From Rhodobacterales bacterium (GTDB lineage Bacteria; Pseudomonadota; Alphaproteobacteria; Caulobacterales; Hyphomonadaceae): a stretch of 36,825 nucleotides of DNA. This document shows, piece after piece, positions 1 through 36,825 of the stretch. Within the stretch, counting starts at the first letter, position 1; each line of letters starts with the position of its first letter. The DNA is taken from positions 85,417 to 122,241 of the forward strand of contig JACXUV010000005.1 in assembly GCA_014763715.1 (NCBI GenBank), given 5' to 3'. A model generated the notes under the pieces. It did not search any database and was not told the origin of the DNA. It worked only from the letters and a program-made list of their open reading frames with translations. Position numbers and translations under genes: made by a program.

Positions 1-37
1 TCATCTGCCGCTGACTGTTATCGATAAGGGGTCCGCC

Positions 38-859
38 ATGTCCGCTGACGCGACCGGAGCTGCCGCTGGGGCAGCTCGTGTCAATCCAAACGCGCCGACG
101 GAAGAAACCGTCCTTGCGGTCGAACACTATACCGACCGCCTGTTCCGCTTCCGCATCACCCGCCCGCGCAGCTTCCGCTTCCGTTCGGGCGAGTTCGTGA
201 TGATCGGCCTGCCCAAGGAAGATGGCCGTCCCTTGCTGCGCGCCTATTCCGTTGCCTCCCCGGCCTGGGACGAGGAACTGGAATTCTATTCCATCAAGGT
301 GCCGGACGGGCCGCTGACCTCCCGCCTCTGCCACATCCAGCCGGGTGACAGGGTGCTGCTGGGCAAGAAACCGACCGGCACGCTGGTTCTGGACGCGCTC
401 CTCCCCGGCAAACGTCTCTACATGTTCTCCACGGGAACCGGTTTTGCCCCCTTCGCCAGCCTCGTGCGCGACCCTGACACATATGAACGCTATGAAGAGG
501 TCATCGTCACCCATACGTGCCGGGAAGTGGCAGAGTTGACCTATTCGCGTAATTTGGTGGCCGATTTGGTTAACGACCCTCTCGTAGGGGAAATGGTGGC
601 CGGCAAGCTCCGCCTCTACACTACCTGCACCCGTGAACCGCATGAACACCAGGGCCGCATCACAGACCTCATCGAATCCGGAAAAATCTTCGAAGATCTG
701 GGCATTAGCCCACTCGACCCGGCGACTGACCGGGCGATGATCTGCGGCTCCATGGCGATGACGCAAGACACCAAGGCCCTTATGCTCAAAGCTGGCCTGA
801 CAGAGGGCTCCAACGCCTCACCCGCTGAATTCGTTATAGAAAAGGCATTTGCGGGCTAG
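38..859 (+). CDS. fpr: ferredoxin--NADP+ reductase
   Basis: A 273-residue flavoprotein of the bacterial (subclass I) ferredoxin-NADP+ reductase family, expected to move electrons between NADPH and ferredoxin or flavodoxin in the cytoplasm. The FAD-binding beta-barrel comes first, with the RAYS motif at residues 68-71; the NADP(H) domain follows, with GTGFAPF at about 133-139. The C-terminus ends in VIEKAFAG, close to the short C-terminal tail typical of bacterial Fpr. About 20 extra alanine-rich residues precede the family start. An AAGGGG ribosome-binding site lies 7-12 bases before the ATG. The gene stands alone; the next gene starts 44 bases later and encodes an unrelated membrane protein. 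Confidence 0.93.
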   Translation: MSADATGAAAGAARVNPNAPTEETVLAVEHYTDRLFRFRITRPRSFRFRSGEFVMIGLPKEDGRPLLRAYSVASPAWDEELEFYSIKVPDGPLTSRLCHIQPGDRVLLGKKPTGTLVLDALLPGKRLYMFSTGTGFAPFASLVRDPDTYERYEEVIVTHTCREVAELTYSRNLVADLVNDPLVGEMVAGKLRLYTTCTREPHEHQGRITDLIESGKIFEDLGISPLDPATDRAMICGSMAMTQDTKALMLKAGLTEGSNASPAEFVIEKAFAG

Positions 860-903
860 CGTTCACCATGGCATCTAGTCAGCCACTTTAGCTGGGAGGC
901 TGA

Positions 904-1308
904 ATGATGACGCGCAAGCTGATTGGCGCTGTCGTAGGGGTTGTGCTGGCCATGCTGGTCGTCGCCATCGTCCAGATGGTGGGACATCTCCTGTACCCGG
1001 AACCTGAACTGCCTGAGAATCCTTCTCCCCAACAGCTACGGGAAGCCATGGAAGCCGTGCCATTCGGCGCGAATTTCATGAAAGTCCTGTCCTGGTTCTT
1101 TGGCACGTTGATCGGTGTCTGGACAGCACTGCGCATCTCGAATGGCGCGCGCCGGTCGGCTCTCGTCGTGGCCGCCGCCGTGCTACTGCTAACGATTGCC
1201 GTGCTTCTGTCTGTTGCTCATCCGACCTGGATGGTAGCTGGCGGCCTTTTACTGCCCATCCTTGCAACTTTCCTGGCCACTCGTATCGAGCCCTTCGCCG
1301 AAGCCTGA
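904..1308 (+). CDS. small four-helix membrane protein, unknown function
   Basis: A 134-residue protein that I do not assign to a named family. It has hydrophobic segments at about residues 6-28, 58-78, 86-106 and 108-127, so it should be an inner-membrane protein with four helices. A proline- and glutamate-rich loop (about 31-48) follows the first helix. GGGAGG lies just before the start, and ATG codons occur at both 904 and 907; the first is used here. It lies between fpr and the caspase-like gene on the same strand, with a 73-base gap to the latter, so co-transcription is possible but not evident. Confidence 0.7.
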   Translation: MMTRKLIGAVVGVVLAMLVVAIVQMVGHLLYPEPELPENPSPQQLREAMEAVPFGANFMKVLSWFFGTLIGVWTALRISNGARRSALVVAAAVLLLTIAVLLSVAHPTWMVAGGLLLPILATFLATRIEPFAEA

Positions 1309-1381
1309 GCCAACGGCGCCCGCGCCCTCTCGACGTGGTTAAGACCGCCCGCTAGAGTTTTTTCGGTGGGAGGACCCAGCA

Positions 1382-2854
1382 ATGACGAACGGGATATTTG
1401 GTCTTGTCCGGGCGGTTCTGGCTGGCGCGTGCCTGTTTCTGTTGCCACTGGCCACCTCGGCCGCCGAGACTCGGCTGGGTCTTGTCATCTCCCAATCCGA
1501 TTATTCAGGGGCCCTCTCCCGCGTTGGCAGTGCCAGTCAGGAAGCGGATGCCATCGCGTCCGCGCTCATCGAAACCGGCTTCGATGTGACGCGCGCGCAT
1601 GACCTGAACAAGCGCGACCTCGCCGCAACGCTGAATACCTTCCGCCGCAAGGTCGACATGGCCGGGCCGGATGCCGTGGCCTTCGTCTACTATACCGGCC
1701 ATGGCGCCCAGCACCCTGAAAGCGGGGATTCCTACCTCCTAGGCATTGACGCTGAACTGATCGCCGCCTCCGACCTCGCCGCTTATGGGCTCGACATGCA
1801 GACCCAGCGCGACGGCTTTGCCGCGACCGGCGCCAAGGCGGTGTTCCTGGTCTTCGATGCCTGCCGCAATGTGCCGGGCTTTTCCGGCTACAAGGCCGCC
1901 GTAAAAGGCCTCTCCCGCGTCGAAGCCAAGCCGGACATGCTGATTGCCTATGCAACCGGGCTGGATGATGTGGCCAAGGAGGGCGTCTACGCCCCGGTCC
2001 TCGCCGAAGAGATCCGCCGTCCGGGCCAGAAGGCCGAAGACGCCTTCGCCGCCGCCCAGCGCCGCGTGGCCGGGCGTACCAATCGCAGCCAGCTGCCCTG
2101 GACCAACAACCTGCTCTACAACGAGTTCTGCTTCAGCAGCTGCGAGAAGCCCACCGTCATGGAGCGCCCCGCCCCCTTTGAACTGATGATGAGCGGGGCA
2201 GAGCTCGACCGGGCCTTTTCCACGGTCTACGGCACCTATGACACGGCCGTCGTAGAGAACGACAACGATGAAACCTTCGATGTGACGCCTGCCTTTGCGG
2301 TGAAATTCGACGACTACATCGCGCTTGTCTCAAAAGCGAAGAACCGTGAGGATTCCCATGTCGCTACCGGCTATCTCGCCGCGCACTACATCAAGGATGG
2401 CGAAATCATCGGCAAATGGCCCGACCTTGATGTCGGCAACGGTTTCGGCATGCCGCCGGATTACTCCCTGCGTACAGGCCTCCTGAACTATCCGACCATG
2501 ATGGTGCAGGCCGGATACACCGGCCAGGGACAGACAGTCGAATGGCAAACCCTGATCGAGATCACGCCGGACGGGCCGCAGACACGGGCAGAAGTCACCA
2601 CGCTGGATGACACAACGGGCGCCGCCTATGGCGACCTGAAGCCCTGTGTTCTGGAGGGAACGATCAAACCCTCCCGATCCGGCGCGGCCTCTTTCCTGGT
2701 CGACTACAAATTCACCAGCGAGATCAGAGGCGAAGACCATCTGGTCACCTACACACTCGATACGGAGTCCGGCGCCTATGTTCCGGACTTCGAATATGAG
2801 CCGGAAACCTGCGCAACGCTCATGTTCGATGCGCCGGGCAGCGATACGGAATAA
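1382..2854 (+). CDS. exported caspase-family (peptidase C14) protein
   Basis: A 490-residue protein with an N-terminal signal peptide (hydrophobic residues about 9-28, cleavage probably after TSA). The caspase/metacaspase p20 domain covers about 31-250. The catalytic dyad is visible: His107 in YYTGHGAQ and Cys161 in FDACRNVPG. The usual opening strand (ALVIGNxxY) appears as LGLVISQSDY. The remaining 220 residues (about 265-490) form a second region with no motif I recognise; it contains several cysteines and is acidic. Export suggests a periplasmic or envelope-attached protease, but substrate and role are unknown. A GGGAGG ribosome-binding site lies 6-11 bases before the ATG. No partner gene such as a sigma factor or effector is adjacent. 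Confidence 0.85.
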   Translation: MTNGIFGLVRAVLAGACLFLLPLATSAAETRLGLVISQSDYSGALSRVGSASQEADAIASALIETGFDVTRAHDLNKRDLAATLNTFRRKVDMAGPDAVAFVYYTGHGAQHPESGDSYLLGIDAELIAASDLAAYGLDMQTQRDGFAATGAKAVFLVFDACRNVPGFSGYKAAVKGLSRVEAKPDMLIAYATGLDDVAKEGVYAPVLAEEIRRPGQKAEDAFAAAQRRVAGRTNRSQLPWTNNLLYNEFCFSSCEKPTVMERPAPFELMMSGAELDRAFSTVYGTYDTAVVENDNDETFDVTPAFAVKFDDYIALVSKAKNREDSHVATGYLAAHYIKDGEIIGKWPDLDVGNGFGMPPDYSLRTGLLNYPTMMVQAGYTGQGQTVEWQTLIEITPDGPQTRAEVTTLDDTTGAAYGDLKPCVLEGTIKPSRSGAASFLVDYKFTSEIRGEDHLVTYTLDTESGAYVPDFEYEPETCATLMFDAPGSDTE

Positions 2855-2935
2855 GCGCCTTCAAAAGCGAAACTGAACAAATTTCACCGATTACGTTCAG
2901 CGGATCGTCACCACGCCCGTGCTACGGCGTTAAGC

Positions 2936-3604
2936 ATGCTCCGTCAGTTGATTGCCATCCTCATCACCTGTTTTGCGATCGCCTTCGCTTTTGGCGCGCT
3001 GACGGCTGTGCGCTGGCCCTCCATCATGATGGCCGTCAGCTGGCTCGCCCATGACCAGCTGGCCGATGGCCTCGCCACCGTGAACTGGCGCCAGCTCGGC
3101 ATCGACAATGGCGGCCCCTACCTGCTCGCAGCCCTCTGCTTCTACTGTGCCGCTGCCATGGTGGCCGCCCGCCGCCGTGGCGCGGTCGCCTGGTATATCT
3201 GCGGCATGGGCGCTGGCTTCCCTGTATTCTACCTCGTCACCTTCGAGCCTGGCTGGTGGGAAAACCCGAGCATTGCCGAAGGCGCCGTTGCCGGTGTCGG
3301 CGCAGTCGGCGTGCTTCTGCTGATCGCTGTCTGGGAACTGCGCTACCGCCCTGCCCGCCAGGCCGCACAGGCCGAAGCCCCGGCAGAGGAAGCCGCAGCT
3401 CCTGTAATCCAGACCATTGTGGTGCAGCAGGCCGCTGATGGCGAAGAGCCGGTGATCGTGCGCAAACATGTGTTCGGCCAGCCGAAGACGCGCCCGGGCT
3501 TCGTGCCTGCCGCCGTAGCACGCCAGCGGGCGAGCTTCGCCCATCATGGCCGCAAGGCCGCCGCGCGCCGGCAGAAAGTGCTGGAAGCCCGCGGCCTCGC
3601 CTGA
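2936..3604 (+). CDS. membrane protein with basic C-terminal tail, unknown function
   Basis: A 222-residue protein of unknown family. Hydrophobic segments lie at about residues 5-27, 57-76, 81-103 and 117-137, followed by an alanine-rich stretch and a strongly basic tail (about 150-222) that should be cytoplasmic. There is no Shine-Dalgarno before the ATG; instead GCTACGGC ends 7 bases upstream, resembling the -10 element (GCTANAWC) described for Caulobacter housekeeping promoters. The transcript may therefore be leaderless (inference). An inverted repeat CTGAAC/GTTCAG at 2873-2900 lies between this gene and the caspase-like gene and could end that transcript or bind a regulator. Confidence 0.7.
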   Translation: MLRQLIAILITCFAIAFAFGALTAVRWPSIMMAVSWLAHDQLADGLATVNWRQLGIDNGGPYLLAALCFYCAAAMVAARRRGAVAWYICGMGAGFPVFYLVTFEPGWWENPSIAEGAVAGVGAVGVLLLIAVWELRYRPARQAAQAEAPAEEAAAPVIQTIVVQQAADGEEPVIVRKHVFGQPKTRPGFVPAAVARQRASFAHHGRKAAARRQKVLEARGLA

Positions 3605-3694
3605 GGCTGGGCATTTGCCCAAACCGGAATTCCGCTTCGCTTTCAGGCGACATCGCGTATGCTGGGGAAATTAGAGAATTAAGGGAGGGATGCC

Positions 3695-4060
3695 ATGGTT
3701 TTGCGCCGTCTGGCCGGTCTTGCATTGGCAGCCATCGCGCTCTGGCTGCTCTGGGGCGGCATTCACACTGTGAACGTGATCGTTTCGCGCGGCAGCCCCC
3801 TGTCTGACGCCCTCCTCTCCCCGCCGACCAGCCTGTTGCGCATCCTCGGCACCTTTATCGCGGTGCTTGGCGGCCTGCTGGCTGCGGGCGGCAAACGCTT
3901 CGGCGCCGTGCTCAGCCTGATTGGCGTTGCTGTTTTCGTCCTTCTGGCGGCCAGCATGGTGTTGTCGGGTGCAGATTCCTCACTTTGGATGGATGAGGCT
4001 GTCTTTTCGGGCATTCTGGTTGTGCTGACGGGCCTGCTATTTACCCTGCCACGCACCTGA
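3695..4060 (+). CDS. small membrane protein, unknown function
   Basis: A 121-residue hydrophobic protein with about four membrane segments (residues 5-27, 48-66, 70-91, 102-118) and almost no soluble domain. I do not recognise the family. A clear AAGGGAGG ribosome-binding site lies 6-13 bases before the ATG, which fixes the start. A small hairpin (TGGGCA/TGCCCA, 3608-3621) lies after the preceding gene, so this gene is probably transcribed separately. It is followed 97 bases later by lpdA on the same strand. Confidence 0.65.
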
Positions 4061-4157
4061 AGCTGCTCTCCCTACCAAGGGCGCATTGATTTCAGGGCGT
4101 AAATGCCTAGGTTGGCGCTCGAATCCCCAGGCCCCTTTTCGCAAGGCAGAATTTCCC

Positions 4158-5564
4158 ATGGCAGAGACCTATGACGTCGTCATCATCGGTGGCGGTCCCG
4201 GCGGCTACAATTGCGCCATCCGTGCAGGACAACTCGGGCTGAAAGTGGCCTGTATCGAGTCCCGCGGCAAACTTGGCGGCACCTGCCTCAATGTCGGCTG
4301 TATCCCGTCAAAGGCCCTGCTGCACACGTCGGACCTGTACCGCGGCGCCCAGCAGGACTTCGAAGCCCTGGGCATCAAGACAGGCAAGCTGGAAATCGAC
4401 GTCGAAAAAATGATCGCCCAGAAGGACGAGACCGTCGAAGGCCTCACCAAAGGGATCGAGTTCCTGTTCAAGAAGAACAAGGCAGAGTACATCAAGGGCC
4501 GCGGCCGCATCGTCGGACCGGGCAAGGTTGAGGTCGACGGCCTCGACGGCAGCAAGCAGACGCTTGAGACGAAAAACATCGTCATCGCCACCGGCTCCGA
4601 ACCTGTCAGCCTGCCGGGCATCGAGATCGACGAAGAGCGCGTCGTTACGAACACCGGCGCCCTGTCGCTGACCACCGTGCCGAAGCGCCTGATCCTGATC
4701 GGTGCTGGCGTCATCGGGCTTGAAATGGGTTCGGTCTGGTCGCGCCTCGGTGCAGAAGTCACCGTGATCGAATATCTCGACCGCATCATGCCGGGCGCCG
4801 ACAGCGAAGTCGCGAAGGAAGCCGAGCGCACCTTCAAGAAGCAGGGCCTCACCTTCCGCCTCGGCCAGAAAGTGACCGGCGTCGAGAAGATGAAGTCGAA
4901 GCTGAAACTGTCCATGGAACCGGCCAAGGGCGGCGAAACGGAAACCCTCGACGCCGACGTCGTCATCGTTGCTGTGGGCCGCCGTGCGTATACGGACGGG
5001 CTGGGTCTCGAAACGGTTGGCGTGACCACCGACAAGCGCGGCGTCGTGCAGGTGACCGATGGCCACTTCAAGGCCGCGGAGGGCGTCTGGGCGATTGGCG
5101 ATTGTATCCACGGCCCGATGCTGGCCCACAAGGCGGAAGACGATGGCGTAGCCGTTGCTGAGCTGATCGCCGGTAAAGCCGGCCATGTGGACTATGACCT
5201 CGTGCCGAGCGTCGTCTACACGAACCCGGAGATCGCCTGGGTCGGCAAGACCGAAGACCAGCTGAAAGAAGCTGGCGTGGAATACGTGAAGAGCAAATTC
5301 CCCTTCATGGCCAACTCCCGCGCCCGCACGAACCATGAGACGACCGGTTTCGTGAAAATCCTGGCCGACAAGAAAACCGACCGCATCCTTGGCGCCCACA
5401 TGATCGGCCCCTGCGTCGGCGAAATGATCGGCGAGCTTTGCGTGGCCATGGAATTCGGCGCTGCGTCCGAAGACATTGCCCGCACCAGCCATGCCCACCC
5501 CACCCTGTCGGAAGCCATCCGCCAGGCCGCGATGGGCATCGAAGGATGGACGATGCAGATGTAG
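4158..5564 (+). CDS. lpdA: dihydrolipoyl dehydrogenase (E3)
   Basis: The E3 subunit of 2-oxoacid dehydrogenase complexes, which reoxidises dihydrolipoamide with NAD+. The protein has 468 residues, the usual length. FAD-binding GGGPGG lies at 11-16, the redox-active disulfide at Cys43 and Cys48 in [12 protein letters not shown], a second dinucleotide fold around GAGVIGLE, and the C-terminal dimer-interface active site at about 445-452 (HAHPTLSE). The open frame extends 24 codons further upstream, but family homology begins at the ATG at 4158 ([16 protein letters not shown]), which is taken as the start. No E1 or E2 gene is visible in the window, so it is either the end of an operon lying elsewhere or a separately transcribed copy. 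A strong hairpin follows directly after the stop. Confidence 0.96.
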
Positions 5565-5571
5565 TTTTGCA

Positions 5572-5599
5572 GCGTCCACCGCCCAGAAACGGTGGACGC
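5572..5599 (+). terminator. hairpin after lpdA
   Basis: A perfect 10-base-pair inverted repeat (GCGTCCACCG / CGGTGGACGC) with an 8-base loop begins 7 bases after the lpdA stop codon. No long T-tract follows, so it may act as a transcript 3' end stabiliser or a weak terminator. Confidence 0.6.
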
Positions 5600-5626
5600 G
5601 CGCAAATCCCTTGCTACCTTGACGGC

Positions 5627-6073
5627 ATGTACACGCATGCAGGCGCCGGCTGGCATATACGGGACTATGAAACGAGCGACGGGCAGGCCTGCATGTCGAT
5701 CTTCATGGCGTGCCTGCGGAAGTTTCCCTGGCGCGGCGCCCCGCGGCCCTATGTGGCGCGGCTGATCCAGTCCCTGCCCGGCTCTCGGATCTGGGTCGCT
5801 GAGGAACCGAGCGCCGGCATTATCGGCTTCCTCACCATGCAGCCGCAGGATGCCTATATCGACCATATTTTCGTGCACGAGGACTGGCGCTTCTGCGGCG
5901 TCGGCCGCGGGCTGCTGGCTGTTGCCCGCGAAGCGGCAGAGCAGCCGCTGACACTGGATGTCGACACCCAGAATTTCGGCGCGCGCAAGGCCTATGAAGC
6001 GCTGGGCTGGCATGTGATTGCCGCAGCCGGCGAGGACACCGGCCGCGGGCAACTCCGCCTGATCAGCCCTTAA
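5627..6073 (+). CDS. GNAT family N-acetyltransferase
   Basis: A 148-residue single-domain GNAT acetyltransferase using acetyl-CoA; the substrate cannot be told from sequence. The acetyl-CoA-binding motif A is visible as IFVHEDWRFCGVGRGL at about 81-96, with the RFCGVGRG loop for the pyrophosphate, and motif B as NFGARKAYEALGW at about 116-128. The open frame runs further upstream into lpdA, but the family fold starts at the ATG at 5627. There is no Shine-Dalgarno; GCTACCTT ends 6 bases before the ATG, so a leaderless transcript is plausible. A TGGACG -35-like box would lie inside the preceding hairpin. Confidence 0.85.
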   Translation: MYTHAGAGWHIRDYETSDGQACMSIFMACLRKFPWRGAPRPYVARLIQSLPGSRIWVAEEPSAGIIGFLTMQPQDAYIDHIFVHEDWRFCGVGRGLLAVAREAAEQPLTLDVDTQNFGARKAYEALGWHVIAAAGEDTGRGQLRLISP

Positions 6074-6102
6074 GCGGGATCAGGCCCCATAATCAGGCCA
6101 CC

Positions 6103-6864
6103 CTACTCAGCGCCTGCGAGGCGGGCAGCTTCCTCATCCGAAAGCTCGGAATTGTCGTAGACGTTCGAAACGTCATCGAGGTCGTCCAGCACGTCGAGCA
6201 GCTTCATCAGCGTTTCGGCGGCGTCGCCTTCGATTGGCACCGTGTTCTGCGGCTTCCAGATCAGCTTGGTGGATTTCGCCTCGAGCTTGCCGCCGAAATG
6301 CTCGGCCAGCGCATCGGCTACAGTCTGCAGGTCTTCGCGGGCAGTGTAGATGTAGTGGCCACCTTCATCGGATTCCACGTCCTGGGCGCCAGCCATGATG
6401 GCGGCTTCCATGATCTCGTCTTCGCTGCCGGCTTCCGGCGGATACTCGATCTCGCCAACCTGGTCGAAGCCGAAGGAGACAGAGCCCGTCTCGCCGAGAT
6501 TGCCGCCATTCTTGGAGAAAGCCGTGCGGATGTCGGTTGCGGCGCGGTTACGGTTATCGGTGGAGGCTTCCACGATGATGCCGACGCCGCCGGGGCCGAA
6601 GCCCTCATAGCGGATATCGACATAATCGTCGCCGCCGCCGCCCTGGCCCTTGTCGATGGCGCGCTGGATGTTGTCCTTCGGCATGGACTGGCCGCGGGCG
6701 TTCTGGATGGCGAGGCGCAGGCGCGGATTGCCGTCCGGGTCCGGTCCGCCCATTTTCGAGGCGATGGTAAGTTCCTTGGACAGGCGCGAGAACAGCGCGG
6801 CGCGCTTCTTGTCCTGAGCGCCTTTGCGGTGCTGGATGTTTGCCCATTTACTGTGGCCGGCCAT
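6103..6864 (-). CDS. YebC/PmpR family protein
   Basis: A 253-residue member of the widespread YebC/PmpR family. The hallmark N-terminus [20 protein letters not shown] is intact and the three-domain length is normal. Family members act as DNA-binding regulators in some species and have been linked to relief of ribosome stalling at proline stretches in others; which applies here cannot be told. The ATG has a good GAGAGGG ribosome-binding site. It is the last gene of a run on the minus strand and converges with the GNAT gene, with a 29-base gap. In many proteobacteria yebC lies next to ruvCAB; that context is absent here. Confidence 0.93.
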
Positions 6865-6957
6865 GAAAACCCTCTCGGCATCGGTTCGAAACTGGAAAGG
6901 TCAGGGCTTTAGCGCATGGGACGCCGAAGGCCAAGGTGGGCCGTCAGCAGGCGCGTT

Positions 6958-7695
6958 TCAGTCGAAAACGGTCGCCACGCCGCCCCGGCCCAGCATTTCC
7001 TGCCGCGCGTCCACATCCGAAATGATCCGGATCAGGCTGACCCCCGCCACGATTGAGAGCACAGCGCTGGCCATCAGCAGGAGAAAGACCATCATCAGGG
7101 AGTCCGACCAGATGCCCGCCAGCCAGGACGGGACACCGCGAAACAGCCAGCTGCCCCACCAGACCGCAAGCAGCGTCCCGGCGCCGGCTTTGTCGCCCAC
7201 CGCCGCCTGGGAGCCCCGATAGATCTGGCTCATGCCCATGACCGGCATCCAGAAATTCGCGAAGGGAATGAAGTACCAGCCCACCGTCCAGCCCGGCGCC
7301 ATCCTGGCGTGGGGCGAGCCGATGGTGAACAGGTTCTTCTGCGCCCGATAGGTAAACCGGCCGACCAGCACGAAGGCGGCAATCCCTGTCAGCAGGATCA
7401 GCCAGTCCGAAAGGACGGCGAGATTCATGCGCTCATCGCCCCCGATTTCGTAGAAAGGGCCCGGCATGCTGCTGGGGGCAAACAGCAATCCCGCCACCAT
7501 CCCGCTTTGCAGGAGAAGTTCGACGCACCAGACGATCAGGAGGATCCGGGCGTAGCGGGCAAAAATGCCGACCGGGCGGGTCTTGCCATCCGGATAGGCG
7601 TGCTCGCGCTGGGCGAGTTCCTGCTTGATCTGGTCGAGGCCTTCCTTGTCCGGCCGCATGACCGCGCCATTCGGCCCGTATTCCACTGAACTCAT
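6958..7695 (-). CDS. DUF4328 domain membrane protein
   Basis: A 245-residue membrane protein matching the DUF4328 pattern: about five helices (residues 46-70, 93-113, 135-155, 172-195, 199-222) and the family-typical short motif FTYRAQKNL before a helix containing WYFIPFANFWMP. Its function is unknown in the family. A GGGG-rich ribosome-binding site precedes the ATG by 6-9 bases. It lies 77 bases downstream of the TetR gene on the same strand and 93 bases before yebC, so it may be co-transcribed with either. Confidence 0.75.
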   Translation of the reverse strand: MSSVEYGPNGAVMRPDKEGLDQIKQELAQREHAYPDGKTRPVGIFARYARILLIVWCVELLLQSGMVAGLLFAPSSMPGPFYEIGGDERMNLAVLSDWLILLTGIAAFVLVGRFTYRAQKNLFTIGSPHARMAPGWTVGWYFIPFANFWMPVMGMSQIYRGSQAAVGDKAGAGTLLAVWWGSWLFRGVPSWLAGIWSDSLMMVFLLLMASAVLSIVAGVSLIRIISDVDARQEMLGRGGVATVFD

Positions 7696-7772
7696 TACAG
7701 TCCCCGCCGCTTCTCAAGGCTGCAGCCTGAACGCGGAACCGGCAAACCGCAAGAGTTGATTGCGCCGCCCGG

Positions 7773-8348
7773 TCAGGTTCCGGCGAGCAGGTCCTGCCGG
7801 GCAGTTTCGAGAGCATTGGCAAACACGGCGGAATCCGCGCTGGCGCGGGCAACCAGCAGGCCGCCCTGAATGGCGACAATGGCCGCGGTGGCCCGGCGGT
7901 GCGCCTCGGATGCAGGAATGCCCGCCCCTTCCAGCGCGGCGGCGAGCGCGGCGATCCAGTCGCGCAGGATGGCCTGCACCTTTCCGGCAGAGTCCGGCGC
8001 GAGGCCGGGCGAGACCATGAGGCTGGCCACCAGGCAGGGTTCGCGCCCGCAATCATACATGTCGCGGGTCGTCTCCAGCATCGCGCCGATCCGGTCTGCC
8101 AGCGGCCCTTCCCCGGCGAGCGGGGCAAGAATGTTCGCCTCGATCTGGCCATGGGCGAAATCGGCCACGGCGGCGACCATCTCATCCTTCCCGCCCGGGA
8201 AGTGATAGTAGAGGCTGGAGCGGCCAAGCCCGGTCGCTTCCGAAATGTCCGACAGGGCCGCGCCCTCGAAGCCGCGATGGCGGAACAGGTCGAACAGTTT
8301 GCGGACAATCTCGTCACGCGAATGGGATGTCTTGGCGGCAGCGGTCAT
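7773..8348 (-). CDS. TetR family transcriptional regulator
   Basis: A 191-residue TetR-type repressor. The helix-turn-helix sits at about residues 28-47 (LSDISEATGLGRSSLYYHF), followed by the conserved PGGKDEMV segment. The C-terminal ligand domain resembles that of regulators such as LmrA/YxaF and is expected to bind a small organic ligand. The frame is open 14 codons further upstream, but the ATG at 8348 has an AAGGG ribosome-binding site 6 bases away and starts at the family-typical position. The gene lies downstream of the AhpD-like gene on the same strand, and the ACCGA/TCGGT palindrome upstream of that gene is the likely operator (inference). Confidence 0.88.
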   Translation of the reverse strand: MTAAAKTSHSRDEIVRKLFDLFRHRGFEGAALSDISEATGLGRSSLYYHFPGGKDEMVAAVADFAHGQIEANILAPLAGEGPLADRIGAMLETTRDMYDCGREPCLVASLMVSPGLAPDSAGKVQAILRDWIAALAAALEGAGIPASEAHRRATAAIVAIQGGLLVARASADSAVFANALETARQDLLAGT

Positions 8349-8417
8349 GGCCGTACCCTTCCGCAAGTGGCCCTGAAAATCAAAGTGCATTTCAGGTCGC
8401 GTTTTCAGGCAAGGTTT

Positions 8418-8449
8418 GGGGGAGAGCGGCGTGATGGCCGCTCTCCCCC
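8418..8449 (-). terminator. strong hairpin after the AhpD-like gene
   Basis: A perfect 13-base-pair stem (GGGGGAGAGCGGC / GCCGCTCTCCCCC) with a 6-base loop lies 38 bases after the stop of the AhpD-like gene and before the TetR start. It is the strongest hairpin in the window but lacks a clean T-run, so it may attenuate rather than fully stop transcription into the regulator gene. A second smaller hairpin (GCCC/GGGC) lies at 8457-8468. Confidence 0.65.
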
Positions 8450-8486
8450 TTCGATGGCCCTTTTGGGCGTTTCCTCAGCTTTGACG

Positions 8487-9047
8487 TCAGGCCGGCTCGG
8501 CCACGCGCTCGGCGGTCACGACCGGGAAGTCGATCTCGGTGGCGAACACTTCATTGAGGTAGTTGGTGAAAACGTTGAGGGCGACATGGCCAACGATTTC
8601 AACGAGTTCACCATCCGACAGGCCAGCGGCGCGGGCGGCGGCAATGTCGGTGTCCTTCAGCTCGCCGCGGGCGATGGCGATCTTGCGGGCGAGCGACACG
8701 GCGGCATCGGTTTTCGCATCCGAAGCGCGGCCGCCGCGAGCGAGGATGATCTCGTCTTCCGGCAGTTTCAGCATGTTGGCCGCGATATAGGAGTGGGCCG
8801 AGTTGCAGTAGGAGCAGCCATTCACGTTCGCAATGGCGAGGGCAATACGCTCACGCGTGGCGGCCGGGAGCTTGCCCTTGCCGAGCGCACCGTTGAGGGA
8901 CAGCAGGCCCTCCAGGGCAGCCGGGCTGTTGGCGGTGAGACGGTAGAGGTTCGGCACGATGCCGAGCGCGGCCTTGACGCCGTTCAGCGAGGCGTGCGCA
9001 GCGGCCGGGGCGTCTTCGATCGTGGCGGGGGTCGGGATACGGGACAT
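8487..9047 (-). CDS. carboxymuconolactone decarboxylase / AhpD-like family protein
   Basis: A 186-residue protein of the CMD/AhpD superfamily. The redox motif is intact: Cys78-x2-Cys81-x3-His85 in NGCSYCNSAHSYIA, preceded by the conserved RERIALAIANVN. Such proteins act as alkylhydroperoxidase-like, thiol-dependent peroxidases. An AAGGA ribosome-binding site lies about 9 bases before the ATG. It is the first gene of a likely unit with the TetR regulator downstream, and its promoter contains a palindrome in the -35/-10 spacer. The arrangement suggests a stress- or compound-induced peroxidase under local repression (inference). Confidence 0.88.
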   Translation of the reverse strand: MSRIPTPATIEDAPAAAHASLNGVKAALGIVPNLYRLTANSPAALEGLLSLNGALGKGKLPAATRERIALAIANVNGCSYCNSAHSYIAANMLKLPEDEIILARGGRASDAKTDAAVSLARKIAIARGELKDTDIAAARAAGLSDGELVEIVGHVALNVFTNYLNEVFATEIDFPVVTAERVAEPA

Positions 9048-9125
9048 GGGGGAGTTCCTTGTTTTCCAGGTGTTTCGACGGGACGTCGGTGAGGGTTTTG
9101 TTGGTTTCCGTCTTTCGACTTCGCT

Positions 9126-9153
9126 TATGTACCGATCGTTCGGTTCAATTCAA
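9126..9153 (-). promoter_or_regulatory. candidate promoter with TetR-type operator in the spacer
   Basis: On the minus strand TTGAAT (9153-9148) and TACATA (9131-9126) are 16 bases apart, about 80 bases upstream of the AhpD-like start. The palindrome ACCGATCGTTCGGT (9131-9144; arms ACCGA/TCGGT, 12 of 14 positions symmetric) fills the spacer, the classic position for repression by a TetR protein. The adjacent TetR gene is the obvious candidate to bind it. Confidence 0.6.
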
Positions 9154-9254
9154 GGGCTCGCCCTGCCGCCTCGCGAATACGTGATCGCCAGCACGTTCGA
9201 CGCCCGTGAAGGCGCTTGAAGGGTGGGATGGGTTTTGAAGGGGCGGTAGCGGGC

Positions 9255-9659
9255 CTAAATGTCCGGCAGTGGCAGGCGCACGTCATGCCACGGCGCGGCA
9301 GAGCGTGCGACGGGCGCGAGGCAGCATGGCTGAGCCGCCGGGTCTGCGCCGGATTGCACGGAAAGCGAGCGCACGCTGTCACAAGGCCCGGCGAGGCCGC
9401 CATCCGTCAGCGCCGCAATGCGCGCATGGGCGCGCGCCGCAAGCCCTGCCAGCACAGGCGCCGGGGCCTCCGCTCCGGGGATCCACTCAATCGAGGTGAT
9501 GAAGACGCGGCCATGGGGCGTCACGCTCCAGCGATAGAGCGTGCCCTTCCCATAAGCGGCCCGCACCCAGGCGCGCAGCATCAGGATCTGTGCCCAGATG
9601 AAGGGCCAGAACACGGCAAGATGCACCGGAAACCCGGCAGGCGGACAAAACAGCGACAT
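9255..9659 (-). CDS. hypothetical protein with N-terminal membrane segment
   Basis: A 134-residue protein of unknown family. It begins with a hydrophobic segment (about residues 8-27) followed by WVRAAYGKGTLYRWSVTP, then a soluble tail rich in alanine with four cysteines. The frame is open 35 codons further upstream, but the ATG at 9659 begins the plausible coding part. No strong ribosome-binding site is visible. Support is moderate: codon bias suits a real gene and no competing frame on the plus strand makes a recognisable protein. Confidence 0.45.
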   Translation of the reverse strand: MSLFCPPAGFPVHLAVFWPFIWAQILMLRAWVRAAYGKGTLYRWSVTPHGRVFITSIEWIPGAEAPAPVLAGLAARAHARIAALTDGGLAGPCDSVRSLSVQSGADPAAQPCCLAPVARSAAPWHDVRLPLPDI

Positions 9660-10020
9660 GGGCGCGAAGATACACCCGGCACGGACGGTGTCGGATGGAT
9701 TTATTTTCGCGGCAATGAGCATGATCGCGGTATGACCACACACGGTTACGCCATGACCATACATGACTATACCGGACTATGGCGGACTATAGCGGATCAG
9801 GCCCCCTGCTCGCCGCACCGTTCAGAGATGGGCACCCGGATGGCCTGACGGCCATCGGGCGTGACGCGGGTGGAGAATACGACGTAAACCGTCATAAAGG
9901 CTAACCTTGCCACATGAATTAAGACAAAGCCCACACCTGTCAGCACCATAAATTCAATTTATACGCCAAGAAAATGCGTCTAACCTTCCGCCGTCACAAC
10001 TAACAGATACAACAACCAAC
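9660..10020. other. 361-base non-coding stretch with 10-base tandem repeat
   Basis: No convincing gene here. The left part contains repeated ATGACCA/ATGACTA words and three tandem 10-base units GACTATNNCG at 9765-9794. From about 9880 the sequence turns AT-rich and leads into the AT-rich gene at 10021. No tRNA-like T-loop or clear promoter was found. Confidence 0.5.
9765..9794. repeat. three 10-base tandem repeats, GACTATNNCG
   Basis: Units at 9765-9774, 9775-9784 and 9785-9794 share GACTATNNCG. The 10-base period is close to one helical turn, so the units face the same side of the DNA, as in arrays of protein-binding half sites; slippage is the simpler explanation. Confidence 0.6.
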
Positions 10021-10797
10021 ATGAGTTATTTCACAACTGAACAAATCAACGAGCTCCAGAAAAAGTTAAATGGGGCACGCAGTAAAGCTGATAACATTCT
10101 TCATAATTGGACCAGCCTAGAGCTTCGCTCTGAACGCGCAAAAGAATTCGCAAGACATGGTGTTGCTCGGCGTGTTCAAATTTTGCGTCGCTGTCTTGAA
10201 ATAATTTTCGAACAAATGCCACCAGCAACGCAAGAAGCGCCAAGCCGCCACGACTTGCTAGACGCAACGATCTCTATACAAACATTCATTATGAATGTTT
10301 TCGGCGTATTAGACAATATAGCCTGGACCTGGATTGAAGAGTCTGGATTATGCAAGCCCGATGGGGCAAAACTTAGACCTACTGAAGTTGGGCTGACTCC
10401 ACGCTTTGAGTATATTCGAAATTCTCTTAGTAATGAGACACAATCACTATTAAACGAATATAGAGATTGGTTCGATTACATAATCGATCTCCGACATGCA
10501 TTGGCCCACAGAATCCCTTTGTATGTACCACCCAACTGCATCGACTCTGAGCATGTTGAGGAGTACCAGCAATTGGATCAAAGAAAGTTCGAAGCAATTC
10601 TCGCTAGCCGCTGGGATGAATTGAGGGAGATTCTTTCCAGACAAAACGAACTTCAACACTTTAAGCCTTTTATGCGACACTCATTTTCTGAACGAGCACA
10701 AACAATAGTGGTGCATCCTCAAATTCTATCCGACCTTGAATGCATTGACTCGATCAGCACAGCAATACTCAAGGACATCTCAAATCTGACTAATTAG
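10021..10797 (+). CDS. hypothetical protein with HEPN-like RX4H motif, AT-rich
   Basis: A 258-residue protein, predicted all-helical and soluble, of no named family known to me. Residues 158-163 read RHALAH, fitting the R-x4-6-H signature of HEPN RNases, and the motif sits after a long helical region as in HEPN domains; it is followed by RIPLYVPP. The gene is visibly AT-richer than its surroundings, uses many AT-ending codons and has no Shine-Dalgarno before its ATG, all signs of recent transfer. It stands alone, convergent with the YbaK-type gene. HEPN proteins often serve as toxins or antiviral RNases, but an RX4H match alone is weak, and a non-nuclease role is equally possible. Confidence 0.7.
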   Translation: MSYFTTEQINELQKKLNGARSKADNILHNWTSLELRSERAKEFARHGVARRVQILRRCLEIIFEQMPPATQEAPSRHDLLDATISIQTFIMNVFGVLDNIAWTWIEESGLCKPDGAKLRPTEVGLTPRFEYIRNSLSNETQSLLNEYRDWFDYIIDLRHALAHRIPLYVPPNCIDSEHVEEYQQLDQRKFEAILASRWDELREILSRQNELQHFKPFMRHSFSERAQTIVVHPQILSDLECIDSISTAILKDISNLTN

Positions 10798-10870
10798 AGT
10801 CTTCGTCACCCTTATGCAGTCTGACTCATTCCCCCATTTATACAGATGCACTCTATACGGATAACAATCC

Positions 10871-11335
10871 CTACCCCAGCTTCGTCACGTCGACCCATTC
10901 GGCGCGGGTGAGGTCGGCGAGGCGGGTGGGGGTGATGCGGATGGCGGCGTTGGGGGCACCGCCGGCAGGGAAGACTTCCGGGAAATCCTTCAGCGACACG
11001 TCGCAATAGACCGGCAGGTCCTGCGCCAGGCCGAAAGGCGTGACGCCGCCGACAGGGTGGCCGGTGCAGGCCTCGACCTGCGCGACATCCAGCATACGGG
11101 CCTTGGTGCCGAAGCGGGCCTTGTATTTCGCATTGTCCAGCCGGGCATCGCCGCGCGTGACGAGCACGATGACGCCGTCCCCCACCTGCAGCGACAAGGT
11201 CTTGGCGCTCTGCCCCGGCAGCACGTTCAGTGCCTCTGCCGCCAGCTGCACCGTGGCGGTGCTCTGGTCCAGCTCCATGACTTCGAGATCCGGGGCATGC
11301 CGGGCGAGGGCATCCCTGACAGAGGCGAGACTCAT
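10871..11335 (-). CDS. YbaK/EbsC family aminoacyl-tRNA editing protein
   Basis: A 154-residue single-domain member of the YbaK/ProX editing family, which hydrolyses misacylated tRNAs such as Cys- or Ala-tRNA(Pro) in trans. The conserved lysine of the substrate pocket is Lys45 in GQSAKTLSL, and the family motif VGGVTPFGL is present at about 110-118. The exact tRNA substrate cannot be assigned. Its ATG overlaps the stop of the TetR gene upstream by four bases (ATGA), so translation is probably coupled and both genes share the operator-bearing promoter at 11977-12040. Its stop faces the AT-rich gene to the left. Confidence 0.85.
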   Translation of the reverse strand: MSLASVRDALARHAPDLEVMELDQSTATVQLAAEALNVLPGQSAKTLSLQVGDGVIVLVTRGDARLDNAKYKARFGTKARMLDVAQVEACTGHPVGGVTPFGLAQDLPVYCDVSLKDFPEVFPAGGAPNAAIRITPTRLADLTRAEWVDVTKLG

Positions 11336-11970
11336 TCCGTACGCCCCTCTTCCGGCCGGGACGCGGCATCAAGCGGCTGCGCGCCGCGCTGTTTCAGGTC
11401 TGCCAGCAGGGCCCGGATGGCCCAGACGCTGGCACGGGCGATCTCGTCGCCCGTCAGGTCCCACTGGTCGCGCATCTCGCGCCAGGCAAAGCCGCTGCAC
11501 AGGAGCTGCAGCACCGCAGTCGCCTGGCGGGCATCCTCTTCGTTCAACCCGCTGACGGAATCGGCGAAGAGGGCGGAATAGGCGGCGACGCGCTCTGCCT
11601 TGCGCTCGTTGCGCATGGTGCGGCCCTCGACGCTGGACATGGCCATGATCATCGCGTCCGCCTTCTCATCGAACGCGCGGAAATGGTCTCGCAGGCCGCC
11701 GCCGAGCAACTCGTCCAGATCGTCCGGCATGGCGCCGGTATGGGTCAGCAACGTCCAGATGCGCGCGCGGAGGGCCGCCTGGTCCTCATAGCGGCGATAG
11801 ACCGTGCGGCGCGAGACGCCAGCCTCCTCGGCCACCCGGTCATGGTTCAGGATGCCGCCCTCGCTCATCACCTTGAGGAGTGCGGCGTCGAGCTTGTCGT
11901 CTTTGGCCTGGGCTGGCTGTATCTGGGCAGGCGGTTCCGCCGCCTGAATCGGTCTGGTCTCTTGTGTCAT
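11332..11970 (-). CDS. TetR family transcriptional regulator, probably leaderless
   Basis: A 212-residue TetR-type regulator with helix-turn-helix around RVAEEAGVSRRTVYRRY (about residues 44-60) after a proline- and glutamine-rich N-terminus. The open frame continues 20 codons upstream to 12030, but that would translate through the operator palindrome. The ATG at 11970 lies 6 bases after a TATCAG -10 box, with TTGACA 17 bases further up, so transcription should start at or next to the A of the ATG and the message be leaderless (inference). It overlaps the YbaK-type gene by four bases. It is expected to repress itself and the divergent outer-membrane protein gene through the shared inverted repeat. 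Confidence 0.87.
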   Translation of the reverse strand: MTQETRPIQAAEPPAQIQPAQAKDDKLDAALLKVMSEGGILNHDRVAEEAGVSRRTVYRRYEDQAALRARIWTLLTHTGAMPDDLDELLGGGLRDHFRAFDEKADAMIMAMSSVEGRTMRNERKAERVAAYSALFADSVSGLNEEDARQATAVLQLLCSGFAWREMRDQWDLTGDEIARASVWAIRALLADLKQRGAQPLDAASRPEEGRTE

Positions 11971-11976
11971 GACAGC

Positions 11977-12040
11977 CTGATACGCCGTGGCACAAATTGT
12001 GTCAAACCGTATTGACACAATTTGTGCCATCCGTCATATG
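11977..12040. promoter_or_regulatory. divergent promoters embedded in a perfect 40-bp inverted repeat
   Basis: Arms 11989-12005 (GGCACAAATTGTGTCAA) and 12012-12028 are perfect reverse complements around the 6-base spacer ACCGTA. Each arm also contains a small palindrome (CACAA-N-TTGTG), so two operator units are likely. Each arm carries a perfect TTGACA -35: the minus-strand promoter is TTGACA (12005-12000), 17 bases, TATCAG (11982-11977); the plus-strand promoter is TTGACA (12012-12017), 17 bases, CATATG (12035-12040). One TetR-bound operator would thus cover both -35 boxes. Confidence 0.85.
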
Positions 12041-12110
12041 CCCGCGCTCCGCAGCGGCATTGACCCGCCGGGGCGGCACTCCCCCTGCAATCCAGAACGG
12101 ACCCTGACCC

Positions 12111-12698
12111 ATGAAACTCAAGACTTCCATCGCGTGTGCGCTGGCCGCTGCCGCATTCGCCCCCACCGCCATCAGCCAGACCTTCAGCGGCCCCTATGTC
12201 GGCGTCGAAGCCGGATACGAAACCTTCCCGGAAGACATCGATGGCGGCATCTATGGCGCCTATGCCGGCTGGGACGTGGCGATCACGGACAATTGGGTGA
12301 TCGGCCTCGAAGGCCGCATTGCCGAGCCGGGCGCCTCGTTCCGCCTGTCGCGCGATACGGGCACCGGCACGGCCGTCTCCAAGGTGGACCTCGACTCCCA
12401 ATACGGGATCAGCGCCCGCCTCGGCCGCGTCTTCGCCGGGAACACGCTGGTCTTCGCCCAGATCGGGTACGAGCAGTTTGACGTGGACGCCTCGATCACG
12501 ACCACACCCAAGCCGCCCTGCACCCAGTGCGCCCCGACGATTAACGACTTCTCCTTCGAGGAAGAGATGCCGACAATCGGGGCTGGTGTCGAACGCGCGC
12601 TCTCGGAAAAGATCCGGGCACGTGTGGTCTACACCTATGGCGACGGCGACGCCTATGAGCGCAACCGCTTCAGCGTCGGCCTGGCCTACAGGTTCTGA
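12111..12698 (+). CDS. outer membrane beta-barrel protein
   Basis: A 195-residue protein with a signal peptide (residues 1-22, cleavage near AIS-QTF) followed by alternating beta-strand segments and a C-terminal phenylalanine in GLAYRF, as expected for a small eight-stranded outer-membrane barrel of the OmpA/porin-like type. The mature N-terminus FSGPYVGVEAGYETF matches the opening strand of this superfamily. Two cysteines in PPCTQCAP (about 137-144) lie in a predicted loop. It is the first gene to the right of the TetR-controlled divergent promoter, with a 70-base leader, and is followed by a strong hairpin. It may be an envelope protein responding to the same signal as the regulator. Confidence 0.82.
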   Translation: MKLKTSIACALAAAAFAPTAISQTFSGPYVGVEAGYETFPEDIDGGIYGAYAGWDVAITDNWVIGLEGRIAEPGASFRLSRDTGTGTAVSKVDLDSQYGISARLGRVFAGNTLVFAQIGYEQFDVDASITTTPKPPCTQCAPTINDFSFEEEMPTIGAGVERALSEKIRARVVYTYGDGDAYERNRFSVGLAYRF

Positions 12699-12708
12699 CC
12701 GGCAAAAC

Positions 12709-12741
12709 GGCACGGGGGAGTGAAATCGCCTCCCCCGTGCC
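12709..12741 (+). terminator. hairpin after the beta-barrel gene
   Basis: A perfect 12-base-pair stem (GGCACGGGGGAG / CTCCCCCGTGCC) with a 9-base loop starts 11 bases after the beta-barrel stop. There is no T-tract. The GTG at 12720, the longest possible start for the oleate hydratase frame, lies inside this hairpin, which argues against that start. Confidence 0.65.
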
Positions 12742-12813
12742 AGCCGGACAGGGCCAGCCGGACAGGGCGAGGCGGAACTGGCCGAAGCGGAACTGGCCGA
12801 GGCGGAACTGGCA
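12740..12813 (+). repeat. short tandem repeats in the leader of the oleate hydratase gene
   Basis: Two identical 14-base units (CCAGCCGGACAGGG) at 12740-12767 are followed by three 15-base units of the form GARGCGGAACTGGCM at 12769-12813. They sit between the hairpin and the TTG start at 12861. The 14-base period is not a multiple of three, which supports this being non-coding leader DNA prone to slippage. Confidence 0.75.
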
Positions 12814-12860
12814 AGACAGCCAGCCTTGTGAGACACTGCCCCTGTTCGGGAGGCAGGAAT

Positions 12861-14438
12861 TTGAAACGGGATCCGGGCCGGCCAGCTCATTATCACCTTG
12901 TCGGCGGCGGGATCGCCTCTCTCGCAGCAGCGGTCTTCCTGATCCGCGATGCGGGGATTGCGGGCGAACAGATCACCATCTTCGAGAAGGAGACGCAGTT
13001 CGGCGGCAGCCTCGACGGGTCGGGCGATGCCGGCCTTGGCTACCTCGTGCGCGGCGGGCGCATGTTCGAGAAGAACTTCGTCTGCACGTTCGACCTGCTG
13101 CAATCCATCCCCAGCGGACTGCCGGACGGCCTGTCGGTGAAAGAGGACATCTTCGCTTTCAACCAAGCCGTACCCGGATCTTCGAATTGCCGGCTCATCA
13201 GGCATGGCGCAAAGGCCGACACATCCCTCGGCCTTCGCCTGCGCGACATGAGGGACCTGCTGCGCCTGACGCAGGCAGACGAGAAGACGCTGGACGGGAA
13301 AGCCATCGACGCGTGCTTCGACGCGGCATTCTTCCAGTCGAACTTCTGGATCATGTGGAGCACGATGTTCGCGTTCCAGACATGGCACAGCGCGATCGAG
13401 CTCGCGCGTTACCTGAAGCGCTTCATCCACCTCTTCCCCGGCTTCACCCGCATGGAAGGCGTGCTAAGAACGCGCTTCAACCAATACGACTCCCTGATCG
13501 CCCCGCTTCTCGCCTGGCTGTCGGCGCGGGGCGTAAAATTCCAAATGGACACGGATGTCATCGACGCGACGGTCACGGCGGGCGGCGGCGGCTTCAGCAT
13601 CTCGGCGCTCCTGCTGGAACGAGCCGGACAGAGCGAGATTGTCCCGGTCGCGGAAAACGACCGCGTCTTCTTCACGCTGGGGTCGATGACGGCCAACACG
13701 GTGACCGGCTCCAATCAGGCAGCCCCACCGGTGCCTGAGACGGACAGCGCCTGGAGGCTCTGGAAGACTCTGGCGGCGAAGGCCCCGCTCTTCGGGCGGC
13801 CGGACGTCTTCTGCCCGGATGCGAGCCGCACGCGCTGGGAATCCTTCACGGTGACCCTGAAGACCCGGGCCTTTGTCGATCATATGGAACGCTTCTCCGG
13901 CAACCGCACCGGCACGGGCGGGCTGGTGACGATTGCCGATTCCGGCTGGATGCTTTGCTTCGTCATGGTCCACCAGCCGCATTTCCGTCAGCAGGCAGAT
14001 GGCACTTACGTCTTCTGGGGCTATGGCCTGTTGGGCGACCGGGAGGGCGACTTCGTGAAAAAGCCGATGGCAGAATGCACCGGCGATGAAATCCTGGCAG
14101 AACTTGCGGGCCATTTGCGCCTAGGCGATCAGGCGGAGGCGATGTTCGAGGGCGCCATCGTCCGGCCCTGCATGATGCCGCTGATCACCAGCCAGTTCAT
14201 GCCGCGCCGCGCGGGCGACCGGCCGGATGTCGTGCCCGAAGGCGCCCGCAATTTCGCCTGCCTCGGGCAGTTTTGCGAACAGAAGCACGATGTCGTCTTC
14301 ACGGTCGAATACTCCGTCCGCTCCGCCATGGCCGCCGTCCATGCACTGGCAGGCGGCAAAGCCCCGCCGCCCGTCAAGCGGACAGACCGGAACCCGCTGG
14401 TGATCGCGAATGCGCTAAGGACGATCTTCGTCGGTTAA
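12861..14438 (+). CDS. ohyA: oleate hydratase
   Basis: A 525-residue FAD-dependent fatty acid double-bond hydratase, which adds water to oleate-type cis-9 unsaturated acids to give 10-hydroxy acids. The FAD fold opens with VGGGIASLAAAVFLIRDAG near residue 14; family motifs DLLQSIPS, AFQTWHSAIE and ARYLKRFIH follow, the last holding the tyrosine expected in catalysis. The usual GGRE motif reads GGRM, so the catalytic-type glutamate is a methionine, as I recall for the monomeric Rhodococcus-type subgroup. The frame is open back to a GTG at 12720, but that lies in a hairpin; TTG at 12861 has a GGGAGG ribosome-binding site 7 bases upstream and starts right before homology. It may share regulation with the beta-barrel gene. 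Confidence 0.9.
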   Translation: MKRDPGRPAHYHLVGGGIASLAAAVFLIRDAGIAGEQITIFEKETQFGGSLDGSGDAGLGYLVRGGRMFEKNFVCTFDLLQSIPSGLPDGLSVKEDIFAFNQAVPGSSNCRLIRHGAKADTSLGLRLRDMRDLLRLTQADEKTLDGKAIDACFDAAFFQSNFWIMWSTMFAFQTWHSAIELARYLKRFIHLFPGFTRMEGVLRTRFNQYDSLIAPLLAWLSARGVKFQMDTDVIDATVTAGGGGFSISALLLERAGQSEIVPVAENDRVFFTLGSMTANTVTGSNQAAPPVPETDSAWRLWKTLAAKAPLFGRPDVFCPDASRTRWESFTVTLKTRAFVDHMERFSGNRTGTGGLVTIADSGWMLCFVMVHQPHFRQQADGTYVFWGYGLLGDREGDFVKKPMAECTGDEILAELAGHLRLGDQAEAMFEGAIVRPCMMPLITSQFMPRRAGDRPDVVPEGARNFACLGQFCEQKHDVVFTVEYSVRSAMAAVHALAGGKAPPPVKRTDRNPLVIANALRTIFVG

Positions 14439-14503
14439 GCGTAGCGCTGTATGCCGCGCAAACCGAATAGCAGGTATCGCTCCGCTCAACCCACCCTACG
14501 CTT
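14437..14503. repeat. short interspersed repeat-like element at island edge
   Basis: AAGCGTAG (14437-14444) and CTACGCTT (14496-14503) form an inverted repeat. The right part, read on the minus strand (GCGTAGGGTGGGTTGAGCGG and onward), resembles a GTAGGGTGGGTT-type repeat that I recall from intergenic regions of many bacterial genomes. It marks the sharp change from high GC to the AT-rich gene pair. Identity with a known repeat family is from memory. Confidence 0.4.
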
Positions 14504-14504
14504 G

Positions 14505-15443
14505 CTAGCCTCGTGAATACTCTTCCAAACTCAGAAGTTCGTAAGATACTTTGCTTTCTAACGTCGCGTATCGGCTTTCAGTCGTCGCTCGAATTTTGGC
14601 CTTATACCGATGATTTAATGTCCAATCTTTAGAAAGGTCGAAATCCCGATCCGTAAGCCCCGCAAAATCATCGCCGGAGGGCTGTGCGTGAAATCGGAAG
14701 CGGCGTGTTTGAGTGTCCATACCGAGCAATATCCCCACAACCTCCAAAGAGGCCACCGACTTGTCGACAGTACCCTCAATGATATCCACCAAATTGCCGA
14801 ACAGCGCAGGAGACGAGTATGTCTTAATCGGATCAGACACGATTCCGTGCCACTTTAGATCAACACCAAAGTCCGATTCAAAATTTGCCCGAGACCAATC
14901 GTAAATTCGCTTGACTACGGCCTGACCATGAATTGAAGCAATGTCGCGAACATGAAACTCATCCTCGGTTTTCATTATGTCCGCAACAACGGCGGCCGTT
15001 TGGCGAAATTTATCTTCGAACAAACTCGCATCACTATCCGCATAGAGCGCAAATCCGAAAGACCCTGGATAAGTATAGGCCAATTTTAGATCTGTTTGAT
15101 TTTCGACTTCTAACGAAATGCGTGCGCGCTCCTTAGGCTCGTGCACCAGCGCGTCAAAAACTTGGCTGAATAAAGATTGAAAAGTCGAAATCGAACGAAA
15201 TACAGGCGCCACACTGTACTTCTTCGCTCTGTCCGCAACCACACGATAGAAACACACCTCTTGAAATTCTTCATGGGCCTGATTCTGCCACTCGCTTTCG
15301 AGCTGCTCCGCCATACGTCGAATCGAGTTTATCTGGATCGTTAAGAACGGGTCCGGATCACCCTGCTGCGCAGCATGCTCCAGCTTGGCGATCTCGGCAT
15401 AAGCCTTTCCGATCTTGGCTATCAGAGCACTGAAGTCAGTCAT
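14505..15443 (-). CDS. hypothetical protein paired with nucleotidyltransferase-like gene
   Basis: A 312-residue soluble protein of no family known to me. The N-terminus (about 1-60) is helical and possibly coiled coil (AYAEIAKLEHAAQQGDPD, then IRRMAEQLESEWQNQA). The middle and C-terminal parts mix strands and helices and end in a charged region (TLESKVSYELLSLEEYSRG). No signal peptide, membrane segment or catalytic motif is visible. Codon use and base composition are AT-richer than neighbouring genes. Its start overlaps the end of the nucleotidyltransferase-like gene by 8 bases, so the two are translated from one message and probably work together. Confidence 0.75.
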   Translation of the reverse strand: MTDFSALIAKIGKAYAEIAKLEHAAQQGDPDPFLTIQINSIRRMAEQLESEWQNQAHEEFQEVCFYRVVADRAKKYSVAPVFRSISTFQSLFSQVFDALVHEPKERARISLEVENQTDLKLAYTYPGSFGFALYADSDASLFEDKFRQTAAVVADIMKTEDEFHVRDIASIHGQAVVKRIYDWSRANFESDFGVDLKWHGIVSDPIKTYSSPALFGNLVDIIEGTVDKSVASLEVVGILLGMDTQTRRFRFHAQPSGDDFAGLTDRDFDLSKDWTLNHRYKAKIRATTESRYATLESKVSYELLSLEEYSRG

Positions 15444-15894
15444 CTTGTTCCGGAAGCTCTAAAACCATATACCCTTTGGGAAGATTGCTACGGCAAGTTC
15501 CCCACATATCATCCCAATATTCCAACCTCGACTGATCGTTTCGGTCAGAGATGTAGCAATCCAGAGACGAGGACAGCGGATGTTGCTTTGCACACATCAT
15601 GATAACCTGATTTTTCATTGCGGCCGGCATCAGTTCGAAGTCTGGCCGCGCAATAACAATTGTCAAATCTATATCAGCGGGATCGTGCTTTGCCGTCAAA
15701 AAGCTGCCGTCGATCCAGAGTTGGCACTTTACACCAAAATACGAGAGCTGGCTCACCAATGTCGTTAAATCGTGGAATAGGCCGCCCCGAGTACTTGAAG
15801 TTTTGAAAGGGCTAACGGCTAATTCTTCGAGCTCTTCCATAGTAAGAAAATGCTTGCCCGCCGGAAGCAACGGCGCTGTGTATGGCTTCGACAC
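15436..15894 (-). CDS. nucleotidyltransferase-like protein (DUF6932-type)
   Basis: A 152-residue protein with the polymerase-beta-like nucleotidyltransferase signature: Gly-Ser at 63-64 in LWIDGSFLTAK followed by D74-I-D76, the expected GS-x9-DxD spacing. The N-terminal LLPAGKHFLTMEELEE and this core fit what I recall of the DUF6932 family. The frame is open to 16026, but that start would overlap the YmdB-type gene; GTG at 15894 has a GGTGGGA ribosome-binding site and begins just before family homology. The third acidic residue needed for transfer is not certain. The gene is AT-rich and overlaps the 312-residue partner. Such domains often occur as antitoxins or in defence loci, but no role is known here. 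Confidence 0.72.
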   Translation of the reverse strand: MSKPYTAPLLPAGKHFLTMEELEELAVSPFKTSSTRGGLFHDLTTLVSQLSYFGVKCQLWIDGSFLTAKHDPADIDLTIVIARPDFELMPAAMKNQVIMMCAKQHPLSSSLDCYISDRNDQSRLEYWDDMWGTCRSNLPKGYMVLELPEQDD

Positions 15895-16012
15895 TTCTAT
15901 CCCACCCGTAAAGTCGATTGCACTAGCGAAAGCATGTTGAGCGAATCTTGTAAACCTTTGGTGTAAAAGAAGTCTCGAATTGATACCCTCTACTTCTAGA
16001 GTGATAGAGCTT

Positions 16013-16834
16013 TTATCCCGGCACAATCTCGCTCAGTCTCCCACCCATGCGGATCGGCTCTATGCGGATGGCGAGGCCGGTGCGGTCGTCGGTTTCGACA
16101 TAGGTGCCGCAGAGGGTGCCTTCGCCGAGGGCGGGCTGGTAGCGGTCGCCGGGCAGCTGGGTCTGGAAGCGGTAGAGCGAGATCTGTTTCTGCATGCCGA
16201 TGACGCTGTCATAGTCGCCGCACATGCCGGCATCGCTCTGATAGGCGGTGCCGCCTTCAAGGATCATCGTGTCGGCGGTCGGCACATGGGTATGGCTGCC
16301 GACGACGAGGCTGGCGCGGCCGTCGCAATGGTGGCCCATGGCCATCTTCTCGGATGTCGCCTCGCAATGCATGTCGACGATGATCGCGTCGGCCACAGCG
16401 CCCAGCGGCATGGAATCGAGCGCGGCATCCGCTGCGTCGAACGGGCAGGTCATGGTCTGCTTCATGAACACATTGCCCTGCACCTGGATCACGCCGACGC
16501 GGCGGCCATCCGGCAGGGTAAAGAGGTGCGCCCCCTTCCCCGGTGCATTGGCGGCAGCGGGATAATTGACCGGGCGCAGGAGGCGCGGCTCCCGCTCGAT
16601 ATAGGTGAGGGCCTCGCGCTGGTCCCAGGCATGATCGCCAAGGGTCAGGCAGTCGGCGCCCGCGGCGAAGAACTCTTCCGCGATCGCGCTGGTGAGGCCG
16701 AAGCCGCCCGCGGCGTTCTCCGCGTTCACCACGGCAAAATCCAGCCGCAGCTGCGCCTTCAGGCCCGGCAAATGGTCCAGCACGGCCTGGCGGCCCGGCT
16801 TTCCGACGACGTCTCCGAAAAATGCGATCTTCAT
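16013..16834 (-). CDS. TIGR00282 / YmdB family metallophosphoesterase
   Basis: A 273-residue metal-dependent phosphoesterase of the YmdB family, full length. Metal ligands are in place: Asp8 in FFGDVVGK, NAEN at 37-40, GDH at 66-68, then DMHCEATSEK and GSHTHVPTAD. Bacillus YmdB has 2',3'-cyclic-nucleotide phosphodiesterase activity and affects biofilm and motility choices; whether the same holds here is unknown. In alphaproteobacteria the gene often follows 5-formyltetrahydrofolate cyclo-ligase, which is absent here. No clear Shine-Dalgarno precedes the ATG. The stop lies 118 bases from the AT-rich gene pair, so the right edge of that insertion is close to this gene. Confidence 0.92.
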   Translation of the reverse strand: MKIAFFGDVVGKPGRQAVLDHLPGLKAQLRLDFAVVNAENAAGGFGLTSAIAEEFFAAGADCLTLGDHAWDQREALTYIEREPRLLRPVNYPAAANAPGKGAHLFTLPDGRRVGVIQVQGNVFMKQTMTCPFDAADAALDSMPLGAVADAIIVDMHCEATSEKMAMGHHCDGRASLVVGSHTHVPTADTMILEGGTAYQSDAGMCGDYDSVIGMQKQISLYRFQTQLPGDRYQPALGEGTLCGTYVETDDRTGLAIRIEPIRMGGRLSEIVPG

Positions 16835-16861
16835 GAAGAGACGCTATGCACCCGGCCCGCC

Positions 16862-16899
16862 AAAAAGAAAAGCGCGCGCACCCAGATGGATGCGCGCGC
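16862..16899 (-). terminator. rho-independent terminator after the lipoprotein gene
   Basis: On the minus strand a 9-base-pair GC stem (GCGCGCGCA / TGCGCGCGC, 10-base loop) is followed directly by TTTTCTTTTT. It lies 21 bases after the lipoprotein stop and should end that transcript before the YmdB-type gene. Confidence 0.88.
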
Positions 16900-16920
16900 C
16901 CTTGATGGGGTGGAAACCGC

Positions 16921-18567
16921 CTATTCGTTGGTGGCGGAGAAGCCCAGCGCCGCCTTGTTCAGGGCGGAGGGGTCTTCCATCGTGGCCAGTGTGGACATGG
17001 CCAGCGGCTCTGCCGGGGCGAGCTTGATGGTCAGCGTCTTGGGGTCCGACACGAAGCTGGAGAGGGCCGTGGAAGCCTCGCTCAGCAGTTCCGGGTCAAC
17101 GCCGCTGCCTGCCATCATCATCGGCGCCATGGCCAGGAGGCCGGTCAGCTGGTTGCGCACTTCCTGCGGGTCCTGGCCGGACTGGGCCGCATAGGCGTTG
17201 AAGGCGCGGTCCATGAAGCCATTGTCGTCGAGCGAGAAGTCAAAGCCGTGCAGGACCATCTTGTCGAACGTGTCGCCCAGCATGGCCGCCGGGTCGGCGC
17301 TCAGCTTGCTGGCCTGCTCGGCCTCCGCCATGGCTTTCGCACCGGCATACTGCATGCCGAAGTCGACGCGGAAACCGTCCTTCAGCTCCCAGTAGTTCTG
17401 GCCTTTGACATAGGTGGTAAGGTCCGTACCCGGCTCATAGGTCTGGTAGCCTGCCCCGGTGAGTTCCAGCTTCTCATAGCCGAGCATGGCCAGCTGTCCG
17501 GCCAGTTGCTCGCCATATTTGCCTTCGTCCGTGGTGAGCAGAACCTTGAACGGCTCGGTCTTCACGGCCACCGTGCCGTCCTTCTTGTTGCGGCCAACGG
17601 CAGAGACAAGTTTCGGCAGGTCGATCTTCACGCCGGCCATGTCCATGTCGAACCCGTTGATCATCAGGGATTCATAGCCCGGATTGGCCGGATCCTGAGC
17701 GGCAAGGCTCATCATCTCTTCCGGCGCGCCGGCATCACCGGACGCATCGGTCAGCAGGCCGAGATCGGCCCCGCGCATCTCGATGGAGCCCAGGTTGAGC
17801 TTCATGTTGGTGTCTTCCGCCGGATCGGTGAGGTCGAACTTCATGCCGCCCATCTTCATCAGCGTGGCGGTCTGTTCCTTCAGGCCGGTCACTTCGATGT
17901 CGGCGATGGAGAAGGTGCCATTCTCGCCATCCGGATCGTCGATGCGGAAATCGACATCCTTCACGGCCCACAGGTCAAACGCCAGCGCGTCGCCTTCCGG
18001 CATGTCCGGCGCTTCGTCTTCGGAGAAGAGGGCGCCAACCCAGGCAGCCGTTTCCGGCGACGGATTGACCAGTTCGATCGAGCCGATATTGCCGGAGCCG
18101 TTCTTGGCCTCTTCCGGGTCCGTCGGCACAAGGGCCACGTCGCTCATCAGGATGCGCCCGAAGGTCGGCTTGCCATCCTTCATGGCGAGGCCCTCGAATT
18201 CGAGCTTCTTCGCCTTGAGGTCAGCGCCATCGAGATCCAGCGAGTCCTCGTCGGCGTCGAAACTCATGCCTTCGCCATCGTCTTCGTCATCGCCAGCCGA
18301 AACGAGGGTCACGCCGGTGAAGACGGCCTTGTCGCCTTTCAGCTCGCGGCTGTCCCAGGTGACGTTGCCGGAGCCGGATGTTTCCAGAGACATGGCGGCG
18401 AGCGCCGCGGCAGCCGTTGCTGCATCTCCTTTATGGACTGAGATGGCCGGAAGCTTCGATTCCGAAAAGACGACGCCCGACGACTCAGCCGCGTCATTCG
18501 GCTTGTCTTTCTGCCCGCAAGCCGTAAGCATGGTGATGGCGGCGACGCCCGTCAGCAAGTATTTCAT
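16921..18567 (-). CDS. large acidic lipoprotein, unknown function
   Basis: A 548-residue exported lipoprotein: signal peptide with lipobox LTAC, Cys17 being the lipidated residue. The mature protein is acidic, with an Asp/Glu-rich loop around 91-112 (DDEDDGEGM), and contains recurring segments of the type LxLGSIEMRGADL, IxDIEVTGL and LMINGFDMDMAGV that suggest a repetitive beta-rich fold, loosely like AsmA/YdgA-type proteins. I cannot name a family. The frame is open to 18606, but the ATG at 18567 has AGAGGGA upstream and starts the signal peptide. It is divergent from the YgjP-type peptidase gene with about 70 bases between starts and has its own terminator. Confidence 0.8.
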   Translation of the reverse strand: MKYLLTGVAAITMLTACGQKDKPNDAAESSGVVFSESKLPAISVHKGDAATAAAALAAMSLETSGSGNVTWDSRELKGDKAVFTGVTLVSAGDDEDDGEGMSFDADEDSLDLDGADLKAKKLEFEGLAMKDGKPTFGRILMSDVALVPTDPEEAKNGSGNIGSIELVNPSPETAAWVGALFSEDEAPDMPEGDALAFDLWAVKDVDFRIDDPDGENGTFSIADIEVTGLKEQTATLMKMGGMKFDLTDPAEDTNMKLNLGSIEMRGADLGLLTDASGDAGAPEEMMSLAAQDPANPGYESLMINGFDMDMAGVKIDLPKLVSAVGRNKKDGTVAVKTEPFKVLLTTDEGKYGEQLAGQLAMLGYEKLELTGAGYQTYEPGTDLTTYVKGQNYWELKDGFRVDFGMQYAGAKAMAEAEQASKLSADPAAMLGDTFDKMVLHGFDFSLDDNGFMDRAFNAYAAQSGQDPQEVRNQLTGLLAMAPMMMAGSGVDPELLSEASTALSSFVSDPKTLTIKLAPAEPLAMSTLATMEDPSALNKAALGFSATNE

Positions 18568-18637
18568 ATGATGTCCCTCTGATAAATTGGGTGTTGGAGT
18601 ACACACGCGTCCGGCAGGTAAAGCGGAACTCTTAGCA

Positions 18638-19366
18638 ATGACCTACAACAATGGCCAGACAATGACATTACGTGCCCCGAACGGGCAACGTGTGCGCGTC
18701 AGGTTCGAGGTGAATGCCAAGGCACGGCGCCTGATTCTGCGCCTGGACGAACGCCGCCGGGAGGCGGTGGCCGTGGCCCCGTCACGCCGCCAGATCAAGG
18801 ATGCCGCCGCCTTCGCCGCCGAGCGGGCCGACTGGATCTCGATGCGCCTGCAGCACCTGCCGGAGCCTGTCAGGTTCGAGGAAGGCGCCATGATCCAGTA
18901 TCGCGGCGCGCCCCTGCAGCTGACCTCCGAGGGTGAGGGCCGGATTGCGAAAATCTGGCCAGAAGACGAAAATTCCCCGCGTTTACTGAGTGTTCCGGGT
19001 GACCCGGAAACCATGGAACTGCGCGTACAGCGCTTCCTGAAGAAGCAGGCCCGGGCCGACCTGACCCGCGCGGTCAAGCGCCACACCACAACGCTGGGCG
19101 TCAGCTACAAAAGCATTTCGGTGAAGGACACGCGCTCACGCTGGGGCTCATGCACCCATGACGGGCAGCTGTCCTTCTCGTGGCGGCTGATCATGGCCCC
19201 GCCTGAAGTGCTGGACTATGTTGCCGCACACGAATGCGCCCACCTGCTGGAAATGAATCATTCGCAGAAATTCTGGGCAAAAGTGTCGATTTGCTGCCCG
19301 GACTGGAAGCATCACCGCTCCTGGCTGCGCACACATGGGGCAGGCCTGCAGGCGGCCGGAGAATAA
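18638..19366 (+). CDS. YgjP-type (DUF45) zinc metallopeptidase
   Basis: A 242-residue member of the YgjP/M48-like metal-dependent hydrolase family. The active site HECAH (198-202) with a third ligand at His208 in EMNHSQKFW is complete, and the family motif SRWGSC lies at 167-172. The C-terminus CCPDWKHHRSWL is also typical. The physiological substrate is unknown in the family. The start is uncertain: ATG codons occur at 18587, 18638 and 18662, none with a strong Shine-Dalgarno; 18638 is chosen because the upstream residues look non-conserved and would overlap the divergent promoter region. Confidence 0.87.
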   Translation: MTYNNGQTMTLRAPNGQRVRVRFEVNAKARRLILRLDERRREAVAVAPSRRQIKDAAAFAAERADWISMRLQHLPEPVRFEEGAMIQYRGAPLQLTSEGEGRIAKIWPEDENSPRLLSVPGDPETMELRVQRFLKKQARADLTRAVKRHTTTLGVSYKSISVKDTRSRWGSCTHDGQLSFSWRLIMAPPEVLDYVAAHECAHLLEMNHSQKFWAKVSICCPDWKHHRSWLRTHGAGLQAAGE

Positions 19367-19389
19367 TCCGTATTGAAACAAAAGCTTGC

Positions 19390-19411
19390 GCCTGAACCAC
19401 GGGGTTCAGGC
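19390..19411. terminator. bidirectional hairpin between convergent genes
   Basis: A perfect 9-base-pair stem (GCCTGAACC / GGTTCAGGC) with a 4-base loop lies between the stops of the YgjP-type gene and the antiporter gene. On the minus strand it is followed by GCAAGCTTTTGTTTC, a weak T-rich tail. Confidence 0.6.
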
Positions 19412-19476
19412 ACAGGAAAATCATGTCTGGCGGCCCGGCTGAATTCTGAATTCAAATTCAGGACTCAGATGTCATT

Positions 19477-21411
19477 TTAGGCCTTGGCTGTCGCCCCGTT
19501 CGGCGCCTCTGCAGCCTCGGCGGCGGGCGATTCGACCTCACGCGGCGGACCGAAACTGATCAGCACGACGCCATCGCCGCCCTTCACCTCCCGGTGCGGG
19601 CCGAGGAAGTTCAGCGTGCCGTCCGGGCGCAGCTCGGCCACGATGTCAGCCTTTGGTCGGTCACGCTTGAAGTGCTCGATGTCGTAGGTTTCGCTGAGCT
19701 TCGTCTTGGAGAAGGCCCAGCCGCGATAATGGTCGCGGATCAGGCTGTCATATGAACGGCCCCGGCGGATCAGCGTACGCCCGCGCGTCGACAGGCCGAG
19801 GGTGCGGTGATCCTCTTCCTCTGTCTCCTGTGCGGACAGCTGGAACACTTTGTGGCGTCCAAGTTCCGGCGCGAAATGGCTGGAGACCAGCGCATTGTAA
19901 GGCTCGTTCGCCGACAGGCTGAGCACCTGGTCGAAGGCGGAATGATCCAGCCGCACTTCGGCGTCTTCCGACAGGACTTCACCAAAGAAGGTGCTGAGGC
20001 CCGCCTCACGCGCCGGGCGCAGGCGCCGCCAGGTATTGTCCGCCAGGATCGGCTCGACGCCAATGTCCTTGAGCGTGCGCGCGAAGTCTATGCTCCACGG
20101 GTTGACCCCCACCAGCAGGACGCCGGGGCGCTCCTTGCGGGCAAGGCCGAGCCGACGGGCAAGCGGCCCGATGGTAAAGCCGTGCAGCACGACGGTCGCG
20201 AACACCATGGCGAAAGCCAGCGGCGTGATCTGCTCCGCGCCGGAGAAATAGAATTTGGAATCGCCCTGACGCCCTAGGTCGTACAGCAGGGTCGCAAACA
20301 AGCTGGAGACGGCCACCGCCACCACGCCGCGCGGCGCGATCCAGCCGAGCAGCAGCGCCTCATTGCGCTTCAGCGTGCCGAAAGTGGAGATCCAGACCGA
20401 CAGCGGCCGCACCACGAACAGCATGACCACAAGAAAGGCCAGCGTGTTCCAGGTCAGCGCGCGGCGGATGACGTCGGGTGTCAGGTTCGCCGTCAGGATC
20501 ACGAACACGCCGGAGACCAGCAGGACGGCAATATCTTCCTTGAACTTGCGCAGCTCGTTGAGGCCCGCGAGGCGCGAATTGGCGAGCGTCATGCCATAGG
20601 CGGTCACGGCGACGAGGCCGATTTCCTTCTCGATCATCTCGGCCATGGCGTAGCAGAGAATGATCGAGGCGAAGATGATGGGCGCTTTCAAATATTCCGG
20701 CGTCCAGCCCTGGCGGAAGGCGCGCACCATGCCGAGGCCGAAGGCAATACCGAGACCGACGCCCAGCGCCGCCGCAAAGACGATCATCGCGCCCTTGCCG
20801 AGAATGGACTCGCCGGTCGCCGCCACGCGGATAATCTCAAAGGAGGCAACGGCGAAAAGCGCGCCGATCGGGTCGTTGACGATGCCCTCCCATTTCAGGA
20901 AGGCCCCTGCCCGTCCGCCGAGCTTGGACTGGCGCAGCAGCGGCATGATCACGGTTGGCCCGGTAACCACCAGCACGCCCGCAAACACAACGGCACTGCC
21001 CCAATCGAGCCCGGCCACATAGCGCGCTGCCAGCGCGCCCAGGAACCAGGCCAGCGGCCCGCCCAGGAACACCATGCGGCGAACCGCGGCGCCTGCTTCA
21101 CGCAGGGTCTCGAATTTCAGGACAAGGCCGCCCTCGAACAGGATCACGGCCACGGCGAGCGACACGATGGGGCGCAGCAGCTCCTTGCCGCCGCCATTGA
21201 ACACGCGCTGCGGGTCCAGCAGCGGGTGGCCGAAAATCACGGACCAGAGCGGCCCCACGGCGAGGCCTGCCAGCGCCATCAACACGATAGCCGGCGCCTG
21301 CAGCCGCCAGGCGAGCCATTGCGCACCGATCCCCAATGCCCCGATCAGGGCACAGGCAAAGATGAGTTCGCTCGACCCCGCACTTGCCAGGGCAAAATCG
21401 ATCCCGTTCAT
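19477..21411 (-). CDS. CPA1 family Na+/H+ (cation:proton) antiporter with C-terminal TrkA-like domain
   Basis: A 644-residue inner-membrane cation:proton antiporter. The membrane domain (about 1-420, some 12 helices) has the ion-binding Asn179-Asp180 in KWEGIVNDPIGA and the TGPT unwound-helix motif at 150-153. A soluble C-terminal part (about 430-620) begins PGVLLVGVNPWSIDFARTL, resembling a TrkA-N (RCK-like) nucleotide-binding fold, and ends in a TrkA-C-like region. This architecture fits NhaP-type antiporters whose activity is gated by a ligand. The transported cation (Na+ or K+) cannot be fixed from sequence. The gene stands alone with a hairpin after it; the next gene upstream is 35 bases away and may be co-transcribed. 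Confidence 0.9.
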   Translation of the reverse strand: MNGIDFALASAGSSELIFACALIGALGIGAQWLAWRLQAPAIVLMALAGLAVGPLWSVIFGHPLLDPQRVFNGGGKELLRPIVSLAVAVILFEGGLVLKFETLREAGAAVRRMVFLGGPLAWFLGALAARYVAGLDWGSAVVFAGVLVVTGPTVIMPLLRQSKLGGRAGAFLKWEGIVNDPIGALFAVASFEIIRVAATGESILGKGAMIVFAAALGVGLGIAFGLGMVRAFRQGWTPEYLKAPIIFASIILCYAMAEMIEKEIGLVAVTAYGMTLANSRLAGLNELRKFKEDIAVLLVSGVFVILTANLTPDVIRRALTWNTLAFLVVMLFVVRPLSVWISTFGTLKRNEALLLGWIAPRGVVAVAVSSLFATLLYDLGRQGDSKFYFSGAEQITPLAFAMVFATVVLHGFTIGPLARRLGLARKERPGVLLVGVNPWSIDFARTLKDIGVEPILADNTWRRLRPAREAGLSTFFGEVLSEDAEVRLDHSAFDQVLSLSANEPYNALVSSHFAPELGRHKVFQLSAQETEEEDHRTLGLSTRGRTLIRRGRSYDSLIRDHYRGWAFSKTKLSETYDIEHFKRDRPKADIVAELRPDGTLNFLGPHREVKGGDGVVLISFGPPREVESPAAEAAEAPNGATAKA

Positions 21412-21446
21412 GTGTATCCCATCTCAGGTAGTGCCCCAGCGGAAGC

Positions 21447-21971
21447 CTAGACGTCCTGCTGGCTTGTGTCATCCGCGAAGTCGAAGCCGATGACACGGCT
21501 GCCGTATTCGCCATTCTTGTAGCGTTCGATCTGGTCGGTAAACCAGTTCAGAATGTGGGAGTAGATGTGGTCATAGAATGGCAGCTGGCTCTCGAAGCTG
21601 AGGGGCAGCTTGAATTCATATTCGGACCCGTCCTCGATATTGACGATGAAGGTCTCCCCCACCTTGCGGCATTCCATGGTCACGCGCAGCCAGTCATTGC
21701 CACGGGACAGGCGCACAGCAAGGCCGAAGGCGACCGGGCTCAGCGGGCGGAAGCCGCGCGGCGGCAGGGAAAAGGCCGCATCGCCATAGGCTTTCGGCTC
21801 GAACTGGCCCGTCGGCGGCACCAGGTAGACACAGGTCATCTCGCCCATGCCGATATAGTCGCACAGGCCGCCGCGGATCTGTTCGGCAAGGCCGCGGATC
21901 CGGTCGTAATTCTCGGCGGCGAGCGCCTGATAGGTTTCTACGGTCTCAACCAGCTTGTCTAAACGGGACAT
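21447..21971 (-). CDS. conserved hypothetical cytoplasmic protein
   Basis: A 174-residue soluble protein that I cannot assign to a family. It starts with a helical segment (MSRLDKLVETVETYQALAAE) and continues with alternating strands; two regions rich in aromatic and charged residues (EYEFKLPLSFESQLPFYDHIYSHILNW split over a helix) suggest a compact alpha/beta fold. The frame is open 62 codons upstream, but the ATG at 21971 has a GGAGG ribosome-binding site and starts the recognisable protein. It is 35 bases upstream of the antiporter gene, so it may be translated from the same message and influence it. Confidence 0.7.
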   Translation of the reverse strand: MSRLDKLVETVETYQALAAENYDRIRGLAEQIRGGLCDYIGMGEMTCVYLVPPTGQFEPKAYGDAAFSLPPRGFRPLSPVAFGLAVRLSRGNDWLRVTMECRKVGETFIVNIEDGSEYEFKLPLSFESQLPFYDHIYSHILNWFTDQIERYKNGEYGSRVIGFDFADDTSQQDV

Positions 21972-22020
21972 GGCGGCGGGCCTCCAGGCATTTTGGTAAA
22001 GGACGGGCACGAGGCCCCTT

Positions 22021-23031
22021 TTAGGCCCCCAGCGGGCGTCCTTCAAACTGTAGTGTCGCGGCCAGCGGACAATGATCCGAAGCCTTCGGCTCGTCCCAGC
22101 CGACACCTGGAAAACGCGCCCCCTCATAACGCCGCGCGCGGAACGGGGTTCCGGCACGAACGATGGTTACGTGTGGTCTCGCATTGCGCTGTGCAAGTGC
22201 GGGCGACAGGAAGATATGGTCCAGCGCGCCATATGTATCGTCGCCATTATAGTGATGGGTCCAGCGGTCATAGGGGTCGGCAATGGCGTGGGTGGCGAGA
22301 TCGACGGCAAAACCGCCATCAATCAGCGGCCCCAGACCGTGGTCATGCAGCCGGTGGCCGTCGCGCTCGAAATAGTCGTTGAAATCGCCAAGGATGACCC
22401 ATTCGGCGTTCGCCGGATCGGGAAAGCGGCGCTCGATGATGAGGCGCACGGCCCGTGCCTCGGCCCGGCGCACGGCGCGGGTTTTCCGCCGCCCGCCATA
22501 CATCGACTTGAAGTGACAGACGAAAAGCGTCAGCACGCGCCCGTCCTTCACGATATCCGCTTCGAGACAATCGCGGCGGAAGGCGTAGTCGTTGACGCTC
22601 AGTCCATTTGGCGGCTTCAGCCCCAGCGTGCCATAGGTCTCGCGCGCATGGCTGCGATAATGGATCACCGGCAGGCGCGACAACAGGCCGACATCGATGC
22701 CACGGCTGTCATTGCCCTCCAGCAGGACACGCTCATCGAACTCGGCCCCGGTCCAGCGCGAGAGGTAGCGCGTGTCGAAGGCGGTCAGCGTGACGAGGTT
22801 CTCGACCTCCTGCAGGGCGCAGACCTCAGCGCCGGTGGCGGCAAGCGCCTCGGCCGTGAGGGTCCGGTCGTCTTCGGAGAGGACATCGAACACTTGGTCC
22901 ACCTGCGCCGCGACGAGGGCATCGTCCACCTCGGTCAGCCGCTCGCGCGCCCGGTCGATGCCCGCTTCGCGGAAATCGCAACGCATCATCAGGTTTTCAC
23001 AATTGAAGGTGGCGAGGCGGATTTCAGGCAT
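22021..23031 (-). CDS. endonuclease/exonuclease/phosphatase family protein
   Basis: A 336-residue single-domain member of the EEP superfamily. Catalytic motifs occur in order: TFNCENL (8-14), LQEVEN (about 74-79), the central FVCHFKSM, GDFNDYF (about 215-221) and SDHCPL near the C-terminus. No signal peptide is seen, so it acts in the cytoplasm. The substrate could be a nucleic acid or a phosphoester; nothing nearby narrows it. It is 49 bases upstream of the 174-residue hypothetical gene on the same strand and 55 bases downstream of motA. Confidence 0.87.
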   Translation of the reverse strand: MPEIRLATFNCENLMMRCDFREAGIDRARERLTEVDDALVAAQVDQVFDVLSEDDRTLTAEALAATGAEVCALQEVENLVTLTAFDTRYLSRWTGAEFDERVLLEGNDSRGIDVGLLSRLPVIHYRSHARETYGTLGLKPPNGLSVNDYAFRRDCLEADIVKDGRVLTLFVCHFKSMYGGRRKTRAVRRAEARAVRLIIERRFPDPANAEWVILGDFNDYFERDGHRLHDHGLGPLIDGGFAVDLATHAIADPYDRWTHHYNGDDTYGALDHIFLSPALAQRNARPHVTIVRAGTPFRARRYEGARFPGVGWDEPKASDHCPLAATLQFEGRPLGA

Positions 23032-23086
23032 TCGTGGGAGTGATGGAGCGCGTTGCCGGAGCGGTCAATGCGAGCACCGTCTCTTG

Positions 23087-23965
23087 TCAGGCTGCTGTGC
23101 GGCGGCCGGTGAAGCGCGCCGCAGTGGACGCGCGATCCACGGCCCCCGCATCAGGCCGCAAATCTGCCGGAATGGCGGCGCGGCCGAGTTCGACGCAGAT
23201 GCCGGGCTGGATGCCTGCGCCGAAGGCGGCGAGCGTGGTGCGGGCGGTTTCCAGCATGATGGCTTCATCCTCCACGACCTGTCCGAAACGGGCGGCCAAA
23301 GGCCCAACGACGCCATAGGCGAGGAAGACGCCAAGGAAGGTGCCGAGCAGCGCCGAGCCGATCATCGCACCCAGCACGGCGGGCGACTGGTCAATCGAGC
23401 CCATGGTGCGGATGATTCCCAGCACGGCGGCCACGATGCCGAGGGCAGGCAGCGCATCCGCCACGGTATGCAGCGCCGCGACGGCCTTCATGCGGCGGCC
23501 AAGGGTCTGGTGGATGGACTGGTCCATGTGCGCCTCGGCGCGGGCGGGATCGGACAGGTCGAGCGCCATGAGGCGAAACGCGTCGCAGATCAGCGAGCGG
23601 GCCGCCTCATCATCGCGGATCGTGGGCGCGGCGGCGAAGGCTTCGGACTCCATCGGGTTTTCAATGTCGGCCTCGATGGAGACAAAGCCGCCCCGGCGGG
23701 CCTTCCGCATCAGCGTGCCAAGCAGGACCAGCATCGACTGGTAGTCCTCCATCCGCCACTTGGCGCCCGTGAAAGCCTTCAGCACCCCTACCCCGGCCTC
23801 TTTCGCGACGGCGGGCGAATTGCCGATGACCAGCGTGCCGATGGCCGCCCCGCCGATCAGGGCCAGCTCAAAGGGCAGCGCCTCCATCGCCATATGGCCG
23901 CCCGTGAAGACTAGGCCGCCAAAGACGAGCACAACAACAAGAACAAGGCCGATCAGCTGTGGCAA
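23087..23965 (-). CDS. motA: flagellar motor stator protein MotA
   Basis: A 292-residue MotA-type stator subunit, the proton-channel partner of MotB, in the inner membrane. Four hydrophobic segments, two near the N-terminus (about 4-24, 31-50) and two in the second half (about 175-195, 207-227), flank a large cytoplasmic loop. The conserved ADALPALGIVAAVLGIIRTMG segment holds the functionally important proline. A GTG at 23995 extends the frame by ten codons, but TTG at 23965 has an AGGGGGAG ribosome-binding site 7 bases away and gives the family-typical N-terminus MPQLIGLVLVV. motB is not adjacent, as in Caulobacter. The organism is presumably flagellated. Confidence 0.9.
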   Translation of the reverse strand: MPQLIGLVLVVVLVFGGLVFTGGHMAMEALPFELALIGGAAIGTLVIGNSPAVAKEAGVGVLKAFTGAKWRMEDYQSMLVLLGTLMRKARRGGFVSIEADIENPMESEAFAAAPTIRDDEAARSLICDAFRLMALDLSDPARAEAHMDQSIHQTLGRRMKAVAALHTVADALPALGIVAAVLGIIRTMGSIDQSPAVLGAMIGSALLGTFLGVFLAYGVVGPLAARFGQVVEDEAIMLETARTTLAAFGAGIQPGICVELGRAAIPADLRPDAGAVDRASTAARFTGRRTAA

Positions 23966-24110
23966 AGCCGGGCTCCCCCTGGAAAACGACGCCACTTTCG
24001 CATGCGGGTCTTAAGCCAAGGTTGCGCGCACGGCCCGGCCGGGTGAGCACGGGGTCGTGCCCCGGCGGGGGAATATGGCTATAAGCATGTGACCTGAGTG
24101 GAGTTACCTG

Positions 24111-24590
24111 ATGCGCCTTGCGATCCTTGCCATCTGCCTGCTGGCCCCCTTGCCGGCCATGGCGGAGCCGGTCCAGCCGGCTGGGAACTATCGCACCTGC
24201 GCGCCGGAGATCAGCGAAGAGGGCCGCGGCCTCGTCGCAAAGACCTGTGGCACGCTGGCCGTGCCGGACTTTTCAGGCGTGGAGTTCCAGTCCGCCGGAG
24301 AGATGGAAGACGCCCGGTCCCTGCGCGACGGGTTCCTGCTGGGCGTGAAGGTCTATGGCCGCTGCGTGTCGGATTATATCGCCGCCCGGCAACAGCCCGG
24401 TGTTCCGGCAGATGGCCCGGAAGCCGATCAGGCGGCCTGCGCCCATTCCTGGGCGGAGGACAAGGCCACGGAAGTGACCCGCAGCTTCGGCCAGGCCTGT
24501 ATCACCTATGCCAACCGCTCCGTCATGGACATCCGCCTGCCGGTGTATGATGGCCCGTGCTATCCGGAGACGGAGGATACCGAAGGCTGA
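24111..24590 (+). CDS. small secreted cysteine-containing protein, unknown function
   Basis: A 159-residue protein with a clear signal peptide (residues 1-19, cleavage after AMA). The mature part has six cysteines spread along its length, likely to form disulfides in the periplasm, and no recognisable domain. A GAG-type ribosome-binding site lies before the ATG, and a TATAAG box at 24080-24085 could be the -10 of its promoter. It converges with the ABC ATPase gene, the stops being only four bases apart inside a perfect palindrome. Confidence 0.68.
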   Translation: MRLAILAICLLAPLPAMAEPVQPAGNYRTCAPEISEEGRGLVAKTCGTLAVPDFSGVEFQSAGEMEDARSLRDGFLLGVKVYGRCVSDYIAARQQPGVPADGPEADQAACAHSWAEDKATEVTRSFGQACITYANRSVMDIRLPVYDGPCYPETEDTEG

Positions 24591-24600
24591 GGCCTCAGCC
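24585..24600. other. 16-bp perfect palindrome spanning two convergent stop codons
   Basis: GGCTGAGGCCTCAGCC is fully symmetric. The TGA on each strand (24588-24590 and 24597-24595) comes from the palindrome itself. With no loop it is unlikely to be a strong terminator. Confidence 0.7.
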
Positions 24601-26430
24601 CGCGACCAGCCCTTCGGTGCCGAGCATGGGGTCATGTTCCGCCACGAGGTGGCCCGGGGAGACTTCGACGAGTTTGGGGCGGTATTGTTCCGCATCCGCA
24701 TCATCGACCAGTTTCGACTTCATGAAGCGCAGCGCCGCGCGGCTGTCGAGCGGGCTCGGCAAATCGCCGGAGAGTTTCAGGCGTTCGCGAGATTTTTCGC
24801 TTTTCGGGTCTGCATTCGGCACAGCGGCGATGAGGGCCTTGGTATAGGGGTGGCGCGCATCGGTATAGATATCCGTCCGCCCGGCCAGCTCCACGACGCG
24901 GCCGAGATAGAGCACCATGACGCGGTGGCTGATCTGGCGCACGACGGCGAGGTCGTGACTGATGAAGATCATGGCGAGGCCGAACTCTTTCTGCAGCTCG
25001 ATCAGAAGGTCCACGACCTGCGCCTGCACCGACACGTCGAGGGCGGAGACCGCCTCGTCACAGATCACCAGCTTCGGTTTCAGGATCATCGCGCGGGCAA
25101 TGCCGACGCGCTGGTTCTGGCCGCCGGACAGTTCGTGCGGGTAACGGTTGATGAGCGCCGGATCAAGGCCGACCCGCGGCAGGATCTCGCGCACCTGCGC
25201 CTCACGCTCCGCCTTTGAAAGGCCCGGCTGGTGCACCTGCAGCGGCTCTGCGATGGAGGCGCCGATCGTCATGCGCGGATCGAGGCTGGCCAGAGGGTCC
25301 TGGAAAACGATCTGCAGATCGTCGCGCAGGGCGTTCATCTCGCGCTGTCCGGCCTTTGTGATGTCACGGCCCAGCCAGGCGACCGTTCCATCCGTTGGCG
25401 GAATGAGATTCAGAACGCCGCGCGCAAGCGTGGACTTGCCGCAACCGGACTCGCCCACCACGCCCAGCGTCTCGCCGGGCTTCAGGTCAAAGGACACGCC
25501 ATCGACGGCCTTCAGGGGCTTGCGCTTGCCGAACAGGCCGCCTTTCACCTGGATCGGGAAATGGATCTTCATGTCCTCGACGCGCAGCAAAGGTTCGACA
25601 CTCTCGGCCGGGGGCGGCATCAGGGCCGGACGGCCGGGGCGGTCCGCCTCGTCGATGCGGGGCACCGCGTTCAGCAGCATCTTCGTATAGTCGGCCTTCG
25701 GCGCATAGAAGATGTCGTCGGTTGCCCCCTCTTCCACGATCTCGCCATGGCGCATGACGATGACGCGGTCGCACATGCGGGCGACGACGCCCATATTGTG
25801 CGTGATGAGGGCGATGCCGGTGCCGGTCTCGCGCTTCAGCTCGTCCATCAGTTCCAGCACCTGCGCCTGCACCGTCACGTCTAGCGCCGTGGTCGGCTCA
25901 TCCGCGATCAGGATTTCCGGATTGCACAGCATGGCGATGGCGATCATTACACGCTGGCGCATGCCGCCGGACAGCTCATGCGGGAACTGGTTCATGCGGC
26001 GCGCGGCTTCGGGAATGCGCACATTCTCCAGCCATTCGATACAATGCCTGTCGGCCGCCTCGCCCTTCTCGCCCTTGTGCAGGGCCAGCACTTCCCGCAT
26101 CTGCGCGCCGACCGTCATGTGCGGCGTCAGGCTGGTCAGCGGGTCCTGGAAGATCATGGAGACACGCGCGCCGCGGATCTGGCGCAGCGTCTGGACCGGA
26201 GCGGTCAGCATGTCTGTGCCGTCGAACAGGATCTCGCCGGTGGCCCGGCCATTGCCGGCCAGCAGGCCCATGGTCGCCAGCGCCGACTGGCTCTTCCCGG
26301 AGCCGCTTTCACCGACAATGCCAAGGCATTCGCCGGCAGCGAGGTCGAAGCTGATACCCTTGACGGCGTTCACGTCACCGTCGGGCGTGTCGAATGTGAC
26401 CTTAAGGTCCTTCACGGAAAGAATGCTCAT
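24595..26430 (-). CDS. dual-domain ABC transporter ATP-binding protein (peptide/nickel type)
   Basis: A 611-residue protein with two fused ABC ATPase domains of the oligopeptide type (like YejF/GsiA). Domain one has Walker A GESGSGKS at 40-47, signature LSGGMRQR and a Walker [13 protein letters not shown]; domain two has [16 protein letters not shown] and [11 protein letters not shown], where the usual DEPT is DEAV as in Dpp/OppF-type domains. Each is followed by the C-terminal extension of peptide transporters. It should power import of peptides or similar solutes together with two permeases and a binding protein, none of which is nearby. The frame is open 13 codons upstream; the ATG at 26430 starts homology ([13 protein letters not shown]). 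Confidence 0.92.
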
Positions 26431-26479
26431 GGCCCTCATCTGTAGCGGGCGGGGGCAGGCGCGCAACAATCACGCGCAG

Positions 26480-26512
26480 AAAAATGGCCGCGCTCCGTGA
26501 GGAACGCGGCCA
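26480..26512 (-). terminator. rho-independent terminator after ompW
   Basis: On the minus strand TGGCCGCG / CGCGGCCA form an 8-base-pair stem, extended inward by three pairs after one mismatch around a GTGA-type loop, followed by TTTTTCTG. It lies 54 bases after the OmpW stop and 50 bases before the ABC ATPase start, so the two genes are separate units. Confidence 0.85.
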
Positions 26513-26565
26513 GGTTACCAAGTCTTCCGCAAGAAAAGGGATATAAACGGAAGCTCAGGGAGAGC

Positions 26566-27237
26566 TTAGAACTTGTAGCCGAAGCCGAGACCAACAACCG
26601 TCGGGTTGATGTCCACGTCAGCTTTCACGGTTGCACCGAGGGCGCTCGTGAAATCGACGGTGACGTCACTGTTGATCCAGATCTTCTTGACGTCGGCGTT
26701 GAAGGCCCAGCCACCCGGCACGCCATCAAGGTCGTAGTCGAAGCCGACCTGCAGTGCCGGGCCGATGCTGGAGTCGTAATCGATGCTGTCTGCAACCGAG
26801 CCTTCGTCTTCATTGTAGAAGAGCGTGGCGTTGATACCGGCACCGACATACGGCTTGAACTTGCCGCCATTGTCGAAGTGGTATTGCAGGGTCAGCGTCG
26901 GGGGCAGAACCCACACATCGCCAAGATCCACATTCGCACCGCCGACAGCGCCGACATTGGTGGCTTTCACACTATGCTGCGTGGTTGCCAGGATCAGCTC
27001 GGCAGCGATGTTCTTGTTGAAGAAGTAAGTGATGTCGAGTTCAGGCACATATTCGTTGCTGATCTTGACGCTGCCGGCCATGCCAGCACCACCAGCGGAG
27101 AGGTCAGCCGACTCGCTCGGCAGCACGCCAATGACCCGGCCGCGGATCATCCACGGATTGTCATCAGCAGCAGCAACCCCCGCTACGGTTGTCCAGGTTG
27201 CGCTCGCCAGGAGCGCGGCACAGAAGAGGCGTTTCAT
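26566..27237 (-). CDS. ompW: OmpW family outer membrane protein
   Basis: A 223-residue outer-membrane protein of the OmpW family, an eight-stranded barrel with a hydrophobic channel thought to let small hydrophobic molecules cross. The signal peptide covers residues 1-25 (cleavage near VAA-ADD). Family features are visible: the mature start WMIRGRVIGVLP, then YVPELDITYFFNKNIAAEL, the PPTLTLQYHF strand followed by KPYVGAGIN, and the ending VVGLGFGYKF with terminal Phe. The frame is open 34 codons upstream; the ATG at 27237 has a GGAGGG ribosome-binding site and starts the signal peptide. It is divergent from the alcohol dehydrogenase gene and has its own terminator. Confidence 0.92.
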   Translation of the reverse strand: MKRLFCAALLASATWTTVAGVAAADDNPWMIRGRVIGVLPSESADLSAGGAGMAGSVKISNEYVPELDITYFFNKNIAAELILATTQHSVKATNVGAVGGANVDLGDVWVLPPTLTLQYHFDNGGKFKPYVGAGINATLFYNEDEGSVADSIDYDSSIGPALQVGFDYDLDGVPGGWAFNADVKKIWINSDVTVDFTSALGATVKADVDINPTVVGLGFGYKF

Positions 27238-27565
27238 GTCTTTCCCTCCATGAAAAGAATACCAATGAGCGGGAGATAGTCCCCTGTTTTTCAGAAGAAA
27301 ATTTGCCAGTTTGACGCGCGCCGCCGTGCCGCGCGACATGGCCGCGCAATTAGGTATTTCCCCGAATTGCGAGTTATCGGGACATCTCGCAAATTCACAG
27401 AACGCAACCTGAGATAGGTATGGTTAAGCCCTCTCAGAGCGCATCCGGCGGATCTGCAACGGATCCCGCAGGTGCAGGCCTAAACGCCGCATGACCCGGC
27501 GAAGGGCTTGCGTCTCCTCCCCCGCCCCGCAAAAGTGCGCGCGCCGTATATGAGGAAACGCACCC
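27238..27565. other. 328-base divergent intergenic region, ompW / alcohol dehydrogenase
   Basis: No gene is seen here. The region should hold the promoters for ompW (leftward) and the alcohol dehydrogenase operon (rightward). It contains the TTGCGAG-N12-CTCGCAA inverted repeat and an AT-richer part around 27285-27400. I could not fix -35/-10 boxes with confidence. Confidence 0.5.
27367..27392. promoter_or_regulatory. inverted repeat TTGCGAG-N12-CTCGCAA, possible operator
   Basis: Two perfect 7-base arms (27367-27373 and 27386-27392) with a 12-base spacer sit mid-way between the divergent ompW and alcohol dehydrogenase genes. Centre-to-centre spacing of 19 bases suits a dimeric regulator; none is encoded next to it. 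It could also form a hairpin. Confidence 0.4.
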
Positions 27566-28699
27566 ATGCCCGTTATGACCTTTCTGACCACCTGTATTTT
27601 CGACTCAGGCGCGCTGAAACAGCTGCCCAACGTCGCAAGGAATCTGGGCATCACCCGCCCCTTCATCGTGACCGATCCGGGCATCAAGGCAGTCGGCATC
27701 CTGGCGAAGGTCGAAGACGCCCTCGGCATGGCCCCGGCCGGCGTGTTCGCCGACACCGTGCCGAACCCGCTGGAATCCCAGGCCAAGCTGGCCGCCGAAG
27801 CCTACAAGGCCTCAGGCGCCGATGGCCTGATCGCCGTCGGTGGCGGCTCGTCCATGGACCATGCCAAGGCCATCGGCCTGCTCGTCAGCCATGACGAACC
27901 GCTGGAAGCCTATGCCGCCATCACGGGCGGGGCAAAGAAGATCAAGAAGATCCCGCCGCTGATCGCCATCCCGACCACAGCCGGCACTGGCTCCGAAGTC
28001 TCTGTCGGTACGGTGGTGACGCTGGAGAACGGGCGCAAGGAAACCATCGTTTCGCCGAACCTGATCCCGGCCACCGCCATCTGCGACCCGGACCTGACGC
28101 TCGGCCTGCCGGCTGGCCTCACTGCGGCGACCGGCATGGATGCCGTCACTCACTGTATCGAGGCCGTGCTCGCCCCGGCCATCAATCCGCCTGCGGAAGG
28201 CATCGGCTATGACGGCGTCTATCGCGCGATCGGTGATGGCTGGCTGAAGAAAGCCGTGCAGGACGGGTCTGACCCGGATGCGCGCTGGCACATGATGATG
28301 GCAAGCTATGAAGGCGCGCTCGCCTTCGTGAAAGGTCTTGGCGGCGTGCACGCCCTCTCCCACGCGGCAGGCCGCCTGCACGACAAGAAGCTGCACCATG
28401 GCACGCTGAACGCCGTGTTCCTGCCGCACATCCTGCGCTTCCACGAAGGCGCGGCCGATGCAAAATATGCCCGCCTGCGCCAGGCCATGGGCCTGAAGGA
28501 AGGCGCAGACCTCGCCGACGCCATTGCGAAACTGAACGAAGACCTTGGCATTCCAGCCACGCTTAAGCCGCTGGGCCTCAGCATGGAAGACGCTCAAGGC
28601 GTGGTCGACTTCGCCCTGAAAGACCTTGCACATTTCGGAAATCCGCAGCCTATGAGTGCGGACGATTATGCGAAGGTCTACGAGATCGCGCTTGGCTAA
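27566..28699 (+). CDS. iron-containing alcohol dehydrogenase
   Basis: A 377-residue group III (iron-dependent) alcohol dehydrogenase, oxidising or reducing an alcohol/aldehyde pair with NAD(P). The nucleotide-binding GGGS lies at 92-95, PTTAGTGSE at 136-144, and the metal ligands are Asp192 and His196 in GMDAVTHCIEA, His266 in HALSHAAG and the His of LHHG at about 278. Length and order are standard. The substrate is unknown; the family ranges from ethanol to butanol, lactaldehyde and 1,3-propanediol. A GAGGAAA ribosome-binding site lies about 9 bases before the ATG. The Tag-like glycosylase gene follows after 12 bases and is probably in the same operon. Confidence 0.92.
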   Translation: MPVMTFLTTCIFDSGALKQLPNVARNLGITRPFIVTDPGIKAVGILAKVEDALGMAPAGVFADTVPNPLESQAKLAAEAYKASGADGLIAVGGGSSMDHAKAIGLLVSHDEPLEAYAAITGGAKKIKKIPPLIAIPTTAGTGSEVSVGTVVTLENGRKETIVSPNLIPATAICDPDLTLGLPAGLTAATGMDAVTHCIEAVLAPAINPPAEGIGYDGVYRAIGDGWLKKAVQDGSDPDARWHMMMASYEGALAFVKGLGGVHALSHAAGRLHDKKLHHGTLNAVFLPHILRFHEGAADAKYARLRQAMGLKEGADLADAIAKLNEDLGIPATLKPLGLSMEDAQGVVDFALKDLAHFGNPQPMSADDYAKVYEIALG

Positions 28700-28711
28700 G
28701 GGAGATTTCTC

Positions 28712-29386
28712 ATGGCGCGGAAGTTCGCCCCGATCCTGAAGATGGCCGCTGGCCATCATGGCGGACGGGACGCCGCGCTGGAGAAGTCCATCAATACACA
28801 TGCGTCGGCGGACCTCTCCGGAGTGTCCGCCGATCGTTTATTGTCCGTCATGACGCGCTGCGTGTTCAATGCGGGCTTCAACTGGAAAGTCATCGACGCA
28901 AAATGGGACGGTTTCGAAGCCGCCTTTGAAGGCTTCGATCCCGGCAAACTCGCCTTCTTCGGCGACGAGATGCTGGACCGTCTGGTCTCTGACGAACGCA
29001 TCGTGCGCAACGGGCAGAAGATCAAGGCCACGCTGGAGAATGCGAAATTCGTCGCCGAGGTGGAAGCGAAAGAAGGCGGCTTCGGCAAGTTCCTGGCAGA
29101 CTGGCCTGCTGACGACCAGCTCGGCCTGATGAACACGCTGAACAAGCGCGGCTCACGCCTTGGCGGGGCCACCGGGACCTATTTCCTGCGCTTCTGCGGA
29201 TGGGACGCATGGATCGCATCCTCCCATGTCTGCGCGGCGCTGGTGCGCGAAGGCGTGCTGGACAAGCCGCAGGCAACCTCAAAACGCGATCTCACCGCCC
29301 TTCAGGACGCGATCAACGACTATCACGCCGACAGCGGCCTGCCCCGTGCCCAGATCAGCCGACTTCTCGCGATGAGCGTCGGCTGA
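28712..29386 (+). CDS. DNA-3-methyladenine glycosylase I (Tag-like) family protein
   Basis: A 224-residue protein of the Tag-like helix-hairpin-helix glycosylase group, which removes 3-methyladenine from DNA. The diagnostic segment is VFNAGFNWKVIDAKWDGFEAAFEGFDP (about 51-77), matching the QQAGLSW...F...F.FDP region of Tag. The glutamate that precedes this motif in E. coli Tag appears to be a cysteine here, and the zinc-binding residues of Tag are not obvious, so this is a divergent subfamily and its activity is uncertain. An AGGGAG ribosome-binding site precedes the ATG. It follows the alcohol dehydrogenase gene by 12 bases. Its last 64 bases overlap the truncated carotenoid oxygenase frame on the other strand. 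Confidence 0.8.
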   Translation: MARKFAPILKMAAGHHGGRDAALEKSINTHASADLSGVSADRLLSVMTRCVFNAGFNWKVIDAKWDGFEAAFEGFDPGKLAFFGDEMLDRLVSDERIVRNGQKIKATLENAKFVAEVEAKEGGFGKFLADWPADDQLGLMNTLNKRGSRLGGATGTYFLRFCGWDAWIASSHVCAALVREGVLDKPQATSKRDLTALQDAINDYHADSGLPRAQISRLLAMSVG

Positions 29387-30714
29387 TTATGCCCTGTATC
29401 CACATGGCTGACATAGCCGATCAGCCAGCCTTCATCCTCACCCGCCCCTTCATGGGCAGGGACGAAAACGAATTCCGCCGGCACCCGGCCGGGGCCGAAA
29501 TCGTGCACTTCGCGTGTGCGGTTGCCGAGGTCCTGCTTGAACAGGCGCGTTGCCCCGACAAAGCCGTCGTCAGACCCTTCAGGCAGGGCAACGGCATAAG
29601 CATAGCGGTAGGGCTTGCCCGTCAGCCGTTCGTCATAACGCGGAAATTCCTGCGGGGCCGCGTCGATCACATCGCGAGTCACCTTGCGGGCGGCAGGATC
29701 AATCGTGAGGGATTCGAACTTCGCGGTTGGAGAGTCAGGGCCGTGGCCATCGGTATCGAACATGGTTTCATAGACGCAGGCATCCATGACCACTTTGCCG
29801 TCTTCAGTCTCATAGGCATTAGCCGGATGGAAAATGTAGCACGGGTCGACATCGCACCAGATGATGTCCTCTCCCCTGCCCTCGCGCGGCAACAGGCCGA
29901 TGCGCGCCTTGTGTTTCGGGTTCCAGCGGAAGGGGAAGCTCGACCCGCCAATCAGGGCCGCCATGGAGAACGTCACCGGCAGGTCCATCACGATCACATA
30001 GTTCGGCGTGATCTGGCAGTCATGGATCATCGGGCCGTTCTTCACCGCGATTGGCTCGTTGCGGCGGACATGGCCCGTCTTGTCCAGCACGGTGTGCCAG
30101 ATCGTGTCCGGATGCTGGGCCTCGTAACAGATGGCGTGCATCTCCCCCGTTTCCGGGTCCAGGTGCGGGTGGGCGGAATAGGATTCGCCCAGCGTGCCGT
30201 CAAAGTCCGAATGCGCGACGGTGGAAAGATCGTCCGCCATTTCGACCGGATAGCCGCCCGCCTCCACAATCGCCCACAGCTTTCCGGCATGGCCGACAAT
30301 GTTCGTATTGGCGACATCCGTGCGCGGATGGCGCGGGCCGGGGGCACGCGGCTCTCCCAGCGCATCGCTGACCGCATTGGAGCGGACCCAGCGGTTGCGG
30401 TACCACAGGGCCTTGCCGTCCTGCAGGCGGATGCCATGGATCATGGCGTCGCCGATGAACCAGTGATGCGTCGCGGCATGCACATTGGCCAACGGGTTCG
30501 GCCCGTTGCGCACGTACAGCCCGTTCAGTGCCGTGGGGATCTCGCCGGTCACTTTCAGCGCCGTATCGGTCACCTCCTCGGTCACCGGCGTGTGCAGCCC
30601 TTCCAGGAAGGGATTGGGACCCTTTGCCTTCTTGCGCTCCCGGTTGAAACCGGAGAGGGCAACGACGCCCTTGGTCACGGCTCCACGAATGGCAGATTCA
30701 ACAGGACTTGGCAT
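29323..30714 (-). CDS. carotenoid oxygenase family protein, C-terminally truncated (possible pseudogene)
   Basis: A 463-residue frame of the carotenoid cleavage oxygenase family, seven-bladed propeller enzymes that split carotenoid or stilbene double bonds using Fe(II) held by four histidines. Three ligands are visible: in YSAHPHLDPETGE, in PMIHDCQIT and in YIFHPANAYE. Homology runs to GWLIGYVSHVDTG and then stops; the remaining 24 or so codons are the reverse complement of the glycosylase gene's 3' end. The usual last 40-50 residues with the fourth ligand (FHGxW-type motif) are absent. The gene has probably lost its end by deletion and may be inactive. The frame is open 21 codons upstream; ATG at 30714 has GGAG upstream. 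It is divergent from a TetR gene. Confidence 0.82.
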   Translation of the reverse strand: MPSPVESAIRGAVTKGVVALSGFNRERKKAKGPNPFLEGLHTPVTEEVTDTALKVTGEIPTALNGLYVRNGPNPLANVHAATHHWFIGDAMIHGIRLQDGKALWYRNRWVRSNAVSDALGEPRAPGPRHPRTDVANTNIVGHAGKLWAIVEAGGYPVEMADDLSTVAHSDFDGTLGESYSAHPHLDPETGEMHAICYEAQHPDTIWHTVLDKTGHVRRNEPIAVKNGPMIHDCQITPNYVIVMDLPVTFSMAALIGGSSFPFRWNPKHKARIGLLPREGRGEDIIWCDVDPCYIFHPANAYETEDGKVVMDACVYETMFDTDGHGPDSPTAKFESLTIDPAARKVTRDVIDAAPQEFPRYDERLTGKPYRYAYAVALPEGSDDGFVGATRLFKQDLGNRTREVHDFGPGRVPAEFVFVPAHEGAGEDEGWLIGYVSHVDTGHNQPTLIARSRLIWARGRPLSA

Positions 30715-30752
30715 GGGTAGGGACTCCGTGTCGCGTTGCGGGAAACAGAAAT

Positions 30753-30800
30753 CATGTTTACACTGATAACATGCCATCAGATGATAACACTGTCAACATG
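30753..30800. promoter_or_regulatory. imperfect 48-bp palindrome at the divergent oxygenase/TetR promoters
   Basis: The 20-base arms 30753-30772 (CATGTTTACACTGATAACAT) and 30781-30800 are reverse complements at 15 of 20 positions around an 8-base spacer. Plus-strand TTTACA (30757-30762), 17 bases, GATGAT would drive the TetR gene; minus-strand TTGACA (30796-30791) could drive the oxygenase with a TGTTAT -10 at 19 bases. A bound TetR protein would block both. Confidence 0.65.
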
Positions 30801-31373
30801 AAGCCGCGCGATGGGCGCTACCATCATGGCGACCTGCGGTCTGCCCTGATCGAAGAGGGGCTTGCCCAGCTGGACGTGAAGGCGCCGGACGCCGTCAGCC
30901 TGCGGGAAATCGCCCGGAATGTCGGTGTGTCGGCAACGGCCGTCTACCGGCACTTCCCCGACAAGGCTGCGTTGCTGGATGCGCTTTGCGGTGTTGGCGG
31001 CGAGCGATTGGCGGAGGCCTTCCAGGAGGCCATGTCGGAAGCGACCGACCAGCGCGCAGCCTTCCGGGCGATGGGCCGGGCCTATGTCAAGTTCGCCCTG
31101 CGCAACCCGTCGATTTTCCGCCTGATGATGACGCAGGCCAGGAAATCGGATGGGGAACGCAACGCCTTGGCAGATGCGACGGCCAAGCCTTTCGGCATGC
31201 TGTCGGAAACGCTGAACGCCTTGATGCCGGCGGATGCCTCGAAGACGGACCGCAAGATTCGCCGCCTCCAGGCATGGTCGATGGTGCACGGCCTGGCCAT
31301 GCTGATGCTGGACGGACAGGTGCCTGCCGACGAAGCCCTGGTCGACCAGGTGATCACGGCCAATTATGTCTAG
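30798..31373 (+). CDS. TetR family transcriptional regulator (WHG-domain type)
   Basis: A 191-residue TetR-type repressor. It opens with the YHHGDLRSALIEEG helix typical of this subgroup, the helix-turn-helix is SLREIARNVGVSATAVYRHFPDK (about 36-58), and the C-terminal half fits the WHG-type ligand domain. ATGs at 30708, 30771 and 30798 are in frame; 30798 is preferred because the subgroup usually begins a few residues before YHHG and because the other two lie upstream of or inside the operator palindrome. With this start the leader is only a few bases and has no Shine-Dalgarno. It probably represses itself and the divergent carotenoid oxygenase gene. Confidence 0.87.
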   Translation: MKPRDGRYHHGDLRSALIEEGLAQLDVKAPDAVSLREIARNVGVSATAVYRHFPDKAALLDALCGVGGERLAEAFQEAMSEATDQRAAFRAMGRAYVKFALRNPSIFRLMMTQARKSDGERNALADATAKPFGMLSETLNALMPADASKTDRKIRRLQAWSMVHGLAMLMLDGQVPADEALVDQVITANYV

Positions 31374-31430
31374 GTCATCCGGGGTGCCTGGCCTCTAGGC
31401 TGATCGGCGAATCCGGCGCATAGTTCGCCC

Positions 31431-31853
31431 ATGTTTCAGAACCTTGCGGCCCTTGCCTCCAATTTCGGTCTTATCTTCTGCGCTTTGGCGATCGGCTCGT
31501 CCTGGGTGGCGGCGATTGCTGCGCCGAATTGCAGCTTCGAGGAACTCGACGGCAGCCGGGCCGACCGGCATGTGCGGGAATTGCTGCACGCCACGTCCAC
31601 GCCCATCGCCGGCATGATGCTGGCGGCCGGGGCCTGTTTCCTGCTGGCAACGGACTGGGCTGCCGGGGTCACGGCCTTCCTGGCGGCGTTTGGCTTCTAC
31701 TCGAACCGCTGGATGCTGGCGCCAAAGACAGGCAAGGCACCGAAAGGCTCACGCACCAGCCGCAAGGGCCAGCGCGCCGTTTCCGTCAGCCTGTCGCTGA
31801 TTTTCATGTTGGTCGCGATCATTGCCGCCATTCTCGGAATGGTCGGCATCTGA
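31431..31853 (+). CDS. small membrane protein, unknown function
   Basis: A 140-residue protein with hydrophobic segments at about residues 8-31, 57-74, 76-91 and 116-138, with a basic loop (KTGKAPKGSRTSRKGQR, about 98-114) before the last helix that should be cytoplasmic. I do not recognise the family. The ATG has no Shine-Dalgarno; CATAGT lies 6 bases before it, so a leaderless transcript is possible. It converges with the next gene; the stops are 7 bases apart. Confidence 0.65.
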   Translation: MFQNLAALASNFGLIFCALAIGSSWVAAIAAPNCSFEELDGSRADRHVRELLHATSTPIAGMMLAAGACFLLATDWAAGVTAFLAAFGFYSNRWMLAPKTGKAPKGSRTSRKGQRAVSVSLSLIFMLVAIIAAILGMVGI

Positions 31854-31860
31854 GCCGGGC

Positions 31861-32244
31861 TTATTCGTAAACCAGCCAGAGACAGCCAAGCTCGTGCAGG
31901 CGGCGGAAATTGTCCGTCGAGCGGCGGGCGGCATTGCGCCCCGCCTCCCCTGCCGACTTGCGATTAGCCGCCAGCATCAGGACGCAGGCGGCCAGCCCAA
32001 CGAAAAACATCCACCAGGCGACGGTGATTGTCCCCACCCCGCCGATGAAACAAAGGCCATAAGCCACCGCATCCAGTGTGCGGAAGCGAAGGCCATTATG
32101 TGCCCCGAACTCGTTCAGGAGATCCGGATGCTTGTGCAGGGATTCAGCGTCAATGGCATAGCGCTGGCCGGGAGTGTAATCGAACAGCACCGCCCGCGTC
32201 ATACGCCCGCCCTGGTGCGGATTCGGCTCGCATTTCAGGAACAT
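31861..32244 (-). CDS. small membrane protein, unknown function
   Basis: A 127-residue protein of unknown family. A soluble N-terminal part of about 55 residues (with FDYTPGQRYAIDAESLHKHPDLL) is followed by two membrane helices (about 59-77 and 79-95) and a short basic tail. A good AGGAGAGG ribosome-binding site fixes the start. It is divergent from the PhaZ gene across about 195 bases. Confidence 0.65.
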   Translation of the reverse strand: MFLKCEPNPHQGGRMTRAVLFDYTPGQRYAIDAESLHKHPDLLNEFGAHNGLRFRTLDAVAYGLCFIGGVGTITVAWWMFFVGLAACVLMLAANRKSAGEAGRNAARRSTDNFRRLHELGCLWLVYE

Positions 32245-32344
32245 GGCACCTCTCCTGGCCGGTTATTTGCTTAAAACTAGCAGCCGCGTCTTAATCAGCG
32301 GCAGGCAGAGGATTGAAACTTTCACGTAAATTCAAACGTCTGCG

Positions 32345-32359
32345 TTAACTTTGCGGTAA
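32345..32359. promoter_or_regulatory. near-consensus CtrA-type site upstream of phaZ
   Basis: TTAA-N7-GTAA matches seven of eight fixed positions of the Caulobacter CtrA box (TTAA-N7-TTAA), about 80 bases before the PhaZ start. A single near match can arise by chance. A second inverted repeat, TGCAG-N7-CTGCA, lies at 32397-32413. Confidence 0.25.
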
Positions 32360-32439
32360 GGCCCCTGGCTGGCGAATCCATTTGCCACATGGGCTTTGCA
32401 GACATATGCTGCAGCGCAACATGAAAGGTTGGTAAGGCG

Positions 32440-33726
32440 ATGCTGTACTCCCTTGTCGAACTGAACCGTGCCGCGATGGCGCCGATGCGCCTGGCTGTGC
32501 GCGCCAGTCGTATGGCGCTGCATTCGCCGCTAAATCCCATCGCACAGACCGATTACGGCAAGGCACTGGCGGCATTTGCGGACGTTTTCGAAAGCACGAC
32601 GCGGTATTACGGAAAGCCCGAATGGGGCATTGAATCGGTCAAGATCAACAGCGCGCCCGTCGGCGTCGCGGAGACGATCGCCTGGCAATCGCCCTGGTGC
32701 AACCTCGTCCATTTCCGCAAGGACCCGGATGCTCTGGCCGCAGCGCGCAAGCCGGGCGCAGCGCCCCTGCCCCGCCTGCTGATCGTGGCCCCGCTGTCCG
32801 GCCACTATGCCACCCTGCTGCGCGGCACGGTCGAAGGCTTCCTGCCAACACATGACGTCTACATCACCGACTGGTCGGATGCGCGCATGGCGCCCGTCTG
32901 GCTCGGCCGCTTCGACCTCGACGACTATATTGACCATGTCCGCAACATGATCAGCCATATCGGCCCCGGTGCCCACGTGCTGGCGGTCTGCCAGCCGGGC
33001 CCGCCGACCCTGGCGGCGATCTCGCTGATGGCGGAAGATGACGATCCGAACCGTCCGGCCACGATGACCTTCATGGGCTCGCCCATCGACGCACGCCGCA
33101 GCCCGACCGTGCCGAACGAACTGGCCGAGCAGCAATCCTTCGACTGGTTCCAGGAAAACATGATCCACACCGTGCCGGGCCCCTATCCGGGCGCATTCCG
33201 GCGCGTGTATCCGGGCTTCGTGCAGCTCGCCTCGTTCATGAACATGAACTGGGGCCGCCATGTCGATGCCCAGTGGCGCTTCTTCAACCACCTGGTCGAA
33301 GGCGACGGCGACAATGCCGGCAAGCACCGCGAATTCTATGATGAATACCTCTCCGTCCTCGACCTGACGGAAGAGTTCTACCTTCAGACCATCCTGCGCG
33401 TGTTCCAGGAACACCACTTGGCGCGCGGCATCATGAAGTATCGCTATTCGCGCCCGGTCCGGCCGGAGGCGATCCGCGACGTGGCCCTGATGACGGTTGA
33501 AGGTGAGAAGGATGACATTTCAGGCATCGGCCAGACACAGGCCGCGCACGACCTCTGCACCAACCTGCCGAAGGAAATGCAGCTGGACTACATCCAGCCG
33601 GGCGTCGGCCATTATGGCGTGTTCAACGGCAACCGTTTCCGGACGGAAATCGCCCCGCGTGTGACCGAGTTCACCCGCCGCTTCACCCAGCGCGACCTCG
33701 ACGAAGCCGCCAGCACTCGAAACTAA
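32440..33726 (+). CDS. phaZ: intracellular polyhydroxyalkanoate (PHB) depolymerase
   Basis: A 428-residue intracellular PHA depolymerase, which degrades stored polyhydroxybutyrate granules. It has the alpha/beta-hydrolase fold with a cysteine nucleophile: Cys184 in VCQPGPPT, close to the position known for the Cupriavidus enzyme (Cys183). The C-terminal active-site regions are visible as MTVEGEKDDISG (Asp) and QPGVGHYGVFNG (His). The N-terminal YSLVELNRAAMAPMR is family-typical. A GGTAAGG-like ribosome-binding site precedes the ATG. No pha synthase, phasin or regulator gene is nearby, but its presence shows that the organism stores PHA. Confidence 0.93.
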   Translation: MLYSLVELNRAAMAPMRLAVRASRMALHSPLNPIAQTDYGKALAAFADVFESTTRYYGKPEWGIESVKINSAPVGVAETIAWQSPWCNLVHFRKDPDALAAARKPGAAPLPRLLIVAPLSGHYATLLRGTVEGFLPTHDVYITDWSDARMAPVWLGRFDLDDYIDHVRNMISHIGPGAHVLAVCQPGPPTLAAISLMAEDDDPNRPATMTFMGSPIDARRSPTVPNELAEQQSFDWFQENMIHTVPGPYPGAFRRVYPGFVQLASFMNMNWGRHVDAQWRFFNHLVEGDGDNAGKHREFYDEYLSVLDLTEEFYLQTILRVFQEHHLARGIMKYRYSRPVRPEAIRDVALMTVEGEKDDISGIGQTQAAHDLCTNLPKEMQLDYIQPGVGHYGVFNGNRFRTEIAPRVTEFTRRFTQRDLDEAASTRN

Positions 33727-33737
33727 GAAACCCGCAG

Positions 33738-34349
33738 CTAGCTGCGCTTCAGGCGCGCGACCAGGCAGTCGGCCGGCAGGCCGGGGTCTGCGGCATCCGG
33801 TGTGCGCAGATAGGCTTCCGCCTGAGACATCGCCTCTGCCTCGGCAGCGCCGTCTCCGGCAGCCGGAGAGATGCGGCCCAGTGTTTCCTGCCCTGAGCAG
33901 GAGAGCCCCTCGATACGGACTGCGCCGCCTTCATCGGCCAGCAGGCTGACCGCGAAGGGCAGTTCCGGCCCATAAGGTACGGCCACATAGTCCTCCAGCA
34001 CCGCGCCTGTCTCACCCGCAGGCGCATAGCGGACTGCATAGACAAGGCCGGTATCGAAGCGCTGCACGGTGAATCTGGTCGGCAGGCCCGTCAGCCAGTC
34101 GATCATGGCCCGGTTGCGGGCGGCCTTCGCCTTTTCCTGTTTCAGCGCGGCCATGGCGCTGGCCATCTCGGCCAGCGGGTCCAGCATCGCGCCGGAGCGG
34201 ACTTCAGGATGAAACACGCTGGCAGGCGGCATCAGGCCTGCGCCACCTGGCCCGCTGCTGACATTGTACTGGCCATAAGTGAGACAGGCCGTGATCCCGG
34301 CGGCGAGCGCGGCGGAGGACATCTTGGCCAGAAGCGGCAGGGTCAGCAT
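33738..34349 (-). CDS. membrane-anchored or secreted hypothetical protein
   Basis: A 203-residue protein with an N-terminal hydrophobic segment (about residues 2-26) acting as signal peptide or anchor, then a soluble domain of unknown family. The linker about 55-80 is rich in Ala, Lys and Glu (MAALKQEKAKAARNRAM) and probably helical. The frame is open 40 codons upstream; the ATG at 34349 has GGAGAGG at the right distance. Its stop lies in the 14-base palindrome CGCAGCTAGCTGCG (33733-33746) between it and convergent phaZ. Confidence 0.65.
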   Translation of the reverse strand: MLTLPLLAKMSSAALAAGITACLTYGQYNVSSGPGGAGLMPPASVFHPEVRSGAMLDPLAEMASAMAALKQEKAKAARNRAMIDWLTGLPTRFTVQRFDTGLVYAVRYAPAGETGAVLEDYVAVPYGPELPFAVSLLADEGGAVRIEGLSCSGQETLGRISPAAGDGAAEAEAMSQAEAYLRTPDAADPGLPADCLVARLKRS

Positions 34350-34508
34350 GGGGCGGGCCTCTCCGGTATCCCGAAAGCCTGCTTTTCCCGCGATTTCGTA
34401 AACAGAGTTCTTCTGTCCATCCCGCATCCGCCTGACACCTCCCCTTCCGGCTGTGCGCCGGCAGGACATCAGGCTGCAAAGGACATGCCGACCAGAGGCT
34501 GGGCGGCC

Positions 34509-35300
34509 TTAATGCTCGTGCGGGATTTCGTGCGGCACCGGGGCGGGATGGCCGCCTTCATCCTCATGCGGATGCAGGGGCATCAGCGCCATCAGGATGG
34601 CCAGGCCGACCCCCGCGCTGAGCGCCATGAGGCTGCGCATTGGTGGCTCCTCGCCCAACGGCTCCATCAGCGGGCCGGTGGCCACATAGAGCAGCAAGCC
34701 TGCCGAGATGGCGAACAGGCTGCCGATCACGTCCGGTGTCAGACCGTACATGAAGGGCGTCGCCACTACCACGCCCAGCGGCGTCGTCACGGCCGAGGCC
34801 AGGAAGGCCCACAAGAATGCCTCGCGATTTGAGAAACTGTGCCGGCGCAGGATGGCAAACGCGATCACGCCTTCGGGAAATTCGTGCAGCATCAGGGCAG
34901 CCGCCGCATAGACCCCCGAAGAAAAGCTGGCCGCGAAGGTGACCGAGTAGATCATCCCGTCGAGCAGGGAGTGGATACCGACCGCCGCAAGCGGTGTGAT
35001 GGCCGCGGCCCGCCCCCGGTCGGCGCTCTCCGGGAACAGCGCTCCGATCCCGAAATGCAACAGCAGGCCGCCGAAAAAACCGACCATCAGAAAGGCCGGT
35101 GCGTGCGATGTCAGCTCGAAGGCTTCCGGGGCGATGTGCAGCAGGGTCAGGCTGACCAGCATACCGCCGGCAGCCAGCGCAAACAGGCCGGAATAGCGCG
35201 CGCTCCAGTCCCCGCGCACGGAAACGCTGATCAGGCCGAGCGTCGTAATGAAGGCGGCAGTCAAGCCGAACAGGAGTGGGGCCTGGAGAGATTCGAGCAT
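34509..35300 (-). CDS. ZIP family metal (zinc) transporter
   Basis: A 263-residue inner-membrane transporter of the ZIP family, which brings Zn2+ or related divalent metals into the cytoplasm. About eight helices; the binuclear metal site is complete with His110 and Asp114 in HSLLDG and His139, Glu140 and Glu143 in HEFPEG. The C-terminus (HPHEDEGGHPAPVPHEIPHEH) is His-rich, as expected for metal capture. It is divergent from the ZrgA/ABC operon, with a palindrome in the shared intergenic region, so both units probably respond to the same metal signal. No regulator gene lies in the window. Confidence 0.9.
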   Translation of the reverse strand: MLESLQAPLLFGLTAAFITTLGLISVSVRGDWSARYSGLFALAAGGMLVSLTLLHIAPEAFELTSHAPAFLMVGFFGGLLLHFGIGALFPESADRGRAAAITPLAAVGIHSLLDGMIYSVTFAASFSSGVYAAAALMLHEFPEGVIAFAILRRHSFSNREAFLWAFLASAVTTPLGVVVATPFMYGLTPDVIGSLFAISAGLLLYVATGPLMEPLGEEPPMRSLMALSAGVGLAILMALMPLHPHEDEGGHPAPVPHEIPHEH

Positions 35301-35367
35301 TTGTGCGTAAACCGGCGGCGTTGTGAATTTGGCAGAAGGACTTCTGCAAGCCCCGCCTTGATTAAAT

Positions 35368-35388
35368 GTGATATAGTATCACTATCAC
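35368..35388. promoter_or_regulatory. candidate metal-responsive (Zur-type) operator
   Basis: GTGATA-TAG-TATCAC (35368-35382) is a perfect inverted repeat, followed at once by another TATCAC (35383-35388). It is AT-rich against a high-GC background and lies between the divergent ZIP and ZrgA genes. The position and the gene content suggest Zur; the bases are not an exact match to a Zur consensus I can recall, so the regulator is inferred. Confidence 0.6.
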
Positions 35389-35451
35389 CTCCGCGACAAA
35401 AATCTTGACCTTTTCGCACTATTCCCCTGTGTGGCGCACCGGAGGCCCACG

Positions 35452-36087
35452 ATGAATTCAATCCGTTTCTGGCCGGTTGCGGCCCTTTCAGCCGCCAGCC
35501 TGCTCGGACTTGCGGCCTGCAGCCCTGCTGGCCAGCCCTACGAACCGCCGCCACCCGCCCCCGAAGCGCCACCGCCGCCCGCAGCTGAAAGCACGCCCGT
35601 CGAAGCGGCTGCCGCGCCAGGCGCACCGGAAGCCGTCGCGGACCTTGAAGAGGCGCATGATCATGATGAAGGCCATGCTGGCGAACCGCATGTGCATGGC
35701 GGCGGAGACCTCGCCATTACGCGGGAAGATGACTTCCTGACCGTGACGCTGGATGCCCCGCTCGCCAATTTCGGCCTGGCCGAAAACAAGGCGCCGCAGG
35801 AAAAAAAGGCCGAGACCTATGCCAGTGGCATCGCCACGGCCATCGGGCCGACGACCTGCGAGGAAACTGAGCGCTCCGTCGATACCCGCATCAATGGCGA
35901 ACACGGCGCGATGACGATCTCCGTCGTCCTGCGGTGCAAGAAAATCGATCGGGTTGAAGGCATAAGGATCAACCTGTTCGACATGTATCCCGGTTTCCAC
36001 CATGTCGATGCCATATATCTTGGCCCCAATGGCGAACAGATCGCCAAGGAACTGACCCCAACCGATACAGAGATCGATTTCGACTGA
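35452..36087 (+). CDS. ZrgA-like (DUF2796) zinc-associated lipoprotein
   Basis: A 211-residue exported lipoprotein with lipobox LAAC, Cys23 being lipidated. A Pro/Ala/Glu-rich linker (about 30-60) leads to a His-rich stretch EEAHDHDEGHAGEPHVHGGGD (split here: His69, 71, 75, 80 and 82) and then the DUF2796/ZrgA domain. In Vibrio cholerae ZrgA belongs to a zinc-regulated uptake system (recalled). The protein is expected to bind Zn2+ at the membrane surface for the ABC transporter encoded next. GGAGG precedes the ATG at 35452; the frame is open seven codons further up. Its stop overlaps the ATPase start (TGATG). It is divergent from the ZIP gene. Confidence 0.83.
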   Translation: MNSIRFWPVAALSAASLLGLAACSPAGQPYEPPPPAPEAPPPPAAESTPVEAAAAPGAPEAVADLEEAHDHDEGHAGEPHVHGGGDLAITREDDFLTVTLDAPLANFGLAENKAPQEKKAETYASGIATAIGPTTCEETERSVDTRINGEHGAMTISVVLRCKKIDRVEGIRINLFDMYPGFHHVDAIYLGPNGEQIAKELTPTDTEIDFD

Positions 36088-36797
36088 TGTTACCTGATGC
36101 CCCGAATGCGGATGCGATCCGGGTCGAAAGCCTTCGCTTTGCCTGGCCCGGGCACCCGCCGGTGCTGGATATTGACCGCTTCACCCTCGCCCGCGGCGAG
36201 AAACTGTTCCTGCGCGGACCATCCGGGTCCGGAAAGTCCACACTGCTTGGCCTGATCGCCGGTGTGCTGAGCCCGGAAACCGGTATGATCGAGGTGCTGG
36301 GCCATGACATGGCGAAGCTGAGCGCGGCGAAACGCGACCGGGTGCGGGCCGACCATCTCGGCGTCATCTTCCAGATGTTCAATCTGGTGCCGTACCTGTC
36401 GGTGACCGGAAACGTCACCCTGCCTCTCCACTTCTCCCCGGCCCGCCGCAAGGCCGTCGGCGCCCATCCGGACGAGGAGGCGCGGCGCCTTCTGGACCGG
36501 CTTGGCCTGTCGGACCCGGCCCTGCTGGACCGCCGCGTATCCGACCTTTCTGTCGGCCAGCAGCAGCGTGTTGCCGCCGCTCGCGCCCTGATGGGCGGGC
36601 CGGACATCGTGATTGCGGACGAGCCGACATCGGCCCTCGATGCCGATGCGCGCGACCGCTTCATCCAGCTGCTCAGCGAGGAAGCCGGACGCACGGGCGC
36701 CGCACTCCTATTCGTCAGCCATGACGCCAGCCTCGCCCGCCTGTTCGACCGCGCGGTGGACCTCTCCGAAATCAACAAGGCGGGGGTAAGCGCATGA
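36087..36797 (+). CDS. ABC transporter ATP-binding protein (LolD/MacB-like, zinc locus)
   Basis: A 236-residue ATPase. Walker A is GPSGSGKST at 44-52, the Q-loop region FQMFNLVPYLSV, the signature LSVGQQQR and Walker B VIADEPTSALD; the switch His follows in LLFVSHD. It resembles the LolD/MacB/FtsE class, ATPases that work with FtsX-like permeases. Its ATG overlaps the lipoprotein stop by one base and its stop overlaps the next start (ATGA), so the three genes are translated as one unit. Together with the His-rich lipoprotein it is probably the ATPase of a metal-handling transporter of the Zrg type. Confidence 0.9.
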   Translation: MLPDAPNADAIRVESLRFAWPGHPPVLDIDRFTLARGEKLFLRGPSGSGKSTLLGLIAGVLSPETGMIEVLGHDMAKLSAAKRDRVRADHLGVIFQMFNLVPYLSVTGNVTLPLHFSPARRKAVGAHPDEEARRLLDRLGLSDPALLDRRVSDLSVGQQQRVAAARALMGGPDIVIADEPTSALDADARDRFIQLLSEEAGRTGAALLFVSHDASLARLFDRAVDLSEINKAGVSA

Positions 36798-36825
36798 AGG
36801 CCCTCTTTGCCCTGGCCTGGAAAAG
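36794..36825 (+). CDS. start of probable ABC transporter permease (cut by window end)
   Basis: An ATG at 36794 overlaps the ATPase stop by four bases and opens a frame MKALFALAWK that runs off the window. The short hydrophobic beginning and the position after an ATPase of the LolD class suggest an FtsX/MacB-like permease subunit, but only ten residues are visible. Confidence 0.55.
   Translation, partial: MKALFALAWK

Follow-up and report, generated by a model that had tools for sequence, protein, structure and literature searches.

Among the described systems that come closest to the locus analysed here is the tetR/tetA control region, in which a repressor and its target are served by two operators that overlap the promoters, as laid out in the accessible part of one account (PMC3037858). 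A related arrangement is that of AcuR, the TetR-family autorepressor of the acuR-acuI-dddL operon in Rhodobacter sphaeroides. The available portion of its description places the -35 element, the -10 element and an inverted-repeat operator within 36 bp of the ATG and describes the autorepressor mRNA as leaderless, and the authors name the tetR of Tn1721 as another leaderless case (PMC3017554). The ligand of AcuR is acrylate.

The locus described here lies in a stretch of 36,825 nucleotides from a Rhodobacterales bacterium whose genome belongs to the genus Hyphomonas (contig JACXUV010000005.1, positions 85,417 to 122,241), and "the window" below means this whole stretch. Judged by sequence, the locus in all likelihood controls the expression of a self-regulating TetR-family repressor and of a divergent target. 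Its sequence has the divergent two-operator anatomy of the tet type, with promoters and binding predicted; the likeness to tet is one of layout by description, operator sequence and spacing lying outside the comparison. The tet operon differs in its target, TetA, which transports tetracycline, and in having two tetR promoters, as modelled in the part of PMC3037858 available. AcuR, compared likewise by description and not by sequence, heads an operon together with its targets, whereas the window has a divergent target and two palindromes. The nearest counterparts are found in relatives, where the same TetR, operator pair and placing of the tetR ATG go with a gene for a VOC-fold protein. The window, in contrast, has no VOC gene beside the switch and an outer-membrane protein (OMP) gene instead, and Hyphomonas sp. 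CY54-11-8 has both VOC and OMP genes there.

The inverted repeat and its promoters

The repeat occupies 11988-12029 and is perfect, with two 18-nt arms that are 100% complementary and stand 6 nt apart: the left arm at 11988-12005 (TGGCACAAATTGTGTCAA) and the right arm at 12012-12029. The first-pass annotation had recognized a perfect repeat of 17+6+17; the repeat is real and perfect, and its arms had been drawn one pair short of their true size of 18+6+18. The span then reported, 11977-12040, takes in the repeat plus both -10 positions. With loops of up to 10 nt allowed, this is the longest perfect inverted repeat in the window, and the next unrelated one, at 8418, has 13-nt arms and a 6-nt loop. 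In 15 first-order Markov sequences of window length the arms reached at most 11 nt, and the analytic expectation for perfect arms of at least 18 nt is 1.7e-5 per window.

Each arm had also been described as a small palindrome in itself, and so it is, in imperfect form (CACAA-A-TTGTG). Written as GRCACA-NNN-TGTGYC, this 15-bp form gives two palindromes with centres 25 bp apart. Predicted operator A (11989-12003, GGCACAAATTGTGTC) overlaps the -35 element and the spacer of the tetR promoter, and predicted operator B (12014-12028, GACACAATTTGTGCC) overlaps those of the divergent promoter. The inner ends of both arms read TTGACA, so that two -35 hexamers stand back to back with 6 bp between them. 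The predicted tetR promoter, on the minus strand, joins the TTGACA at 12000-12005 to a -10 TATCAG at 11977-11982 (4 of 6 matches to TATAAT), and the predicted divergent promoter, on the plus strand, joins the TTGACA at 12012-12017 to a weak -10 CATATG at 12035-12040 (3 of 6), each across a 17-nt spacer. The earlier observation of a TTGACA in each arm, 17 bases from a -10 position, was therefore correct on both strands. The accompanying claim of two consensus promoters stands for the -35 elements, both TTGACA, and fails for the -10 elements, both weak (TATCAG, CATATG). A promoter scan of 10700-13000 that required at least 9 of 12 matches and a T at the last -10 position came up empty, so only the -35 halves can be called consensus. 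Across a set of 21 loci the tetR-side -10-like hexamers match TATAAT at 1-4 of 6 positions, and their placing is accordingly loose.

The peptide MAQIVS had been noted behind upstream start codons on both strands. It is present in both frames (11332-12030, minus; 11987-12481, plus), as follows from the symmetry of the repeat, with one of the two starts being GTG rather than ATG. At window positions 11962-11974 the tetR start codon is covered by another TTGTGTCA and by the palindrome TGTCATGACA; neither was seen at the same place in L012 (Novosphingobium mangrovi) or L013.

The repressor and the genes around the switch

The gene for the TetR-family repressor (11332-11970, minus strand, 212 aa) has its ATG at the predicted transcription start. 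Its stop codon is overlapped by the gene for a YbaK-like aminoacyl-tRNA editing protein (10871-11335, minus), which probably shares the tetR transcript; such a gene also lies 3' of tetR in L013 and was not found downstream of tetR in L012. On the other side, an outer-membrane beta-barrel protein gene (12111-12698, plus; 195 aa; Pfam OMP_b-brl, E=4.9e-19) is the presumed divergent target, and its orthologues adjoin the same switch in L012 and L013. Just 3' of its stop codon, a GC-rich stem-loop with 12-nt arms (12709-12741, plus) possibly ends the OMP transcript; it received no intrinsic-terminator score in our scan.

An oleate hydratase gene of the MCRA family (Pfam E=3.3e-185) follows 3' of the OMP gene, in window 12720-14438 on the plus strand. 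By eye, its start may be the TTG at 12861, and short imperfect tandem repeats fill 12741-12815 between the two genes. This gene was considered as a co-regulated one and set aside: it was not found in the L012 and L013 stretches examined, and the stem-loop intervenes in the window.

The assignment of the repressor to its family draws on several kinds of comparison. Pfam TetR_N gives the window protein 22.4 bits, below the cut-off of 24, and its relatives score on both sides of that line (31 bits for L018 and 25.5 for L012, above; 15.7 for L015, below). At E<=1e-3, TetR_N matches 14 of 20 alignment members, the window protein among them, with a best value of 1.4e-8. A profile search of PDB sequences with the TetR alignment returned TetR-family proteins, the best being AefR (E=5.6e-6). 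The structural model of the window protein (pLDDT 91.1) has eleven helices and the all-helical fold of a TFR. Among the 50 Foldseek matches listed are TetR class D, MtrR, FasR, EilR and TtgR; the E-values in that list are modest, one being at or below 1e-3, and TM values run from 0.38 to 0.57.

The TetR proteins of 19 related loci are 45-74% identical to that of the window. In the window's own genome and 60 relatives, 61 in all, close homologues of TetR (E<=1e-20) are confined to two genomes, which are also the only two with the OMP (E<=1e-10); four more have weaker TetR matches. The tree groups the window with Hyphomonas CY54-11-8 (94/90, not starred) and then with Novosphingobium mangrovi (100/96); its outgroup rows are long branches. 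A mobile origin of this TetR was considered and rejected, viral contigs having given nine pattern stretches, none of which encodes a TetR relative. Plasmid records gave 20 matches, and the 15 listed are at 29-35% identity.

Conservation of the operator pair

The related loci of the first set comprise one from Hyphomonas and 18 from Sphingomonadaceae and Erythrobacteraceae, with L007 and L013, which are the same contig, counted once. A TGTCAA-N-TTGACA pair lies 5' of the TetR gene in all 19. Addition of the window and of L063, the latter included because it matched, makes the set of 21 loci. The pair finder demands TGTCAA-N(4-8)-TTGACA, so those twelve letters are invariant by definition; the demand was failed by none of the 19 first loci and by one of 10 later ones. 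The outer half-sites tell more, as they sit in the promoter spacers, where polymerase makes no demand on the sequence. TGTG[CT]C is present on the divergent side in 21 of 21 loci and on the tetR side in 19 of 21. Hyphomonas CY54-11-8 and the window are identical over the whole 42-letter repeat, taken in the tetR direction.

An independent set came from a TetR-profile search of 397 genomes of the family of Sphingomonas mali (L018), which gave 16 matches at E<=1e-20: four from the original 19, L063 and L064, and 10 new ones. The operator pair is found in nine of these 10 new loci and is absent from the tenth, L087. The outer half-sites are exact on the divergent side in seven of the nine and on the tetR side in six, the rest being one letter off. 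The letters between the arms are free, and the distance between them is nearly constant: 7 nt in 16 and 6 nt in five of the 21 loci, 7 nt in eight and 5 nt in one (L086) of the nine later loci, and hence 7, 6 and 5 bases in 24, five and one of all 30. Left out of the 30-locus counts are L008-L011, L064 and L087, which have no TGTCAA-N-TTGACA pair.

A strict form of the pattern was also run against 296 genomes of the order, giving seven matches and none in the reversed control. The pattern was derived from these loci, and for one so long a control of zero is expected. By contig place and spacer letters, the seven genomes are those of L017, L018, L019, L020, L023, L025 and L027; all belong to the original 19 loci, and the scan is therefore not independent. 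All seven are among the nine genomes of the 296 with a TetR match; the rest of the 296 gave no occurrence of the pattern.

Copies elsewhere in the genomes

The first-pass annotation had proposed a genome search for a wider regulon. In the window's genome, GRCACANNNTGTGYC has no second copy; the exact repeat occurs at a single place, and allowing up to three mismatches adds three places. The best of these (two mismatches, L003) lies inside a long open frame, and a regulon elsewhere in this genome was set aside. The operator pattern was also sought in 14 of the 19 relatives' genomes and lies at the TetR locus in every one of them. Beyond that locus, two of these genomes have three single sites between them, against eight sites in five genomes for the reversed control. 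There is, in addition, a second double palindrome in Sphingomonas sp. S2M10 (L045:1500-1542), with a centre distance of 26 bp. Its neighbours are a gene for a PEP-CTERM protein on one side and one for a TonB-receptor plug domain on the other; one of its two TTGACA hexamers is absent, and it is possibly an extra target.

A predicted leaderless tetR transcript

The place of the tetR start codon is as regular as the repeat itself. The ATG was taken as the first in-frame one at least 20 nt 3' of the -35 start (in L063 it was picked by eye), and its distance from the first T of the -35 element is 33-36 nt in 20 of 21 loci and 34-37 nt in all nine later ones. Over all 30 loci, 29 thus fall within 33-37 nt; the exception, L029, has 76 nt. 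The divergent VOC gene, by comparison, starts 53-73 nt from its own -35 (18 of 18). In 17 of 21 loci the best -10-like hexamer ends 5-7 nt 5' of the tetR ATG, and this hexamer, weak as it is, puts the ATG at the predicted +1. No in-frame start exists further upstream in eight of the 21 and four of the nine later loci; such starts do exist in the other 13, including the window, and in the other five. The first ~25 residues of the TetR proteins align poorly, which argues that the fixed place of the ATG reflects more than the conservation of a coding start.

The distance between ATG and -35, the place of the -10, the lack of upstream starts and the contrast with the VOC gene together suggest that the tetR mRNA is probably leaderless, its transcript beginning at the A of the ATG. 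Leaderless transcripts occur in the wider group as well; for Zymomonas, the accessible part of one study counts them in 119 of 2,675 TSS-gene pairs (PMC7566282).

How the switch may work

In the mechanism that we favor, a TetR dimer would bind each palindrome and hide both -35 elements from RNA polymerase. Repression would turn down tetR-ybaK in one direction and the OMP gene in the other, and a ligand would free both operators. The -35 hexamers are 6 bp apart, so either dimer, or polymerase at either promoter, would probably hinder the other. The leaderless tetR transcript would keep repressor synthesis low. The first-pass annotation had one operator under the adjacent TetR controlling both directions. 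Conservation and linkage strongly support a divergent switch under that TetR, as far as sequence can speak to it; its two palindromes, one per promoter, are not plainly one operator. It had also called the switch unusually economical; placing operators on top of divergent promoters is an arrangement already known.

The two palindromes may nevertheless act as one composite operator, on which two TetR dimers bind together, the 25-26 bp spacing answers a need of protein-protein contact and a single binding event closes both promoters. We regard this as a possibility, on the doubtful side. The arms are 6 or 7 nt apart in 29 of 30 loci though the letters between them are free, and the second pair of S2M10 keeps a 26-bp centre distance with one TTGACA absent. 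The spacing in L086 is 5 nt, however, and a nearly fixed spacing could equally serve the mutual blocking of polymerase. Moreover, 25-26 bp is about 2.4-2.5 helical turns, which would set the dimers on roughly opposite faces of the DNA, and the two operators of the tet operon are without sign of cooperativity in the available text of PMC3037858.

That some regulator other than the adjacent TetR binds the repeat is quite improbable. The DNA-binding domain of the window TetR is a weak Pfam match and its binding is a prediction, which leaves some room for another protein. The pair is nonetheless present in 28 of 28 loci found by way of TetR (profile E<1e-45 or first set), the operon forms apart, and the palindrome has no second copy in the window's genome. 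In the distant relative L008, the helix region (GERTVYRH) and the palindrome (TGACAGT-ACTGTCA) differ together. Least credible of all, to the point that we would give it hardly any weight, is a repeat that works as an RNA hairpin (a terminator or attenuator) or is the remnant of a mobile element. Arms as perfect as these could fold; yet the repeat lies upstream of both predicted transcription starts and has no terminator score, and a mobile remnant fits poorly with the lack of another genome copy and with the absence of the pattern from viral contigs.

The VOC partner and its layouts

The gene that faces tetR in 18 of the 19 first loci encodes a protein of 152-162 aa, and Pfam matched neither of the two members scanned. 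A structural model of the protein from L013 (pLDDT 87) resembles VOC-fold enzymes, for example the ArsI C-As lyase. A VOC-like divergent frame was seen in eight of the nine later loci; for the ninth, L086, the stretch analysed takes in little upstream DNA. In the window and in Novosphingobium mangrovi the OMP gene is next to the switch and VOC is absent there, and in Hyphomonas CY54-11-8 the VOC gene comes first and the OMP gene after it. A search of the window's genome, run without a positive control, gave no match to the VOC gene at E<=1e-3. Since the tree groups the window with CY54-11-8 and only then with Novosphingobium mangrovi, the two absences may be two losses.

Other layouts of the pair exist. 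Searching across the class turned up the VOC gene in nine of 289 genomes. Three of these have a TetR homologue immediately upstream of it, preceded by a different long inverted repeat; in the remaining six no TetR homologue was found near VOC within the 3.4-kb loci. L065, L066 and L067 are TetR-VOC neighbours with different inverted repeats (17+7+17 in L065 and L066, 11+7+11 in L067); the repeat of L066 overlaps the listed TetR start at 857, and by eye the same is true of L065 and L067. The order tetR and then VOC is found in L008 and L087. In L087 (965-2103, minus strand) the two genes make up an operon, and close to the start of tetR there is a palindrome of yet another sequence; judged by eye, 36 nt again separate the tetR ATG from a TTGACA. 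In L064 (1036-2184, minus) one frame of 382 aa is a fusion of TetR and VOC: TetR_N scores 38.5 bits and the C-terminal part aligns to VOC, a hint that the two work together.

The pair thus occurs divergently over a double operator, as a tetR-VOC operon and as one fused gene, and these three layouts suggest a place for VOC in the sensing circuit. The protein might make, destroy or present the ligand, or touch the repressor. On such a reading, which we put forward as speculative and would not wager on, the window would derive from a scattered TetR-VOC module by loss of VOC and transfer of its promoter to the OMP gene. In the open-licence literature we found no report of a divergent TetR-VOC pair in Sphingomonas and no evidently related report of a TetR-VOC fusion regulator.

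The regulatory switch is genuine, well conserved and of a familiar type. It offers a clean test case: the repressor has one address in its genome, the -35 hexamers also serve as predicted operator half-sites, and in 29 of 30 loci the tetR start codon apparently stays at +1. The pairing and fusion of TetR with VOC form the best lead, a clue to what may be the role of a VOC-fold family for which Pfam matched neither of two scanned members.
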